Source of the DNA: Silvibacterium bohemicum
GTDB taxonomy: Bacteria; Acidobacteriota; Terriglobia; Terriglobales; Acidobacteriaceae
DNA length: 64,000 nt
Assembly: GCF_001006305.1 (NCBI RefSeq)
Contig: NZ_LBHJ01000012.1
Coordinates: 98,231-162,230 of the forward strand
Reading direction: 5' to 3'
Positions 1-64,000 of the stretch are shown piece by piece. Under the pieces are notes generated by a model, which worked only from the letters and a program-made list of their open reading frames with translations, had not been told where the DNA came from and did not search any database. Positions within the stretch are counted from its first letter, which is position 1. Each line of letters starts with the position of its first letter. The position numbers and the translations under genes were made by a program.

Positions 1-497
1 TGCGCGAAGTGCGGCTTGTCGTCGTCGTATCCCGCGTCGTGGACAAACTGGGGTTGGTTCTTCGATGCCCGCAGTTTCGACGCCTTCGGCGAGACCGGCT
101 TCTGATAAGCGCCTATGGCGATCCATGAACCGGAGACATCGGCGGCGGCCTTCACGTCGAAGAGTCCCTTGGGAACGCCCGCCAACTCCAGCTCGTACTG
201 CGTACCCGACTCGACCGCCATGGGCACCGGCTGGGCCATGTAGAGGCCGCCGGGCTGATAGGTGCTGCCATCCCACACCGCGAGAGGAACCAGGCGGCTG
301 GCGACAGGCCTGGTCACGTCGCCGGTGTATTCGAGCACGGCCGTGGCCCGCAGCGTGGGCGTCTTCGCATCCTTGTTGGTGTCGACGCGGCCCACGTATT
401 GCGCATACGACGGCAGGGAGATTCCAGCGCCCAGCATGCACAGCGCGAAACTCCGTATGTAGGCCGACTTCATTCCGCCCATCCCATCCCGTGACAT
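1..497 (-). CDS. Secreted protein of unknown function (3' end beyond window)
   Basis: An open frame runs leftwards from an ATG at 497 to the window edge, giving about 165 residues without a stop. The product starts with a short polar stretch, then a hydrophobic segment ending in Ala-Gln (about residues 13-32), which reads as a signal peptide cleaved after a YA-Q site. The exported part is rich in Val, Ala and Tyr with an alternating beta-like pattern (for example AVLEYTGDV and PVPMAVESG). ATGs at 482 and 473 are also possible starts; GGGATGGGCGGA lies just before the latter. I do not recognise the family. It is divergent from bcp. Confidence 0.6.
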   Translation of the reverse strand, partial: MSRDGMGGMKSAYIRSFALCMLGAGISLPSYAQYVGRVDTNKDAKTPTLRATAVLEYTGDVTRPVASRLVPLAVWDGSTYQPGGLYMAQPVPMAVESGTQYELELAGVPKGLFDVKAAADVSGSWIAIGAYQKPVSPKASKLRASKNQPQFVHDAGYDDDKPHFA

Positions 498-577
498 GAA
501 TCCATCAACTAAGCAACAATCTATAAGACGCGGAGCGCAACTGCACGCGGCGCAAAATCGGATCTTCGAGGACATCG

Positions 578-1036
578 ATGGAATTGCATGAGAAAGTTGC
601 CGACTTTACGATTCAGGACGACCAGGAAAACACCGTGCACCTCAGCGACTTTGCCGGCAAGCCTGTGATTCTCTTCTTCTATCCCCGTGCCGATACGCCG
701 GGCTGCACCATCGAGGCCTGCGGCTTCCGCGATACCTTCACCAAGCTCCAGCAGGCCGGAGCCGTAGTGCTCGGCATCTCCCGCGACACGCCCAAGGCGC
801 AAAAGAAATTCAAAGAAAAGTACGACCTGAACTACCCGCTCCTTGCAGATGTAGACGAAAAAGTGGTGAAACAGTTTGGCGTGCTGAAAGAAAAGAACAT
901 GTACGGGAAGAAAGTGATGGGCATCGAGCGCACAACCTTCCTCATCGGCCCCGACCAGACGCTGCTCAAAATCTTTCCCAAAGTCAAGCCGGAGGGCCAC
1001 GCGGAAGAGGTGCTGGCGGCGATTCAGGGCAGCTAA
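578..1036 (+). CDS. bcp: Thioredoxin-dependent peroxiredoxin Bcp/PrxQ
   Basis: The 152-residue protein has the atypical 2-Cys peroxiredoxin layout. The active-site string PRADTPGCTIEACGFRD carries the peroxidatic Cys43 and, five residues on, the resolving Cys48, as in the BCP/PrxQ class. Such enzymes reduce hydrogen peroxide, alkyl and lipid hydroperoxides in the cytosol using thioredoxin. Length is normal for the family and no signal peptide is present. The gene stands alone between the divergent secreted protein and a repeat-filled gap. A long antisense ORF over it is a shadow. Confidence 0.95.
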   Translation: MELHEKVADFTIQDDQENTVHLSDFAGKPVILFFYPRADTPGCTIEACGFRDTFTKLQQAGAVVLGISRDTPKAQKKFKEKYDLNYPLLADVDEKVVKQFGVLKEKNMYGKKVMGIERTTFLIGPDQTLLKIFPKVKPEGHAEEVLAAIQGS

Positions 1037-1103
1037 AAAGCCCGTAGCTAAGGAGCGGTTGGCTGAGAAGTGCGTGGCCAGGAACAGGTCCGCGACCAAG
1101 CAG
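1036..1103. repeat. Family E repeat array (degenerate 15-bp units)
   Basis: Just after the bcp stop lie degenerate units such as GTAGCTAAGGAGCGGTTG, in the reverse orientation of the GCGACCCGCTTTTT-type units seen at 14039, 15400, 31596 and 43745. The remaining gap to 1282 holds families H and G. Confidence 0.5.
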
Positions 1104-1123
1104 AGGGTTGAAAAGCGCACACC

Positions 1124-1193
1124 CCGGAGGGAGCAGGGGCCGTCAGGCCCCTGAATCCAGCCCTACCCCAAATAGGGCTTCAGCGCCGGTCCG
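1124..1193. repeat. Family H palindromic repeat
   Basis: The core GGAGCAGGGGCC followed by TCAGGCCCCTGA is self-complementary, and a second small hairpin (CCCTA...TAGGG) follows, ending CTTCAGCGCCGG. A near copy lies at 54894-54960, with partial copies at 44690-44755 and 44884-44945. Confidence 0.6.
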
Positions 1194-1222
1194 CGCGAGT
1201 GCCCACATCTCGCCGTGTCCAA

Positions 1223-1255
1223 TCTCCTACCCCCTAAACCCTATCCCCTCGCTTT
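1223..1255. repeat. Family G heptad-like repeat (CCCTAAACCCTATCCCC)
   Basis: A short C-rich run of CCCTAWA-like units. Similar strings occur at 13318-13392, 48012-48062, 48233-48264 and 48344-48379. Confidence 0.5.
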
Positions 1256-1282
1256 TATGACCTGAAATAATCGGAGCAGCCC

Positions 1283-1894
1283 ATGCCAGTCCGTAAGCTG
1301 CTTCCGCGAAGTTTTTATATCCATCCCCCGGACGTTGTTTCCCGCAATCTTCTGGGCAAGCTGGTCACTCACCGCCTGGACGGCGAGTCCCTCACCGGGC
1401 GCATCGTCGAAGTGGAAGCCTACTTCGGCCTCGACGACCCAGCCTCGCACTCCTTTCCCGGCAAGACCGAGCGCAACGCCGTCCTCTTCGGGCCGCCGGG
1501 AGTCGCCTATGTTTACTTCATCTATGGCATGCACTATTGCCTGAACGTCTCCTGCGAGCCAGATGGCCAGGCCGGCGGCATACTCATCCGCGCCCTGGAG
1601 CCAGTGGAAGGGTTGGAGACGATGGCGCGCCTGCGCAAACTGCCTGCCAATGCCAGGCCGCAGCTGCTCACCTCCGGACCGGGCCGGCTCTGCCAGGCGC
1701 TCGGCATCACCCGCGCCGGACACAACGGCATCGACGTAACCAAGGCGGCCTCGGAGCTACAGTTTCGCGACGACGGCTATCGTCCGGAAGAAATTCTGGC
1801 CACGCCGCGGATCGGAATCACCAAAGCGGTCGAGAGACCGCACCGCTTTGTGATCGCAGGCAATCGCTTCGTCAGCGGAAAACTATCCGCCTGA
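1283..1894 (+). CDS. 3-methyladenine DNA glycosylase (AAG/MPG family)
   Basis: The 203-residue protein matches the mammalian-type alkyladenine glycosylase fold used by many bacteria. It has the motif VEVEAYFGLDDPASH near residue 47, carrying the catalytic Glu, followed by GPPGVAYVYFIYGMHYCLNV and LLTSGPGRLCQALGI. The enzyme excises 3-methyladenine and other alkylated purines, starting base excision repair. The ATG at 1283 precedes MPVRKLLPRSFY, a typical N-terminus for this family. It is a single gene with convergent neighbours downstream. Confidence 0.93.
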   Translation: MPVRKLLPRSFYIHPPDVVSRNLLGKLVTHRLDGESLTGRIVEVEAYFGLDDPASHSFPGKTERNAVLFGPPGVAYVYFIYGMHYCLNVSCEPDGQAGGILIRALEPVEGLETMARLRKLPANARPQLLTSGPGRLCQALGITRAGHNGIDVTKAASELQFRDDGYRPEEILATPRIGITKAVERPHRFVIAGNRFVSGKLSA

Positions 1895-1937
1895 GGCTTT
1901 GCACCAAAGGCGCAGTCCCGCGCAGTCCCGTCGTCCC

Positions 1938-2276
1938 CTAGCCTGGAGGCCAGTGCATTGGGCGGCCGCCCATCAGGTGCAGGTGCAGATGCGATACCGT
2001 CTGTCCGCCGTCGGCGCCGGTGTTGATGACCACTCTATAGCCGTTGTTCAGGCCATGGGTTCGCGCCAGCTCCGCTGCGGTGAGATGCATGTGGCCGAGG
2101 ATGGATTTGTGATTCGCCGCGGCGTCGGCCAGCGATTCGATGTGTTCCTTGGGCACAATGAGCGCGTGAAACGGGGCCTTGGGATCGATGTCGGCAAAGG
2201 CGTAGACATCAGCGTCGTCATACAGCTTCTTCGACGGGATGGTTTCGGCCACGATCTTGCAAAAGAGGCAGTCCAT
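1938..2276 (-). CDS. HIT family (HINT-type) nucleotide-binding protein
   Basis: The 112-residue product begins MDCLFCKIVAETIPS, the zinc-knuckle start typical of bacterial HINT proteins, and ends with the histidine triad HLHLHLMGGRPM. These proteins hydrolyse purine nucleoside phosphoramidates or related AMP conjugates. An ATG at 2342 in the same frame would add 22 arginine-rich residues without family support and would overlap the upstream M48 gene, so 2276 is preferred. It lies 26 nt downstream of that gene on the same strand and probably forms an operon with it. Confidence 0.92.
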   Translation of the reverse strand: MDCLFCKIVAETIPSKKLYDDADVYAFADIDPKAPFHALIVPKEHIESLADAAANHKSILGHMHLTAAELARTHGLNNGYRVVINTGADGGQTVSHLHLHLMGGRPMHWPPG

Positions 2277-2302
2277 GGCATCCAGCATGCCACGGCGCGG
2301 CC

Positions 2303-3526
2303 TCATCGCGCGACATACTTCGGATGCTGCCCGGGCGCCCACGGATCGTAGCCGGCCGCGAACCTCACACGATCTGACACCGACGGATGGTTGTAGCTCC
2401 AGAAGACGAGGAGTGGGTTGGGGTCAGGACTGTCGAGCCATAGCTCGCCCAGTCGCTGGAACGACCGCGCACAGACGGCCTGCGGATCGGCGACCAGACC
2501 GTGAATCACCTCCTGCCCGTAGACGTCGGCAGAGTGCTCCTCCCAGCGGCTGAAGGCGTTGCCGACCGGCTCGGCAAGAAAGCCCAGCACGGTCACGAGG
2601 AGCAGAATGAGGCCCAGCGAGGCCCAGTCCTCCGGCGACGTAATGTGCCATCCTGCGCCGAAGCGATGCACCATCCAGAGAAGCATGCGGTACGCGATCC
2701 AAAAGAAGACCAGCATCACGGCAAAGGAAAAAAGCATGCCGAGATAGATGTGGTGCAGCACGTAGTGCCCCTGCTCGTGACCGTAGATGGCGAGGATCTC
2801 GTCAGCGGGAACTTCCTGGATCGTGGTATCCCATACCACGATGCGCTTTGAGGCTCCGAAGCCGGTGACGTAGGCATTCGGAGCGGTGACCTTGCGGCTG
2901 GCGTCCATCACAAACATCCGGTCTGGCGAGATGTTGAGGTGTCCGCGCGCGGCAACCCGCTCCAGTTGATCGACGAGCGCGGGATCGCTCTTCATCAGCG
3001 GAGAGAAATGATCGAAGAGCGGATCGATCATGATGGGAACGACAAAGACCGCCACGGCCTCGCAGGGAATGGCGAGAATCCAGAACCACAGCCACCAGCG
3101 GCGCTTGCTCCAACGCATGAGGGCATAGAGTGCGCTGAAGGCGAGGGTTCCGACGATCAATGTGAGTACCGACGACTTTGCGAAATCGCTCAGCCAAAGG
3201 CCCCAGCTCTCGACCGAGATGCCATACGCACGGTAGACGTGCTCCATGAACAGCGATGCGGGCAGGTCGAGCGCGGTGAGGATCAGCAGCCAGATCGGAG
3301 CCGAGAGCAATCCCTGCACCCAGGCTCGTTTCGAAAACCGCGCGGCCCAGTTGCGGATGAATTCGCCGAGCCGCATCCGCACCAGCATCCAGAGAATAAG
3401 AGCAGTCCAGGCCGTTCCGCCGAAGTGCGCCAGCGTGCGAGCATGGCTGAGGTGGATGGCCCTGGCCAGCTTGTCGGGAGGCAGCATGTAGACGGCATCG
3501 CGAGCCGCAGCGAAGCACAGGAGCAT
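2303..3526 (-). CDS. M48 family (Ste24/CAAX-protease-like) membrane metallopeptidase
   Basis: The 407-residue protein has several hydrophobic segments in its first 200 residues and the zinc motif HEQGH (in IYGHEQGHYVLHH) near residue 255. The third ligand Glu lies in a downstream WEEHSADVYG segment near residue 340. This is the architecture of Ste24-type M48 peptidases, which sit in the cytoplasmic membrane. No substrate can be named; bacterial members are usually linked to membrane protein quality control. The HIT gene follows closely on the same strand, and the TldD-like gene is divergent. Confidence 0.9.
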   Translation of the reverse strand: MLLCFAAARDAVYMLPPDKLARAIHLSHARTLAHFGGTAWTALILWMLVRMRLGEFIRNWAARFSKRAWVQGLLSAPIWLLILTALDLPASLFMEHVYRAYGISVESWGLWLSDFAKSSVLTLIVGTLAFSALYALMRWSKRRWWLWFWILAIPCEAVAVFVVPIMIDPLFDHFSPLMKSDPALVDQLERVAARGHLNISPDRMFVMDASRKVTAPNAYVTGFGASKRIVVWDTTIQEVPADEILAIYGHEQGHYVLHHIYLGMLFSFAVMLVFFWIAYRMLLWMVHRFGAGWHITSPEDWASLGLILLLVTVLGFLAEPVGNAFSRWEEHSADVYGQEVIHGLVADPQAVCARSFQRLGELWLDSPDPNPLLVFWSYNHPSVSDRVRFAAGYDPWAPGQHPKYVAR

Positions 3527-3652
3527 ATCAAAATCATATCGCCGGGCAGCGAAGCGATTTTTGTGTACTGACTCGCTGAGCAGATTGCTTCGCCGCCGCT
3601 CTCCCAGTACACTGAGCCCATCACAGGCCGGGATTCGAGGCCTCTATTCCTC

Positions 3653-5380
3653 ATGCCGCGATCTCGCTTCCGTCTGACCTCTCTAGTCCTGCTGTCTTCC
3701 GCCTTCGTCATTCTTCCCGTCATTGATAAGCCGTTGCATGCCCAGTCTTCTTCGTCGCTGATGGATGCGATGAGCGCGGAGTTGAGCCGCGCAACAAGCA
3801 GCCTGGGCAAAGACGCAAAGGACGGCCAGCAACCGCCGTATTACCTGAGCTACTCCGCGCACGACGTTTTCACGGTGGCCCTTACCGCGCAACAGGGCGC
3901 TCTGCTCAACGACGACTCCGGGCATCAGCGCGTTGTCGATGTGGTAGTCCGCGTCGGCGATCCCAGGCTGGACAACACCCACGGGACGCATCGCACCTCG
4001 GCCATCACGACGATTCCCTTACCGCTTGAGGATGACAGCAAGGCCATCCGGCGCTCGCTGTGGTGGGCGACCAACACCGGCTACGGCAACGCGCTGCAAT
4101 CGTACCTGCAGGTGAAGACGGAGACCGAGGTTCGCGCCAAAGAGGAAGACACTTCGCCGGATTTCTCGAAGGACCCGGCATCGAGCGCCGCGGGGCAGCC
4201 GGTTGTAGCGCCGCAGGTCGACAAGCAGGAGTGGGGGCAGCGCCTGCGCTCACTGTCGAACATCTTCCGCGACTATCCGCACGTGTATTCGAACTTCGTC
4301 ATGCTGAATGTGCAGGACGAGACCGGCTACTTCGTGTCTTCGGAGGGAGCGAAGATCGTCGATCCACATCGCTCCGCGCGCCTGGTGGTCTTTGCCAGTA
4401 CGCGCGCTGCCGATGGAATGGACCTCTTTCGCGCCGAGACCTTCGAGGCGGAAACGATCTCCGGCCTGCCTGCGCAAAAGGAGATGGAAGCAGCGATCCA
4501 CCGCTTGGGTGCGAGCCTCGAAGACCTGCGCGATGCGCCCGTCACCCAGCCCTTCGATGGGCCGGCGATTCTCTCGGGCCGCGCCGCTGCCGTCTTCTTT
4601 CATGAGGTGTTAGGTCATCGGCTGGAAGGCCAACGCCAGCGCGGCGATCAGGAGGGCCAGACCTTCACCAAGGATATCGGCAAGCCGATCCTGCCCAGCT
4701 TTCTCTCGGTGGCCGACGATCCCACGATGACCACCTTCGAGGGCACCTCGCTCAGCGGCTACTACAGCTACGACGATGAAGGCCAGCGCGCGCAGAAGGT
4801 GAATCTGATTCAGGACGGTGTACTGAAAACCTTCTTGATGTCGCGCCTGCCCATCGCCAGCTTCGCCAACTCCAACGGCCATGGCCGCGCACAGATCGGC
4901 TTGATGCCCACGGGACGCCAGGGCAACCTCATTGTGACTTCGACCAAGACCGTTCCCGAGAAAACCCTGCGCAAGATGCTGATCGACGAGGCCAAGAAGC
5001 AGAACAAGCCCTATGGTCTCTACTTCGAAGACATCTCCTCCGGCTTCGCAGTGACGACGCGCAATGCGCCGCAGGCCTTCCAGGTGATTCCGCTGGTGGT
5101 CTATCGCGTTTACACCGATGGCCGTCCCGATGAGCTGGTACGCGGCGTGAGCATTGTGGGCACGCCACAGGCTGCGCTCAACCGCATTTTTGCCACTGGA
5201 GACAAGCGCGAAGTCTTCAACGGAGAATGCGGCGCGGAGTCGGGCACGATTCCGGTGTCGGCAATCGCACCGGCCATGCTGGTGAGCGAAATCGAGACGC
5301 AGCGCCAGCAGCAGGGCATATCGCGGCCGCCCATTCTGCCGCCTCCAACTGCCAAGGCTTCGGGCGAGGTGCAGAAATGA
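3653..5380 (+). CDS. Secreted TldD-like metallopeptidase (active-subunit type)
   Basis: The 575-residue protein has a signal peptide (residues 1-31, ending LHAQ) and then a TldD/PmbA fold. The zinc motif is complete: His317 and His322 in FFHEVLGHRLEG, plus Cys526 in NGECGAESGTIPVS, which corresponds to the GTCG Cys of E. coli TldD. Cytosolic TldD/TldE acts as a heterodimeric peptidase on unfolded peptides. Here the signal peptide places the enzyme outside the cytosol. Its stop overlaps the start of the next gene (ATGA), which encodes a paralogue lacking the zinc ligands, so the two probably form a heterodimer. Confidence 0.88.
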   Translation: MPRSRFRLTSLVLLSSAFVILPVIDKPLHAQSSSSLMDAMSAELSRATSSLGKDAKDGQQPPYYLSYSAHDVFTVALTAQQGALLNDDSGHQRVVDVVVRVGDPRLDNTHGTHRTSAITTIPLPLEDDSKAIRRSLWWATNTGYGNALQSYLQVKTETEVRAKEEDTSPDFSKDPASSAAGQPVVAPQVDKQEWGQRLRSLSNIFRDYPHVYSNFVMLNVQDETGYFVSSEGAKIVDPHRSARLVVFASTRAADGMDLFRAETFEAETISGLPAQKEMEAAIHRLGASLEDLRDAPVTQPFDGPAILSGRAAAVFFHEVLGHRLEGQRQRGDQEGQTFTKDIGKPILPSFLSVADDPTMTTFEGTSLSGYYSYDDEGQRAQKVNLIQDGVLKTFLMSRLPIASFANSNGHGRAQIGLMPTGRQGNLIVTSTKTVPEKTLRKMLIDEAKKQNKPYGLYFEDISSGFAVTTRNAPQAFQVIPLVVYRVYTDGRPDELVRGVSIVGTPQAALNRIFATGDKREVFNGECGAESGTIPVSAIAPAMLVSEIETQRQQQGISRPPILPPPTAKASGEVQK

Positions 5381-7056
5381 ACAGCCGCATGAGTCTCTTC
5401 GGCGCCGCGCTAATACTGTCCTCGCTGGCCTCGGCCCAACAGATGGCCCAGCAGATGACCCAGCAGGTATCGACGTCGGCCGCCGATGCGCAGAAAGATC
5501 CGGTGCTCAAGGCTATGCTTGCGGAGCTGGATCGCAGCAAGCAGCAGTTGCAGCTGCCCGGATTCGAGAAGCCCTATTTCATCGAATACCGCATCGACGA
5601 GATCGGCGAGTATAAGGCCGATGCCAGCTACGGCGCGTTTGTCGGCGAGCAAGCCTTCGGCCGACGCATTGTGCGGGTGACGGTGCGCTCCGGCGACTAC
5701 AAGCTGGATAGCTCAGGCGAGCGAGGCCAGGGCTCGCTGCAGATTGCAACGACGGACAACGATCCGCTGGCACTGCAGTACGCGCTGTGGTCGGCCACCG
5801 ATACGGCCTACAAGGCTGCGCTCAACAATTACACGGCGAAACAGGCAGCGCTGAAATCGGTGCAGACTCCGCCGCAGGCCGACGACTTCTCGCAGGAGAA
5901 AGCAGTCGTTTCCATTGCTCCTCTCGCGAAGAGTGAATTGGATCAGAACGCGTGGAAGCAGCGCATCATCGAGGCCACAGGCCTTTACCGCAACGACAGC
6001 GGCGCAAAGGATTTTGCGCAGGAGATCGAAACCAGCGAAGGCTCCGTGCAGTCGCGCACACGCACCGAGTACCTGGTGAACAGCGAAGGCGCCATCGTGC
6101 GCAAAAGCATGGTCGAGTACCGCGCGGAGGTCACGGCGCAGACGCAGGCCGCGGACGGCATGCGCCTGGAGCGATCCTATGGAGTCACCGGACTCACGCC
6201 GGCCGACCTGGGCACGGCGGAGAGATTTCGCAACGGCGTCATCCGCATCCTGACCGGCCTGCATGAACTTCGCAGCGCGCCCGTGATCGGCGACGAGTAT
6301 CACGGGCCGGTGCTGTTTGCGGGGAACGCGTCGGCACGCACCTTCGATGATCTCTTTGCGCATGCTGTGGCTGCGCGCCGTCCGCAGCTTGGCTCGACCG
6401 CCCGCACGGTGGGGCCCTTCGCATCGAGCTACAAAACGCGCGTCCTTCCCGACTTCATAAAGGTCGTCGACGATCCCGGTATCACCGAATTCAAAGGCAA
6501 GCCGGTGCTCGGGGCTTACACCATCGATGACGAAGGCGTGCCGGCGCAGAGCGTGACGCTGGTGGACGGCGGAAAGCTGACGAACTATCTGGTGGGCCGC
6601 GAGCCGATTCGCGACTTTCCCAACTCAAACGGCCACGCCCGCGCGGCGACCGCGCAACCGGCAAGCCCGCAGATCGGCGTCCTGCAGGTGGAGGCCAGCG
6701 AAACGATTCCCGACGACGAGCTGATGAAGAAGCTGGTCGCGATGGGCAAGGACCAGGGACTCGATTCCGTTTACTTCGTCGAGACCATCAGCGGCGCTTC
6801 GCGTCCACGCACCCTCTATCGCATCAAGGTGGCCGATGGATCGCGCGAGCTGGTGCGCGGTGCGGAGCTTGAAGACGTCAACCTTCGCCTGCTGCGCTCC
6901 GGCATTCTCGCCGCCGGCAGCGAGCCATATGTGTTCAACTCCTTCGGCGAGATTCCTCGAACCGTGATTGCGCCGCCGCTGCTTTTCGACGATGTGACCG
7001 TGAAGCGCGCGGAGCAGCGCAACGACAAGCTGCCTTACTATCCGCCACCGGACTGA
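5377..7056 (+). CDS. Secreted TldE/PmbA-like partner without zinc site
   Basis: The 559-residue protein begins at the ATG overlapping the upstream TGA; a longer in-frame ORF from 5227 is read-through of the previous gene's 3' end. Residues 1-21 form a signal peptide ending LASAQ. The fold parallels the upstream protein, with shared blocks such as VVDDPGITEFKG, YTIDDEGVPAQ and FPNSNGHARA. The HExxxH position reads FDDLFAHAVAARRP, and the Cys position is VFNSFGEIPRTV. All zinc ligands are therefore missing, as in E. coli TldE. The inference is an exported, structurally required but non-catalytic subunit. Confidence 0.85.
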   Translation: MNSRMSLFGAALILSSLASAQQMAQQMTQQVSTSAADAQKDPVLKAMLAELDRSKQQLQLPGFEKPYFIEYRIDEIGEYKADASYGAFVGEQAFGRRIVRVTVRSGDYKLDSSGERGQGSLQIATTDNDPLALQYALWSATDTAYKAALNNYTAKQAALKSVQTPPQADDFSQEKAVVSIAPLAKSELDQNAWKQRIIEATGLYRNDSGAKDFAQEIETSEGSVQSRTRTEYLVNSEGAIVRKSMVEYRAEVTAQTQAADGMRLERSYGVTGLTPADLGTAERFRNGVIRILTGLHELRSAPVIGDEYHGPVLFAGNASARTFDDLFAHAVAARRPQLGSTARTVGPFASSYKTRVLPDFIKVVDDPGITEFKGKPVLGAYTIDDEGVPAQSVTLVDGGKLTNYLVGREPIRDFPNSNGHARAATAQPASPQIGVLQVEASETIPDDELMKKLVAMGKDQGLDSVYFVETISGASRPRTLYRIKVADGSRELVRGAELEDVNLRLLRSGILAAGSEPYVFNSFGEIPRTVIAPPLLFDDVTVKRAEQRNDKLPYYPPPD

Positions 7057-7121
7057 GCTCTCAAGCTCACTGTTCCGGCCTGCTGCTAAACTTGCGGAAC
7101 TTCCCGTAAGAGAGGTTCGAC

Positions 7122-7199
7122 ATGCAAGTTTTTCGCCGCGTTGTATGCACCATCGTGAAAGTGGCCGTGATTTACAAAGATGAGGCTGCGGCGCAATGA
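7122..7199 (+). CDS. 25-codon small ORF translationally coupled to the methyltransferase
   Basis: The peptide MQVFRRVVCTIVKVAVIY followed by KDEAAAQ starts 7 nt after a good GAGAGG ribosome-binding site. Its TGA overlaps the ATG of the next gene (AATGA). It has a basic start and a 12-residue hydrophobic core, so it could be a tiny membrane peptide or simply a leader that delivers ribosomes to the downstream start, which has no ribosome-binding site of its own. I do not recognise it. The coupling geometry is the evidence. Confidence 0.5.
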   Translation: MQVFRRVVCTIVKVAVIYKDEAAAQ

Positions 7200-7918
7200 A
7201 GGCGTCGCAATTTGAATTTCGCTACCGGATGTGGATCGGCTTTCTCATTTACTTCCTGGGGTTCTGGGCGCCCTGGGAGCGCTTCGGCAGAAGCTCTGGA
7301 GCCATCAGCACGACCTGGCTTGAGTTGTCGGGTGAGCTGGGACGTGTGCTGCCGCTCGAGACCGCATCGCTGATCGTGACGGTGCTGGCCATTCTTCTGC
7401 TCGCCGCTGCAGCCTCGCTGCGAACGTGGGGAACGGCGTATCTCGGCGCTTCCATCGTGACCTCGGGAGCGATGCACGCGCACACCATCATGGCTGCCGG
7501 GCCTTATCGCTATGTCCGCAACCCGCTTTACCTGGGCAGCTTCCTCAGCCAGCTGGCGGTGGCCGTCCTCATGCCGCCCTCAGGCGCGATCTTCTTCGTC
7601 ATTGCCAGCTTCCTGCAGATTCTCCGCCTGGTGCTTGGCGAGGAGGCCTATCTCACCGCGCAGCAGGGGCAGCCTTATCTCGAATACAAGGCGCGTGTGG
7701 CGCGATTCCTGCCCAGCGCCACGCCGCGCGTCTCTGCGTCCACAGCCGTGCCTAACTGGAGTCTGGCGATGGTCTCGGAGACCTTCTACATCGCGCTCCT
7801 TGCGTGCTTCCTGGTGCTGGCGTGGCGCTATAACGCGCAGCTGCTGATCCAGGCCGTGATCGTATGCTTCGGTGCGTCGCTGGTCGCTCGCGCACTTTTC
7901 GTGAAGCAAGCCGGGTAA
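7196..7918 (+). CDS. Isoprenylcysteine/phospholipid-type membrane methyltransferase
   Basis: The 240-residue protein has about five hydrophobic segments. The C-terminal signature GPYRYVRNPLYLG and the EEAYL...YLEYKARVARFLP stretch form the S-adenosylmethionine site of the ICMT/PEMT-like family. Bacterial members methylate lipids or remain uncharacterised; the substrate cannot be read from sequence. The start overlaps the stop of a 25-codon ORF, suggesting coupled translation. After the signature there are two further hydrophobic segments. Confidence 0.85.
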   Translation: MKASQFEFRYRMWIGFLIYFLGFWAPWERFGRSSGAISTTWLELSGELGRVLPLETASLIVTVLAILLLAAAASLRTWGTAYLGASIVTSGAMHAHTIMAAGPYRYVRNPLYLGSFLSQLAVAVLMPPSGAIFFVIASFLQILRLVLGEEAYLTAQQGQPYLEYKARVARFLPSATPRVSASTAVPNWSLAMVSETFYIALLACFLVLAWRYNAQLLIQAVIVCFGASLVARALFVKQAG

Positions 7919-7936
7919 GAAAGAACGAGTCGGCAG

Positions 7937-7972
7937 AAAAAGAAAAGGGAGACGAGCCTCACTCCGTCTCCC
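7937..7972 (-). terminator. Rho-independent terminator of the HU gene
   Basis: On the minus strand GGGAGACG pairs with CGTCTCCC (7947-7954 and 7965-7972), followed by the T-rich tract TTTTCTTTTT. It lies 64 nt past the HU stop codon. Confidence 0.8.
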
Positions 7973-8035
7973 TCTCCCTAATTAGTGTTTGCCGCGTGTT
8001 TTTTTCTATGGCGGCGGCTGCCAGTAAAACGAAAA

Positions 8036-8332
8036 CTACTTCTTGGGCGGAGCGATAACGTCCTTCGCGGCCTTGGCCACGCGGAACTTCACCACGGTCT
8101 TCGCCTTGATCTTGATCTGCTCGCCGGTCTGCGGGTTGCGGCCGATGCGTGCCTTGCGCTCTGCCTTCACCAGGCGTCCGAGGCCGGGGATGACAAATAC
8201 GCCGTTCTTCTTGGTTTCCTTGACTGCCGTTTCGGCGAGCAGGTCAAAGAATGCTGCGGACTGCTTGTTGGTCAGTTCAAGCTTTTCGGCCATGAGCCGG
8301 ACGAGAGCTGTCTTGGTAAGTGCTGTTGCCAT
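8036..8332 (-). CDS. hup: HU/IHF family histone-like DNA-binding protein
   Basis: The 98-residue product starts MATALTKTALVRLMAEKLEL and contains the DNA-bending arm signature, here GRNPQTGEQIKIKAKTVVKFR. The ATG at 8332 is preceded by a strong AGGAGG with 6-nt spacing, so the in-frame extension to 8419 is not used. HU coats and bends DNA and acts in replication, repair and nucleoid structure. The gene is monocistronic with its own terminator. The symbol is by family; HU-alpha and HU-beta cannot be told apart here. Confidence 0.95.
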   Translation of the reverse strand: MATALTKTALVRLMAEKLELTNKQSAAFFDLLAETAVKETKKNGVFVIPGLGRLVKAERKARIGRNPQTGEQIKIKAKTVVKFRVAKAAKDVIAPPKK

Positions 8333-8338
8333 GTGTTT

Positions 8339-8344
8339 CCTCCT
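8339..8344 (-). promoter_or_regulatory. Consensus ribosome-binding site AGGAGG of HU
   Basis: A perfect AGGAGG on the minus strand, 6 nt from the ATG at 8332. It decides the HU start codon against the longer ORF. Confidence 0.85.
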
Positions 8345-8672
8345 GATTTCGTTTTGCTCGAACCGGAGTCGATGGGCTCCGGTTACTTGCTGACGGTTCC
8401 TCTCTCCGCATCCACCCACTGCTTCGGCTACAGCCGAAAGGCCCTGTGTTTATGCGGGTCCGAAAGAACCCACCGCCGTTTACCTTGCGGCTTTCAAAAA
8501 ACTTTGTCAACAGCAAAAGCCTGCTTTCCACAGGTTTTTTGCGGCTTTTATCGGTTTTTATGGGTTTTCTTGCCGATTTGAGGCATTTTCGACCTGAGAT
8601 GCTCGCCGAACCCTTGTCCAGAGCGGGTTTGAACTACAACCGTATTGCGCGAGTTTAGGCGCGCTCGAGAGC

Positions 8673-9428
8673 TTAGTAAAGACCAAACAGAGGCTTTTTC
8701 CGCGGCGCGGCTTGCTTCAGTAACGGCGCATTGAGGAAGTCCACCAGAGGCTGCGCCAGTTGAAAATGCTTGCGTGCGATGACGGCCAGCGAAGGCTTCA
8801 GAGCTTCTTCCGCGGGAAGATTGACGATCACGCCCCACTGCCGCCAGCGAATCCATTCACTCGCAGGATGGTCCGCCACGAAGCCCTTGGGCACGCGAGT
8901 GAGCGCGATCGGATCGTGAAGGTTCATGGCGCGGCGTAGTTTCTTCTCGTTGATAAGACGGCCGAACTCTTCGTGATGCTCACAAAGATGGGAGCGGATC
9001 GCGAACAGTTGCTCCTTGGCCGGCATGAAAACGCCGGCAGCAATCACCAGGTCGGTAGGCGAAACCTGCAGATAATATCCGCCGCCTGAAGTCTTCTCCA
9101 ACCCGCTCCGTGTCCACCACGCAGCGACGTGGGTTTTGTACGGCGTCTTGTCCGGAGAGAAGCGGGTATCGCGATAGATGCGGAAGAAACTCTTCTGCGC
9201 GGGACGAATGTGTCCCGGAGCATACTCCATCATGCCCTGCGTGACCTTCTCGATCAGCGCGAGCATGGGCTGCTTCAGCTCCTGCTCGTAGATTTCGCGC
9301 CTGGCCTCGAACCATTCGCGCCGGTTGTTCCGCTTCAGGTCGCGGAGAAACTTGAACGCCGCAGGGGTGAAGTAGGGACGTACCTCCGGTGCCTGTTCGA
9401 TGCTGCTTCCACGTTTCTTAGAAACCAA
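8673..9428 (-). CDS. DUF2461 family protein
   Basis: The 251-residue protein has the DUF2461 hallmarks FLRDLKRNNRREWFEARR and FRIYRDTRFSPDKTPYKTH. The function of this widespread family is not established. The frame opens with TTG at 9428; an upstream in-frame TGA closes it, and the nearby ATG at 9441 is in another frame. Either TTG is the start or translation begins further inside, before FTPAAFKFL. It runs in the same direction as HU, about 340 nt upstream of that gene's start. Confidence 0.88.
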   Translation of the reverse strand: MVSKKRGSSIEQAPEVRPYFTPAAFKFLRDLKRNNRREWFEARREIYEQELKQPMLALIEKVTQGMMEYAPGHIRPAQKSFFRIYRDTRFSPDKTPYKTHVAAWWTRSGLEKTSGGGYYLQVSPTDLVIAAGVFMPAKEQLFAIRSHLCEHHEEFGRLINEKKLRRAMNLHDPIALTRVPKGFVADHPASEWIRWRQWGVIVNLPAEEALKPSLAVIARKHFQLAQPLVDFLNAPLLKQAAPRKKPLFGLY

Positions 9429-9472
9429 AATGAGTCACCATGATTGAAACAGCTGTGATTTTTTTAAAGCCC

Positions 9473-9512
9473 CGTCATTCTGACGACCGAAGGGAGGAAG
9501 AATCTCAGCGAC
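9473..9512. repeat. Family D repeat (GTCATTCTGACGACCGAAGG...)
   Basis: Half-copy of the stem-loop element found complete at 12119-12207 and 35476-35573, including GGAAGAATCTCAG. Confidence 0.65.
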
Positions 9513-9545
9513 GTTGGGAATGCGGGGCTGATGGCACGACCAGCG

Positions 9546-10640
9546 TTACTTTCTCAAGCCTTCCAAAAACTCCTGCAGAGCTGGAGGCAGCGGAGCCTCT
9601 AATTTTAGAGGCTGGTTCGTCCGCGGATGTGCGAACTCGAGCTCCGCGGCATGAAGAAAATTGCGGTCGAGCGAAGTCGTCTCAAGCAGCGCGTCATCTC
9701 GCCGCGAAACTTTCTTGCGGGTTTGCTGACCCGCTCGCTCGCTGGCTTGCTGACTTGCTGGAATCACCGCCGGAGCGCCGTACAGCGTGTCTCCCACGAC
9801 GGGATGACCGATCGACGAGAGGTGCACGCGAATCTGGTGGGTGCGGCCGGTTTCGATGCGCACCGAGACCAGCGTGAACTTGCCGAAGCGCGTGTCGAGC
9901 CGTTCGACGACGGTGTAATGCGAGATCGCCGTGCGCGCGCCTTCTTCCCGCCGCGTGGTCATGCGAGTGCGGCGCAGCACGTCGCGGCTGATCGCCGCGT
10001 TGATGGTGCCGCGATCCTGCTTCAGGCTGCCATGCACCAGCGCGAGATAGGTCTTGCGCATCTGCCGCCGCGAGAACATCTCGCCCAGCTTGAGATGCGC
10101 GGCGTCATTGCGCGCTACGATGATGAGCCCGCTGGTCTGCTTGTCCAGGCGATGCACGATGCCCGGGCGCAGCGCGCCTCCCGTCGACGAGAGCTGCTGC
10201 TGATAATGGCCGAGCAGCGCGTTCACCAGCGTCCCGCGATTGCGTTCGTCTTTTTCCGGATCGTCGTGCGCCGCGCCCGCGCCTGCGTGGACCATCATTC
10301 CTGCCGGCTTGTTGATCACGGAGAGGTCGTCGTCTTCGTAAATGATGTCGAGCGGGATATTTTCAGCCACAGCTCGCAGCGGCCGCGGCTCCGGATCGCC
10401 AAGAACTTCGACGCTCTCACCACCGCGCAGCTTCAGCGACGGCTTGGCTGCAACTCCATCGACCAACACCTTGGACGCGGAGAGTAATAACTGCACACGC
10501 GCGCGGCTCACATTTTCGAGTTGAGCCGTGAGCCACGCATCGAGCCGCTTGCCGGCCGCGTCATGCGGAACGAGATGGGTGCCCATGGTGCTCACTGTTG
10601 CCATGCTCACGGTTTTTATGCTCACAGTTTTTATGCTCAC
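9546..10640 (-). CDS. RluA/RluD-family rRNA pseudouridine synthase
   Basis: An S4 RNA-binding domain (RLDAWLTAQLENVSRARVQ, about residues 32-50) is followed by the pseudouridine synthase domain. The catalytic Asp lies in HRLDKQTSGLIIVARN, and RTHQIRVHLSSIGHPVVGD follows. This is the architecture of RluD-type enzymes modifying large-subunit rRNA. The frame opens with a GTG at 10640 whose GTGA overlaps the stop of the esterase gene. The first 18 codons are a tandem repeat (VSIKT units), so translation may instead start at the ATG of MGTHLVPHD (10586). A Ser/Gln-rich insertion sits before the C-terminal region. Confidence 0.92.
   Translation of the reverse strand: MSIKTVSIKTVSMATVSTMGTHLVPHDAAGKRLDAWLTAQLENVSRARVQLLLSASKVLVDGVAAKPSLKLRGGESVEVLGDPEPRPLRAVAENIPLDIIYEDDDLSVINKPAGMMVHAGAGAAHDDPEKDERNRGTLVNALLGHYQQQLSSTGGALRPGIVHRLDKQTSGLIIVARNDAAHLKLGEMFSRRQMRKTYLALVHGSLKQDRGTINAAISRDVLRRTRMTTRREEGARTAISHYTVVERLDTRFGKFTLVSVRIETGRTHQIRVHLSSIGHPVVGDTLYGAPAVIPASQQASERAGQQTRKKVSRRDDALLETTSLDRNFLHAAELEFAHPRTNQPLKLEAPLPPALQEFLEGLRK
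10596..10640 (-). repeat. In-frame 15-bp tandem repeat at the RluD N-terminus
   Basis: Three consecutive units on the minus strand, GTGAGCATAAAAACT, GTGAGCATAAAAACC and GTGAGCATGGCAACA, with a partial fourth GTGAGCACC. They encode VSIKT, VSIKT and VSMAT, and each offers a GTG start codon. Confidence 0.8.
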
Positions 10641-11617
10641 GGTGCTGTGCTGCCGGGACCCTTGAGTCCGGGTATCCAGTTGGGCATATTTGGCTGCGGC
10701 GCCGGTGCCGGCGGCGCGTCAGGAGGCAGCAGACTGTGTTGCATGAACCAATTGCGCAGCAGCGCAGGCCAGGTGGCAAGCGGGAGGATCGATCCGCACA
10801 GACCGCAGCCGTGATTGGCATAGTCGTAGAGGTGCATCTCCGCCGAAACATGTTCGCGCTCCAGCGCAGCATAAAAATCCACGCTGTTCTTCACCGGCAC
10901 GGTCGGATCTTTGGTGGTGGCAAAGATAAATGTCGGCGGCGTATTTGCCGTCACCGCGTTCTGGTTCGAATAATCATGCACCAGCCTCGGGTCGGGATCG
11001 GGTCCGAGTAGGTTGAGCGCGGAGCCGTGATGAGCCTCCGGTGCGATCATGCCGATCACCGGATAGGCCAGCACCATGAAGTTCGGCTTGCAGGATTGCG
11101 CATCGACGGAGTCCGAGCTCGACACCGTTGCTGCATCGGGCTCGCAATGCGTCCCCAGCGATGAAGCCAGGTGACCGCCTGCAGAGAACCCCCACACTAC
11201 GATGCGATTCGGATCGACGCCGTATTCCGCGGCGTGAGCGCGGATGAGGCGCATGGCACGGCGTCCATCGTCGATCTCGACCGGATAGCGGTACGGCTTC
11301 ACGCGATAATCCAGCACGAAGGCCGGCATGCCCTGCGCGTTCAGCCACGCCGCGATCTGGAAGCCCTCATGTCCGATCACCACATGCTCGTATCCGCCGC
11401 CGGGAATCACCAGCACCGCGGCGCTCGTCGACCGCTTCTTGGGCAGGAAGGGATACATGCGCGGCTTATCGGCCTCCCCGTCTCCCAGCGCACCCGGCGC
11501 AGCATGAGGATAGAGATACACTGGCTCGGGCAGTCCCAGTTGCGCGTGAATGATTGGCGCAGCGATAGCCGCCAGCAGTGCCGTTACGAGAGTACGAAGC
11601 CCATTCATCCGCATCAT
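10637..11617 (-). CDS. Secreted alpha/beta hydrolase (acetyl-esterase-like)
   Basis: Starting at the ATG at 11617 (11608 also possible), a signal peptide ending IIHAQ is followed by an alpha/beta-hydrolase domain. The oxyanion region is IPGGGYEHV, the nucleophile elbow GFSAGGH, the acid lies near TKDPTVPVKNS, and the base His in YANHGCGLC. This matches carbohydrate or acetyl-xylan esterase-like hydrolases (BD-FAE/Aes type). The C-terminus is Pro-rich (PPDAPPAPAPQPNMPN). Its stop overlaps the first codon of the RluD gene. The larger ORF extending to 11830 lacks family support. Confidence 0.87.
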   Translation of the reverse strand: MMRMNGLRTLVTALLAAIAAPIIHAQLGLPEPVYLYPHAAPGALGDGEADKPRMYPFLPKKRSTSAAVLVIPGGGYEHVVIGHEGFQIAAWLNAQGMPAFVLDYRVKPYRYPVEIDDGRRAMRLIRAHAAEYGVDPNRIVVWGFSAGGHLASSLGTHCEPDAATVSSSDSVDAQSCKPNFMVLAYPVIGMIAPEAHHGSALNLLGPDPDPRLVHDYSNQNAVTANTPPTFIFATTKDPTVPVKNSVDFYAALEREHVSAEMHLYDYANHGCGLCGSILPLATWPALLRNWFMQHSLLPPDAPPAPAPQPNMPNWIPGLKGPGSTAP

Positions 11618-11693
11618 CAGAAGTATATCGAGAGTCGGAGGGTGGCCGGGCGCGATCAAAAGAGCGGAAAATATCTTCGCGGAGAAATTGACG

Positions 11694-12107
11694 ATGACAC
11701 AAGACAAAATACAAAACGAAATAGAAGAAAAAGGGCTGGCGAGCATTCCCGGCAGCCATTCCGTTGACGAGACCGTCGCCAAGCTCGAGAACATGCTCCG
11801 CGAGAAGCAGGTCAAGCTCTTCGCCATCATCGATCACAGCGGCGAAGCCAGACAGGCCGGCCTGGAGATGCGTCCCACCAAGCTGCTCATCTTCGGCAAT
11901 CCTCGCGGAGGCACGCCGCTGATGCTCGCAGCCCCTACAACTGCCATCGACCTGCCGTTGAAGCTGCTGGTCTGGGAGGACGGCGAGGGGAAGGTCTGGA
12001 TTACCTATAACACTCCGCAATATTTGCAGGAGCGGCACCAGTTTCCGAAAGAGCTGCTGGCGAATATCGCTGTTATCGAAGCCATCGCAGCGAACGCTGC
12101 GCGTTAG
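11694..12107 (+). CDS. DUF302 domain protein
   Basis: The 137-residue cytosolic protein shows the DUF302 (TTHA1751-like) pattern: SVDETVAKLENMLREKQVKLFAIIDH, then MRPTKLLIFGNPRGGTPLM and a final VWITYNTPQYL segment. The biochemical role of DUF302 is unknown. The ATG at 11694 is preceded by GGAG at a 10-nt distance; the in-frame extension to 11550 overlaps the divergent esterase and is rejected. The gene is divergent from the esterase and convergent with the lgt homologue, from which a family D hairpin separates it. Confidence 0.88.
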   Translation: MTQDKIQNEIEEKGLASIPGSHSVDETVAKLENMLREKQVKLFAIIDHSGEARQAGLEMRPTKLLIFGNPRGGTPLMLAAPTTAIDLPLKLLVWEDGEGKVWITYNTPQYLQERHQFPKELLANIAVIEAIAANAAR

Positions 12108-12118
12108 ACCAATAGGCT

Positions 12119-12207
12119 CGTCATTCTGAGCATAGCGAAGAATCTCAGCCCTGCTGGCATGTAAAACGACCTGAGATTCTTTCTGCCTTCGGTCGTCAGA
12201 ATAACGG
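12119..12207. repeat. Family D repeat, complete stem-loop copy
   Basis: GTCATTCTGA...GAAGAATCTCAG on the left faces CTGAGATTCTTTC...TCAGAATAAC on the right, giving an imperfect inverted repeat of about 88 nt. It sits between two convergent genes and overlaps the last codons of the lgt homologue. It could act as a bidirectional terminator or a REP-like element. Confidence 0.65.
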
Positions 12208-12969
12208 CGATACATTACGCGCTGCGCGACGCGCCCAGAGCGCGCCTCCGGCGATGACCGCAAGTACGGCGAGCAACTGGGTGAAGGAAAGCGCGTCTGT
12301 CCCGGCGCGGTAGAAGCTTAGAAAGAAGCTGGCAAAGCCGTAGAGAAAGAGCCACATGCCGGCCATCTCCCCCGGCTGCGAGCGGCGCGGCAGCCACCAC
12401 AGCAGCAAGGCAAGAATCGACAGCGAAGCAGCGGCATCGTAAACCTGCACAGGATGCAGACCGATGCCCAGCGGAGTTCGATACCAGAGCGCCGCAATAC
12501 GGCTCGTGTAAACCACGGACCAGGGCAGGGTGGTGGGCATGCCGTAGCCAAGCCCGGCGAGAAACGCTCCAATGCGATGGATGCCCATGGCCAGCGCCAC
12601 TGCAGGTGCAAGGCAGTCGAAGACCGTCAGCGGGGGCAGTCCCTCCGCCAGCGCATAAAGAATTGCCGCCCCTATACCGGCGGCGATGCTCAGCGCGATC
12701 ACCCATGCGTCGTGAACATTGGTCAGACCCAGAACCCAAAGCGGATGCTGACGGAAGGCCGGGAAATAAACCAGCACCAGCAGCAGGCGCGCTCCGATGA
12801 GCGTGGTGAGAGTGCCGATCAGGCACAGCGACCAGACTTTGTTGGGATCGAGTTGCAGGCGGCGCGCGAAGTGAACCGCGGCCGCAAGCCCTGCGATCAG
12901 AGCCAGCGCGGTGAACGCTCCATAGGTGGGGATGGCGATATGTCCGAGCTGGAGAAGGCGGGGATACAA
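12196..12969 (-). CDS. lgt: Prolipoprotein diacylglyceryl transferase homologue
   Basis: The 257-residue protein has about seven hydrophobic segments and Lgt signatures: the start MYPRLLQLGHIAIPTYG, AMGIHRIGAFLAGLGYG in the middle, and GLHPVQVYDA. Lgt transfers diacylglycerol from phosphatidylglycerol to the lipobox Cys of prolipoproteins in the inner membrane. The start is TTG (12969), since an in-frame stop lies four codons upstream. The Arg after Gly-Ile-His is retained, but the protein diverges from textbook Lgt, so it may be a second, specialised copy. Confidence 0.82.
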   Translation of the reverse strand: MYPRLLQLGHIAIPTYGAFTALALIAGLAAAVHFARRLQLDPNKVWSLCLIGTLTTLIGARLLLVLVYFPAFRQHPLWVLGLTNVHDAWVIALSIAAGIGAAILYALAEGLPPLTVFDCLAPAVALAMGIHRIGAFLAGLGYGMPTTLPWSVVYTSRIAALWYRTPLGIGLHPVQVYDAAASLSILALLLWWLPRRSQPGEMAGMWLFLYGFASFFLSFYRAGTDALSFTQLLAVLAVIAGGALWARRAARNVSPLF

Positions 12970-13034
12970 GGAAAGGTCTTAAGCAGAATGCCTGAAGAGT
13001 TCAGGACGAAACAGTTGAAGAACAAGACCGACCC

Positions 13035-13215
13035 ACTGGGCCGTGAGTGATGCGCCGGTGAACCCGTCCTAAGACGGCGGGAACCTGCCGTGGCTCTTTA
13101 GGCATTCCGGACTGGCGGACACTGCACACCGAGCCAATTGACGAGTCAAGCTCCCTGGTTCAATGAATGTAGGTTCAACCGACGTTAATCACCGCACCTG
13201 CTTTGCAGGCCGGTC
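13035..13215 (+). ncRNA. Candidate structured non-coding RNA, class unresolved
   Basis: This gap has no plausible ORF but nests well as RNA. The outer stem is GTGAGTGAT (13043-13051) with ATCACCGCAC (13188-13197). The next stem is GGTGAACC (13057-13064) with GGTTCAACC (13172-13180), 8 pairs with one bulge. Inside are hairpins at 13064-13077 (CCGTC-CTAA-GACGG) and 13138-13149 (TTGAC-GA-GTCAA), plus a stem GGCTC/GAGCC (13092-13096 with 13131-13135). A terminal hairpin CCTGC-TTT-GCAGG follows at 13197-13209. The long interrupted rod recalls 6S RNA, but I could not confirm that or any Rfam class. The strand is inferred. Confidence 0.5.
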
Positions 13216-13317
13216 TCTGAAATGGATGCTAACCAGCGGCGGCGCGGATTGCAAGCTCTAGGCGCGTTCAATTTTCGATGAACGGCGGTGAGGCTGAAAC
13301 GGAAGTTCCGCAAAATT

Positions 13318-13392
13318 CAGCGTGTAGGGTTCAGGGAGGTGCCGCGTAAAAGCGCACCCTGGGTTCAATACCCTCTACCCTACACCCTGCTT
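13318..13392. repeat. Family G repeats as an inverted pair
   Basis: GTGTAGGGTTCAGGG is followed by GGGTTCAATACCCTCTACCCTACACC, so the two copies can pair. The remainder of the 13216-13406 gap shows nothing recognisable. Confidence 0.5.
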
Positions 13393-13406
13393 CCATCAGA
13401 GAAAAT

Positions 13407-13937
13407 CTACGCCCCCGCCGGATGACTCTGCGGCCCCATCTGCCGTGCTATCGCCGGCACGCCGAAGACCAGCGCCGCTACCGCAGCCGTCGCCAGCAGG
13501 TCATTGCGATAAAACGGCAATCCCGCGACATACGACATGCCCAGTCCAGCCAGGCTGCGCGGATACAGCGTCGTCGCCGTAACCCACGCCGTGAAATTCG
13601 AGACCAGGAAAAACGAAGTAGGAGCAATCAGCACTGCCGCCGTCACGCGCAAAGCCGAGGCCTTCTGCGCCAGCAGGAAATGCCCCAGAACGATCACCGC
13701 CGCGTACCACGCCCACGTCAGCAGGTAATCCTGCACATGGAACGGATAGCGATAAACAAAGCTGGTGAGGTAATAATCGGTCGCAGCCAGCACCGCCACC
13801 GGGAGAATGGCCTGGCGCAGCGGACGGCGGGCACCGAAGAAGAGCAGCGATCCACCCACGGCAGTGAAGTTAAACCAGGAGGGATGAGGAACCACGCGGC
13901 TCAAGACAGCCACAATCAGAAGTAAATAAGCGGACAT
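13407..13937 (-). CDS. DUF6580-like integral membrane protein
   Basis: The 176-residue product has about five membrane segments and starts MSAYLLLIVAVLSRVVPHPSWFNFT, followed by AVGGSLLFFGARRP. It resembles the DUF6580 family of small membrane proteins of unknown role, some of which sit near vitamin or metal transport genes; that assignment is from memory of the pattern. GAGG four nt before the ATG at 13937 favours this start over the longer frame to 13985. It stands alone between the structured gap and a family E array. Confidence 0.7.
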   Translation of the reverse strand: MSAYLLLIVAVLSRVVPHPSWFNFTAVGGSLLFFGARRPLRQAILPVAVLAATDYYLTSFVYRYPFHVQDYLLTWAWYAAVIVLGHFLLAQKASALRVTAAVLIAPTSFFLVSNFTAWVTATTLYPRSLAGLGMSYVAGLPFYRNDLLATAAVAALVFGVPAIARQMGPQSHPAGA

Positions 13938-14038
13938 AAAACCTCGCACAAAACAACAACCGGCACTCTCATTGTCGGAAGCCAAACCAGCAAGGTCAAG
14001 AAAAATACCTGTACGACATCAAAACAGTTGTTGACCGG

Positions 14039-14109
14039 CCAAGTTTGAGCGACCCGGCCTTGAGCGACCCGGACTTCCGCCGACCGGCCTTTAGCTACCC
14101 GCTTCTCAG
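14039..14109. repeat. Family E 15-bp tandem array
   Basis: Successive units such as GAGCGACCCGGCCTT, GAGCGACCCGGACTT and TAGCTACCCGCTTCT at roughly 15-nt spacing fill the gap after the membrane-bound hydrolase gene. Confidence 0.75.
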
Positions 14110-15180
14110 CTATCTCTGTTCCTTCCCGCTCATGAACATTCCCTCTATCTCGTTGCCCGGCCCCACATACACATACGCTCCCAGCGGAGTGCTGCTGCGC
14201 GGCCCCTTCAGTCCCAGCGCGGAATTGGCGAAGCGAAGATCCTGAAACTGGATCGTGTGCCATCCCGGTTGCGGAGTCGGTGCAGTCTCATAGGGAACCG
14301 GATCGTCGCCCAGGTCGGTCGCCACCGGAAATTTCGACCAGTCGAGATACGCGCGCCCCATCCAGGACTGCTTCGCCGCCATCACCGCCGGAGTCACCTC
14401 CGGCTTGTAAACGATGTCGCTCTCGTCCGGACTGCGATCCTCCACCTGATCGTGGAGCGTATGCACCTCGATCGTCTGGTAGAAATCATGCGTCTCGGCG
14501 ATGACATGCCAGGCGAAGGGATCGACGATTGACGGCTCCGCATCGATCTTCACGATTGGCTCGCTCACCACGTTGCCGGCGCGCACCAGGCTGATGGCAT
14601 GCGCGTGCTCGGCGTTGCGCAGCGACCACCACAGGACGATGAAGACCAGCGCGGCGATCGACCAGACCCGTCCCCGAAACTTCGGCTTGCGCACCCCGAT
14701 CTCGCGATCCGTCAGCCCGAAGAGCCACGGCATCGCCAGCGAGCTCAGCAGGGCAAGAAAAATCAGGGGGTCGAAGATGAAGACGATGCTCCAGCAGTAC
14801 CAATGCGTATTGAAAGGGAAGAACGGCCGCAGGCCGTAATTGTTGGTGAAGTCGAGCAGCAGGTGGCTGAAATCCGCGAGCAGCGCCAGAAGCCAGAGCA
14901 GTGCCCAGCGCGGCGCAGTCGCCGGAGGCCTCTTACGCACGCGGTGGATGAGCCACACCACCCCCGTAACCGCCAGCGCCATGAAGGGCGCACCCAGAAG
15001 GGTGTGCGTGATGCCGCGATGGTGCTCGAAGCCGGAGAGCGGCCCATGCAGGCTCCAGAGGACATCGATGTCCGGAGCCTCCGCAGCCAGCGTCATGGCC
15101 AGCGTAGCGTAGGCAGTCCTGCGATTGAATCCGGAGCGGCCAAGACAGGCGCCGGTAAGAAAGTGAGTGACAGGTTCCAT
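14110..15180 (-). CDS. YdjM-like membrane-bound metal-dependent hydrolase (DUF457)
   Basis: The 356-residue protein begins MEPVTHFLTGACLGR, the usual YdjM/DUF457 start with its conserved His. APDIDVLWSLHG and HHRGITHTLLGAP supply the putative metal-binding Asp and His residues, and LLADFSHLLLDFTNNYG follows. Four to five membrane segments lie in the first 200 residues; the C-terminal 150 residues are soluble and acidobacterium-specific in appearance. The reaction is not established for this family. Family E arrays flank the gene on both sides. Confidence 0.85.
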   Translation of the reverse strand: MEPVTHFLTGACLGRSGFNRRTAYATLAMTLAAEAPDIDVLWSLHGPLSGFEHHRGITHTLLGAPFMALAVTGVVWLIHRVRKRPPATAPRWALLWLLALLADFSHLLLDFTNNYGLRPFFPFNTHWYCWSIVFIFDPLIFLALLSSLAMPWLFGLTDREIGVRKPKFRGRVWSIAALVFIVLWWSLRNAEHAHAISLVRAGNVVSEPIVKIDAEPSIVDPFAWHVIAETHDFYQTIEVHTLHDQVEDRSPDESDIVYKPEVTPAVMAAKQSWMGRAYLDWSKFPVATDLGDDPVPYETAPTPQPGWHTIQFQDLRFANSALGLKGPRSSTPLGAYVYVGPGNEIEGMFMSGKEQR

Positions 15181-15270
15181 GAGGCGGCGAAGGTTCGGGT
15201 AGCTGTGAAGCGGTTGGCTGAAGAAGCGGGTCGCTAAAAGCCGGTTAGCTGAAAAAGCGGGTAGCTAATT
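15181..15270. repeat. Family E 15-bp tandem array (reverse orientation)
   Basis: Units such as AGCGGTTGGCTGAAGA and AGCGGGTCGCTAAAA repeat at about 15-18 nt directly upstream of the hydrolase start. Confidence 0.75.
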
Positions 15271-15399
15271 ACGTTGCTCACATGACGACGGGTTGATCCT
15301 TTAACCGTTAGTCTACTTGGACGCAAAAGTGTGCTGGCTGTTCGTAGCCCAATGTACCATCGCGAGATGATAGTTGACCGATTCGTCGCGGGCAGAACT

Positions 15400-17555
<2,156 letters not shown>

Positions 17556-17572
17556 AAACGCATTCGAGCGAT

Positions 17573-18772
17573 TCAGACTCCATCTGTCTTCCAGCTGTCG
17601 CCCGGCATGATGCGCTTCATGAATTCATCGAAGAGGGGCACAGTGAAGGCAGTGTCTCCATGTGTCGGACTCCAGATCATGCCTTTGAAAATCAAGTTCG
17701 CCCGAGTCGGGCCGAGCGCGGTCACCTTGTGGTGCAGCTCTTCGGCAATGTCCCCGGAGCGATGCGGCCCCGGCCCAAGAACGGCCATTGCACGGAGGTA
17801 CTTTTTTTCGGACGGGGTCAACCGATCAAAGCGTACGCGAAAAAAGCTCTCGTCAAGAGCAGCAATCGCGATATCCGATGCACGCAACACATCCTGTCTT
17901 TGGATCGGGCTTTCCGGAGCGGCATCCCAGATGTGCTTTCCCCATTCCTGAAGAAAGTACGGATAGCCCTTCGTTCTTTCGATGATGACTTTGACTGCCT
18001 CTTCGTTTATTTCCGCCCCTTCTCCTTGGATAGGTCGAACGATCGCCGCGGCGGCGTCTTCATCGTTCAAGGGGCCGATCTCCGGAAAGTCAAATAGCCG
18101 TTCGGCGTAAGATTTCGCTGCTCCCATTCTTCCGCGCAACTGAGGCAGCCCTGCCCCGACAACCGTAACCGGTAACTGCTCTTGGGAGCATCGATGCAAG
18201 GCAGAGATGAGAGCCGCCATCTCCAGCTCCTTCACATATTGAAGCTCATCGATGAACATCACGAGTGCAGTTTTCAGAGCTTTGGCAGCTCTTCCAACCT
18301 GTTCCAGAAGGATGGGAAGATCGAGCTCCAGGTCGCCGTTATCGGCTAGGCCGGGCTCAGGCTCATAATCGAGACCGACTTCGATATCGGAATACTTGAT
18401 CTTTAATTTGGCGGCAAATCCGGCAAGCGCCTTCAGGCCCCGCGTCGCAAATTCTCTTGCCGCGTCCATTTTGCTCATCTGCAAGAGCGCAACTCGTAAG
18501 GCGGGCGCCAGCAGAGCGGGCAACGATCGGTTTTCCGGAGCTTCTATCCGGACGGTCTGAATTCCAATCGCCTCGGCGTTTTTCCTGATCTGATCCAGCA
18601 GCACGGTCTTTCCGACCCCGCGCAGACCGACGAGCATCATGCTCTTCGCAGGCCGCCCCAGGCTGATTCTCTGCAGGCGAACCTTCGCGTCGCGTTCAAT
18701 CCCGCTTCTTCCCGCAAGTTCAGGGGGAGCGCAGCCGGCTCCAGGCGAAAAGGGATTATGAACCGGATCCAT
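17573..18772 (-). CDS. AAA-type ATP-binding protein with C-terminal winged-helix-like region
   Basis: The 399-residue protein has Walker A GLRGVGKT (Lys55), Walker B LVMFIDELQYV and a sensor-like VTVVGAGLPQLRG. The last 90 residues look like a winged helix (LTPSEKKYLRAMAVLG onward). This resembles the Orc1/Cdc6-like AAA_16 ATPases that occur sporadically in bacteria and archaea. Its role is unknown. Codon usage looks less GC-biased than in its neighbours and the upstream region is AT-rich, hinting at horizontal acquisition. It is convergent with ligA, 17 nt away. Confidence 0.75.
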   Translation of the reverse strand: MDPVHNPFSPGAGCAPPELAGRSGIERDAKVRLQRISLGRPAKSMMLVGLRGVGKTVLLDQIRKNAEAIGIQTVRIEAPENRSLPALLAPALRVALLQMSKMDAAREFATRGLKALAGFAAKLKIKYSDIEVGLDYEPEPGLADNGDLELDLPILLEQVGRAAKALKTALVMFIDELQYVKELEMAALISALHRCSQEQLPVTVVGAGLPQLRGRMGAAKSYAERLFDFPEIGPLNDEDAAAAIVRPIQGEGAEINEEAVKVIIERTKGYPYFLQEWGKHIWDAAPESPIQRQDVLRASDIAIAALDESFFRVRFDRLTPSEKKYLRAMAVLGPGPHRSGDIAEELHHKVTALGPTRANLIFKGMIWSPTHGDTAFTVPLFDEFMKRIMPGDSWKTDGV

Positions 18773-18944
18773 AGTATAGCAATCTTAGCATGTTTATAGA
18801 TAAACGATAATAACCCTAAATTCCCTATAGCTGCATGCATTTCTGGACGCCTTAAAAGGCTTTACAGCGATCTCCACCGCGAGAAACGCTTCTGTATCAA
18901 TAAGATAGATGGAAAATCACCACGCCCGACGCGGGTATGGTGCT

Positions 18945-20033
18945 TCAGCTTCCCTTCGGCGCAAAGTACCCCTTCAGCGCCCGCACCACGTACCGCCGAT
19001 CCAGGCAGAAGAGATAGATAGTCCGGAACGATCCGTCATCTTTGAAATCCGCCGGCTTGTAGACCAGCGCATACTGGCTGCGCAGCTCATCCTGAATGGC
19101 CTGGAAGCTCACCGGCATATCTTCAATGTTCTTGGGGAAGAACGCCCGGCCGCCGGTGGCCTCGGCCATCTTCTGCAGCGTGTCGTCGCCGCGGTCGCGG
19201 CTGGGACTCACATTCGTGCTGATCGCATAAATGATGGTCTCGGCGCGCTGGCATTCCTTGATCGCGTCGTCGAGATACGCATGGCTCTGGTTATCGTCGC
19301 CGTCGGAGACCAGCACCATCGCCTTGCGCACCGGCTCCTGCCCGCGCGAAATGTCCAGCAGCTTGTCGCGGCAGGCGCTGTAAACCGCGTCGAAAAGCGC
19401 TGTGCCGCCGCCCGGCCGCAGCGAAGCAATACCCGTAGTCAGCGAGTCGAGATTATTCGACCAGTCCTGCTTGTAATCCGGCGTCACGTCGAAGCCCATC
19501 ACAAACGCCTTATCCGTCTGCGGCTTCACAATCTGCAACAGAAACTCGGTCGCCGCCTGCTGTTCGAACTTGAAGCGGGTGCGGATCGATGTGCTGGTGT
19601 CGATCACGATGCCCATGCGCAGCGGCAGATTGGTCTGCTGCGTAAAGCTGTAAACGCGCTCCGGAGCCTTCTGGTCGTCCAGCAGCGCAAAGTCGCTCTG
19701 CTTCAGATCCTTGATGAACCGCCCATGCCTGTCGGTGACGGTAAAGACCAGATCGACTTCGTTGACCTGCCGGGTGATGGTGTATTGCTGGTCCGTCTGT
19801 CCGGGTGCCGCAGTTCCAGGCGCCGCAATATTCGCAGGCGAAGCCTGTCCGTTGGCGGGCGCAGCCTGTGGATTCACAGGGGCCGTTTGCGCTTGTGCAG
19901 GCGAAGCCGGCGCTGCAGCAGCCGGTTGAGAAGACGTGGAAGCTGGAGCCTGTGCCCATACAGCATGGGAGAGCGAAAAGGCGAGCAGCAGCGCAGGTAG
20001 AAGGCGAGGGGTCGTGGGAAAAACTCTGTTCAT
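18945..20033 (-). CDS. VWFA-related acidobacterial domain protein
   Basis: The 362-residue product has a signal peptide ending VWAQ, then a 60-residue Ala/Pro/Gln-rich linker and a von Willebrand A domain. The MIDAS metal site begins DTSTSIRTRF, followed by GGTALFDAVY and LVSDGDDNQSH. This matches the TIGR03436-type VWFA-related proteins that are expanded in acidobacteria. They are extracytoplasmic and presumed to bind protein partners; no ligand is known. It is monocistronic. Confidence 0.9.
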   Translation of the reverse strand: MNRVFPTTPRLLPALLLAFSLSHAVWAQAPASTSSQPAAAAPASPAQAQTAPVNPQAAPANGQASPANIAAPGTAAPGQTDQQYTITRQVNEVDLVFTVTDRHGRFIKDLKQSDFALLDDQKAPERVYSFTQQTNLPLRMGIVIDTSTSIRTRFKFEQQAATEFLLQIVKPQTDKAFVMGFDVTPDYKQDWSNNLDSLTTGIASLRPGGGTALFDAVYSACRDKLLDISRGQEPVRKAMVLVSDGDDNQSHAYLDDAIKECQRAETIIYAISTNVSPSRDRGDDTLQKMAEATGGRAFFPKNIEDMPVSFQAIQDELRSQYALVYKPADFKDDGSFRTIYLFCLDRRYVVRALKGYFAPKGS

Positions 20034-20090
20034 TTTGCTGGTGCCATTCTACATGCCGAGGTCTGGCCGTGACCTCGGCATGCCTCCTTG

Positions 20091-20525
20091 CTACTTGCCG
20101 CCGTGCGCTGTAATCGTTACAGCAATGTTGTTGCGCGTCGCGTTCGAGTAGGGGCAGGTCTTGTGCGCAGCCTCCACCAGCTTTTCCGCCGCCGCCTGGT
20201 CCAGCTCGGGCAGGGTCACATCCAGTGCCACGGCCAGCGTAAAGCCCTCGCCTTGCCCTGCATCATAAGGACCGATGTCGACCTTCGCCTTCACCGTGAC
20301 CGTTCCCGTAGTAATCTTCTGCAATTTCGCCAGATACTCGACAGCTCCGCCAAAACACGCTGCATAACCCGCACCAAAAAGCTGTTCGGGATTGGTTCCT
20401 TCGCCGCCCGGGCCACCCAGGCTCTGCGGAGAGGCCAGCTTCACGTCGAGCATCTTATCGGAACTGGCAGCGTGGCCGGTGCGAGCCCCGACTGCAGTTA
20501 CTTCAGCGGTATACAAAACCTTCAT
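20091..20525 (-). CDS. ohr: Organic hydroperoxide resistance protein Ohr
   Basis: The 144-residue OsmC/Ohr-fold protein has both redox cysteines, Cys57 in GYAACFGGAVEYLA and Cys124 in CPYSNATRNN. In Ohr these reduce organic hydroperoxides, regenerated by lipoyl proteins. The stretch SPQSLGGPGGEGTNPEQLF is typical of Ohr rather than OsmC. GGAG lies 8 nt before the ATG at 20525. No OhrR regulator is adjacent. Confidence 0.95.
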   Translation of the reverse strand: MKVLYTAEVTAVGARTGHAASSDKMLDVKLASPQSLGGPGGEGTNPEQLFGAGYAACFGGAVEYLAKLQKITTGTVTVKAKVDIGPYDAGQGEGFTLAVALDVTLPELDQAAAEKLVEAAHKTCPYSNATRNNIAVTITAHGGK

Positions 20526-20793
20526 GATGAGTTCTCCGCAGTCGATTGTAGTCGAACGACGCTTCGCGAATCGTTGCGCAGAACTTCGATGGCATCAACT
20601 TGGACGCAGGAAGTTTACTGCCGTCCTGTCGCATGAGCGGCGAGGTAGATACTTCGCGGAAGTCATGAAGTAGGACACAGACTATCCAGAAGTATTCCCG
20701 GAAACATGCCTGCAGCACATGATTTTTCACATCAATTACATGATGACCAACCGGTAACATTCGTGTTGCGCAGACCGTGTAGACTGACCGCCT

Positions 20794-21276
20794 ATGCACA
20801 AAGTCGCCGCGCTCTTTTTGTCCGCTCTCTCGGTCTTTGCGAACGCACAAACAGCATCCCAGCCTTCCTCTATCGAGTTGCCGCCCGGAGCTCGTCTTCT
20901 GCTCACAGCCAAGGGCCAGGGAGTGCAGATTTACGCTTGCACCGACGGGCATTGGACCCTGAAAGGCCCCGACGCCAAGCTGCTCGACAGCAATGGCCAG
21001 CAGATCGGCACACATTTCGCGGGTCCAACCTGGAAGTTGACCGATGGCAGCGAAGTGAAGGGCAAAGCCATCGCCAACCAGCCATCGCCGGAAAGTGGAT
21101 CAGTGGCCTGGCTGCTGCTCCAGGCTGTGCCCGGCACGGGAACGGAAAAGTTCGCCCAGGTTGCCTACATCCGGCGCACAGAAACCCACGGCGGCGCAGC
21201 ACCGGACGAAGCATGCACCAGCGGCACAACGTCGGTGCCCTATGAGGCGAACTACAGCTTCTACGCCGCAAAGTAA
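20794..21276 (+). CDS. Secreted DUF3455 protein
   Basis: The 160-residue protein has a signal peptide (residues 1-18, ending FANAQ) and the DUF3455 pattern: PPGARLLLTAKGQGVQIYAC, then WTLKGPDAKLLD, a mid HFAGPTWKLTDGS, and a C-terminal TSVPYEANYSFY. The two Cys residues of the mature part may form a disulphide. Function is unknown; the domain occurs in secreted proteins of bacteria and fungi. It is divergent from ohr across 268 nt in which I see no other feature. Confidence 0.87.
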   Translation: MHKVAALFLSALSVFANAQTASQPSSIELPPGARLLLTAKGQGVQIYACTDGHWTLKGPDAKLLDSNGQQIGTHFAGPTWKLTDGSEVKGKAIANQPSPESGSVAWLLLQAVPGTGTEKFAQVAYIRRTETHGGAAPDEACTSGTTSVPYEANYSFYAAK

Positions 21277-21317
21277 AAGTTGTGTCATCCGAAATGTAAC
21301 TATTGCCGTGACGATTC

Positions 21318-21390
21318 CAGTCTGCCAAGTCATTGACTCGAATAAATTGTCATCCCGACCGGAGCGAAGCGAAGTGGAGGGACCTGCTGT
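21318..21390. repeat. Family A repeat with leader CAGTCTGCCAAGTCATTGACTC
   Basis: TGTCATCCCGACCGGAGCGAAG followed by GTGGAGGGACCTGCTGT. The same two-part arrangement recurs at 35296-35383. Confidence 0.65.
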
Positions 21391-21438
21391 CTCTCGCTTC
21401 TGGACCCATAACCGCCCGGCGAGAAGATCACGTCGGAC

Positions 21439-21663
21439 TCAGGAGATTGGGGTCGGTTGTGCACTCTTAGGCGAGCCCACCCCGGTCCACATCTGCCACG
21501 CCAGCATCAGAACCAGGCCGGCAAGAAAGTTGAGTGCCGCAAGCCAGCGCAGCGGCTTATAAAACGCCAGTGGAATTGCGGAAACCCAGAAAAAGATAGC
21601 AACGGTAAGGAACAGCGTTTCAATACTTTTCAGGAGGTGACTCATGCGACGGGGGAGGGGCAT
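21439..21663 (-). CDS. Small two-helix membrane protein, unknown
   Basis: The 74-residue product has two hydrophobic segments (about residues 16-32 and 42-58) joined by YKPLRW, and ends in a short Ser/Pro tail. GGAG about 9 nt before the ATG at 21663 supports that start; an internal ATG at 21645 is an alternative. No family is recognised. The 258 nt upstream (21664-21921) hold no other gene. Confidence 0.55.
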   Translation of the reverse strand: MPLPRRMSHLLKSIETLFLTVAIFFWVSAIPLAFYKPLRWLAALNFLAGLVLMLAWQMWTGVGSPKSAQPTPIS

Positions 21664-21921
21664 AGGGATCGCTCCAACTGCGAATGTTGTCGTACCTGTT
21701 TCTTATGTGGAGTTGGTAGTTCGGCGTGGCGGCCGGTCCGTAGCTTTTGAAGAGTGCATAAAGCCGCAGAACCGAAGAAAATGCCGCATAGTTTTGCGGT
21801 CATGAAATCAGATGCAAAGTTACTTCCATGGGTTGAATCCTAAGCGAAAGATTTGCCAGGTTTTCGGAATAAGTTTTTAAGGTCGTAGGTTCTGCACTAA
21901 AGGCGTGGCACCCGCTTCAAA

Positions 21922-22638
21922 TTACTCCGCGACTTCAATCTCCCGAGCCTGCCGAGGACTGAATCGGACCCCAGCCTGTATCGCCATCTCCAACCGCGCT
22001 CCGCGGCGAACGAAATACACCAGAGCCGGGCGAAAACACGCCAGACAATTTCCCTGCGCCTGCCGAACGCTCGGATAAAGAACGCCGTTGGACCGCGCAG
22101 CCAGCAACTGTTGCGTGAGCGCCTGCGGCTCCGCATAACAATCGGGAATAGGCTCGGGGCGCAGATACTTCTTGAACCGCGGATTCTCCCCGGTGATGTC
22201 GTGCACCGGCATGGTGAAGTCGGCAAGGTAATCGTCGAAGGTCGAGGTCTCCACCTCGGCCCAGTTCACCTCTTCAAGCTGCCGCTGTTTGTGGAATCCC
22301 ACCTCGGCCAGCGCCGTCTCGCGCGCCAGGCCCGCATACCACGCGCCGCGCTGGGGACCGTTGAAGCGGCCGCCCTCCGGTGAAGCATGCGTGAAAGCAG
22401 CGTTCACGATGTGCGCGTAGTCCACGCCGTAGACCAGCTCGTGCACGCTGATGCCCGGCAACAGCCCCTGTTCGCCCTGCAGGCGATCGTTCGTCGCGCT
22501 ATCCAGCTCCAGCAGATCGTTCAGGACGCTCTGATTTTCGGCGATGCGAGAAAGCACCGTGCCTCCCTCGCTGAATTTCGAAGGGATCAGCCGATGCGTG
22601 TTGCGCAGCCGTACTTCAATGACCGGCGGCAGCTCCAT
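21922..22638 (-). CDS. RES-domain toxin (NAD-degrading type)
   Basis: The 238-residue protein carries the RES domain, with GGRFNGPQRGAWYAGLARETALAEVGFH containing the conserved Arg, Tyr and Glu, and a later Ser region LYPSVRQAQGNCLACF. RES toxins degrade NAD+ and are neutralised by Xre/ParS-type antitoxins. The ATG at 22638 overlaps the antitoxin stop by one base (TGATG). A longer frame reaching 23229 is only the antitoxin gene read in the wrong frame. Confidence 0.9.
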   Translation of the reverse strand: MELPPVIEVRLRNTHRLIPSKFSEGGTVLSRIAENQSVLNDLLELDSATNDRLQGEQGLLPGISVHELVYGVDYAHIVNAAFTHASPEGGRFNGPQRGAWYAGLARETALAEVGFHKQRQLEEVNWAEVETSTFDDYLADFTMPVHDITGENPRFKKYLRPEPIPDCYAEPQALTQQLLAARSNGVLYPSVRQAQGNCLACFRPALVYFVRRGARLEMAIQAGVRFSPRQAREIEVAE

Positions 22639-23081
22639 CACTGGCCGCCGCGCCGCGCATCCAGCAGCTGGCGCACATGCAGAATTCCAGGCTGCCCGCG
22701 CTGGATCATGTAAGCCAGCGGCGTGAGCCCGCCGAACATGGGATTGGCGTTGGGCAGCGCAATCCAGGCATCGGCCAGCTTCTGGCTGTAGAGAATATTC
22801 AGCGCCTTGAAGACGCCCACCAGCAGCGAGATCCGCATCAGCCGATCCTGATCGAGAACGCGATCGCGAGGATTCTTCTTCCACGCATAGTAGGAGCCGG
22901 CCGAGATGCCGCCCAGCAGCTGGCGCGCATCCGGATCGCGCAACCCCCACTTCTCCGCCAGGCTGAGAAAGCCCTTCACCGCTGACGCACTCAGCCGGCG
23001 CCGCGTCATCGCATCCGACAGGTCCGCCGCAACTTCCGTCCGGTATCCCGGAACATCGGGCATCGCTAAGGTTGCGGCCAT
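22638..23081 (-). CDS. Xre/MbcA/ParS-type antitoxin of the RES system
   Basis: The 147-residue protein has an N-terminal helical Xre-like DNA-binding region (LSASAVKGFLSLAEKWGL, GISAGSYYAWKKN) and the C-terminal toxin-binding domain ending WIALPNANPMFGGLTPLAYM, a near-consensus MbcA/ParS motif. GGAG lies 8 nt before the ATG at 23081. It precedes and is coupled to the toxin gene; a palindrome upstream is the likely autoregulatory operator. Confidence 0.92.
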   Translation of the reverse strand: MAATLAMPDVPGYRTEVAADLSDAMTRRRLSASAVKGFLSLAEKWGLRDPDARQLLGGISAGSYYAWKKNPRDRVLDQDRLMRISLLVGVFKALNILYSQKLADAWIALPNANPMFGGLTPLAYMIQRGQPGILHVRQLLDARRGGQ

Positions 23082-23109
23082 ATCGTATTCTCCATTTCTG
23101 AATTACAAA

Positions 23110-23127
23110 TTCATCATATTTGATGAA
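23110..23127 (-). promoter_or_regulatory. Palindromic operator of the RES/Xre operon
   Basis: TTCATCA-TATT-TGATGAA is a perfect 7-bp inverted repeat directly beside a minus-strand TTGACA (-35-like, 23128-23133). Its position 28 nt upstream of the antitoxin ATG suits antitoxin autorepression. The -10 box is unclear. Confidence 0.65.
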
Positions 23128-23204
23128 TGTCAATCCACATAGTTTCTTTTTGGATACCCACGCTGAAGACTCGGGACCATCCCGGCCATGCGGTAAAGTA
23201 GGGG

Positions 23205-24470
23205 ATGGTTGCCAGCGCTCCATCCCCATCGGGAACGCGTATCGTCCCCGATTTTCATCGCCTCTGGATCGGCCAGACCATCTCCGAAGTCGGCTCGCGC
23301 ATCTCCCGCGAAGGCCTGCCTTTCACCGCCCTGCTCCTCCTGCACGCCAACGCCGGGCAGATGGGCATTCTCACCTCCATCAGCACCGCATCCGTCCTGC
23401 TCTTCGGCCTCTTCGCCGGCGTGATCGTCGATCGGCTGAAGAAGCGCCCGGTCATGATCTCGACCGACCTCGGCCGCGCCGCGCTTCTCGGCCTCATCCC
23501 CCTCGCCGCGCTCACGCATCGGCTCACCTTCGGCGTCCTCATCGGTGTAGCGGCACTGGTCGGAATTCTCACCGTCCACTTCGACGTCGCCTATCAGTCC
23601 TACTTGCCAGTTCTCGTCGAGCGCGACGAGTTGCTGGAGAGCAACCGCCGCCTCAGCACCTCGGCCTCGGGCGCGGAGATGGTGGGCCCTGCGCTGGCCG
23701 GCCTGCTGGTGCAGACCATCACCGCCCCGCTCGCCATTCTCGTCGACGCGCTCTCGTTTCTGGTCTCCGCCTTCTCCGTATGGAGCATCCGTAAGCCCGA
23801 GCCCGTCGTTCACGAACACCATGCCGCGCCGCGGCTCTCCGACTCGCTCGAAGGCCTGCGCTTTATCTGGAATCACGTTGCGCTGCGCTCTCTGCTGCTG
23901 CGCTCGGCCAGCACCTTTCTCTTTATGGGACTGGTCTTCGCGCTCTATCTTCTCAACGCCATCCGCATCGTCCACATCAGCACTTCGGCGCTGGGCATCG
24001 CCATCGCGCTGGGCGGAGCCGGCGGCCTTACCGGCGCATGGCTCGCCGCGCGGCTCTCCCGCCGCCACGGCCACGCGACGACATTCTTCCTCAGCGCGGC
24101 CTTTGCCGGCGCGGCCAATCTCTTCATTCCGCTCTCCTCGCAATTTCCTCACATAGGATTTCCCTGCCTCTGCATCCAGCAGTTTTTCGGAGACATGGCC
24201 TTCACCGTCTACATCGTCAACGAAACCACCGTGCGCCAGACGCTCGCGCCGCCCCAGGTGATGGGCCGCGTCAATTCCGTGATGCAGATCGCCTCACGCG
24301 GCATGCTGCCCTTCGGCGCGCTCTCCGGAGGCTTTCTCGCGCAACGCTTCGGCATCGCTCCTACCCTCTGGGTCGGCGCCGGAGGCGTCTTCCTCTCCTG
24401 CCTCTGGCTGCTGCCGCTGCTGCGCCACAGCCGCGAGATCTGGACCGCGCCGCCGAACGCCGCCGGCTGA
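23205..24470 (+). CDS. Major facilitator superfamily transporter
   Basis: The 421-residue protein has about 12 hydrophobic segments. The early loop VIVDRLKKRPVMISTDLGRA is the MFS loop-2 signature (G/V-x-x-D-R-x-x-R-R-x-x-x), and the pattern resembles EntS/MdfA-like exporters (MFS_3). The substrate cannot be inferred. It begins 124 nt from the divergent antitoxin and is followed by a repeat-filled gap, so it is probably monocistronic. GGGG just before the ATG is a weak, closely spaced ribosome-binding site. Confidence 0.87.
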   Translation: MVASAPSPSGTRIVPDFHRLWIGQTISEVGSRISREGLPFTALLLLHANAGQMGILTSISTASVLLFGLFAGVIVDRLKKRPVMISTDLGRAALLGLIPLAALTHRLTFGVLIGVAALVGILTVHFDVAYQSYLPVLVERDELLESNRRLSTSASGAEMVGPALAGLLVQTITAPLAILVDALSFLVSAFSVWSIRKPEPVVHEHHAAPRLSDSLEGLRFIWNHVALRSLLLRSASTFLFMGLVFALYLLNAIRIVHISTSALGIAIALGGAGGLTGAWLAARLSRRHGHATTFFLSAAFAGAANLFIPLSSQFPHIGFPCLCIQQFFGDMAFTVYIVNETTVRQTLAPPQVMGRVNSVMQIASRGMLPFGALSGGFLAQRFGIAPTLWVGAGGVFLSCLWLLPLLRHSREIWTAPPNAAG

Positions 24471-24483
24471 AGACAAGCCCCTT

Positions 24484-24760
24484 CGCATGCTTAGCGTCTT
24501 AGCGGTGAAATTCCTATAAACCGCCACAGAGGACACAGAGATTCTGACCAAGCTTCTTCCAGAAGAAGGAAAGCACGAAGCACAAACAAAGCTCTCTGTG
24601 CTCTCCGTGATCTCTGTGGTGAATGCCCTTCGCCGTTGCGTCCCTTAGCGTACTTAGCGTCTTAGCGGTGAAAAAATCAGATCTGACTCAACATTTGTCA
24701 GAAGACACAACGCACGAGTGCACTCCGCGTCCTCCGTGGTGAATACCCTTCAATCGCGAT
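24484..24760. repeat. Family F repeats in a 427-nt gap
   Basis: Two copies of CTTAGCGTCTTAGCGGTGAAA (about 24489 and 24653) alternate with CTCTGTGGTGAATGCCC-type strings (near 24600 and 24735). A related copy lies at 38036-38092. Nothing else is seen between 24471 and 24897. Confidence 0.6.
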
Positions 24761-24897
24761 AAAAACCGCTTACTTCTCCCCGCTTTCGCGCGTCTACCGG
24801 GAACGAAGCACATCCGGTCTGCGTATTGTGATCGGACGAGAGACGCGCGGTCCTGCGTCTTGCTTCCATTCACTTCAAGCCATCGCGGAGCGGATCA

Positions 24898-27357
24898 ATG
24901 GGCAATCTGTGGAACGACCTCAAACATGCGCTGCACATGTTCATCAAGAACCCCGGCTTCACCCTTGCCGCGGTGGGCGCGTTGGCGTTGGGCGTCGGAG
25001 CCAATACCGCCATCTTCAGCGTGGTAAACACGGTTCTGCTCAAGCCCCTGACCTACCCCGATCCCGACCGCATCATCCAGTTCCAGCTCACCTCTCCGCA
25101 GGGCAGCGGTTCCGGAGCCTCCATCACCAAGTTCCATAACTGGCAGGAGCAGACCAGCGTCTTTCAGGATGTCTCCGCCTACGACTTCGGCGGACCCGGC
25201 TTCAACCTCACCGGCGCCGTCCCCGAACAGATTCACGGCATCCACGTCTCCAAGGATTACTTCAAACTCTTCGGCGCGCCCATCATGCTCGGCCGCACCT
25301 TCACCCAGCAGGAAGACCTGCCCAACGGCGGCAAGGTCGTGGTGCTGAGCTACGGCCTTTGGAAGCGCAAGTTCGGCAGCAATCCGAACATTGTTGGCAG
25401 CACCATCTCGCTCGGCAACGAGCCTTACACCATCATCGGCGTCCTCGGCCCGAACTTCGACACCGATCCCGTCTCCGATATCTGGCTGCCCTTTCAGTTC
25501 GATCCCAACAGCGTCAATCAAGGCCACTTCTTCCTCGCCGCCGCTCGCCTCAAGCCTGGTGTGACCCTGGCCCAGGCCAATGCCCAGCTCAAGGTCGCGG
25601 CCGATCAGTTCCGCCGCCGCTACCCCGGCGGAGTTCTCGATCCCAAGGACGGCTTTGCCGCCATGCCGCTCCGTGACAGCATTGTGAGCGATGTCCGTTC
25701 GTCGCTCTTCGTCCTCCTCGGAGCCGTCGGCTTCGTCCTGCTCATCGCCTGCGCCAATGTCGCCAACCTGCTCCTGGTGCGCGCCACCGGACGCAAGCGC
25801 GAATTCGCCATACGCGCTGCCATGGGCGCAGGCCGGATGCGCATCATCAGTCAGCTGCTGACGGAAAGCATTCTGCTTTCGGTCACCGGCGGTGTTCTCG
25901 GGCTGATCCTCGGCTATGTCGGCGTCCGCGCGCTGCTCACCGTGAGCCCTGGAGGCATCCCCCGCATCGGTGAGAACGGCACGGGCGTCAGCCTCGACTG
26001 GCGGGTGCTGCTCTTCACCCTGGGCGTGTCGCTGTTCACCGGCATTCTCTTTGGACTCTTTCCCGCCTTCAGCGCCTCGCGCCCCGATCTGAACACCACG
26101 CTCAAGGAGAGCAGCAACCGCTCCGGCACAGGATTTCGCAGCGGCATCGCCCGCTCCATCCTCGTCGTCAGCGAAGTCTCACTGGCCCTGGTGCTGCTGA
26201 TCGGCGCGGCCCTGCTTATCCGCACCTATCTCGCCCTGCGCGAAGTGAAGCCCGGCTTCGACTCCCATCACGTCCTGGCCATGGATATGTCGCTCACCGG
26301 CGACCGCTTCATGAAGAGCGCCGGCGTCGCACAGCTGGTTCGCAACGGACGCGACCGTCTCAGCACCATCCCCGGTGTCGAGGCCGATGCCTCGACCTGC
26401 TGCCTGCCGCTCGAAGGAGGCTTCGGGCTGCCCTTCGCCATCCTCGGCCGTCCCACAAATGCCGATGGCAACACCGGCGGCGCAGGATGGATGAGCGCCT
26501 CCCCCGGATACTTCAGCGTCTTCAGGATTCCCATTCTGCGTGGCCGCGACTTCACCGACCAGGATGACGGAACCGCCGCCGGCGTGGTCATCATCAATGA
26601 AGCAATGGTGAAAAAATTCTGGCCCAAAGGAGACGCGCTCGGCCAGCAGATCGTCGTTGGCAAGGGCGTGGGCCCGCAATTTGCCGAGGGCCCGCGCCAG
26701 ATCATCGGCATCGTCGGAGACATCCACGACGGCGGCCTCAACCGCGACCCCCGCCCGCAGATGATCGTCCCTCAGGCGCAGGTCACCGACGGGATGACCG
26801 CGCTCAACGCCGGCATCGGCCCGGTAGTTTGGGCCGTCCGCACCACCGGCGACCCGCATCAGCTCGCAGCGCAGATACAGGAACAGCTGCGCCAGGCCAG
26901 CGGAGGCTTCCCTGTCGCCCGCATCCGCACCATGGATGAGGTAGTCGTGCGCTCCACCGCCCGCGAAGACTTCAACATGCTGCTGCTCACCATCTTCGGC
27001 GCGTCCGCGCTCATCCTCGCCGCCATCGGGATCTACGGCCTCATGGCCTACTCCGTGCAGCAGCGCACCCAGGAGATGGGCATCCGCATGGCGCTCGGAG
27101 CCGATCGCGGACGCATCCGCAATCTCGTCGTATGGCACGGCATGCGCCTCGCCCTCATCGGAGTCGCAATAGGAGTCGGCGCAGCCTTCGGCCTCAGCCA
27201 CCTCATCGCCAGCCTGCTCTTCGGAGTAAAAGCCTACGACCCAACGGTATTCGTAGCAGTGCCGGTGATCTTAACCGCAGTGGCACTATTTGCCGTATGG
27301 ATGCCCGCCACCCGAGCCTCCAAACTAGATCCCATGCAGGCATTAAGAGTCGAATAA
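24898..27357 (+). CDS. ADOP-type ABC transporter permease without prefix domain
   Basis: The 819-residue protein is an internally duplicated MacB/FtsX permease: a TM helix at about 18-40, a periplasmic core, three TM helices (about 285-400), then a second core and three more TM helices (about 690-810) ending in PATRASKLDPMQALRVE. No ATPase gene is adjacent, as expected for acidobacterial duplicated orphan permeases. The protein starts MGNLWNDLKHALHMF, without the N-terminal prefix domain seen in the second copy at 50926. GGAG lies 8 nt before the ATG. The transported substrate is unknown. Confidence 0.92.
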   Translation: MGNLWNDLKHALHMFIKNPGFTLAAVGALALGVGANTAIFSVVNTVLLKPLTYPDPDRIIQFQLTSPQGSGSGASITKFHNWQEQTSVFQDVSAYDFGGPGFNLTGAVPEQIHGIHVSKDYFKLFGAPIMLGRTFTQQEDLPNGGKVVVLSYGLWKRKFGSNPNIVGSTISLGNEPYTIIGVLGPNFDTDPVSDIWLPFQFDPNSVNQGHFFLAAARLKPGVTLAQANAQLKVAADQFRRRYPGGVLDPKDGFAAMPLRDSIVSDVRSSLFVLLGAVGFVLLIACANVANLLLVRATGRKREFAIRAAMGAGRMRIISQLLTESILLSVTGGVLGLILGYVGVRALLTVSPGGIPRIGENGTGVSLDWRVLLFTLGVSLFTGILFGLFPAFSASRPDLNTTLKESSNRSGTGFRSGIARSILVVSEVSLALVLLIGAALLIRTYLALREVKPGFDSHHVLAMDMSLTGDRFMKSAGVAQLVRNGRDRLSTIPGVEADASTCCLPLEGGFGLPFAILGRPTNADGNTGGAGWMSASPGYFSVFRIPILRGRDFTDQDDGTAAGVVIINEAMVKKFWPKGDALGQQIVVGKGVGPQFAEGPRQIIGIVGDIHDGGLNRDPRPQMIVPQAQVTDGMTALNAGIGPVVWAVRTTGDPHQLAAQIQEQLRQASGGFPVARIRTMDEVVVRSTAREDFNMLLLTIFGASALILAAIGIYGLMAYSVQQRTQEMGIRMALGADRGRIRNLVVWHGMRLALIGVAIGVGAAFGLSHLIASLLFGVKAYDPTVFVAVPVILTAVALFAVWMPATRASKLDPMQALRVE

Positions 27358-27385
27358 CAACGCAAAGCCTGCACATCCATATCCC

Positions 27386-27455
27386 GGCGCCGAAGGCGCA
27401 ATTGCCTGGACGGCCACTCCTGCCCCACATCTCGACCTTGACATGTGGATTCCAC
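27386..27455. repeat. Composite repeat C-B
   Basis: GGCGCCGAAGGCGCAATTGCC with GGACGGCC (family C) is followed by TGCCCCACATCTCGACCTTG (family B, partly decayed). The same C-B order recurs at 53618-53690. Confidence 0.7.
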
Positions 27456-27493
27456 GAGTCTTCCCCGCACCACACGCGCGTTAGCATCAAGAA

Positions 27494-28249
27494 ATGAACG
27501 TTGAATCACGCGTCGCCGTCATCACCGGACCCGCCCAGGGCATAGGCCGCCGCACCGCCGAACTCTTCGCCGAGTTGGGCTACAAGCTGGCCCTCATCGA
27601 TCTGAAAGAACCGGCCATCGAGGGAGCCCTCACCTACACCGGAGACATAGCCAGCGAAGCCACCGTCGCCGACTTCGCCGATAGGGTCTTCGAGAAATAT
27701 GGACGCGCCGATGTCCTGGTCAACAACGCCGGCATCAGCCACATCTCGCCCGCAGAAGAAACCACTGCCGCCGACTATCGCCGCGTGCTCGAAGTGAATC
27801 TCGTCGCGCCCTTCCTGCTCTGCAAGGCCTTCGGCGAAAAGATGCTCGAAGCCCACAGCGGCTCCATCGTCAACGTGGCCTCCATTGCGGGGCTCGCCGG
27901 AGTCTCCGACCGCGCCGCCTACAACGCCTCGAAACACGGTCTCATCGGCCTCACCCGCACCCTGGCCGCCGAGTGGGGAGGACGCGGCGTGCGCACCAAC
28001 GCCGTCTGCCCCGGCTGGGTGAAGACCGAGATGGATCTCGCCGACCAGGCCGGAGGCAGCTACACCGACTCCGACATCGTCAATAGAGTCCCCATGGCCC
28101 GCTTCGCCAGCCCCGACGACATCGCCCACGCCATTGTCTTCCTGGCCGACGACCGGCAGAGCGGCTTCATCAACGGCCAGGCGCTAGCCATCGACGGAGG
28201 ATGGACCGCAGACGCAAGCTGGGAATCCCTCCGCCTGCGCAAACGCTAG
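27494..28249 (+). CDS. Short-chain dehydrogenase/reductase
   Basis: The 251-residue protein has the classical SDR motifs: cofactor loop TGPAQGIG (residues 12-19), NNAGIS, a catalytic Ser in VASIAGLAG, YNASK with the catalytic Tyr and Lys, and a C-terminal INGQALAIDGGWTAD. Asp following the second strand (LIDLK) suggests NAD(H) preference. The substrate is unknown; FabG-like or sugar/alcohol oxidation are both possible. It is a single gene between repeats. Confidence 0.92.
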   Translation: MNVESRVAVITGPAQGIGRRTAELFAELGYKLALIDLKEPAIEGALTYTGDIASEATVADFADRVFEKYGRADVLVNNAGISHISPAEETTAADYRRVLEVNLVAPFLLCKAFGEKMLEAHSGSIVNVASIAGLAGVSDRAAYNASKHGLIGLTRTLAAEWGGRGVRTNAVCPGWVKTEMDLADQAGGSYTDSDIVNRVPMARFASPDDIAHAIVFLADDRQSGFINGQALAIDGGWTADASWESLRLRKR

Positions 28250-28311
28250 AAACGGTCTGGCTCTCCAGAAGCGGTCTGGCTCGGTCGAGATCCCGGCTCC
28301 CTCTCAAAATT

Positions 28312-28354
28312 TGTCATCCCGAGAGAGCGAAGCGAACCGAGGGACCTGCAGTTT
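28312..28354. repeat. Family A repeat
   Basis: TGTCATCCCGAGAGAGCGAAG then CGAACCGAGGGACCTGCAG. It matches the copy at 40210 before that one was interrupted. Confidence 0.7.
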
Positions 28355-28475
28355 TCTCACCTGGCCCCAAAAGTGCGCGTATGAAGCAAGGATTACCCAG
28401 CTATTAATATCGCTGCGCCCCGTTCCTGTTCCTATAGAGCTGCCGGCCGGTATCGACCGGCCGCGGGTGACGAAC

Positions 28476-29384
28476 ATGAGCAGCACCACACTGCAACCTC
28501 ACATCGAAGCCACGCCCAACGCCACGCCCGAAGAAGAGTACCCGCTCAGCCGCGCCGCGCAGGGCAACACCGTGAACTGGACCAATCTCCTCTTTTTGAT
28601 CTTCTTTCACGCCGCAGCCATAGCCGCGCTCTTCTTCTTCACCTGGCAGGCAGCGCTGGTAGCGCTCTTCCTGTGGTTCGTCACCATCTACGTGGGCATC
28701 GGCATCGGTTACCATCGCCTGCTCACGCATCGCGGCTTCAAAGTATCGCGCCCGCTCAAGTGGCTTCTCGCCATCTGCGGAAGCCTCGCTCTCGAAGGCG
28801 GACCCATCTTCTGGGTGGTCAACCATCGCATCCATCATCAGCGCACCGACAAGCTCGGCGACCCGCACACTCCCGAAGAAGGTGGATGGTGGTCCCACGC
28901 CGGATGGGTGTTGACTGGCACCGGCCTGAGCAATCAGCCCCAGCTCGTCGCGAAGTACGCTCCCGATCTTCTCGCCGACCCCTTTCTCGTCTGGATCGGC
29001 AAGTACCACTGGCTGCCGCTCGCCGTGCTGTCGATCGCACTCTATGCCATCGGCGGATGGTCCTGGCTGCTGTGGGGCACCTTCCTGCGCGTCACCCTGG
29101 GATTGCACGCCGTGTGGTTCGTGAACTCCGCCACCCACATGTGGGGATCGCGCCGCTTCGCCACGAAGGACAACTCGCGCAACCTGTGGTGGGTCGCAGC
29201 CCTCACCGGAGGCGAAGGCTGGCACAACAACCATCACGCGCATCCAGTATCGGCACGCCACGGCCTCGCCTGGTACGAGATCGACATCAACTACTACACC
29301 ATCTGGCTGCTGGGAAAACTAGGCCTGGCCACCAACATCCAAACCGCACCCATGGTAAGCGCCACCAAGCCCCAGGCGAAATAA
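28476..29384 (+). CDS. Acyl-CoA desaturase (membrane fatty acid desaturase)
   Basis: The 302-residue protein has four hydrophobic segments and the three histidine boxes of the class: YHRLLTHR, NHRIHHQRTD and WHNNHHAHP. These bind the di-iron centre that introduces a cis double bond into acyl chains in the membrane. GGPIFWVVNHRIHHQ and EGGWWSHAGW are typical of delta-9-type enzymes. The ATG at 28476 begins MSSTTLQPHIEA; the in-frame extension to 28311 would translate a family A repeat and is rejected. Confidence 0.93.
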   Translation: MSSTTLQPHIEATPNATPEEEYPLSRAAQGNTVNWTNLLFLIFFHAAAIAALFFFTWQAALVALFLWFVTIYVGIGIGYHRLLTHRGFKVSRPLKWLLAICGSLALEGGPIFWVVNHRIHHQRTDKLGDPHTPEEGGWWSHAGWVLTGTGLSNQPQLVAKYAPDLLADPFLVWIGKYHWLPLAVLSIALYAIGGWSWLLWGTFLRVTLGLHAVWFVNSATHMWGSRRFATKDNSRNLWWVAALTGGEGWHNNHHAHPVSARHGLAWYEIDINYYTIWLLGKLGLATNIQTAPMVSATKPQAK

Positions 29385-29469
29385 AGTGAACGATCCAGCC
29401 ACCACGTGATTCCTCACCAAGCGAGGAATCACAGCGATGCCCGCGCAAACGCATCGCCCGATATCCACC

Positions 29470-29568
29470 ACACTCTTGCGAGCAAAGCGAGTCGAGGGAC
29501 CTGCAGTTTTCCAGCAGCGCCCAACATCCGGGTGCCCCACATCTCGCCTTTGAGATGTGGGATTCCAC
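29470..29568. repeat. Composite repeat A-B
   Basis: A 5'-truncated family A (GCGAGTCGAGGGACCTGCAG) is followed, after about 20 nt, by family B: CCGGGTGCCCCACATCTC, a short loop and GAGATGTGGGATTCCA. The same order occurs at 50825-50925 and 57378-57475. Confidence 0.75.
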
Positions 29569-29589
29569 TGACCCACCCCTCAAACCGCA

Positions 29590-29654
29590 ACCCGTTTTAT
29601 CAGCTACGCGGACATAGCAACCCGCTTCTTAGCCACCCGGTTTGAGCGAGTCTT
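29590..29654. repeat. Family E 15-bp array
   Basis: Units CAGCTACGCGGACA, TAGCAACCCGCTTCT and TAGCCACCCGGTTTG at about 15-nt spacing, ending at the M1 peptidase stop. Confidence 0.65.
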
Positions 29655-31430
29655 CTAATACTTCGCCACATCCACATAGAACAAATCCGTAGCCACTTCG
29701 AACTGCTCCTTCGTCAACGAAGTCTTCATCGTCTGCCATTGTTCCGTGGGAGTAATCCGCTGCCAATGGCCTTTCTCACCCACCAGCACCGGCATCGCGA
29801 ATCCCGGCTCGTCCGCGCGCCACTTGTACGAAACCGATCTCGTCGCCGGATCGAAGAAGAGCTGCAGCGTCGGAATATCCGCGTGTCGCAGATACTGATT
29901 GAAGATCGGCGTCAGCTCAAGACCTGTCTCGCGATTGAAGAACGCGACCACATCCTCGGTCATGATGTTCCGATACTTGAATTGCTGATAGAAGTCGTAG
30001 ATAAGCGACCACCACTTGCTGTCGTCGTCGATCACCGAGCGCAGCGTGTTGATCATCAGCGCGCCCTTGAAGTACTGATCCTCCGTCGGATCGGCGTTCA
30101 CTCCACGCTCGGCAAGAATGGGCCGCTGGTTCTGAACCTTCTTGCGCACGCCGGTCAGGTACTTGATCGCATCGTCGTGGCCATACATGTACTCGACATA
30201 TAAAGTCTCGAGATACGTCGTCCATCCCTCGTGAATCCACATGTCCGAACGGTCGGCCGCGCTCACGCTGTTGCCGAACCACTCGTGCCCGCTCTCGTGA
30301 ATGATGATGAAGTCGAAACGCGGGCTGATGCCCACACCCGTCCAGTCCGGCCCCAGATAGCTGTTCTGAAAATGATTGCCGTAGGCCACCGCGCTCTGGT
30401 GCTCCATGCCCGCATAGGGAACCTGCACCAGCTTGTAGCCGTCCGCAGCAAAGGGATACGGCCCGAAGTAATGCTGGAAGGCCTCCATCATGCCGCGCGC
30501 CTGCGTGAACTGCTTCTTCGCCTTCTCCAGATCGCCGGGCAGGACGTAATAGTCCATCGTAAGGTCGCCCGTCTTGTCTCCCTTCAACGTGTCGCTGAAG
30601 TGCTGATAGTTGCCGATGTTCAGCGCCACGTCATAGTTGTTGATCGGATAATGCACCATCCAGTCCCAGCGCGTGTAGCCGTCGCCGAGATCGGTCTTGC
30701 TCACGAAGCGCCCATTCGACACATCGACGAGATCGTTGGGCACCGCCACGCTGATCTCCATCGACTCGACCTCGTCGCGCCACTGGTCTTTATTCGGCCA
30801 CCAGATGCTCGCGCCCTCGTCTTCGCAGGAGGTGAAGATCCACGGCTTGCCGTCGGGATCTTTGCTGAAGGTAAATCCGCCGAAGCGTCCCAGAGTCACC
30901 GGATGTCCCGAGTAATAAAAGTCGATCGAGTAGATCTGGCCTTGCTTCAAAGTGTCGGGGAAATCGACGAACACTGCCCCCGAATCGCGCGTGTACTTCA
31001 GCTCGGTCGAACCGAGCACGATCTTGTCGATCTTCAGCGCCTCATGCAGGTCGAGCTGGATGCGATCCCCATCGGCCAGCATGCGAAAGCGGATCGTATT
31101 CTTCCCGCCGATCGTCTCCTTCACCGGATCGACCCGGATATCCAGGTGATACGAGAGCAGGTCGTTGTTGGCGCGATAAGGACCGTAGGCCCCGCGCAGA
31201 ACATCGGCACGAGTCACCGCAGGCGGCGGCGCTTCCATACGCCTCGGCCGCGCCGCCGGCGCTGGTGTTGCAGAAGCGGGTGTCGCCGGAGCTGATGTCG
31301 CAGGAGCTGGTGTAGTTGGAGTAGCCGGCGCGGCCGCGCCGCTTTGAGACGTTTGCGCCGAAGCGAGAGTGGAGGCAAGAAGGCAGAAGACGCAGAGGCG
31401 TAAGAAACGGGCAGCGGGCAGCATCCCCAT
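29655..31430 (-). CDS. Secreted M1 family aminopeptidase-like metallopeptidase
   Basis: The 591-residue protein has a signal peptide ending LASAQ, a 35-residue Ala/Pro/Thr linker and an M1 peptidase domain. It shows the exopeptidase-like string GMEHQSAVAYG, zinc motif HESGHEWFGNS and the third ligand Glu in WIHEGWTTYLE 18 residues on. M1 enzymes remove N-terminal residues from peptides; this one would act in the periplasm or outside. ATGs at 31430 and 31424 are both possible starts. It is monocistronic. Confidence 0.93.
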   Translation of the reverse strand: MGMLPAARFLRLCVFCLLASTLASAQTSQSGAAAPATPTTPAPATSAPATPASATPAPAARPRRMEAPPPAVTRADVLRGAYGPYRANNDLLSYHLDIRVDPVKETIGGKNTIRFRMLADGDRIQLDLHEALKIDKIVLGSTELKYTRDSGAVFVDFPDTLKQGQIYSIDFYYSGHPVTLGRFGGFTFSKDPDGKPWIFTSCEDEGASIWWPNKDQWRDEVESMEISVAVPNDLVDVSNGRFVSKTDLGDGYTRWDWMVHYPINNYDVALNIGNYQHFSDTLKGDKTGDLTMDYYVLPGDLEKAKKQFTQARGMMEAFQHYFGPYPFAADGYKLVQVPYAGMEHQSAVAYGNHFQNSYLGPDWTGVGISPRFDFIIIHESGHEWFGNSVSAADRSDMWIHEGWTTYLETLYVEYMYGHDDAIKYLTGVRKKVQNQRPILAERGVNADPTEDQYFKGALMINTLRSVIDDDSKWWSLIYDFYQQFKYRNIMTEDVVAFFNRETGLELTPIFNQYLRHADIPTLQLFFDPATRSVSYKWRADEPGFAMPVLVGEKGHWQRITPTEQWQTMKTSLTKEQFEVATDLFYVDVAKY

Positions 31431-31512
31431 AGCCTATCGCGACTCGCGGTCCGGTCTGCGAAACTGAATCGCGGAGATAGCGATTCAGCGTAAGACATGA
31501 GGCCGGAAGGTT

Positions 31513-31556
31513 TGTGGAATCCCACATCTCAAAATCGAGATGCGGGGCACCCGGGC
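31513..31556 (-). repeat. Family B hairpin repeat (minus orientation)
   Basis: GGAATCCCACATCTC...GAGATGCGGGGCACCCGGG, the reverse complement of the usual family B element. Confidence 0.7.
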
Positions 31557-31595
31557 GCGGTTTTAAGCGGGAAATTCAATGGGGCTAAAAAAAAT

Positions 31596-31680
31596 TAGCC
31601 AACCCACAAACTAGTTTTTGGCCAACCGCTTTTTAGCGACCCGCCTCTCAGCGACCCGCTTTTCAGCGAACCCAGCGACC
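31596..31680. repeat. Family E 15-bp array
   Basis: The clearest units are TAGCGACCCGCCTCTC, AGCGACCCGCTTTTC and GGCCAACCGCTTTTT, running into the stop codon of the acetyltransferase gene. Confidence 0.75.
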
Positions 31681-32151
31681 TCACGCCTCCACCGGCTCCA
31701 CATAAAACATCTCATTCGTTCCCCGAAAGCCATTGCTCTCGTAGAGCCGCCGGCCTTCCTCGGTCGAATGCAGCGCCACCACGCGGATCTTCCGCTTGCG
31801 CGCCTCGGCCAGAACGAATTCGATCAGATGGCTGGCCAGCTTTCTGCGCCGGAACTCGGGTTCCACGTACACATTCAGCAGATAGCCGCGCTGTGTCGAC
31901 CGTGGATCGAGCGGATGCGGCGGCCAGTCCAGCAGCAGCAGCCCGGCTCCGGCGACCACCCGGTCGCCTTCGGTCGAGAACCAGCCGAAGTATTTGCCCT
32001 CGTTGATCATCTTCACGACCCACGGCTCAAAGTTGGTCGACATCACGTCGAGAACCTGGTTATCCGCGCGTCCCGCGTCCACAAACATGCGGCGGCGATG
32101 GTAGGTAATGAGCCCTGCGTCGGCAACGGTTGCGATCCTGGTCTCCGGCAT
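31681..32151 (-). CDS. GNAT family N-acetyltransferase
   Basis: The 156-residue protein has the GNAT core: LLNVYVEPEFRRRKLASHLIEFVLAEAR includes the acetyl-CoA binding motif A (R/Q-x-x-G/A variant RRRKLA), followed by VVALHSTEEGRRLYESNGF. The substrate is unknown. The ATG at 32151 (MPETRIATVADAGLI) fits the domain start; the frame to 32193 would begin in the intergenic region shared with tilS. It is divergent from tilS with only 29 nt between the start codons. Confidence 0.9.
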   Translation of the reverse strand: MPETRIATVADAGLITYHRRRMFVDAGRADNQVLDVMSTNFEPWVVKMINEGKYFGWFSTEGDRVVAGAGLLLLDWPPHPLDPRSTQRGYLLNVYVEPEFRRRKLASHLIEFVLAEARKRKIRVVALHSTEEGRRLYESNGFRGTNEMFYVEPVEA

Positions 32152-32180
32152 GGCAGCAAGTATAGCTACGATAGAAGGGA

Positions 32181-33323
32181 ATGTCAGAACCATCCTCCGC
32201 TCCCGTTCCGCGCCTCAATCGCGAGCACCTGCGCCCCGGCATGCGCATCGCGGTCGCCGTCTCTGCAGGCGCGGACTCCGTCGCCCTGCTGCGGGCGCTC
32301 CTCCTCGCTGCGCCCGAGATCGGCCTGGTTCTCTCCGTCGCCCACGTCCATCATGGATTGCGCGGCCCCGATGCCGACTCCGACGCCGAGTTCGTCGCCG
32401 CGCTGGCCGCAGAACATGGCCTGGCCTTCCATCGCCGCGACGTCGATACCCCGGCATCCGCCAAGGCCAATCGCGAGACCATCGAGGAGGCGGCGCGCAA
32501 CCTGCGCTACCAGTGGTTCCGCGAGCTGCTCGCCTCGGGAGAGGCCGACGCTGTCGCCACCGCGCACACCCTCGACGACCAGGCGGAGACCGTCCTGCAC
32601 AAGCTCCTGCGCGGCGCGTGGACGGAAGGGCTGAGCGGCATCCATCCCAAAATCGCAGCCCCGAAGGGAATAGCCGACCCGAAGGGAATCGCCGACCCGA
32701 AGGGAATTACCGACCCGAAGGGAATTACCGAGTCGAAAAGATCCATCCTGCGCCCCTTTCTCGACGTACGGCGTGCCGAGATCGAAAGCTGGCTGCGCAG
32801 CCTGGGCCAGAGCTGGCGCGAAGACGCAACCAACGCCGATACCGCCTTCACCCGCAACCGCCTGCGCCACGAGCTCCTGCCCGCTCTGGCCGCCTACAAC
32901 CCGCAGATCTACGCGCAGCTGGCCAACCTCGCTACCCTCGCCCGCGACGAAGACGCCTACTGGCAGGCCGAGCTAAGCCGTATCCTGCCCCAGCTGCTCC
33001 TGCCCGGCAAGCCGGTCCGCGGCGGCGGCCGCGCCGCTTCGACCGATCCCGGAGAAGCCAGCCTCGCGTTTGAAGTAGAGCGCCTGCCCGTCTCGCCAGC
33101 CGTCCGCCGCCGCATCCTTCGCGCCGCCGCCCGCCAGCTCGGAGCCGCGCTCAATTTCGAGCAGACCGAGCGTCTGCTGGCCATGTGCGGCCCCAACCCC
33201 ACCCGCCGCCAGACCCTCACCGCCGAATTGCACGCCGAACGCTCGCCCCGCGAGCTGCGTCTGATCCGTAAAGCCGCTCCGGTTGCCCCCAAGGCCCCGA
33301 CTGCCGCAAAGGAGGACCGATGA
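32181..33323 (+). CDS. tilS: tRNA(Ile)-lysidine synthase TilS
   Basis: The 380-residue protein has a PP-loop ATPase domain with VAHVHHGLRG, DVDTPASAKANRETIEEAARNLRY and ATAHTLDDQAETVLHKLLRG, all TilS signatures. It converts C34 of the CAU-anticodon tRNA-Ile to lysidine. Two oddities: the P-loop reads SAGADS (residues 28-33) where SGGxDS is usual, and residues 161-184 are four in-frame PKGI(A/T)D repeats inserted between GLSGI and ILRPFLDVRR. The enzyme is normally essential, so it is presumably functional. Confidence 0.92.
   Translation: MSEPSSAPVPRLNREHLRPGMRIAVAVSAGADSVALLRALLLAAPEIGLVLSVAHVHHGLRGPDADSDAEFVAALAAEHGLAFHRRDVDTPASAKANRETIEEAARNLRYQWFRELLASGEADAVATAHTLDDQAETVLHKLLRGAWTEGLSGIHPKIAAPKGIADPKGIADPKGITDPKGITESKRSILRPFLDVRRAEIESWLRSLGQSWREDATNADTAFTRNRLRHELLPALAAYNPQIYAQLANLATLARDEDAYWQAELSRILPQLLLPGKPVRGGGRAASTDPGEASLAFEVERLPVSPAVRRRILRAAARQLGAALNFEQTERLLAMCGPNPTRRQTLTAELHAERSPRELRLIRKAAPVAPKAPTAAKEDR
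32661..32732 (+). repeat. In-frame 18-bp tandem repeat inside tilS
   Basis: Four units of CCGAAGGGAATAGCCGAC type encode PKGIAD, PKGIAD, PKGITD and PKGITE. They sit between the catalytic domain's GLSGI and LRPFLDVRR elements. Confidence 0.9.
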
Positions 33324-33384
33324 TCCGGCCCCAAATCGCTTACCTTTGTAAACTCACCTCGCTGGATGCCGTCTATTCCTGTGC

Positions 33385-33984
33385 ATGGGATACATGGCAT
33401 CCACGGAACTGGCCCCGTTGACGACGGATAAGCTGGCAGAGAAGCTGACTCAGGAGCAGTCCATCCTGCAGCTGGCCGACTTCGACGAGGTGGTGCGCCT
33501 TTACCGGCCGCGCATCTTCCGCTTCCTCATGTCCTCGCTGGGGGATCGCGACGTCGCCGAATCGCTGACTCAGGATTGTTTCCTGAAGGCTTACAACGCC
33601 CGCCACCAGTTTCGCGGCGAATCCAGCCTGAGCACCTGGCTGACCCGGATTGCACTGAATCTGGTACGCGACCATCTGCGCAGCCGCCGTATCCGCTTCT
33701 GGCAGAAGACGCGCGAAACGGCGCTGGACCTGGTCGACATCAGCGATTGGATTCCTGACGGCGGAGTCTCCCCCGAGATTGCCTGTCTGCAGCAGGAGAA
33801 GGTGAAAGAGGTCTGGCGAGCCGTTGAGGAGCTTTCCCGCCAGCAGCGCACGGTCTTTTTGCTGCGCTTCGTCGAGGAAATGGAACTGGCTGAGATTGCG
33901 GAGACCACAGGGATGAACACCAGCACTGTGAAGTCTCATCTGTACCGCGCCTTGCGTGTCGTGCGCGAGCGCGTCGGAGGTTAA
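33385..33984 (+). CDS. ECF-type RNA polymerase sigma factor
   Basis: The 199-residue protein has region 2 (VRLYRPRIFRFLMSSLGD through SLSTWLTRIALNLVRDH) and region 4 with a helix-turn-helix (VEEMELAEIAETTGMNTSTVKSHLYRAL). This is an extracytoplasmic-function sigma factor. A second ATG at 33394 is possible. The stop lies 5 nt before the next gene, whose ribosome-binding site is inside this gene's last codons. The downstream membrane protein and CpxP/Spy-like protein point to an envelope- or metal-stress regulon. Confidence 0.93.
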   Translation: MGYMASTELAPLTTDKLAEKLTQEQSILQLADFDEVVRLYRPRIFRFLMSSLGDRDVAESLTQDCFLKAYNARHQFRGESSLSTWLTRIALNLVRDHLRSRRIRFWQKTRETALDLVDISDWIPDGGVSPEIACLQQEKVKEVWRAVEELSRQQRTVFLLRFVEEMELAEIAETTGMNTSTVKSHLYRALRVVRERVGG

Positions 33985-33989
33985 AAAAA

Positions 33990-34514
33990 ATGAGCAAAAT
34001 TTTGAATTCCAAATTTCGTGACGTCCCGAACTCGATCCCGGGTTCCATGATCCCAGGTTCCATGATCCCGGGTTCCATTACAGACTCTTCGCTCGAACCG
34101 AGCGGCGAAGTCGCATCCTCCATCGAGCTTTTTCGCAGCGCCATGCACTCCATTGCCGAGCGTGAAGCCGGCCACCCCGTGCCCGCAGAATGGCTGGCCC
34201 CAGCGCGCCGCCGTCAGCGCACTGCGCAGCGGCGGATGGTCCTGGCCTGGTCCTGCGCGGCTGCTCTCTGCGTCGCCGTCGTGCCGCTCTCGCTCCACGC
34301 TCCGCACACCAGCCCCTACATGGCAAAGACCCCGGCCGCAACGCTTCAACCGGCCGTCGCACACAGCGATCAGGAAGATACGGCTTTGCTGGAGCAGATC
34401 GACAACGCAATTTCGGAGCCTGTCCCGTCCTCCCTTGCACCACTGACTGAAATGGATAGCTTGAACTCATCGACATCGATCAATCAAACGGAGAAAAAGA
34501 ATGTTACTCAGTAA
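33990..34514 (+). CDS. Putative anti-sigma factor (single-pass membrane protein)
   Basis: The 174-residue protein has a cytoplasmic half of about 90 residues, one TM segment (about residues 86-104, LAWSCAAALCVAVVPLSL) and a Ser/Thr-rich periplasmic tail. It sits directly after an ECF sigma gene and its 3' end overlaps the CpxP/Spy-like gene by 14 nt. That position and topology suggest an anti-sigma factor, although the HxxxCxxC zinc motif of ZAS anti-sigmas is absent. The N-terminus contains three in-frame IPGSM repeats. GGAGG lies 9 nt before the ATG. Confidence 0.65.
   Translation: MSKILNSKFRDVPNSIPGSMIPGSMIPGSITDSSLEPSGEVASSIELFRSAMHSIAEREAGHPVPAEWLAPARRRQRTAQRRMVLAWSCAAALCVAVVPLSLHAPHTSPYMAKTPAATLQPAVAHSDQEDTALLEQIDNAISEPVPSSLAPLTEMDSLNSSTSINQTEKKNVTQ
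34034..34078 (+). repeat. In-frame 15-bp tandem repeat in the putative anti-sigma gene
   Basis: Three units GATCCCGGGTTCCAT, GATCCCAGGTTCCAT and GATCCCGGGTTCCAT encode the series IPGSM-IPGSM-IPGSI near the N-terminus. Confidence 0.9.
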
Positions 34515-35166
34515 GAGAAAGAGTTCGGCTCTTGGTGTCTCGCTTGCATTTGCCCTTTGCATGGCTTCCGGCACGGCCCTCGTCGCGCAGGATTGGCACG
34601 GCGGCGACCGCGGCCCCGGCTCGCCGCCCATGGAGCGCTCCTTCCACGGAATGGAGCATGGCCGCTGGTGGAACAATCCCCGCGTCGCCCAGCAGATCGG
34701 CATCACTGACGATCAGAAGAAGAAGATGGATGACATCTTCCAGCAGCATCGGCTGAAGCTCATCGACCTGAACGCATCGCTCGAGAAGCAGGAGGCCATC
34801 ATGCATCCCCTAATTGAGGCCGACCAGCCGGACGAGTCGAAGATTCTCAGCCAGATCGACGCCATCGCCCAGGCCCGCGCCGAGCTCGAAAAAGATCGCG
34901 CCCGCATGCTCTTCAGCATCCGCCAGACGCTGACTCCGGACCAGTGGAAGAAGCTGCAGGCCTTAGTCCACCAGGGACCGCAGCGCGGCGACCGCGACGG
35001 ACGTGGTCGTGACGGTCAAGGCCGTGACGGACAAGGCTGGGGCCGCGGCAACCGTGGTCCGAGTGGTCCAGGCGGGCCAGGTGGTCCGGGCAGACCCGAT
35101 GGCGGCGCACCCAACGGGCAGCAACCACCACCACCCACCGGCCCATCCGGCGAGGACATGGAATAA
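34501..35166 (+). CDS. Periplasmic Spy/CpxP-like (CnrX-like) sensor or chaperone
   Basis: The 221-residue protein has a signal peptide ending LVAQ, then a helical region with LTxxQ-type motifs: IGITDDQKKKMDDIFQQHR and IRQTLTPDQWKKLQAL. The last 70 residues are low complexity (RDGQGRDGQGWGRG, GPGGPGGPGRP) and derive partly from 15-bp repeats. Proteins of this class sense misfolded protein or heavy metals. As third gene of an ECF sigma/membrane-protein operon, it could be the signal input, as CnrX is for CnrY-CnrH. GGAG lies 8 nt before the ATG. Confidence 0.85.
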   Translation: MLLSKRKSSALGVSLAFALCMASGTALVAQDWHGGDRGPGSPPMERSFHGMEHGRWWNNPRVAQQIGITDDQKKKMDDIFQQHRLKLIDLNASLEKQEAIMHPLIEADQPDESKILSQIDAIAQARAELEKDRARMLFSIRQTLTPDQWKKLQALVHQGPQRGDRDGRGRDGQGRDGQGWGRGNRGPSGPGGPGGPGRPDGGAPNGQQPPPPTGPSGEDME

Positions 35167-35194
35167 CCAGCACGCAGCAAGATCAACAAACAGA

Positions 35195-35250
35195 CCCACT
35201 CCAGAAGATTCGGTTTTCGACTGAATCAACCGGAGTGGGCTTTTTCTTTT
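35195..35250 (+). terminator. Rho-independent terminator of the ECF operon
   Basis: CCCACTCC (35195-35202) pairs with GGAGTGGG (35232-35239), followed by CTTTTTCTTTT. The loop holds a second small pairing (GATTCGG/CTGAATC). Confidence 0.85.
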
Positions 35251-35295
35251 GGACCAACTAATTCGTTACAAGGGCCGCGCTCCCACACGTCGCAG

Positions 35296-35383
35296 TCTCC
35301 CGAGTCATTGACTCCCCATAGAAGTTGTCTCCCGAATGTGATTTGTCATCCCGACCGGAGCGAAGCAAAGTGGAGGGACCTGG
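35296..35383. repeat. Family A repeat with leader
   Basis: CAGTCTCCCGAGTCATTGACTC, then TGTCATCCCGACCGGAGCGAAG and GTGGAGGGACCTGGAG, paralleling 21318-21390. Confidence 0.65.
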
Positions 35384-35475
35384 AGCTTCTTACTGTCCGG
35401 CAACCATAGCCGTTCCATGGAATATGGCTTCTTTGCACTCAGAAGATAAAAGCAATCTTCGGCTTTCCTAATCGC

Positions 35476-35573
35476 CGTCATTCTGACAACCGAAGGAAGG
35501 AAGAATCTCGACGATGCGGCACAGTCAACTAAGCTGAGATTCTTCGCTGAGCTCAGAGTGACGTGCGTTTGCC
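35476..35573. repeat. Family D repeat, complete stem-loop copy
   Basis: GTCATTCTGACAACCGAAGG and GGAAGAATCTC on the left face CTGAGATTCTTCG and CAGAGTGACG on the right. Confidence 0.65.
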
Positions 35574-35599
35574 GCCATCATTGATGACAAACCACCGCG

Positions 35600-35658
35600 T
35601 CCTTCACCAGCCGCTGTATCCCTGACCGCACTTAAGCCCACCGCCTCATCGCCAACCG
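35600..35658. repeat. Family E array (decayed)
   Basis: CACCAGCCGCTGTAT, CCCTGACCGCACTTA, AGCCCACCGCCTCAT and CGCCAACCGCTAACG follow one another at 15-nt spacing up to the ruvA stop. Confidence 0.6.
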
Positions 35659-36249
35659 CTAACGAATAATCTTGAGCGCCGCGCGAAACAGCGCGTCGAA
35701 CTCCTGCCCCAGCGCCTTCTCTTTCCCAATCGCCGTCTCGATAGCCTTCTGCGCGGCGGGCCGCTGGTAGCCAAGATTGACCAGCGCGGAAAGCACATCT
35801 TCGCCGGCCGGCCCCGCCGAGACGACGGCCGCCGGCGCGACCGCCATGTCTTCCAGCTTGTCCTTCAGCTCCACCACCAGCCGCTCGGCCAGCTTTTTCC
35901 CGACGCCGGGAATCCGCGTCAGCGTCGCATGATCCTGACCGCGAATAGCTGCGACCGTCATCTCCGGATTGAGCCCGCTGAGAATCGTCACCGCCAGCTT
36001 CGGCCCCACACCGGAGACAGTGATCAGCCGCTCGAAGAGCCGCTTCTCTTTCAGATCGAGGAAGCCGAAGAGCGCCAGCAGATCCTCGCGTACCTGGGTG
36101 TGGATATGCAGCGATACCTCCGCGCCTTCCGCAGGCAGCGACGTGAAGGTGGGAATGCTGATAACCACGTCGTAGCCGACTCCTCCGGCCTCGACAATGG
36201 CCTGGCCCGGTTGTTTCGAGAAGAGGCGTCCGCGCAGATGAGCGATCAT
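35659..36249 (-). CDS. ruvA: Holliday junction DNA helicase subunit RuvA
   Basis: The 196-residue protein has the RuvA order: N-terminal OB-fold (MIAHLRGRLFSKQPGQAIVE), two helix-hairpin-helix motifs (LITVSGVGPKLAVTILSGL and LTRIPGVGKKLAERLVVEL) and a C-terminal three-helix domain (DVLSALVNLGYQRPAAQKAI) that contacts RuvB. RuvA tetramers bind four-way junctions and load RuvB for branch migration. Length is normal. Neither ruvB nor ruvC is adjacent in this window. Confidence 0.97.
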   Translation of the reverse strand: MIAHLRGRLFSKQPGQAIVEAGGVGYDVVISIPTFTSLPAEGAEVSLHIHTQVREDLLALFGFLDLKEKRLFERLITVSGVGPKLAVTILSGLNPEMTVAAIRGQDHATLTRIPGVGKKLAERLVVELKDKLEDMAVAPAAVVSAGPAGEDVLSALVNLGYQRPAAQKAIETAIGKEKALGQEFDALFRAALKIIR

Positions 36250-36340
36250 TCGGCGATTCTATCGCGCCGGAACCGGACGTTCGTTCGGCGCCATCAAATC
36301 CATTTCCGGCCCGATCCATCGTGCAGTGTATGTTAGCCCT

Positions 36341-37945
36341 ATGAATTTTTTCGATCCGATGAACGCTCCGTTGGATGCAATGACCGCGAGCTCGAACCGC
36401 GTGAAAAGGTCCGGAACTCGCCTGGCTGCTTCCGTAATCGCCCTTGGCCTTTGCGCCTTGTCCGCCCCCGCGCTGTTGGCTCAGAACGACAAGGCTGCCG
36501 ATAAGTCTTCCGAGAAGTCCACTGATAAATCCCCAGATAACAAATCCGTCGACAACAAATCAACGCTGCCCCCACTGCCCGCCGACGCCCACGTACAGCA
36601 GAGCATCGAGCTCGAAGGCAAGACGCTCCACTACACCGTCACCGTCGGCACGCTGCCGGTCCGCGATAAAGAGGGCAAGGTCAGCGGAGACGTTGTCTTT
36701 ACCGCCTACACCGTCGACGGCCCCAATCGTCCCGTCACCTTCGCGCTCAATGGAGGTCCCGGCGCCTCGTCGGTATACCTGAACTTCGGAGCCATCGGCC
36801 CCAGGCACCTCAACGCCGGCAACGAGGGCGACAGCCCCTCCGACCCGACCACGTTGACCGACAATCCCGGCACCTGGCTAGACTTCACCGACCTGGTCTT
36901 CATCGATCCCATCGGCACGGGATTCAGCCGCTCGCTGGTCTCCGAGGCCGAGACGAAGAAGCAGTTCTACAGCACCGAAGCGGATATCGAATACCTCTCC
37001 CGCGCCATCTACGACTGGCTCATCGACAACGGCCGCGTGGCCTCGCGCAAGTACCTGATCGGTGAAAGCTATGGCGGCTTCCGCGGCCCGCGCATCACGC
37101 TCTTCCTGCAATCGCAGCTGGGTGTGGCCATGAACGGCGTCACGCTGGTATCGCCTTACCTGAATCCGACCATCGAGGATAACGGCGATCTTTCGCCGAT
37201 CCCATGGATGGTCACGCTGCCTCCCATCACAGCCGCCAATCTCGAGCGCCAGCATAAGCTCACGCCCGAAGCCATGCAGCAGGTCATTGCCTACACCCTC
37301 GGCGACTACGCCACAGCGTTGATTAAGGGCAACACCGACCCCTCCGCGACCCAGGCCATGATTCAGCGCGTGACCGAGATGACCGGCCTCGATGCGGAGT
37401 TCGTCAAGCGCTCCGGAGGCCGTCTCGAAACCGGATCCTATCTGCGCGAAGTCTTCCGCGAGCAGGGCAAGATCGGCTCTGTCTACGACTCGAACGTGAC
37501 CTCCTTCGATCCCTTCCCCTATGCGCCGGAGCAGCGCTCGAACGACCCGCTCCTGGCCACGCTCATCGCTCCAACCACAACGGCGATGGTCGACTTTGTG
37601 ACCCGCACCGTGGGATGGAAGGTCGACGCGCGCTACAACGCGCTCTCCTATGAGGTAAATCAGCAGTGGGATCGCGGCGACGAGATGCGCAAGGGCTCGG
37701 TATCGGAGCTGCGCCAGGCAGTAGCCGCCGACCCCAAGCTGCGCGTGCTCATCGCACACGGATGGAACGATCTCTCCTGCCCGTTCATGGGATCGATCCT
37801 GACCGTGAACCAGATGCCTCCGATGGGCGGCGATCCCAACCGAGTGGCCGTTCACGAATACTCCGGCGGACACATGTTCTACACCCGCGAAGCCGGCCGC
37901 ATAGCCCTGCGCAACGATGTGAAGGAGATGTACGCGAAACATTGA
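36341..37945 (+). CDS. Secreted S10 serine carboxypeptidase
   Basis: From the ATG at 36341 the protein has about 534 residues: a signal peptide ending LLAQ, a 30-residue Lys/Asp/Ser low-complexity linker, then a carboxypeptidase Y-like domain. Visible motifs are NGGPGASSVYLNFG (oxyanion hole), GESYGG with the nucleophile Ser243, GWNDLSCP near the catalytic Asp and SGGHMFY with the catalytic His. The enzyme should release C-terminal residues from peptides at acidic pH outside the cytosol. A GTG at 36326 and later ATGs at 36359 and 36380 are other possible starts. Confidence 0.9.
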   Translation: MNFFDPMNAPLDAMTASSNRVKRSGTRLAASVIALGLCALSAPALLAQNDKAADKSSEKSTDKSPDNKSVDNKSTLPPLPADAHVQQSIELEGKTLHYTVTVGTLPVRDKEGKVSGDVVFTAYTVDGPNRPVTFALNGGPGASSVYLNFGAIGPRHLNAGNEGDSPSDPTTLTDNPGTWLDFTDLVFIDPIGTGFSRSLVSEAETKKQFYSTEADIEYLSRAIYDWLIDNGRVASRKYLIGESYGGFRGPRITLFLQSQLGVAMNGVTLVSPYLNPTIEDNGDLSPIPWMVTLPPITAANLERQHKLTPEAMQQVIAYTLGDYATALIKGNTDPSATQAMIQRVTEMTGLDAEFVKRSGGRLETGSYLREVFREQGKIGSVYDSNVTSFDPFPYAPEQRSNDPLLATLIAPTTTAMVDFVTRTVGWKVDARYNALSYEVNQQWDRGDEMRKGSVSELRQAVAADPKLRVLIAHGWNDLSCPFMGSILTVNQMPPMGGDPNRVAVHEYSGGHMFYTREAGRIALRNDVKEMYAKH

Positions 37946-38002
37946 AGGACAGCAGGTCAGCGCGCCTTCGGCGCAAGCAAGTCAGCAGTCAGTCACAACA
38001 AC

Positions 38003-38038
38003 GGCCAGCAGACATCTACGCTGCTGGCCATTTTCTTT
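38003..38038 (+). terminator. Rho-independent terminator of the S10 carboxypeptidase gene
   Basis: GGCCAGCAG (38003-38011) pairs with CTGCTGGCC (38021-38029), followed by ATTTTCTTT. Confidence 0.8.
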
Positions 38039-38092
38039 GCGTCCTAGTGGGTCCGTTTTCTTTGCGTCCTTCGCGTCTTAGCGGTGAACAAG
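38036..38092. repeat. Family F repeat
   Basis: TTTGCGTCC occurs twice, then TTCGCGTCTTAGCGGTGAAC, related to 24484-24760. Confidence 0.5.
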
Positions 38093-38123
38093 AATGCGAA
38101 TAGGCGAAAAGCACCCGGCTGCC

Positions 38124-38876
38124 TCAGCTTCTCCGCCGATACCGTATCTCAAATTCATACCCCGCGTTCGGCGGAAACAGCCCAGCCACGTGGCGCAGCC
38201 GCTCGGCCAGCGACGGCGCGGCCAGCAGCGGATACTCCCGCTCGCGTAGCTCGGTGTAATCGAAATCGAGAGTCAGCGAGAGCATGTAGATCGCCACCGC
38301 ATCGGAGAACGCCGATTCGAAATAGCTGGACTTGGCCTTCTCGTCGATCGTCTCGCTGCCCTGCCGGTCGCGATCGAGCGCGCGGCGGCGGCTCTCCCAC
38401 GCATCCTGGCTGGTCTCTCCCCGCACATCGGCCTTGGCCTGCGACCAGATGAGATCGGAAAAGCTGGCCGGAACGCCCACCGCATCCACAAAGTGATGGC
38501 CCACGTTGATGAAGTATTCGAAGGCCAGCGCGAAGCGGTCCTGCATCAGCCGCGTGGAGATGAAGATGCACTCGCCCGAGCCGAAGCTGAAGTTGCGATG
38601 GCACACCGCGCGGTCGCCAAGGTCAACGGAGTAGCCCGGCGCGATAGTCGTCTCATCCTGCTCGCCCAGCGTCAGCGGAACGAAATAGTAAGCGCGCCGG
38701 GTAAGGGCATTGGCCACGACCGCAGGCACCGCCTGCACCACGCGCTCCAACTCCTCCGGCGAAATCTGGGTGTCTCCGTAGCTCGCATAGCAGACGCCAT
38801 TGGGAGCCTGCTGCATGCGCGCTTCCTGCGCCACCTGCGCTGCCGGGAGGAGGGGAATCTGAACGACTTCAGCCAT
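38124..38876 (-). CDS. Conserved-looking cytosolic protein of unknown function
   Basis: The 250-residue protein has no signal peptide or membrane segment. It contains the string SFGSGECIFISTRLMQDRF and HHFVDAVGVPASFSDLIWSQAKADV, and its C-terminal part is charged with LEREYP-like helices (ELREREYPLLAAPSLAERLRH). Coding bias matches the neighbours, so the gene is real, but I recognise no domain. It is divergent from a small membrane protein and the Kdo hydroxylase gene. Confidence 0.7.
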   Translation of the reverse strand: MAEVVQIPLLPAAQVAQEARMQQAPNGVCYASYGDTQISPEELERVVQAVPAVVANALTRRAYYFVPLTLGEQDETTIAPGYSVDLGDRAVCHRNFSFGSGECIFISTRLMQDRFALAFEYFINVGHHFVDAVGVPASFSDLIWSQAKADVRGETSQDAWESRRRALDRDRQGSETIDEKAKSSYFESAFSDAVAIYMLSLTLDFDYTELREREYPLLAAPSLAERLRHVAGLFPPNAGYEFEIRYRRRS

Positions 38877-38930
38877 AACCTTGTATTCTAGCTGAGGTGC
38901 GTGGCAAGCCGCCGCGCGAGGTCTCGCTCT

Positions 38931-39257
38931 ATGTCTGCCCGCGAACTGAGTTCCGTTTCCAGCCCCCGCCCGGGCACGGTTTTAGGCATACCGCTCGGCG
39001 ATCTGGGACTGTTTTCCAGCCTGCTGCTCTCCGTCGCCTTCGGCTTTCTCGTCTTCTTCGCCACCTGCTTCGTCGCTATCTTGAGCCTTCTCTTCTATAA
39101 CTCGGCGGGACACCACACCGTGAACATGGCCGACAGCTACCGCTACGTGGCCTTTCCCGCTGGAGTAGCCGCCCTGGCGCTGGCCCTGGTCATTCTGCTC
39201 GGGCTATGGGCGCGGCGCAAGCTCTCCGGCCAGCCATTCGATACATTGGACAGCTAA
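38931..39257 (+). CDS. Small two-helix membrane protein upstream of Kdo hydroxylase
   Basis: The 108-residue protein starts MSARELSSVSSPRPGT (ATG 38931, with GAGG about 9 nt upstream; 38901 in the same frame is less likely). It has two hydrophobic segments (about 28-52 and 73-96) separated by a polar loop NSAGHHTVNMADSYRY. It ends four nt before the Kdo hydroxylase start, so the two are probably cotranscribed. No family is recognised; a role at the inner membrane in lipopolysaccharide modification would be inference from context only. Confidence 0.6.
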   Translation: MSARELSSVSSPRPGTVLGIPLGDLGLFSSLLLSVAFGFLVFFATCFVAILSLLFYNSAGHHTVNMADSYRYVAFPAGVAALALALVILLGLWARRKLSGQPFDTLDS

Positions 39258-39261
39258 CGCG

Positions 39262-40185
39262 ATGGGACTGGTCACGATCGAGCGCGAATATCTTGTCGAC
39301 GGAAAGCCTTCGTCGGATGCGCAGGCTCGCGACTGGTGCGCGCAGCTCGAAGCCGGAGAAATCCTCTACTTCCCTCAGACGCCGATTGCCATCTCGCCGG
39401 ACGATCTGCAGTTCCTGCTCGGCCAGCAGCAGACCGACAGCTCGCTGCACAAAAACATCGCCTACAAGCCGAATATCGATAAGCTGAGCGGCGTCGACAC
39501 CAAAACCGCCGACACGCAGGCCGTCGCAAGGCTGCAGGGCATCATGCGCGGCTATTCGCGCAGCGTGACCGAGTTCCTCACCGGCTTCCTCACCCCATAC
39601 CGCGCCAACTGGCAGCTCGATTACGCCAGCTTTCGTCCGCAAGAGGAACAGGGCCGCGACCTCGCCCTGCGCAAGCGCAACGACCTGCTGCACACCGACG
39701 CCTTCCCCACGCGGCCTACCTACGGAGCCCGCATTCTCCGCTTCTTCAACAACATTCATCCCACGCGCACCCGCGACTGGGTGGTCGGCGATCCCTTTGA
39801 GCAGGTAGTCAGACAGTTCGCGCCAAGCCAGATCGCACCGCAGCCGGACGGAGCAGGAAGCAAGCTCGGCAAGTCGCTCGGCCGCGCGATAGGACTGGGC
39901 GCAGCCATCCCCTCCATCAAGCGCTCGCCGTATGACGACTTCATGATGCGCTTCCACAACTTTCTCAAAGAGAACGAGAGCTTCCAACGCGACTGCGTAA
40001 AGCACCCCTGGCAATTCCCCTCAGGCTCCAGCTGGATGGTCTACACCGACACCGTCCCCCACGCCGTCCTCGCCGGACAGTACGCCCTCGAACAGACCTT
40101 CCTGGTAAAGCCCGAAGCCCTCGTAGCGCCCGAACACTCGCCGTTAAAGGTTTTAGAAGCGATAGCCGGGACGGCACTAATTTAG
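39262..40185 (+). CDS. kdoO: Kdo hydroxylase family protein (KdoO-like)
   Basis: The 307-residue protein resembles KdoO, an Fe(II)/2-oxoglutarate-dependent dioxygenase that hydroxylates C3 of the inner-core Kdo sugar of lipopolysaccharide. Putative iron ligands are His and Asp in LLHTDAFPTRPTYGARILR and a distal His in VYTDTVPHAVLAGQYALEQTF. DWCAQLEAGEILYFPQTP at the N-terminus is also typical. Modification of Kdo stabilises the outer membrane against acid hydrolysis of its linkage. It follows a small membrane protein by 4 nt. Confidence 0.85.
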   Translation: MGLVTIEREYLVDGKPSSDAQARDWCAQLEAGEILYFPQTPIAISPDDLQFLLGQQQTDSSLHKNIAYKPNIDKLSGVDTKTADTQAVARLQGIMRGYSRSVTEFLTGFLTPYRANWQLDYASFRPQEEQGRDLALRKRNDLLHTDAFPTRPTYGARILRFFNNIHPTRTRDWVVGDPFEQVVRQFAPSQIAPQPDGAGSKLGKSLGRAIGLGAAIPSIKRSPYDDFMMRFHNFLKENESFQRDCVKHPWQFPSGSSWMVYTDTVPHAVLAGQYALEQTFLVKPEALVAPEHSPLKVLEAIAGTALI

Positions 40186-40209
40186 TCTTCGCTGCCGATC
40201 ACAAAAACT

Positions 40210-40300
40210 TGTCATCCCGAGAGAGCGAAATCGGGGCCCCTGATGCGCCTGCCGTTGGCGCGGCGGGGTGATGAAGCGAACCGAGGGACCTGCAGTCTGC
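40210..40300. repeat. Family A repeat interrupted by a 46-bp insertion
   Basis: TGTCATCCCGAGAGAGCGA and AGCGAACCGAGGGACCTGCAG match the intact copy at 28312 on both sides. Between them lie 46 extra bases with a GGGGCCCC palindrome. Confidence 0.7.
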
Positions 40301-40350
40301 CAGCGCCGCGGCCTGACCGAATAGCCCCCGAACGAGCTAGCGGTTAAGGG

Positions 40351-42504
40351 CTAATGACTCAACACCCCAGCCGGAATCTCCTCCAGAGGCACACCAACCC
40401 CCTGCCAGTAGAGATGAAAATCACTCTCGCCCAAAGAGTGCGTCATCGCCACCCGGATCGTGTGCCGCCCGGCCATCAGCCCCAAACTTCCTTGAGCCAT
40501 CTGCACCGCATTCCCCACTGATCCGCATACCTGCGCGAAGGGCTTGGGACTCGCCACCACCTGCGCGCCATCGATCTCCAGCCTCGCCTCATCGCGAGCC
40601 GCCAGCTGAAAGCTGTATCCCCCATCCGCGGGAATGTTCAGAAATCCATCGAAGACCAGCCCATAATTCTTGTCGAGACTGCGGACATCCGCGCTGATGA
40701 CCCGCGCGATCCCCGTACGCGCTGGATTCTCCGCATTCAAACCCGCAATCGAAGTGGACGAAGTGCTGTAGAAGCTGAAATTCAGCCCCGGATCGGTTCC
40801 GGCATTCTTATCCGCTGCAAGAAGACTTGTTGTCACCACCACCGGCCGTGTCACCCAATCCTCGCGGCCCTGGCCGTCGGCAATACGCAGCGTCACCCGA
40901 AAGCGCCCTGAGTGATCCCACAGCGTTCCCTCCGCATCGGGAAACCGATGCCGCACCTGGCGGCCCGAAGCCGTGCTCCCGTCGCCGAAGAACCAGCGGT
41001 ACGACCGAATATGCCCGCCCGAAGCCGAGGCATCGAAGTCCACCGCCTTGCCCGGACGAATCGCGCCGCTCGAGTATCCGAACACCGCATGCGGCCCGGT
41101 CGATTCCCCGGTCGATTCGTAGTGAGCCTCCGCCGCGCCCGCTTCGCGCTCCAGCGGAATTTCCGCATCGGCAGCCACGACGCGGTCGGCCAGCCGCACA
41201 TGGTCGAAGCTCACCCCGCTCACGCTGCCCAGCAGAGTCGAGGCCTCGAGCGACGGCGTCTCCGGCGACCAGATGTCTTTAAACACCACATCGTGAAGCG
41301 CCGGATTCGGCTGCCGCAGTTGCACCAGCGAGTACCAGTCCTCCATCCGAATATTTTCGAAATGAAATCCCGAGCTGCTGCCCGAGCTGGCCGCATCCTC
41401 CCAGAATTCGAGCAGCGCAAAAGGAACCCCGCACGCACCGATCCCCGCGTGGATCACATCCGAATCGCGCATCACAAAGTTGGTCGCGTTGAAATCCTTG
41501 TCCGGCCAGCCCGCCCGCACCACATTCGAGATCGATGTCGACACCACGCTGTTCTCGATCGTGATGTTCTCCACCGGATGCCCCGGAATCGCTAGCTTGT
41601 CGTAGCCCTCCCAGTTGCTCTGCATCGCGAACACATCATCCGCCGCGCGGATGAAGCTGTTGCGCACCAGCGTATCGCCGCCGCCCAGCCAGTCCATGCC
41701 ATCCTGGTTGGCATTCGCCGCGCTGCCGCCGATCACCTTCACGTTATCGAAGGTGATGAAGTGCGAATCCTTCATCTGAATCATCCACGTCCGGCTCCGC
41801 ACCACGCACGTAATCCCGCTGATCGAGATGTTGCTGGCACTGTCCATCGCGATCACATGCCAGTTCACGATGTGCCGCCATCCCGTGTCGTCGTTGGGGT
41901 TCTGAGGCCCGTCGTAGACGATCACGCCGCGGCCATACACCTTCACCTTGTCCACGCCCCAGAGGTTCAGACTGCCCAGCACCACCGCACCGGGCGCGAG
42001 ATAAATCGTGTCGCCGCTCTTCGCATCGATGCTGGCTTTGTACACGCCCGGTCCGTAGTAGCGAATGCCCGGAGCATCCGGCTTCGGCGCGTCTGTTTCG
42101 GGTGGGTTCGCAAACAGAAACAGCATCTCCGCTCCCGCCAGATGATCGCCGGGCCGCGTAATGGAGAGCTTTGCAGGATGATCGAGGGTAAAGGTGAGGG
42201 TGCGGCCCTTCAACACGGGGCGGATGTTCTCGCGCCACGGCTGCACCTCGACGCCCTGCGCCCAGTAGTCATCGCTCGGCGCGGTGATCGAGATCTTCGC
42301 CTTACCCTGCAGATCGAAATTTAGGAAGTAGTAATTCGCCGCCGCATGGGCCAGCGGAGCAGGCTGGCCATCGATGGTGATGGTGAAGCGATCCGAGCGG
42401 ATCTCTTCCGGGACCGGGGTGATGGCGGTTTTGGCAAAAGAAAAATTGGCAAAGGAAAAAACGGTCAGCAGATTCGCGCACAGGAAGAGCGCCGGCAAAC
42501 GCAT
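40351..42504 (-). CDS. Secreted beta-helix glycoside hydrolase with PKD and PA14 modules
   Basis: The 717-residue protein has a signal peptide ending NFSFAK, an N-terminal beta-sandwich, a right-handed parallel beta-helix (about residues 150-440) and two accessory modules. The helix contains NANQDGMDWLGGGDTLV and FIRAADDVFAM, whose acidic residues resemble the GH28 (polygalacturonase) and GH49 catalytic sites. A PKD-like domain follows (DFDASASGGHIRSYRWFFGDG), then a PA14-like domain (GFLNIPADGGYSFQLAARDEARLEIDG). It probably cleaves or binds a plant or microbial polysaccharide; the substrate is not determined. Confidence 0.82.
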   Translation of the reverse strand: MRLPALFLCANLLTVFSFANFSFAKTAITPVPEEIRSDRFTITIDGQPAPLAHAAANYYFLNFDLQGKAKISITAPSDDYWAQGVEVQPWRENIRPVLKGRTLTFTLDHPAKLSITRPGDHLAGAEMLFLFANPPETDAPKPDAPGIRYYGPGVYKASIDAKSGDTIYLAPGAVVLGSLNLWGVDKVKVYGRGVIVYDGPQNPNDDTGWRHIVNWHVIAMDSASNISISGITCVVRSRTWMIQMKDSHFITFDNVKVIGGSAANANQDGMDWLGGGDTLVRNSFIRAADDVFAMQSNWEGYDKLAIPGHPVENITIENSVVSTSISNVVRAGWPDKDFNATNFVMRDSDVIHAGIGACGVPFALLEFWEDAASSGSSSGFHFENIRMEDWYSLVQLRQPNPALHDVVFKDIWSPETPSLEASTLLGSVSGVSFDHVRLADRVVAADAEIPLEREAGAAEAHYESTGESTGPHAVFGYSSGAIRPGKAVDFDASASGGHIRSYRWFFGDGSTASGRQVRHRFPDAEGTLWDHSGRFRVTLRIADGQGREDWVTRPVVVTTSLLAADKNAGTDPGLNFSFYSTSSTSIAGLNAENPARTGIARVISADVRSLDKNYGLVFDGFLNIPADGGYSFQLAARDEARLEIDGAQVVASPKPFAQVCGSVGNAVQMAQGSLGLMAGRHTIRVAMTHSLGESDFHLYWQGVGVPLEEIPAGVLSH

Positions 42505-42619
42505 AAGGCTTTATAGCAAAATGTCCGCAGCGCGAAACTCATACAAGTTTGCCATTGAGAGGAGTTCATGCCAGCAGATAGGAAGATCTCTGACTCGGTG
42601 TCCATACGCCTGACCACTT

Positions 42620-42661
42620 TGTCATCCCGAGCGAGCACCGCGAGCCGAGGGACCTGCAGTA
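42620..42661. repeat. Family A repeat
   Basis: TGTCATCCCGAGCGAGCACC then GCGAGCCGAGGGACCTGCAGT, identical to the copies at 50825 and 57378. Nothing else is seen in 42505-42759. Confidence 0.75.
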
Positions 42662-42759
42662 AGCTCGCGCAACCACCGAGTCAGGCGCGCAAAGTCTCGC
42701 CCACTCGCGCAAGCAGAACGTCAATAGAACCAAATTTATTCGATGACTGAAGAGCCCAG

Positions 42760-43416
42760 TTACTTCTGCAGGCTGCCCAGCTTGTAAACGATACCCACTG
42801 ACCCAGCGAACTCATTCTGGACGGTGAAGCCGTAGCGTGTCGGCTGCCAGTCGGCGACCACGCGAACGGCAAAGCGCGGCGTCAGGTTGTAATCTCCGTC
42901 GACTCCTACTGCGGCGCCGAAGGCCAGCTTATTGTTGTACACGCCAAGCTGGTTGGGCTGAACCCCCGCGGGGAAGCCTGAGTCGAACGACCCATAAGCC
43001 CCGCCGATCAACGTATGAAAGGCCGCTGCGTACTTCGGCCGGCGATAGAGGCGGAAGGTGGGACCGAAGAGGAACAGGTGCTCCGACATCTTCGAGGTGG
43101 TCACGCCGAGCTGGTTTGTGGGAAGGTTGATCGTCCCATAGCCGCCGCGTGCGCTCGCCTCGATACCCCAGATCGGGCGGAAATACACCGTCCCTGTGCC
43201 ATTCCACCCCAGCAGATTGTTCGCCTCGACATTCCGCGACGGGCTGGGATTAAAGTGCGCATACCCCACGCCGCCGTAGATATCCCAGCGGTTGGTGTAC
43301 TGCGCCTGCTCCACCACGGGAGCGGTAGCCGTCACCTGCGCGTGAAGGGATGCGGTAAAAGAAGAGACAGCGAGCAACGACAAAGCGGCAAAAAAAGAAC
43401 GGACAACGGCATTCAC
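42760..43416 (-). CDS. Small outer-membrane beta-barrel protein
   Basis: Starting at a GTG (43416, AGG five nt upstream) the 218-residue product has a clean signal peptide ending SLHAQ, then alternating strands such as WDIYGGVGYAHFNPSP, TGTVYFRPIWGIEASARGGYG and FAVRVVADWQPTRYGF, ending YKLGSLQK. This is the look of an OmpA/OmpW-like 8-stranded barrel (outer membrane beta-barrel domain). The ATG at 43476 in the same frame would add 20 residues before the signal peptide. Function is unknown. Confidence 0.8.
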   Translation of the reverse strand: MNAVVRSFFAALSLLAVSSFTASLHAQVTATAPVVEQAQYTNRWDIYGGVGYAHFNPSPSRNVEANNLLGWNGTGTVYFRPIWGIEASARGGYGTINLPTNQLGVTTSKMSEHLFLFGPTFRLYRRPKYAAAFHTLIGGAYGSFDSGFPAGVQPNQLGVYNNKLAFGAAVGVDGDYNLTPRFAVRVVADWQPTRYGFTVQNEFAGSVGIVYKLGSLQK

Positions 43417-43496
43417 GCGAACCTGAACCTCACACAATGAAGCGATCGGCGGCAAAACACCGCCAAACTTCAACAATACATGATTGGACGAAGGAG

Positions 43497-43570
43497 ATCG
43501 CTAAAAGGCGGGTCGCTGAGGAGCAGTTCGCTTAAAAGCGGGTCGCTAAGATGCGGTTGGCGAAATTCAG
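43497..43570. repeat. Family E 15-bp array (reverse orientation)
   Basis: GATCGCTAAAAGGCGG, GTCGCTGAGGAGCAG, TTCGCTTAAAAGCGG and GTCGCTAAGATGCGG follow at 15-nt spacing. Confidence 0.8.
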
Positions 43571-43605
43571 CTCGTTCACGTTCACCACGCACAAAGTTCA
43601 CTCGC

Positions 43606-43730
43606 CGCACCAACGTAATCTTGCTGACGTTGATCTTCTAAGGTTGGATTCTCTCGCATGAGAACACGCCGGTTTCGTGCTGGAGAATCCAATCGGAAAC
43701 CGCAGAAGAGAGCAAGATTACATTGGTGCG
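43606..43730. other. 125-nt long stem-loop (near-perfect inverted repeat)
   Basis: CGCACCAACGTAATCTTGCT (43606-43625) faces AGCAAGATTACATTGGTGCG (43711-43730), 19 of 20 bases pairing. Nested inside are CTTCT/AGAAG (43635-43639 and 43704-43708) and GGTTGGATTCTC/GAGAATCCAATC (43642-43653 and 43683-43694). The 28-nt loop contains ATGAGAAC. It lies between two family E arrays and could be a small RNA, a MITE-like remnant or a transcription-blocking hairpin. Confidence 0.8.
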
Positions 43731-43744
43731 AGAAAAGAAACGCA

Positions 43745-43834
43745 GCCGGTTGCTAACTGAATTTTCGCGACCCGCCTCTTAGCGACCCGCTTTTGAGCGA
43801 TCCGCCTTTAAGCAACCCGCTACACCAGCCGAAG
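43745..43834. repeat. Family E 15-bp array, best-conserved copy
   Basis: TCGCGACCCGCCTCT, TAGCGACCCGCTTTT, GAGCGATCCGCCTTT and AAGCAACCCGCTACA are four consecutive 15-nt units, ending at the rhomboid stop codon. Confidence 0.85.
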
Positions 43835-44641
43835 TCAATTCATCCACCGCCGGTCCTTAGGGTCCTTATCCGGATCGACATACTTGCCGTCTTTGTCGAA
43901 GTGCACATCGCGATTCTGCTTGCGCATGTATACCTGGAACTTCTTCGCCGCGCGGCGGCGCTTCCAGCGGTAGTATTCGTTGCGCAATCCAAAGTAGCGT
44001 TCGCTCGAAGCCGAGGCAAAGCCTCTCCGCGGAGCCATCTTGATATACAGGAACCCGAACAGCGCGCCGCCCAGCTGCGAAAAGGCAAAGACCCTCTGGC
44101 TCGAGAACAGCATGGCCAGCGAGATCAGCATATAAACGGCGACCAGATACTTCGCCTTGATCATCATCGGCAGCGGAAACATCATGAACTGCAGATCGGC
44201 GTAGAGCACGCCAAAGGCGATCAGCAGCCCGAAGATCCCGCCATAGCAGCCGCTCAGAAACACCAGGCTCGATGGCATGAACAGGTAAAGCACCATCGCT
44301 GCCAGCCCCGCGCCCAGCACCGAAACGAAGTAGATCTCCGCCAGCCAGCGCGATCCATGATTGGACTCAAGGAAGCTGCCCAGAAACCACAGCGACATCA
44401 GCTCGAACGCCGTATTCAAAATGCCCTGGTGGACGAAGCTATAGGTAATCAGCTGCCAGATACGTCCATGCAGCACGTCGGGAGGAACCAGCCCGCTCCA
44501 CAACAAGAGCTGCTCGGCAAAGGGCCGCGACGCCACTCCCAGAATGAGGAGAGCGAAAAAGGTGCCCAGGTTCCACAGAATCAGCTTGCGCGTGAATCCA
44601 TGGAAGTCGGGAAAGGCGAGCATACCTGCGGAGCGTGGCAT
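43835..44641 (-). CDS. Rhomboid-family membrane protein lacking catalytic residues
   Basis: The 268-residue protein has six hydrophobic segments and the rhomboid pattern: LITYSFVHQGILNTAFELMSLWFLG in loop 1/TM2, FLSGCYGGIFG where GASGAIFG is expected, and FSQLGGALFGFLY where AHLGGALFG is expected. The catalytic Ser is Tyr (TAT) and the catalytic His is Gln (CAG). The predicted product is a pseudoprotease. The C-terminal 60 residues are basic and soluble. GAGGGG six nt before the ATG at 44641 decides the start. Confidence 0.85.
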   Translation of the reverse strand: MPRSAGMLAFPDFHGFTRKLILWNLGTFFALLILGVASRPFAEQLLLWSGLVPPDVLHGRIWQLITYSFVHQGILNTAFELMSLWFLGSFLESNHGSRWLAEIYFVSVLGAGLAAMVLYLFMPSSLVFLSGCYGGIFGLLIAFGVLYADLQFMMFPLPMMIKAKYLVAVYMLISLAMLFSSQRVFAFSQLGGALFGFLYIKMAPRRGFASASSERYFGLRNEYYRWKRRRAAKKFQVYMRKQNRDVHFDKDGKYVDPDKDPKDRRWMN

Positions 44642-44685
44642 ACGGACCCCTCTATTGTCGCAGAAGCGAGCCAAAAACACTTGGA

Positions 44686-44932
44686 GGTAGCCCCGGACTT
44701 TAGTCCGGGGAATTAATGCCGAAACCAAACAGGGGCTTCAGCCCCGGATCGCAGGCGCAATCACCAAGACAACCGGGTGCCCCACATCTCGATTTTGAGA
44801 TGTGGGATTACGGAACCCCAAGGCACCGAAGGTGCGTCCGCCTGGACGGCAGGTCCCGCCGAAGGCGCAATCGCCAGGACGGCTAGTCCCCCGGACTTTA
44901 GTCCGACGAATAAGATCTAGAAAAACAGACAC
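44686..44932. repeat. Mosaic of repeat families H, B and C
   Basis: In order: CCCCGGACTTTAGTCCGGGG palindrome with AGGGGCTTCAGCCCC (H), CCGGGTGCCCCACATCTC...GAGATGTGGG (B, 44772-44812), two C copies (44819-44849 and 44857-44889), and a second CCGGACTTTAGTCCG with CTTCAGCCCCGG. The whole gap is repeat DNA. Confidence 0.7.
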
Positions 44933-44933
44933 T

Positions 44934-45608
44934 TCAGCCCCGGAACCAACGACCCTCGTCCCGCTCACAACAGCCGCCGAGCAACAGAAGAACAAAAAGA
45001 TAAACGGCAATGAAGCTGACGGCCGACCACTCCAGCGCGGCAAGCGAATGCCAAAGCTTCTTGTCGGAATCGACCAGCAAAGGCTGCGAAAAGATATCAA
45101 CCAGGTAAGCGATGCTCCCCACAAGAGGAGGAATCATAGACGCCGCCAAGACTCTAAGCCCTCCCTTGCCGCGAATCGCGATCTGCCCGAGGTAGAAAAA
45201 CATGCTGGCCATGATGCTGAAGAGAGAGAGCGCCGTAACGTCGTCATGAAAGCTGCCCAGCCGGTCGAGGAACAGGGCCAGCGTGCCCATGAAGGTCAGG
45301 CAGCCAATCCCGATAACGGACAAGAGAGCCGCCACTCGCGTCACCCGCGTAGCCGGAAACGCATCGCGGAGCCTGCGGGCAACCGGAAAGAGAAAGAATG
45401 TGCTGACGGCCAGACCTGCGGCCGCATAGAAATGGCCGTAAGGGTTGTGTCCCCGGGACATGAGATAGGAAAAGACAATCTGCCTCCAGGAGATGGCGGA
45501 CGGGAGCGAAGCCCATACGCCGATCAAGAAAGAGAGGCATGCCAACCCCAGAGAAGCGATGGCCGAAGAGGTGTCGGAGGAGAGATTTCCCCCGCGCATC
45601 TCTTCCAT
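44934..45608 (-). CDS. Six-helix integral membrane protein, unknown
   Basis: The 224-residue product (from the ATG at 45608; a GTG at 45677 would add 23 residues) has about six hydrophobic segments: SLGLACLSFLIGVWAS, YAAAGLAVSTFFLFPVA, VAALLSVIGIGCLTFMG, ALSLFSIMASMFFYLG, VLAASMIPPLVGSIAYL and VSFIAVYLFVLLLLGG. The layout, with short loops and GHNPYGHFYAAAG early on, recalls DUF998-like proteins, but I cannot confirm a family. It is flanked by repeats downstream and by the M28 peptidase upstream on the same strand. Confidence 0.65.
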   Translation of the reverse strand: MEEMRGGNLSSDTSSAIASLGLACLSFLIGVWASLPSAISWRQIVFSYLMSRGHNPYGHFYAAAGLAVSTFFLFPVARRLRDAFPATRVTRVAALLSVIGIGCLTFMGTLALFLDRLGSFHDDVTALSLFSIMASMFFYLGQIAIRGKGGLRVLAASMIPPLVGSIAYLVDIFSQPLLVDSDKKLWHSLAALEWSAVSFIAVYLFVLLLLGGCCERDEGRWFRG

Positions 45609-45803
45609 CGAAATCGACAGGCCCGCCGCGCCGTCAAAAGCTCGTTTCCTATCGGTATCCAAAGAGACTTCCTGCACTGTTTAAAACAGGCAAGAAGCCC
45701 GAATATTTCCCACCCCGACTCACCCCTCGACGAGCATTTTGCTCCCATCGAACTGCCGAGGGCGCTCTGCATACAGAGCAAGCCCCCGGGCCGCGCGCTC
45801 GTC

Positions 45804-47345
45804 CTACCGCGCCGGCGTAGGAACCACCGCAACACTCCGATGTCCCACCCTATCCACCGCCCGAACCCCAAAGATCACGTTGTCCTTCGAGACCGGAAGC
45901 GTGATCGAATACCCTCCGTCGCTGCCCCGCGAGGAATCCCCCACCGGAGCCGAGCGCTGCCAGTCCGGAGCGGCCAGCTCCCGCCAGACCACCTCATATC
46001 CCGTCTGGGCGGGAGCACCCGGCCCCCCCGCCCAGCTGAGCGTCGTATTGTTGTCCAGGCTTTGTACCACCACATGCACATTCGCCGGCGCGGACGGAGC
46101 CGCCGCCAGCGTGGCCATGGCCGCAGCATTGAGCCGGGCCACCCGCGCCACATAGTCGAAATCGACAAACTTCAGCAGATCGCCATATTCGACGCCGTTT
46201 TCGGTGCGCACATTCTGGTGCTGGTGATTGAAATCCTCGCGCCACTCCGTGAAACGCACAGCCGCGAAGCCCTGCTGGTTGAACGAGGAGTGATCGCCGC
46301 CGCGCAGGAAGCGATCGGGACGAAACTCCATCACCGGATGAAAGTCGTACGCGGTTTTGGCTCCGGCCTTCACCGGTCCGAGCACTCGCTTGTAGCTGCG
46401 GGCTACGTCGGCAATGGCGCGAGCCTCTTCGCGCGACGGCGAGTCGCTTTCGTAGCCCAACCGCAGGATCGCGCTCTGCTCCGCCGGCGTCGCGCTGGCC
46501 GGAATGCTCTCCGAGAACACGCGGACAGCGGACTTGTCCTGCAAAGTGTCGCCCGGCGTGGTGTTCCCGCCCACGATGTCGTTGTTCAGGACGGCCTCCA
46601 GCTGCCAGCCCTCGCTCTTGGCCAGCTTCGCCAGGTGCGCGCTGCCATTGAGCCCCTGCTCCTCGCCCGCTACCGCCACAAACACCAGCGTCGCCGGCAG
46701 CTTCAGCCCCGATGCCACTTTTGACAGCGCGTGCGCGCAGGCCAGGCTCACCGCCACGCCGCTCGCGTCGTCGTTGGCCCCCGGAGCCGCCCCGTGGCTG
46801 TCCATGATGTCGGTGTTGCGCGAGTCGTAGTGCCCCGTCACCAGGATCATCCGCTGCGCCTGGGCTGGATCGCTGCCGCGCAGGATCGCATAGACATTGG
46901 AGATGGTCGTGGGCTTCACAATGCGGGGACGCGCACCCGTCTGCGGCGGCTCGGTGAAGGTGTCGCGCTTCACCTCCAGGCACCCGCCGCATTCCGCCGC
47001 GTAGCGCTTCAGCTCCGACTCGATCCAATCGGCAGCAGCCGTAACCCCTTCGCCCTTGGGCAGATCGGTGTCCATGCTGGAAATCGTGCTCCGGTTATGG
47101 AAGGTCACCAGCGTGGCAATGGTCTTCTCAATCTCGGCAGCGGAGATCCCCTTCAGCGCATCGGCAATCTGCCGGTCGGTGGGAGCCGCAACAATCGCAG
47201 AACCATTTGCATCCAGATCGCGCTTTCCGTCGTCAGAGAGAGCAGAAGCTCCAGAGACCGATACAAGAAGCAGAATTCCCATGAAAACGGACGGAAACTT
47301 GACGACGACTATCTTCCGCCCGACGCGAAACGAATTACGATTCAT
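45804..47345 (-). CDS. Secreted M28 family zinc aminopeptidase
   Basis: The 513-residue protein has a signal peptide (ending ASALS) and an M28 domain with both zinc ions' ligands visible: His and Asp in VTGHYDSRN and GANDDASG, Glu in VAGEEQGLNG, Asp in LNNDIVGGN, and the last His in RGGDHSSFNQQGF. A C-terminal fibronectin-III-like domain follows (SAPANVHVVVQSLDNNTTLSW to the end). It should release N-terminal residues from peptides outside the cytosol. GGAG lies 8 nt before the ATG. Confidence 0.92.
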   Translation of the reverse strand: MNRNSFRVGRKIVVVKFPSVFMGILLLVSVSGASALSDDGKRDLDANGSAIVAAPTDRQIADALKGISAAEIEKTIATLVTFHNRSTISSMDTDLPKGEGVTAAADWIESELKRYAAECGGCLEVKRDTFTEPPQTGARPRIVKPTTISNVYAILRGSDPAQAQRMILVTGHYDSRNTDIMDSHGAAPGANDDASGVAVSLACAHALSKVASGLKLPATLVFVAVAGEEQGLNGSAHLAKLAKSEGWQLEAVLNNDIVGGNTTPGDTLQDKSAVRVFSESIPASATPAEQSAILRLGYESDSPSREEARAIADVARSYKRVLGPVKAGAKTAYDFHPVMEFRPDRFLRGGDHSSFNQQGFAAVRFTEWREDFNHQHQNVRTENGVEYGDLLKFVDFDYVARVARLNAAAMATLAAAPSAPANVHVVVQSLDNNTTLSWAGGPGAPAQTGYEVVWRELAAPDWQRSAPVGDSSRGSDGGYSITLPVSKDNVIFGVRAVDRVGHRSVAVVPTPAR

Positions 47346-47475
47346 CCTGAAACTCCGTGAATTGCGCTATGGTAAATTGCTCACGACCGGCTTGACGCGC
47401 CGGGCGATTTTACTCAAAACTAACCAAGTCGCCGTTGAAACGCTATCCTGATAATTCATTTCCTTGGAGAACCTT

Positions 47476-47667
47476 ATGCCTATTTGCACCGAATGTGAGA
47501 CCGCGCTTGATTTCGATGAAGACGAAGTAGACGAAGGCGATGTCATCGTCTGCGACGAATGCGGAACAGAATATGAAGTCGTGACCACCGATCCGCTGGA
47601 GATCGCCAAGGTCGACGAAGACTATGACGATGAAGACGCGGAGCCGGCCGACGAGGAAGAGGAATAA
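47476..47667 (+). CDS. LysW-like small acidic zinc-ribbon protein
   Basis: The 63-residue protein has two CxxC knuckles (CTEC and CDEC) separated by about 22 residues and the line VIVCDECGTEYEVVTTDPLEI, closely matching LysW/ArgW carrier proteins. True LysW ends EDWGE, whose terminal Glu carries the amino-acid intermediate; this one ends DEEEE after a very acidic tail. No LysX, LysZ or ArgX gene is nearby, so a carrier role is doubtful. GGAG precedes the ATG at 47476 by 6 nt, and the stop overlaps the next start (TAATG). Confidence 0.82.
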   Translation: MPICTECETALDFDEDEVDEGDVIVCDECGTEYEVVTTDPLEIAKVDEDYDDEDAEPADEEEE

Positions 47668-48014
47668 TGCGGAAGCTTCTCGCTGCTTCATGCCTGGCCG
47701 TTTTTCTTCTCGTAAGCGCTGGCGCCATGATGGCGCAAACCCGGGCACTGAAGGTGCTGGAAGGCAAGGTGCTGGGCAATGGCGAAGCGCCGCTGGCCAG
47801 CGCCATCGTCTACCTGCAGTCTTCGAAAGACAATAGCATTCGCAGCTTCATCGCCACTGATGACGGCAGCTACCGCTTCGGACAGATCTCGCCCGATATC
47901 GACTACCAGGTCTGGTCGCAATACAAGAACACGAAAAGCGGCGCCAAAACGGTAAGCTCCTTCGATTCCCGCAAGACCATAGTCATCGACTTCCACATCA
48001 AGGCAGATAAATAG
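47667..48014 (+). CDS. Small secreted carboxypeptidase-regulatory-like protein
   Basis: The 115-residue product has a signal peptide ending MMAQ, then a single transthyretin-like beta-sandwich: LEGKVLGNGEAPLASAIVYLQ, IRSFIATDDGSYRFGQISPDIDYQVW. This is the same type of domain found at the N-terminus of acidobacterial TonB receptors, here standing alone. Its start overlaps the stop of the LysW-like gene by one base, so translation of the two is coupled. Why a cytosolic zinc ribbon and a secreted domain are linked is unclear. Confidence 0.75.
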   Translation: MRKLLAASCLAVFLLVSAGAMMAQTRALKVLEGKVLGNGEAPLASAIVYLQSSKDNSIRSFIATDDGSYRFGQISPDIDYQVWSQYKNTKSGAKTVSSFDSRKTIVIDFHIKADK

Positions 48015-48062
48015 AGCAGGGGATAGCGAATAGGGTGCAGGGGATAGGGTTCAGGTTGTAGA
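48012..48062. repeat. Family G repeats
   Basis: AGCAGGGGATAGCGAATAGGG then TGCAGGGGATAGGGTTCAGG follow the stop codon. Confidence 0.5.
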
Positions 48063-48197
48063 AAACCGCGCCTCTGCGCTCCTCTTCCCACTCCCCTCTG
48101 CGCTTTCATTTCCGGTCTTATTTCCTAAGCTCTTCATTCCCAAAAGAGCAATCCCGTGCCTGAAACAGCCACCTAAGAATCAACAAACTTGTCTAAG

Positions 48198-48226
48198 AGA
48201 AAAGGCCTTCCTTTCGGAGGAAGGCA
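48198..48226 (-). terminator. Second (distal) terminator hairpin after rpsA
   Basis: On the minus strand GCCTTCC pairs with GGAAGGC (loop TCCGAAA), followed by CTTTTCTCTT. It lies in tandem with the hairpin at 48269-48305. Confidence 0.6.
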
Positions 48227-48232
48227 GCTCCT

Positions 48233-48264
48233 TCTACGCCCTGTATCCCACGCCCTAAACCCTG
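48233..48264. repeat. Family G repeat between the two terminators
   Basis: TACGCCCTGTATCCCACGCC then CTAAACCCTGCC. Another copy, CCCTCCCCCCTAATCCCTATACCC, lies at 48344-48379 directly after the rpsA stop. Confidence 0.5.
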
Positions 48265-48268
48265 CCTT

Positions 48269-48305
48269 AAAAAAAGAGCCACCTCCCCAAAGGAAGGCGG
48301 CTCTC
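48269..48305 (-). terminator. Rho-independent terminator of rpsA
   Basis: On the minus strand AGAGCCGCCTTCC pairs with GGGAGGTGGCTCT, followed by a run of seven T residues. Confidence 0.8.
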
Positions 48306-48379
48306 TCTATCTTGCATATTCAGCAGGCCGGAGAAGGAAGGGCTCTTCTGTACCCTCCCCCCTAATCCCTATACCCTGC

Positions 48380-50257
48380 TTATTGTCTTTTCCAGTTCAT
48401 CAGATCGCCCAGAGTCGTCGTCGAGCTCGATACCGGAGCCTTGTAGGCTTCGACATCCGCACGGCTGGCCTCCTCGCCCACTGCACGCAGGCTCAGACCG
48501 ACCTTCTTCTCTTCCTGGTTCATCTTGATGATCTTGAAGTCATGCTCCTGGCCCTGCTCCAGCTTGGCCGGCGCGCCGGTTCCATCCGTCGCTTCGGAGA
48601 CGTGGCACAGACCCTCGACACCCTCGGCGATCTCTACGAAGGCGCCGAACTGGGCCGTCCGCAGAACCTTGCCGTGGACCACATCGCCAACCCGGTGCTG
48701 GGCAAAGAACGTATCCCAGACATCCGGCTGAAGCTGCTTGATGCCGAGCGACAGGCGGCGGTTCTCCGGCTCGACGCCGAGAACGACAGCCTTGACCTTC
48801 TCACCCTTCTTCAGAACTTCGGAAGGATGCTTCACCCGCTTGGTCCAGCTCAGGTTGCTGACGTGAACCAGTCCATCGATGCCGTCTTCGATCTCGATGA
48901 AGGCGCCGAAGTCGGTCAGGTTGCGTACGCGACCTTCGACGTTGGTGCCGGTCGGATAGCGGGCCGAGAGGTGCTCCCAGGGATTTTCCTGGAGCTGCTT
49001 CATGCCCAGCGAGATGCGGCGGTCCGAAGGATTGACGCTGAGAACGACCGTCTCCACTTCATCGCCTGGCTTGACCAGCTTCGAGGGATGCTTCATCCGC
49101 TTCGACCAGGTCATCTCCGAGACGTGCACCAGGCCTTCGATGCCCTGCTCCAGCTCGACGAACGAGCCATAGTCGGTCACCGACAGGACGCGGCCGCGAA
49201 CCCGGGCGCCGATCGGATAACGCTCGACCGCATCGAGCCACGGATCGGGCGTGAGCTGCTTGAAGCCCAGCGAAACCCGCTGCTTATCTTTGTCGAACTT
49301 CAGCACCTTGACCTGGATCTCATCGGCGACATTGACCAGGTCGCGCGGGTGAGTCAGGCGTCCCCAGGACATATCGGTGATGTGCAGCAGGCCATCGATG
49401 CCGCCCAGATCCACAAATGCGCCGTAGTCGGTGAGGTTCTTGACCGTACCGGTCAGGATGCTGCCCTCTTCCAGGTGCTCAAGAGTCGTCGAACGCTTCG
49501 CGGTCTGCTCTTCCTCAAGGATTTCCTTGCGGGAGACGACCACGTTGCCGCGCTTCTTGTTCAGCTTGATGACGCGAACTTCAATTGGCTGGCCGATATA
49601 AGCGTCGAGATTGCGCACCGGGCGAATCTCCAGCTGCGAGCCAGGCAGGAATGCCTTGATGCCGATGTCGACGGTAAGCCCGCCCTTGACCCGGCCGAGA
49701 ACCGTTCCGATCACCGGAGTCTTCTCGTTCGCTGCCTTCTCGATCACATCCCAAACGCGGTGCCGCTGGGCTTTTTCATAGCTCAGCAGATAGCCGCCCT
49801 CGGCCTCTTCGCGCTCGACCACCACTTCCACGGTGTCGCCCGCCTTCAGCTTCGGCTGTCCCGTATGATCGAGCACCTGCTCGAGCGGAATCAGGCCCTC
49901 GGATTTCATGCCTACGTCGACCACCACGTGCTTGTCCGTGAGTTTGATCACGGTTCCAGACACGACAGTGGTATCGTCGAAGGCCTGTGCTGCGGCTTCG
50001 GCTGCCTGTTCTCGATCGAACGACTCGAGCGCGGCGGCGAAGTCTTCCATGCTGCCGAAATCGATTTCGTCGGTGGACTCAGTCGACTCGCTTTGCGTGG
50101 ACACAGCTTCGATGGGCTCTGGGGACGGGGTCTCCAGGTTAGGGGTGGTTTCGATCGACGAATCTACGTGATCCGCCGCGGCTTCTAGCGTTGGGGTTTC
50201 CAGTTCGGTGTTCAGAGGATTGCTCTCGACTTGTTCAGGATTAAGGACGTCTGCCAT
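48380..50257 (-). CDS. rpsA: 30S ribosomal protein S1
   Basis: The 625-residue protein has an acidic Glu/Ser/Thr-rich N-terminal region (about residues 1-85) and six S1 RNA-binding repeats, for example SGTVIKLTDKHVVVDVGMKSEG, TGTVKNLTDYGAFVDLGGIDG and EGRVRNLTDFGAFIEIEDGIDG. S1 binds mRNA leaders during initiation. The ATG at 50257 (MADVLNPEQ, GGAG upstream) is chosen; the open frame reaching 50512 lacks coding character. The 50258-50750 leader contains GC-rich pairings but no recognised riboregulator, though S1 genes are often autoregulated. Confidence 0.95.
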   Translation of the reverse strand: MADVLNPEQVESNPLNTELETPTLEAAADHVDSSIETTPNLETPSPEPIEAVSTQSESTESTDEIDFGSMEDFAAALESFDREQAAEAAAQAFDDTTVVSGTVIKLTDKHVVVDVGMKSEGLIPLEQVLDHTGQPKLKAGDTVEVVVEREEAEGGYLLSYEKAQRHRVWDVIEKAANEKTPVIGTVLGRVKGGLTVDIGIKAFLPGSQLEIRPVRNLDAYIGQPIEVRVIKLNKKRGNVVVSRKEILEEEQTAKRSTTLEHLEEGSILTGTVKNLTDYGAFVDLGGIDGLLHITDMSWGRLTHPRDLVNVADEIQVKVLKFDKDKQRVSLGFKQLTPDPWLDAVERYPIGARVRGRVLSVTDYGSFVELEQGIEGLVHVSEMTWSKRMKHPSKLVKPGDEVETVVLSVNPSDRRISLGMKQLQENPWEHLSARYPTGTNVEGRVRNLTDFGAFIEIEDGIDGLVHVSNLSWTKRVKHPSEVLKKGEKVKAVVLGVEPENRRLSLGIKQLQPDVWDTFFAQHRVGDVVHGKVLRTAQFGAFVEIAEGVEGLCHVSEATDGTGAPAKLEQGQEHDFKIIKMNQEEKKVGLSLRAVGEEASRADVEAYKAPVSSSTTTLGDLMNWKRQ

Positions 50258-50750
50258 AACTGCCAGCTCCGGGATTCTGGGTCGGCGGTTCCCGCGTTGC
50301 CGCCCTGCAAACGCTAGCCATCGACGGCTGGACAGGCGCAGTCGATATCGCTGCAGATCTCTTCGCTGGTAGCTTAGATTCCCGGCTGATCCGCGAAGAT
50401 TCGGGGATCGAGGTCCTGTTTTTCCTGTAGCCACGCAGGCGCTAGGACGGGAGACGGTGAGTGTGGCCAGATAGTAGTGGCCCGGCACAACATCGGTCTC
50501 CGTGCGGAGCATCCGGCAGGCAGGGAATGATTAGGAGCGGCGATCGTAGCCAGTCGCTTGAATCCCGCGCGAAAAGCTACATTCCAACTATAGGACTCGC
50601 GAATGGCACGTGTCAATTGCACCAGGGGGTGATAAGGCCAATCGCAACCAACTCTTAACACAAAGTCCACACCAACCAATCGCAGGACACGTCCCCAGTA
50701 ACCCATCCCAGAAGAAGCAGCACCCCGCCAGTAACCCAACTTCGCCAACC

Positions 50751-50825
50751 CAGAGTTCCGAATCCCATAGTCCCGGATCCCAGACCTCCGGATCCCAGAC
50801 CTCCGGATCCCAGACTTCCGGACTT
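50751..50825. repeat. 15-bp tandem array (CCGGATCCCAGACCT type)
   Basis: Five consecutive units, CAGAGTTCCGAATCC, CATAGTCCCGGATCC, CAGACCTCCGGATCC twice and CAGACTTCCGGACTT. The array abuts the composite A-B repeat. Confidence 0.9.
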
Positions 50826-50925
50826 GTCATCCCGAGCGAGCACCGCGAGCCGAGGGACCTGCAGTCCCCATCCCCCAAACAAAACCGGGTGCCCCACATC
50901 TCGCCCTTGAGATGTGGGATTCCAC
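50825..50925. repeat. Composite repeat A-B
   Basis: Family A then CCCATCCCCCAAACAAAA and family B, nearly identical over 100 bp to 57378-57475. It ends at the stop codon of the ADOP gene. Confidence 0.85.
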
Positions 50926-53577
50926 CTACTCCCGCCGCAAAGCCTGCATAGGATCCAGCCGAGACGCCTGCCACGCTGGCAAAATGCAAGCCAGAGCCGC
51001 AACCACCAGCAGCGTAAGGCTCACCGTCACCAGCACCATCGGATCTAAAGCCTGCGTCATATACAACAACGAACGAAGCAGCCGCGTCACCACCGCGCTC
51101 GCCGCCAGACCGATCCCCAACCCATAAACGGCCGGCTTCAGCCCGTCCCCCAAAAACTGCCGCACCACCTGATCCCGCCGCGCGCCGAGCGCAATGCGGA
51201 CTCCGATCTCCGTCGTCCGCTGCGCCACCATGTAGGACAGCACCCCGAACAGCCCCACCGCCGCCAGCAGCAGGGAAAGCCCGCCGAAACCGGTCAGCAG
51301 CATCGCATCCAGGCTGGTGTCGGCCAGCGAGCGCGTCGCCACCTGCTCCATCGTGAGCACATCCGCCACAGACAGGTTTCGGTCCATGCCCGAAATCAGC
51401 CGCTGAATCGGCAGCGCCAGGCTCAGCGGATCAGTCGCCGTCCGCACCACCAGGCTGACCGTACGCTCCGAACCGCCCAGGAAGGGGAAATAGAACGCAG
51501 GAGCCACGGGCGCAGCCGGATCTTCGCGCGTATCTCCCACCACCCCTACAATCTCGTAGCTGCGAGCCTCGGGATCGACCACGCTAATAACAATGTGTCT
51601 GCCAATCGGGTCTTCGCCCGGAAAATACGTATGCGCCAGCGTCTGGCTGATCACCACCGTCTTCGCCCGCTCCAGCCGCTCGTCATTGACAAACACCCGG
51701 CCTCGGATCAGCGGGATCTGCATGGTCTTGAAGTAGTCCGGATCGGCAAAGTACGTCGAGGCATCCAGCAGCTGCCCCGTAGGCAGCGGCGGATGCTCGG
51801 CGATGGTGAAGGTATCGTCGCGATGGTGGCCCTCGCCCGGCAGAGTCGTGCTCAGGCCCGCGCCGCGCACACCCGGCAGGCTCCGCACCTGCTCCAGCAG
51901 CCGTTCATAAAAAGAGACGATCCCCGGAGCGTCCTTATAGCTGCCCTTGGGCAGATCGAGAGTCATGGTGAGCACACTCTCCACGTTCGCGCCCATATCC
52001 ACCGAGCGCAGCCGGTGATACGTCTTGAGCAGCAGCCCCGCGCCCACCAGCAGCACTACCGTAAGCCCCACTTCCAGCGCCAGCAGCGCTCGCCGCAGAC
52101 GCACCTTGCCGTGGCTGCCGCCATGCGAGCGCGCCGACTCCTGCAGCGCCTCGAGAACATGCCGGTCGCTCGAAGAAAGAGCCGGAATCACCCCCGCGAC
52201 CAAACCGCAGACCAGCATCGCGGCGCCAGCAAACGCCATCGTCATTCCGTCGAGATGAATGGCATCGAGGCGCGGAATCTCCGGGCGCGTCGAAACAAAC
52301 CATTGCAGCGCCGCATACGCGAGCGCCACTCCGGCAACGCCTCCAGCGACCGCCAGCACGACGCTCTCCATCACCTGCGCGCGCACCAGCCGTCCGCGCG
52401 ATCCGCCCAGCGCCGTGCGAATCGCCATCTCCTTCTGTCTCGCCGCCGCCCGCGCCACGAGCAGATTCGCGATATTGAGGCAGGCGATCAGCAGCAGGCA
52501 TCCGGTCGCCGCCAGCAACGCGTAAAAGCCCTCCTTGACGCCATGCACCTCCGCATCCAGGATCGGCCTGAGATTCACCGCATCGTTCACCGGCCCACTG
52601 GGGAACTGCCGCCGTATCTGCGCCTGGATGCCGCTCACCTCGGCCGTCGCCTGCTCCATGGAAACACCCGGCTTGAGCCGCGCCACCACGTCGAAGTTGT
52701 GCGCCTCGTGCGCGGTCATGATCAACGGCGATTTCTCGTGATAAAGCGCCGTCCAAAGCTGCACGCGGCTGTCAGGATAGGTGAACCACGCCGGCAGAAC
52801 GCCGATGACGGTATAGGGATTGGCATCCAGCAGAATCGTCCGGCCGATGATCGCCGGGTCGCCGCCATACCGCCTCTTCCACAGAGACTGGCTCAGCACG
52901 ACCGTCGCCGCGGCCTGCGGACGATCGTCGGAGGGCGAGAAGAATCGCCCCAGCGCCGGCTTCACTCCGAGGATGGAAAAGAGATTCCACGACGCCGTCT
53001 GTCCTTCGACAATCTCCGGCAGCTGGCCCTGCGTGCCCGAAAGGCTGTGATGCTGCCACCGCTTGATCGCCATCTGCTCGAAGCTTTGCGATCGCACCTG
53101 CCAATCGGCGAAATCGCCCCCGGCAACGATGTTGTCCTTGAAGCGGCCGCGTGCGTCGGCTTCGAAGATCCGCACCAGCCGGTCGGGCTCGGGAAAGGGA
53201 AGCGGCTTCAGCAGCACCGAATGCACCAGCGTGAACAGCGCGACATTCGCTCCAATGCCCAGCGCCAGCACGGCGATCGCGACAAGAGAAAACCCCGGTG
53301 TGCGCAGCAGCGACCGCGTGCTCAGCCGCACATCGCGCAACAGCTGCTCCAGCCACTGCCAGCTCCACGTCTCCCGCGCCTGATCGCGCAGCGCCGCAGG
53401 ATTCCCGAACACACGCAGCGCCGCCTGCCGAGCCTCTTCCGCGCTCATCCCCGCAGCCCGGTTCTCAGCCATCTGCTGCTCCAGATGAAACTGCAGCTCG
53501 CTATCCAGCTGAGCCCCGGCACGCCCGCGGCCCACCAGCATCCAGACCCTCATGCCCAACTGATGAAACCAGCGCAT
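50926..53577 (-). CDS. ADOP-type ABC transporter permease with N-terminal prefix domain
   Basis: The 883-residue protein has an N-terminal cytosolic prefix (LDSELQFHLEQQMAENRAAGMSAEEARQAALRVFGN, about residues 24-60), then the duplicated MacB/FtsX permease: TM at about 95-120, core, three TMs, second core, and three TMs ending SRLDPMQALRRE. No ATPase is adjacent. The PadR-type regulator immediately upstream on the same strand is the usual companion of this ADOP class. The ATG at 53577 is preceded by GGGGGA; the frame to 53742 runs through repeat DNA. The substrate is unknown. Confidence 0.93.
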   Translation of the reverse strand: MRWFHQLGMRVWMLVGRGRAGAQLDSELQFHLEQQMAENRAAGMSAEEARQAALRVFGNPAALRDQARETWSWQWLEQLLRDVRLSTRSLLRTPGFSLVAIAVLALGIGANVALFTLVHSVLLKPLPFPEPDRLVRIFEADARGRFKDNIVAGGDFADWQVRSQSFEQMAIKRWQHHSLSGTQGQLPEIVEGQTASWNLFSILGVKPALGRFFSPSDDRPQAAATVVLSQSLWKRRYGGDPAIIGRTILLDANPYTVIGVLPAWFTYPDSRVQLWTALYHEKSPLIMTAHEAHNFDVVARLKPGVSMEQATAEVSGIQAQIRRQFPSGPVNDAVNLRPILDAEVHGVKEGFYALLAATGCLLLIACLNIANLLVARAAARQKEMAIRTALGGSRGRLVRAQVMESVVLAVAGGVAGVALAYAALQWFVSTRPEIPRLDAIHLDGMTMAFAGAAMLVCGLVAGVIPALSSSDRHVLEALQESARSHGGSHGKVRLRRALLALEVGLTVVLLVGAGLLLKTYHRLRSVDMGANVESVLTMTLDLPKGSYKDAPGIVSFYERLLEQVRSLPGVRGAGLSTTLPGEGHHRDDTFTIAEHPPLPTGQLLDASTYFADPDYFKTMQIPLIRGRVFVNDERLERAKTVVISQTLAHTYFPGEDPIGRHIVISVVDPEARSYEIVGVVGDTREDPAAPVAPAFYFPFLGGSERTVSLVVRTATDPLSLALPIQRLISGMDRNLSVADVLTMEQVATRSLADTSLDAMLLTGFGGLSLLLAAVGLFGVLSYMVAQRTTEIGVRIALGARRDQVVRQFLGDGLKPAVYGLGIGLAASAVVTRLLRSLLYMTQALDPMVLVTVSLTLLVVAALACILPAWQASRLDPMQALRRE

Positions 53578-53617
53578 CGCGTCCCCCGTAACAAAAATGC
53601 CTTGCAACGCCGCAACA

Positions 53618-53690
53618 GGCGCCGAAGGCGCAATCACCTGGACGGCTAGTCCTGCCCCACATCTCGCTTCTGAGATGTGAGTTCTATCGA
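53618..53690. repeat. Composite repeat C-B
   Basis: GGCGCCGAAGGCGCAATCACC with GGACGGCTAGTCC (C), then TGCCCCACATCTCGCTTCTG (B), between the ADOP and PadR genes. Confidence 0.7.
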
Positions 53691-53790
53691 ACCCAGGGTG
53701 CCCCATCCTTCGCGGCACCATCGCGAAGGGTGGGAGACCCAAACCCCCAAAACGCCTCTGTGCGAAGGCGCGGATCGCAGAGCGCGCATA

Positions 53791-54120
53791 CTAGCCCTCC
53801 TGCACGATCAAATTGATCGCTCCCGAAAGCCGCTTCCAGCTCTCCGTCTCTTTCTCGAGCTGCGTACGCCCGGCCGCAGTCAGCGAGTAGAACTTCGCTT
53901 GCCGCCCGGTTTCGCTCTCCGCCCACTTGGCCTTGATCCATCCCTGCTGCTCCAAACGATGCAGCGCCGGATACAGCGACCCCTGCTGCACCTGCAGCAC
54001 CTCGCCCGATATCTGCTGGATGCGCTTGGCAATGGCCCACCCATGCTTGGCCTCTGGCGAGAGCGTCTTCAAAATCAAAAGGTCCAGGGTGCCCTGCACC
54101 AGGTCGCTCGGTTTTCCCAT
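53791..54120 (-). CDS. PadR family transcriptional regulator
   Basis: The 109-residue protein is a compact PadR: winged helix LVQGTLDLLILKTLSPEAKHGWAIAKRIQQ, recognition region VQQGSLYPALHRLEQQGWI, and wing ETGRQAKFYSLTAAGRTQL. It should bind an inverted repeat over its own promoter and control the downstream ADOP permease, which begins 213 nt later on the same strand. The inducer is unknown. The putative operator overlaps the start region. Confidence 0.95.
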   Translation of the reverse strand: MGKPSDLVQGTLDLLILKTLSPEAKHGWAIAKRIQQISGEVLQVQQGSLYPALHRLEQQGWIKAKWAESETGRQAKFYSLTAAGRTQLEKETESWKRLSGAINLIVQEG

Positions 54121-54125
54121 ACTAT

Positions 54126-54155
54126 GACTATCTACACCTCCGATTGTAGATAGTC
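54126..54155 (-). promoter_or_regulatory. Perfect 10-bp inverted repeat, putative PadR operator
   Basis: GACTATCTAC and GTAGATAGTC flank ten bases. On the minus strand TTGACT, a 17-nt spacer and TAGATA form a possible promoter over the repeat, which would make the mRNA nearly leaderless (ATG at 54120). The GGAGGT in the central ten bases would then lie in promoter DNA rather than in the message. Confidence 0.75.
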
Positions 54156-54301
54156 AAGGTATCGGAAAGTATGCGGCGGACCGAGGTGGAATGTTCGATT
54201 TGCGAAGGACCGTCGACATGTCGGTATCAAGCCGACCGCTGTCTGTTGATATGGATGTTTCGAACGCATGTCGCGGATCCTAGAAGACGGGTGGGTGGAC
54301 T

Positions 54302-54784
54302 TCATACCTCATCTTGCGGCTGAATGTCACGGCCAAATAGCTCTTCCGACTTCACCAGTCCCCGCTCTCCCAAGATGCGAAGCGCACCGCGAATGTCATC
54401 GGTAGGTAGGTCTTTCAGGTCGCCTGCTTGCTTCAGTTCCTCCATCGTAGAGTGATCTGGAAGCAACTTGAGAACCTTAGCTATGAACTCCTCACTCACA
54501 GCCGGCGCTGCTGAATGCCAATGGATAGCCAAAGCTTCTTCAGCCATTTCCAATCGGCTATAGAGTTTTCTGCGGACGTTCAGGGCGTAACGTGAGCCAG
54601 AATTCGAGACTTGCGTGTCTTCCACCAAACCCATCTTCTCCGCATCCCCGATCGCGATGTCGGCGTTCTCGTACCGCTTGAACCATCTGCGGCCAGAGCC
54701 ATCTTCCGCAATAGTCCAGAGCTTCACACCGTTGCTGTCTTCGCTGTTAAGTAGCTGTAAACGGACCTTGATTTCCATGGGCAC
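54302..54784 (-). CDS. Cytosolic protein of unknown function
   Basis: The 160-residue product (ATG 54784, or 54778 giving MEIKVRLQLL) begins with a small beta domain (VRLQLLNSEDSNGVKLWTIAEDG) and continues as helices ending LGERGLVKSEELFGRDIQ. Codon use is less GC-rich than in its neighbours and the 54156-54301 gap is AT-richer, so it may be a recent acquisition. I recognise no domain. A helix-turn-helix-like end (DDIRGALRILGERGLV) could mean a regulator, but this is weak. Confidence 0.55.
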   Translation of the reverse strand: MPMEIKVRLQLLNSEDSNGVKLWTIAEDGSGRRWFKRYENADIAIGDAEKMGLVEDTQVSNSGSRYALNVRRKLYSRLEMAEEALAIHWHSAAPAVSEEFIAKVLKLLPDHSTMEELKQAGDLKDLPTDDIRGALRILGERGLVKSEELFGRDIQPQDEV

Positions 54785-54790
54785 AGTTTA

Positions 54791-54960
54791 ACCGGGTGCC
54801 CCACATCTCTCTTTTTGAGATGGGGATTCCACAAACAGTCCCGATTGCCAACCAAACAGGCGCTGAAGCTGCAATCGCCGGACGGCCCGTCCAGGAGGGA
54901 GCAGGGGCCTTCAGGCCCCTGAGCACTGCCCGTCCAAACACGGGCTTCAGCCCCGGGCCG
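54791..54960. repeat. Mosaic of repeat families B, C and H
   Basis: CCGGGTGCCCCACATCTC (B), then GCTGAAGCTGCAATCGCCGG (C-like, 54861-54893), then GGAGGGAGCAGGGGCC and TTCAGGCCCCTGAG (H, 54894-54960). H closely matches 1124-1193. Confidence 0.7.
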
Positions 54961-55037
54961 TGCATCCCGCCACAACGCCATCGCGAAGAATCAAAACCCC
55001 GCAAAGCTCTACCCGAGAACCCCAAAAAAAATCATTT

Positions 55038-55049
55038 AACCAAATGGTT
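55038..55049 (+). promoter_or_regulatory. ArsR operator half 1 (AACCAAATGGTT)
   Basis: A near-palindromic AACCAAATGGTT whose last bases are shared with the -35 TTGACA at 55048-55053. An identical site lies 41 nt downstream. Confidence 0.7.
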
Positions 55050-55076
55050 GACAAACTCCAACCCCAGGCGCATGAT
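55048..55076 (+). promoter_or_regulatory. Promoter of the ArsR/SRPBCC operon
   Basis: TTGACA (55048-55053), a 17-nt spacer and CATGAT (55071-55076). Transcription would begin about 7 nt later, almost at the ATG (55085), so the message is probably leaderless. Confidence 0.6.
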
Positions 55077-55078
55077 TC

Positions 55079-55090
55079 AACCAAATGGTT
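55079..55090 (+). promoter_or_regulatory. ArsR operator half 2 overlapping the start codon
   Basis: The second AACCAAATGGTT contains the ATG of the ArsR gene itself, so repressor bound here would cover the start site. Confidence 0.7.
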
Positions 55091-55417
55091 AACTCTTCCG
55101 CCCTCCGTCTGGATTCCATCTTCCACGCCCTCTCCGACTCCACACGAAGATCCATCCTCCGCGACGTCGCCAGCCGCGAAAAGACGGTCACCGAGATCGC
55201 CCGCCCCTACGCCATCTCCCTGGCCGCCGTCTCCAAGCACCTGAAGGTGCTCGAAAGCGCCGACCTCATCGCGCGCGAGCGCCGGGGAAGCTTTCAGATC
55301 GTCCGCCTCAAACCCGCCGCCCTCAAGCCCGCCGAACAATGGCTGGCTTACTACGAAAAATTCTGGAACACCCAACTCGACGCTCTCGAGCGCCACTTCC
55401 AAGGAGAAAAAAAATGA
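55085..55417 (+). CDS. ArsR/SmtB family transcriptional regulator
   Basis: The 110-residue winged-helix protein has LDSIFHALSDSTRRSILRDVA, then the recognition helix ISLAAVSKHLKVLESADLIARERRG. No metal-binding Cys cluster is present, as in the ArsR regulators paired with SRPBCC proteins. It likely represses its own operon through two AACCAAATGGTT sites, one covering the start codon. Its stop overlaps the SRPBCC start (ATGA). Confidence 0.93.
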   Translation: MVNSSALRLDSIFHALSDSTRRSILRDVASREKTVTEIARPYAISLAAVSKHLKVLESADLIARERRGSFQIVRLKPAALKPAEQWLAYYEKFWNTQLDALERHFQGEKK

Positions 55418-55905
55418 CCGAAACCACCGTCCTCGACCAGCAGAAATCCCGCTCCGATCTCACCCTGCAGGTCAGCCGCATCATCCACGCCGAGCGCAGC
55501 CGCGTCTATCAGGCATGGACTCGTCCCGAGCTCATCACGCAGTGGTTCGCACCCGGGAAGACCATCTCCAGCATCACTGCCGACCCGCGGCCCGGCGGCG
55601 AATACCGCTTCGAATTCTTCGGCCTGCCGTGTGATGCCGATGTGCATGCGCCCCAGGTTCCGTCCGCCGTCAACGTCACCGGTGTTTACAAAGACGTAGT
55701 GCCGGACGAGCGCATCTCCTACACCTGGCAAGGATCGAACTTCCCCGATGAGCACACACTGGTCACCGTCGAGTTCAAGGACGCGCCCGGCGGAACCGAA
55801 GTCACCATCACGCACGAAAACTTCGCTTCGGCCGAAGTCATGAACCAGCACAACCGCGGCTGGGAAGGCTGCCTGACCAGCCTCGAAAACTTCCTCAAGA
55901 AGTAA
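55414..55905 (+). CDS. SRPBCC (AHSA1-like) domain protein
   Basis: The 163-residue protein has the START/Bet v1-like pattern: VSRIIHAERSRVYQAWTRPELITQWFAPG, GGEYRFEFFG, GVYKDVVPDERISYTW, and the terminal helix NRGWEGCLTSLENFLKK. Such proteins bind hydrophobic ligands or act as cochaperone-like factors; the ligand here is unknown. AAGGAG precedes the ATG at 55414 by about 7 nt, and the start overlaps the ArsR stop. Confidence 0.92.
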   Translation: MTETTVLDQQKSRSDLTLQVSRIIHAERSRVYQAWTRPELITQWFAPGKTISSITADPRPGGEYRFEFFGLPCDADVHAPQVPSAVNVTGVYKDVVPDERISYTWQGSNFPDEHTLVTVEFKDAPGGTEVTITHENFASAEVMNQHNRGWEGCLTSLENFLKK

Positions 55906-55989
55906 TCGACGGCAGAGCGCCACGCAGGGCGGGGATTTTCAAAGAAGTCCGTTTGGAAATCCCCGCTCCTGTGTTTTGATGAACCTCAC

Positions 55990-57297
55990 ATGCGCTCATT
56001 CCTCGAACGCTACTTCGAATTCCAAAAACTCAATACCAACTGGCGCACCGAGTTCTTCGCCGGCATCACCACCTTCGTCACCATGGCCTATATCATCCTG
56101 GTGAACCCGGCCATCCTGGCCCAGGCCGGTATCCCGCTGCCCGCCGTGACGGCTGCGACCTGCCTCTCCGCAGCCTTCGGATGCATGCTCATGGGCGTCA
56201 TCGCCCGCTATCCCATCGCGCTCGCGCCGGGCATGGGACTCAACGCCTACTTCACCTACACCGTGGTCATGAAGATGGGCATCCCCTGGCAGACGGCGCT
56301 CGGCGCGGTCTTCATCTCCGGTATCGCCTTCCTGCTGCTCACCGCCTGCGGCATCCGCCAGCTCATCCTGCGCAGCATCCCGCACGAGCTTTACGCCGCC
56401 GTCGCCGGAGGCATCGGCCTCTTCATCGCCTTCATCGGATTGCACAACGCCGGCATCATCGTCCCGCACCCGGCCACGCTCATCACCCTCGGCAACGTGC
56501 GCGCGCCGCAGACCGCCCTCGCGCTCCTCGGCGTCATCGTCATCGCCACCCTGCAGGTGTGGCGCGTGCGCGGAGCCATTCTCATCGGCGTCATCGCCAT
56601 CACGCTCGCCGCCATCCCCTTCGGCCTCGTCCACTGGAAGGTCTCGTCCTACAGCATCGCCGCCCTCACCCAGACTGCCTTCCGCCTCGACATCAAATCG
56701 GCGATCCACGTCGGCTTGCTAGAAATCATCTTCGTCTTCTTCTTCGTCGATCTCTTTGACAACCTCGGAACCCTGGTCGCCGTCGCCAAGAAAGCCGACC
56801 TCATCGCCCCGGATGGCAATATCCCGCGCCTCAACAGCATCCTCTTCGCCGACGCGGCCGCGACCATCCTCGGCTCGCTCACCGGCACATCGACGGTCAC
56901 GAGTTATGTCGAATCCAGCGCCGGCGTCGCCGCCGGCGGCCGCTCCGGAATCACCGCCATCGTCACCGGCATCTGCTTCGTCATCGCCCTCTTCGCCGCG
57001 CCGCTGGTCGGCATCGTTCCCACCGCCGCAACCGCCCCCGCGCTCATCATCGTGGGCAGCCTCATGCTCACCACCATCACCGAGATCCCCTGGACCGAGC
57101 CGCTCTCCGCCATCCCCGCCTTCCTCACCCTGATCATGATCCCGCTCAGCGCCTCCATCGCCAACGGACTCGGCTTCGGCGTCATCGCCTACGCCGCGGT
57201 GCACATTCTGTCAGGAAAATTCCGCCGCGAAGACTGGCTCCTCTACCTGCTCGCCATACTCTTCCTCGCACGCTTCATCTACGTCTCCAACGCCTGA
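55990..57297 (+). CDS. AzgA-type purine (NCS2) permease
   Basis: The 435-residue protein has about 12-14 hydrophobic segments and AzgA/PbuG signatures: the start RYFEFQKLNTNWRTEFFAGITTFVTMAYIILVNP, the substrate region ALAPGMGLNAYFTYTVV, and FFFVDLFDNLGTLVAVAKKADL. AzgA proteins import adenine, guanine or hypoxanthine with protons. ATG at 55990; no clear ribosome-binding site. It follows the SRPBCC gene by 84 nt and is probably a separate unit. Confidence 0.92.
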   Translation: MRSFLERYFEFQKLNTNWRTEFFAGITTFVTMAYIILVNPAILAQAGIPLPAVTAATCLSAAFGCMLMGVIARYPIALAPGMGLNAYFTYTVVMKMGIPWQTALGAVFISGIAFLLLTACGIRQLILRSIPHELYAAVAGGIGLFIAFIGLHNAGIIVPHPATLITLGNVRAPQTALALLGVIVIATLQVWRVRGAILIGVIAITLAAIPFGLVHWKVSSYSIAALTQTAFRLDIKSAIHVGLLEIIFVFFFVDLFDNLGTLVAVAKKADLIAPDGNIPRLNSILFADAAATILGSLTGTSTVTSYVESSAGVAAGGRSGITAIVTGICFVIALFAAPLVGIVPTAATAPALIIVGSLMLTTITEIPWTEPLSAIPAFLTLIMIPLSASIANGLGFGVIAYAAVHILSGKFRREDWLLYLLAILFLARFIYVSNA

Positions 57298-57377
57298 CCG
57301 CGGTCGCCGTTTGTGTCCACAAGCAGCCTCAACGATCGGTCTCAACCGTCTCTCTCGCCGTCGAAAATTTTAGAAAT

Positions 57378-57475
57378 TGTCATCCCGAGCGAGCACCGCG
57401 AGCCGAGGGACCTGCAGTCCCCATCCCCAAACAAAACCGGGTGCCCCACATCTCGATTTTGAGATGTGGGAGACC
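57378..57475. repeat. Composite repeat A-B
   Basis: Family A (TGTCATCCCGAGCGAGCACC, then GAGGGACCTGCAGTCC) is followed by CCATCCCCAAACAAAA and family B (CCCACATCTCGATTTTGAG then ATGTGGG). Confidence 0.85.
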
Positions 57476-57587
57476 ACAAATCTCGTCAGCCCCGAACGCC
57501 AGTCCAGGAAACGAACCCAGAAAAAAGAGCCCCTTCATACCCGAACCGAACTCCCCACCACAAAATAATTAAAAAAAATCACCACCC

Positions 57588-57622
57588 AGCGCCGAAGGCG
57601 CGATCGCCCGGACGTCCAGCCC
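57588..57622. repeat. Family C repeat
   Basis: AGCGCCGAAGGCGCGATCGCC then CGGACGTCCAGCCCC. Confidence 0.65.
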
Positions 57623-57639
57623 CAAGCCAATTCCACCCA

Positions 57640-57935
57640 CCTTTTCCCCACCTATCCGTTCCCCTGTGCAAACTGCGGACAACCGGATCTCTGTTGAAAG
57701 CCGGTTCTTCCCAGACCCCACCCCTGCCTGTACGGGAACCCGCTTTCCACGTAATCCGCCACGCTTTCCACATCCCTTTTCGGACCCCCTGTGCAGAAGC
57801 AGGAGAAGCCGGGTAGGGTGTTTGGGTCTTCCACCCACTCTTCCCGCTTTTGATTTTTTTCGGGACCACTTTTCTAAAACTGGACCATGCCTGGAAGCCG
57901 CGCCCTGAGCAGTTTCCGTCCACCTTTCCACTTTT
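57640..57935. other. Cluster of degenerate DnaA-box-like motifs upstream of dnaN
   Basis: Nonamers one mismatch from TTWTNCACA lie at 57642-57650 (TTTTCCCCA), 57665-57673 (TGTGCAAAC, reverse), 57764-57772 (CTTTCCACA) and 57790-57798 (TGTGCAGAA, reverse), with weaker ones at 57743 and 57924. A T-rich stretch (57849-57862) adjoins. No exact DnaA box is present and dnaA is not nearby, so this is only a candidate replication or DnaA-regulated region. The rest of 57298-58288 holds repeats and no gene. Confidence 0.3.
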
Positions 57936-58288
57936 CCGAGCCAAACGGTTACTGCTGCTGGGTAAATACACCCTTTAAAAGCTTCTTAGTAGCAGTACCA
58001 GCGCCCGCTCTCCGGGGAGGCGTGACCGGCGCGTCCGGCCCAAACAGCCGCTTCACGTTCCGGCCGCGTATTTCCTATCAAAAAGCGAGTTTTCCAGAGA
58101 ACACAAAACATCTGTTTGTTACTAGAATGAAGCGGAGACGAGTCTATCTGCATGCACCGCTTCGAACTTTGGGCTGGGCTGGTGTACAGTGGGCGAAATC
58201 GCATTGGGGGTCCGGCATGTCAGGCGCAACGACAGGGTTAGGAATCGAGTTGGAAAAATCCACACCGGCTGCCAGCCAGGGTGCCAAC

Positions 58289-59410
58289 ATGGAAATCAGC
58301 ATCAGCCGTCAGGATCTCCTGCGCGAGCTCACCGCCACGCAGAGCGTCGTCGAGCGTAAGACCACCATCCCCATCCTCTCCAACTTCCTCATCGAAGCCG
58401 AGGACGACCGCATCACCATCACCGCCACCGATCTCGACCAGAGCATCAAGACCTCCTGCGCCGCCAAGGTCAAGAAGCCCGGCTCCTCCACCATCCCCGC
58501 GCGCAAGCTTTACGACTACATCAAGCTGCTGCCCGACGGCGACATCTCCATCAAGCTCATGGAGAACCACTGGATCCAGATCCGCTCCGGCCGCTCCAAC
58601 ACGAAAATGGTCGGCATGGCCCGCGCCAACTTCCCCCAGGTGCCCGAGTTCCCGCAGAGCAGCGTCACCAGCATCCCCGCCGCCTCGCTTAAGAACTGCA
58701 TCTCGAAAACCATCTTCGCCATCTCCAACGAAGAGTCGCGCTACACCCTGAACGGCGCCCTGCTCATCCTCAAGGCCGAATCGCTGGCCATGGTCGCCAC
58801 CGACGGCCATCGCCTGGCGCATATCGAGAAGACCGGCGAGACGCTCTCGAACGTCAGCGGCGAGCGCAAAACGCTCATCCCCCGCAAGGCGCTCTCCGAG
58901 CTGCAATCCCTGCTCTCGAATACCGACGCAGAAACCATCGAGTTCGCCGAGGACGATCACACCCTCTTCTTCCGCGTGGGACATCGCATCCTCACCAGCC
59001 GCAAGCTCACCGGCCAATTCCCCAACTACGAAGCCGTCATGCCGCGCGAGAACAACAAGTTCGTCATCGTGCGCAGCGAAGACCTGATGGGCTCCATCCA
59101 GCGCGTCGCGCAGTTCGCCGACGAGCGCTCGGGAGCGGTGAAGGTGCGCCTCGAACAGAACGAAGTGAAGATTTCCTCATCTTCCACAGACTCCGGCGAG
59201 TCCGAGGACATCATCGAGACGCCCTACAACTTCGATCCCCTGGTGGTGGGATTCAACTCCTCCTACCTGATCGAATTCCTGAAGGCCATCGGAAACTCCG
59301 GCGAAGTCCGCCTCGAGTTCAAAGACGCCCAGTCGGCAGGCCAGGTAAGACCCGAAGACGCCGACAACGAATACAAGTACCGCTACATCATCATGCCCAT
59401 GCGGATTTGA
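58289..59410 (+). CDS. dnaN: DNA polymerase III sliding clamp (beta subunit)
   Basis: The 373-residue protein has the three-domain clamp: start MEISISRQDLLRELTATQSV, then VERKTTIPILSNFLIEAEDD, the middle domain ALLILKAESLAMVATDGHRLA with PRKALSELQSLL, and the C-terminal MPMRI ending. It forms the ring that tethers Pol III to DNA. The ATG at 58289 matches orthologue starts; an in-frame ATG at 58217 would add 24 residues. dnaA is not adjacent, unlike in many bacteria. A terminator follows. Confidence 0.95.
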   Translation: MEISISRQDLLRELTATQSVVERKTTIPILSNFLIEAEDDRITITATDLDQSIKTSCAAKVKKPGSSTIPARKLYDYIKLLPDGDISIKLMENHWIQIRSGRSNTKMVGMARANFPQVPEFPQSSVTSIPAASLKNCISKTIFAISNEESRYTLNGALLILKAESLAMVATDGHRLAHIEKTGETLSNVSGERKTLIPRKALSELQSLLSNTDAETIEFAEDDHTLFFRVGHRILTSRKLTGQFPNYEAVMPRENNKFVIVRSEDLMGSIQRVAQFADERSGAVKVRLEQNEVKISSSSTDSGESEDIIETPYNFDPLVVGFNSSYLIEFLKAIGNSGEVRLEFKDAQSAGQVRPEDADNEYKYRYIIMPMRI

Positions 59411-59455
59411 GGACTCGCCGTCCAGGCACACGCGGCTTCGCCGCAGAGAGACGAT

Positions 59456-59484
59456 AAAAGCGGCCGAAAGGCCGCTTTTGTTTT
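59456..59484 (+). terminator. Rho-independent terminator of dnaN
   Basis: AAAAGCGGCC and GGCCGCTTTT pair around a GAAA loop, followed by GTTTT. It is 45 nt past the stop and could also serve the convergent two-component operon. Confidence 0.9.
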
Positions 59485-59564
59485 GCCACTTACGCGTAAA
59501 TATCTCGAAAGTGCGCGCGAATTGGAGTCCTGCTCCACTCTGTGTCGCATTCGATCTGCAGCGT

Positions 59565-60263
59565 TTATGCCTCGCGAAAGCGATAGCCTATGTAGCTTTC
59601 CGTCAGCAGATATTCGGGGCTGGCAGGATTGACTTCAACCTTCTTGCGCAGGCTGCTCACCAGCACGCGCAGGTACTCTCGCTCGTCTCCGTAACCCGGG
59701 CCCCAGAGGGCGGCAAGCAGGCGTGCATGCGTGATAGGTTTTCCTGCGTTTTCCATTAATAGATGGATGGTCTTGAATTCACGCGGGGTGAGCCGAATTT
59801 CAGCGTCCGCCTTCGTCACCCGGCGGCGCATGGGATCTAACGTGATGTCTCCAATCGTCAGAGGTGCTTCGGTCGGTATTGCCGGCGCGTGGAAGCGGCG
59901 GATCGCCGACCTTATACGAGCCGCAAGCTCGCGCGTTTGGAACGGCTTGGTGATGTAATCGTCGGCGCCGGCATCGAGAGCGTTGACCTTGTCGTCTTCG
60001 CTGTCGCGGACTGTCAGCAGCAGGATGGGCAGCCTCGGAAAGTTGCGTCGTATCCGCATGCAGGCTTCAATGCCGCCCATACCGGGCATGTTGATATCGA
60101 GCAGCACGGCGTCGTATGGCTGCATCGTGACCCGCGTCAACGCTTCTTCGCCGTTGGCTGCTTCGTGGATTTCGAAATCCAGTGCGCCAAGCGTAATCCG
60201 AAGCGACCTGCGCAAGGAGAAATCATCTTCAACGATCAGGACTGTACCATGTGGCTCGCTCAT
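59565..60263 (-). CDS. kdpE: KdpE-like OmpR-family response regulator
   Basis: The 232-residue protein has a receiver domain (VLIVEDD at residues 8-14, phospho-acceptor Asp56 in VLLDINMPG, Thr in LLTVRD, Lys in ITKPF) and an OmpR-type winged helix (LTPREFKTIHLLMENAGKPITHARLL). The sequence GDEREYLRVLVSSLRKKVE and the C-terminal LLTESYIGYRF resemble KdpE. Its ATG directly follows the kinase stop (TGAATG). No kdpFABC genes are in the window, so the target may differ from potassium transport. Confidence 0.88.
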   Translation of the reverse strand: MSEPHGTVLIVEDDFSLRRSLRITLGALDFEIHEAANGEEALTRVTMQPYDAVLLDINMPGMGGIEACMRIRRNFPRLPILLLTVRDSEDDKVNALDAGADDYITKPFQTRELAARIRSAIRRFHAPAIPTEAPLTIGDITLDPMRRRVTKADAEIRLTPREFKTIHLLMENAGKPITHARLLAALWGPGYGDEREYLRVLVSSLRKKVEVNPASPEYLLTESYIGYRFREA

Positions 60264-61706
60264 TCATTCCCCTTTGGGCCCCTGCGGTAGTGAGAGAAAG
60301 AAGGTGGTTCCGGAGCCGGGCTCGCTTTCGACCCAAGCCGTTCCACCGTGGGCTTCTGCGATCCTCTTGGTTACGGCAAGGCCGATTCCTGTTCCAGGCG
60401 CCTTATGTTCGGCCCCGGGGGTGCGATAGAAGCGGGTAAAGATCTGATGGCGCTCTTCAGATGGTATGAAAGAGCCTTCATTGTGGACACCGATGACGGT
60501 TTCGACCGCATTCTCATGGAAGACGAGGGAAATTCGGGATGCGGGGCTTGAATACTTTGCCGCATTGTCGAGCATCTGGTTCAAAGCGAGCTTCACGAGT
60601 TGCGGATCGGCCCAGACTTTCTTCTGTTTCGGGATGTCACGAATGTAGAGATCATGCCGGGTTAGAGCGCTCGAGCATTCGTGACTGCATTTCTCAACGA
60701 TTTCCGTCAACTGCACTTGCTCGCGGCGGAGTTTCAGCGTGCTGCCGTCGAGCTTCGCAGTGGTAAGAAGCCTTGCAGTGAGGTCAGCCAGTCGTCCGGC
60801 CTCCTGATCGATCAACTCCACCAGCTCCTTTTGTGAGCCGTGCAATCCATCGATCTCCAGCAGGCCCGAGCTCGCGCTTCGAATCGTCGTCAGTGGTGTT
60901 TTGAAGGCATGCGCCAGGGCGTCGAGAACAGCCGTTCTAAGCTGCTCGCTTTGTCTTGCCGCTTCTGCAGTGCTCTTTTCTTCGAAGCTGCGCGCCCGCT
61001 CCATGGCGATGGCGGCGAGCGAGGCAATCGAATCTAAGATGGGCAAATCAATCTTTATGCCTGCAACACAAAGAACTCCGACAGGCTTCTGACCTAAGCA
61101 AACGGCACGCTTCCACAATCCACGAGCTGCATCATCCTCGTCGACGGAACGTTCATAGGTGGCGCGCAATTCCTTTGTCTCGACTGCAACTTGTCCGGAG
61201 ATACATATCTTGTCCTCTGCCGCGTCCCAAAGAGCAACTCCGTCGGCTTGGAGCACCTCGCGTGCGATGGCGACGAGTTGTGCGCCGCAATCTTCCGGCT
61301 GATCGAAAAGAAGAGCGTCTCTGCTGATGCGATAGAGCTTTTCAAGTCGAGTCCGCTGTTCTTCGGCGTCTGCAGCCCTGCTCTTTGCCTGCATCGCGAG
61401 CTTGCTGACCAACAGCGCGACCGTTTCAAAGGCACTGATCGCGACCCAATCCCGCGGGTCCGCCATGTACAAGGCAAATACCGGATCGGTAAAAAAATAA
61501 TCCAGACAAAGGACACACAAGACCGATGCCAGCGTAGCTTCCCAGAATCCCCAGAAAAACGCGATAAGCAGAACAGGTAAGAGGTAGACGAATCCAGCGA
61601 TGAAGCTATTGATATGGAGGCTGAATCCCGCGAAGGTAATGCTGCCGACGAGAAGAATAATGGCGACGAAATGAATCGTGCGCCGGGATTCTCGTATCTG
61701 TTTCAT
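60264..61706 (-). CDS. KdpD-like sensor histidine kinase lacking the N-terminal KdpD/USP domains
   Basis: The 480-residue protein begins with four TM segments (DUF4118, about 13-105; FFTDPVFALYMADPRDW is characteristic), then a GAF domain (about 120-240) and the kinase core with phospho-accepting His266 (LDALAHAFKTPLTTIR), N box NQMLDNAAKYS and G box GTGIGLAVTKRIAEAHGG. Full-length KdpD carries about 400 more N-terminal residues that bind ATP and c-di-AMP; these are absent. It is therefore a truncated KdpD type, common in acidobacteria, whose signal cannot be named. Confidence 0.88.
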   Translation of the reverse strand: MKQIRESRRTIHFVAIILLVGSITFAGFSLHINSFIAGFVYLLPVLLIAFFWGFWEATLASVLCVLCLDYFFTDPVFALYMADPRDWVAISAFETVALLVSKLAMQAKSRAADAEEQRTRLEKLYRISRDALLFDQPEDCGAQLVAIAREVLQADGVALWDAAEDKICISGQVAVETKELRATYERSVDEDDAARGLWKRAVCLGQKPVGVLCVAGIKIDLPILDSIASLAAIAMERARSFEEKSTAEAARQSEQLRTAVLDALAHAFKTPLTTIRSASSGLLEIDGLHGSQKELVELIDQEAGRLADLTARLLTTAKLDGSTLKLRREQVQLTEIVEKCSHECSSALTRHDLYIRDIPKQKKVWADPQLVKLALNQMLDNAAKYSSPASRISLVFHENAVETVIGVHNEGSFIPSEERHQIFTRFYRTPGAEHKAPGTGIGLAVTKRIAEAHGGTAWVESEPGSGTTFFLSLPQGPKGE

Positions 61707-61912
61707 CGCTGGGTGGCCTAAAGATATGTCCGAGCTTAAGTCTCAAGGCATAAATAGTCCGTAAGAAAGTAACTGCCTGCGATGAAAATCGGAAATCGCA
61801 AATAATCTTTTGTTCGCGTTCCGTTCGCGATAAAGAATCCATAAGGATTTCCAGGGTTTTACGCGGCACTCACGGGTTTTGTCGTCAGCTAAGAGCAGCC
61901 GGTCACAGTACC

Positions 61913-61918
61913 GGAGAG
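61913..61918 (+). promoter_or_regulatory. Ribosome-binding site of the MDGKII mini-ORF
   Basis: GGAGAG two nt before the ATG at 61921. The TonB-receptor ATG at 61938 has no comparable site. Confidence 0.5.
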
Positions 61919-61920
61919 AA

Positions 61921-61941
61921 ATGGACGGCAAAATTATATGA
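61921..61941 (+). CDS. Six-codon leader ORF (MDGKII) coupled to the TonB receptor
   Basis: ATG GAC GGC AAA ATT ATA TGA has the only good ribosome-binding site in the region, and its TGA overlaps the receptor ATG (ATATGAG). It may feed ribosomes to the receptor start. Confidence 0.35.
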   Translation: MDGKII

Positions 61942-64000
61942 GTACATCCAAGGCCACACTTCATACTTCCTCGGCCGTAGCGCACAGAATCCTGCATCTC
62001 GAACTGGAGCGCGTTCTGCTTCTGGCATCCATCGAGAATGTTCAGGACGATCAAAGCAACGTTGACGCCAAGCCTGCGCGCAAACGTCGCGCAGGACATC
62101 TGCTGCGTCACTTATTCCTGGCGGTGCTGACCCTCGTTGCGACGTCGGTTATGGCAAATGCGCAGTCTACCTTCGGCAGCATTCGCGGCACGGTGCAGGA
62201 CGCATCGGGCGCGGTGATTCCCGGTGCGTCGGTCACGGTTCATTCGCTGGACCAGAGCTTCGACCGGAACATCGTGACCAGCGACGCCGGGGAATTCCTC
62301 TTCGAAAATCTCAAAGCCGGCCATTATTCGATCACTGTAGAGCACTCCGGATTCACCAAGTCCGTCGTTGAGGGAGCAGCGCTCGAATCACGTCAGGACC
62401 TGCGCATCCCGGTGACGATGTCGGTCGCCTCGCAGGCGGAGGTGGTTCAGGTCGTCGCCAACACCGAACAGATCAACACAGAAAACGGCACGCTCGGTGA
62501 CTCGAAGAACAACCAGCAGATCACGCAGCTTCCTCTGAACAATCGGGCTACGACGACAAGTCCGCTCGGCGCGCTGCTGCTTTCGCCGAACGTGCAGCAG
62601 GATTCCTCCGGCAACATCGCGCTGGGTGGTGCAAGCTCCTCCATGGTGAATTTCTCGGTGGACGGCGTCTCAACCGCAAACGTCCGTCAGAACGGCGCGT
62701 TGCAGGATGCCTATCCCTCGCAGGAAGGCATTGCTGGAGTAAGAGTCACATCATTCAACAACAGTGCAGAATTTTCTCAGGTCGGAGACGTCACCTTCAC
62801 CACCAAGAGCGGCACCAATGCTTTTCACGGCAGCCTCTTCGAGTACCTTCAAAACGATGTGCTCGACGCAAGCCCATACGGCTTCTCCGGAAAGTCCCCT
62901 AAGCACTTCAATACCTTTGGCGGATCGATGGGCGGACCGCTCGTCATTCCTCATCTTTTCGATGGCAAGAACCGGACCTTTTTCTTTTTCGACTACGAAG
63001 GAAACCGTCGTTCCACGGCAGTGGCGCAGCAATTTCTAGTTCCCACTCAGGCCGAACGGAACGGCGATCTTTCGGCGCTGAACGGCCCGACGATCCCGCA
63101 GCAGAATATCAGCCCTACCGCGAAGGCTCTGTTGGCTTATTATCCTCTGCCCAATATCGGAGGTCAGTCGAACTTCAACTATGAGAATTTTCAGTCGACT
63201 CCGGCGCGTACCGATGGTGCCGATATTCGCATCGATGAGACGATCAATGCCAAGCAGTCGGCGTATGCTCGCTTCAGCCGGAAGAACCTTACGGAAGACG
63301 TTGCGAATCCACTGCTGCCGAATGATTCCGACAGTGTGCATAACCGCAGCTTTCTGGTTTCGCATACTTACGCCATTACCCCGCGCATGCTGAATGAGTT
63401 CCGCTTCGGCTTTACCAATGTCATCACCAGTGTGAACTTTCCCATCGAAGGTGCAGCGGCTCTCTCGCAACTAGATCTGACGGGTGTGAACATCAGCCAA
63501 CATCCGACGACTCATGCCTTCCCCACATTTAACTTCAGTTCCGGTACTGGTTTCACGTCAATCGGCCGGGACAAGACAGGCGTGACGCAGTCCAAGACGC
63601 TACAGTTTACCGATAACTTCACTTACACGGTAGGACGTCACACGCTGAAAGGCGGCATCGACATCCGTCGTGTTCGCTACTTCGACATCGAGACCTTTGA
63701 ACCATCGGACGACTTCGGTCAATTCACCTTCGATCCGACCTTTACAGGGAACGCATTCGGTGATTTTTTAGAGGGCACACCGACGAATATCTTCTTCGCC
63801 GTCTCCAGCCCGGATGTCGGCGGCACCGCATGGCAGTACAGTGCGTTCGCACAAGATGAATACCAGGTAACCAGCAAGCTCACCCTGAACTATGGTCTGC
63901 GCTGGCAGATTCTCCCGGGATTCCACGAAGACGGCGGCAATCTGGCGAACTTCGATCAGAGCAATAATTCGATCGTGGTGCCCGATGAGCTCTCGTCGTA
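61938..64000 (+). CDS. TonB-dependent receptor with carboxypeptidase-like domain (3' end beyond window)
   Basis: An open frame runs from the ATG at 61938 to the right edge, about 687 residues without a stop. After an unusually long 58-residue N-terminal extension comes a basic/hydrophobic signal segment (RKRRAGHLLRHLFLAVLTLV, ending MANAQ at about residue 76). A carboxypeptidase-regulatory-like domain (about 77-165) follows with GSIRGTVQDASGAVIPGASV, then a plug domain (FSVDGVSTANV, VTSFNNSAEFSQVGDVTFTT) and barrel strands (GSLFEYLQNDVLD, NRTFFFFDYEGNRR, WQYSAFAQDEYQV, LNYGLRWQI). This is the Oar-like receptor class expanded in acidobacteria. It is divergent from the kinase gene across 231 nt. 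Confidence 0.93.
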   Translation, partial: MSTSKATLHTSSAVAHRILHLELERVLLLASIENVQDDQSNVDAKPARKRRAGHLLRHLFLAVLTLVATSVMANAQSTFGSIRGTVQDASGAVIPGASVTVHSLDQSFDRNIVTSDAGEFLFENLKAGHYSITVEHSGFTKSVVEGAALESRQDLRIPVTMSVASQAEVVQVVANTEQINTENGTLGDSKNNQQITQLPLNNRATTTSPLGALLLSPNVQQDSSGNIALGGASSSMVNFSVDGVSTANVRQNGALQDAYPSQEGIAGVRVTSFNNSAEFSQVGDVTFTTKSGTNAFHGSLFEYLQNDVLDASPYGFSGKSPKHFNTFGGSMGGPLVIPHLFDGKNRTFFFFDYEGNRRSTAVAQQFLVPTQAERNGDLSALNGPTIPQQNISPTAKALLAYYPLPNIGGQSNFNYENFQSTPARTDGADIRIDETINAKQSAYARFSRKNLTEDVANPLLPNDSDSVHNRSFLVSHTYAITPRMLNEFRFGFTNVITSVNFPIEGAAALSQLDLTGVNISQHPTTHAFPTFNFSSGTGFTSIGRDKTGVTQSKTLQFTDNFTYTVGRHTLKGGIDIRRVRYFDIETFEPSDDFGQFTFDPTFTGNAFGDFLEGTPTNIFFAVSSPDVGGTAWQYSAFAQDEYQVTSKLTLNYGLRWQILPGFHEDGGNLANFDQSNNSIVVPDELSS

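Follow-up and report, generated by a model that had tools for sequence, protein, structure and literature searches.

A single 6S RNA gene with a conserved promoter upstream of lgt in an Acidobacteriaceae genome

Binding of known 6S RNAs to the sigma holoenzyme of RNA polymerase relies on mimicry of an open promoter, and the synthesis of a short product RNA (pRNA) opens the P2 duplex and leads to release (PMC8876501; PMC11077062). In RNAs of the B. subtilis and A. aeolicus type, the 3' strand of P2 then pairs with the distal part of the 5' bubble to give a central bubble collapse helix, and in E. coli an extended 9-bp hairpin forms in the 3' bubble on pRNA synthesis (PMC8876501). A conserved gene neighbourhood of 6S RNA at the level of a family is normal (PMC8414754).

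The RNA gene described here was found in a 64-kb window, which is the whole stretch of DNA that was analyzed. It shared with the 6S RNAs of Rfam family RF00013 the length and a rod with a closing stem, a central bubble, the downstream duplex P2, an apical arm and a 3'-bubble hairpin; it differed from them in that a terminator-like hairpin overlapped the closing stem. As with the E. coli 6S RNA (ssrS), a member of the same family, a protein gene lies downstream, which is ygfA in E. coli and lgt here. A further difference from the E. coli RNA is that a short 3'-bubble hairpin is predicted to be present before pRNA synthesis. Two features are held in common with B. subtilis 6S-1 and A. aeolicus 6S RNA, a small 3'-bubble hairpin formed when the RNA is free and, in the distal 5' bubble, a strand that could pair with the 3' strand of P2. 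Mutational or structural work is available for those two RNAs (PMC8876501), whereas the collapse helix proposed here was deduced from sequence only.

RF00013 was the sole Rfam match in the scan of the whole window. It covered positions 13026-13214 of the minus strand (189 nt), spanned model positions 1-187 without truncation, and reached 57.8 bits, above the gathering score of 46.4, with an E value of 7.4e-9 for 64 kb. The score was moderate, and 6S RNAs elsewhere in the phylum reached up to 117 bits with the same model. In the cmscan alignment, several closing-stem pairs of the Rfam model were non-canonical, when the consensus of the family itself paired well; the low score was attributed to a closing-stem sequence peculiar to the Acidobacteriaceae 6S RNA. 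A prior sequence-only reading had left the gap as an unassigned structured RNA, had noted a likeness to 6S RNA, and had proposed an Rfam scan together with a search for compensatory changes and for conservation in relatives; all three gave a positive result here. The likeness proved right and the label of an unassigned element had to be dropped. Based on all the data, it was concluded that the gap beside lgt almost certainly holds the single 6S (SsrS) RNA gene of this Acidobacteriaceae genome. Its transcription would run leftward from a dedicated primary-sigma promoter and stop at a hairpin that is part of the 3' end of the RNA itself. The locus adds a new member, with good support, to a known RNA family and is an ordinary 6S gene.

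The strand was settled by folding the region 12990-13260. The minus strand folded better than expected (z -2.70, with 1 of 200 shuffles as good), and trimming to 13021-13219 improved the value to z -4.41 (0 of 200 shuffles), whereas the plus strand remained at chance level (z -0.35, equalled by 68 of 200 shuffles). The nested rod proposed from the sequence was thus upheld for the minus strand only, since the complementary strand had been described. The stems quoted for it were present as given, with GGTGAACC at 13058-13065, GGTTCAACC at 13172-13180 and GTGAGTGAT/ATCACCGCAC flanking both. Relative to the proposed limits of 13035-13215, the true feature begins slightly beyond the left one. No credible ORF had been seen in the gap, in agreement with our finding of mechanical 42-aa ORFs only inside it; a 198-aa plus-strand ORF that reaches into the gap is antisense to lgt.

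The structure was further investigated using 56 sequences aligned with MAFFT without structural information (alignment A1). The consensus obtained with RNAalifold was a rod of 48 pairs; both the minus-strand fold and the alignment consensus gave one long rod. Pairing was retained in 97.0% of cells, and 22 of the 48 pairs were changed on both sides, which were the compensatory changes sought. None of 500 shuffled controls reached any of the five measures. When the partners were shifted along the alignment, pairing fell to 34-47%; this slide control favours the consensus, which was drawn from the same alignment, however the gap is wide and the independent Rfam model agrees.

The closing stem (helix 1, 98.8% of cells paired) was formed by the 5' strand CCGGCCUGC at 13205-13213 and the 3' strand at 13027-13035 of the minus strand. 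The 5' strand of P2, GGUUGAACC at 13172-13180 (minus strand), is the predicted pRNA template and pairs as helix 3 with GGGUUCACC at 13058-13066 (minus strand). The 5' side of the central bubble (13155-13171, minus strand) was unpaired in both the cmscan structure and the RNAalifold consensus. The 3'-bubble hairpin CCGUC-UUAG-GACGG (13065-13078, minus strand) was kept as a stem in relatives: at least four pairs, of several pair types, were found in 44 of the 56 sequences, and the mean stem was 4.1 pairs compared to 1.7 in shuffled sequences. The apical, internal arm with its terminal hairpins occupied 13080-13154 of the same strand (helices 4-6).

Alignment of the upstream regions revealed a promoter of the form TTGCAA-17 nt-TAGCAT. 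The -35 element TTGCAA was located at 13249-13254 (minus strand), and a TTG[CT]NN sequence 17-18 nt from the -10 element was conserved in 54 of the 56 loci. The -10 element, TAGCAT at 13226-13231 (minus strand), had a similar counterpart in the same 54 loci, 10-14 nt ahead of the model start, and was exact in 51 of the 56. An automated sigma-70 scan called no promoter at the 6S locus, because the site scores only 8 of 12. The position of the -10 element places the start of the transcript near 13218. At the other end, a hairpin CGGCCC-AGU-GGGUCG (13029-13043, minus strand) was followed by the T-rich tail GTCTTGTTCT. Its pairs were kept in 95.2% of cells across the 56 loci, and the first 8 nt past the model end contained on average 5.05 T, compared to 2.1 further on. 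No covariation beyond that of shuffles was detected in this hairpin among the 56 loci, since its pairs hardly vary. The hairpin and the T-rich stretch look like an intrinsic terminator, the conserved pairing and the tail being the two features on which this reading is based. Given the -10 position and the tail, the whole transcript probably runs from about 13218 to 13020 on the minus strand and is ~199 nt long. The hairpin and the closing stem have their 3' strand in common, so the transcript would have to refold once released.

The conservation of the gene was assayed in the family and the phylum. Of 150 genomes from this family, 119 were matched in a strict RF00013 search. When 20 of the misses were searched again with laxer filters, 5 matched at E up to 1e-3, and a family-specific model built here (R1) matched 8 of the remaining 15. 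This brings 6S RNA to 132 of the 139 genomes checked in full, which are the 119 strict matches and the 20 searched again; 11 further misses were covered by the strict search alone. Three near-complete relatives (G022, G046 and G089) gave no 6S RNA by Rfam or by the family model, with 150 candidate places scored per genome; loss, strong divergence or missed candidates are possible. At the level of the phylum, 136 of 197 genomes matched RF00013. Bacillus has a second 6S copy. No such copy was found in the present genome, as Rfam and the family model agreed on one.

The sequence-only reading had named both flanking genes correctly. A gene for a DUF6580 membrane protein (13407-13985, minus strand) forms one flank, and lgt (12196-12969, minus strand; PF01790, E 4e-34) is the next gene downstream, 56 nt past the end of the 6S model. 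Between the former and the 6S promoter, an imperfect inverted repeat (gtgtaggg...ccctacac) was observed at 13320-13390; it was rejected as a repeated element, being single-copy in the genome. The proximity to lgt was common: of 55 relatives, 42 had lgt just downstream of the 6S RNA and in the same orientation, the gap being as short as about 20 nt, and an rluD-type gene was often next. All of nine lgt loci (L102-L110), in records nearly all named Acidobacteria, had 6S RNA just upstream, two of them being cut by a contig end, and the arrangement recurred in named records such as Silvibacterium sp. and Acidobacteriaceae bacterium ZG23-2. At 30 further loci, taken from other parts of the phylum, neither lgt nor rluD was seen within about 1.5 kb of the 6S RNA, hence the linkage looks specific to Acidobacteriaceae. 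No open-access paper on acidobacterial 6S RNA or on the 6S-lgt linkage was found; the main 6S surveys lay outside this search, and the linkage is not claimed to be unreported.

Such a close and frequent linkage on one strand would suit a cis-acting leader of lgt, riboswitch-like or an attenuator, rather than a free-standing 6S RNA. This was considered very improbable. The 6S match is full-length, and the hairpin with its T-rich tail marks an end ahead of lgt. In 13 of the 55 relatives the RNA was conserved with no lgt match downstream, some of these stretches stopping at a contig edge, and all 30 loci elsewhere in the phylum had 6S RNA without lgt. A chance fold driven by the G+C content of the intergenic region, or a decayed 6S pseudogene, would agree with the chance-level fold of the plus strand and was held to be extremely improbable, as opposed by the covariation, the conserved promoter, the lack of a second copy in the genome and the strong sequence constraint on the template strand. 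Least credible of all was a plus-strand RNA of another acidobacterial class, for example Acido-1, for which nothing spoke beyond the impression of the earlier reader: a cmscan of both strands of the region at E up to 1 listed no family but 6S, on the minus strand, which ruled out Acido-1 at that sensitivity, and the chance-level fold without an Rfam match ruled out a plus-strand RNA.

With the locus read as a 6S RNA gene, its function may be modeled on known 6S biology, from which we infer polymerase binding, pRNA synthesis and the route of release. The ~199-nt RNA would fold to a rod whose central bubble resembles an open promoter, and would bind the housekeeping sigma-RNA polymerase holoenzyme mainly as growth slows. 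On regrowth, the polymerase is predicted to use the 5' bubble strand and P2 as template for a short pRNA, whose synthesis opens P2 (template GGUUGAACCUAC, predicted pRNA about GUAGGUUCAACC...). The predicted pRNA would start near 13169-13171 and run rightward on the plus strand (GTAGGTTCAACC...). This start is placed beside P2 at about nucleotide 44 of the model, which we take to correspond to U44 of the E. coli RNA. The role of the pRNA was adopted from that in described 6S RNAs (PMC8876501). The GAACC/GGUUC pairing in P2 was invariant in all 56 loci, and such a constraint on the GAACC strand is consistent with a role as the pRNA template.

It was also observed that a second copy of UUGAACC, repeating the pRNA-template strand, lies in the distal 5' bubble (13157-13163, minus strand). 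The UGAAC core of this repeat was present in 39 of 56 relatives, when 0.77 were expected from shuffles. A 5' bubble that repeats the template strand suggests release through a central bubble collapse helix, for which this copy is the candidate strand. We proposed that the 3' strand of P2, once freed, could pair anew with this second UUGAACC as long as the 3'-bubble hairpin stays in place, and that the polymerase would then be released.

The result turns an unassigned structured RNA into a 6S RNA with its strand, promoter and probable end assigned, and it is of value mainly as an annotation, backed by good evidence, for soil Acidobacteria. The 56-sequence alignment additionally provides Acidobacteriaceae with a clear 6S consensus, together with testable predictions of the pRNA and of the release mechanism. 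The stable neighbourhood with lgt may serve as an anchor to find 6S RNA in relatives missed by the general Rfam model. It is conceivable, if rather unlikely, that in Acidobacteriaceae and close relatives 6S and lgt belong to one conserved transcription unit, in which the terminator-like hairpin, a competitor of the closing stem for one strand, would allow read-through into lgt by a regulated fraction of the polymerases. If true, lipoprotein modification would be tied to 6S synthesis.

Two minor observations were made around lgt. A palindrome-like dispersed repeat (GTCATTCTGAGC...GTCAGAATAACGG) at 12118-12210 enters the 3' end of the gene; across the genome it gave 42 matches with identities of 74-100%. 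An acidobacterial-type 6S RNA (173 bits with R1) was also found directly upstream of lgt in a record titled Verrucomicrobia bacterium Tous-C9LFEB (L112, 1266-1454); the assembly may be misnamed or mixed, or else the arrangement may have been transferred or be shared.
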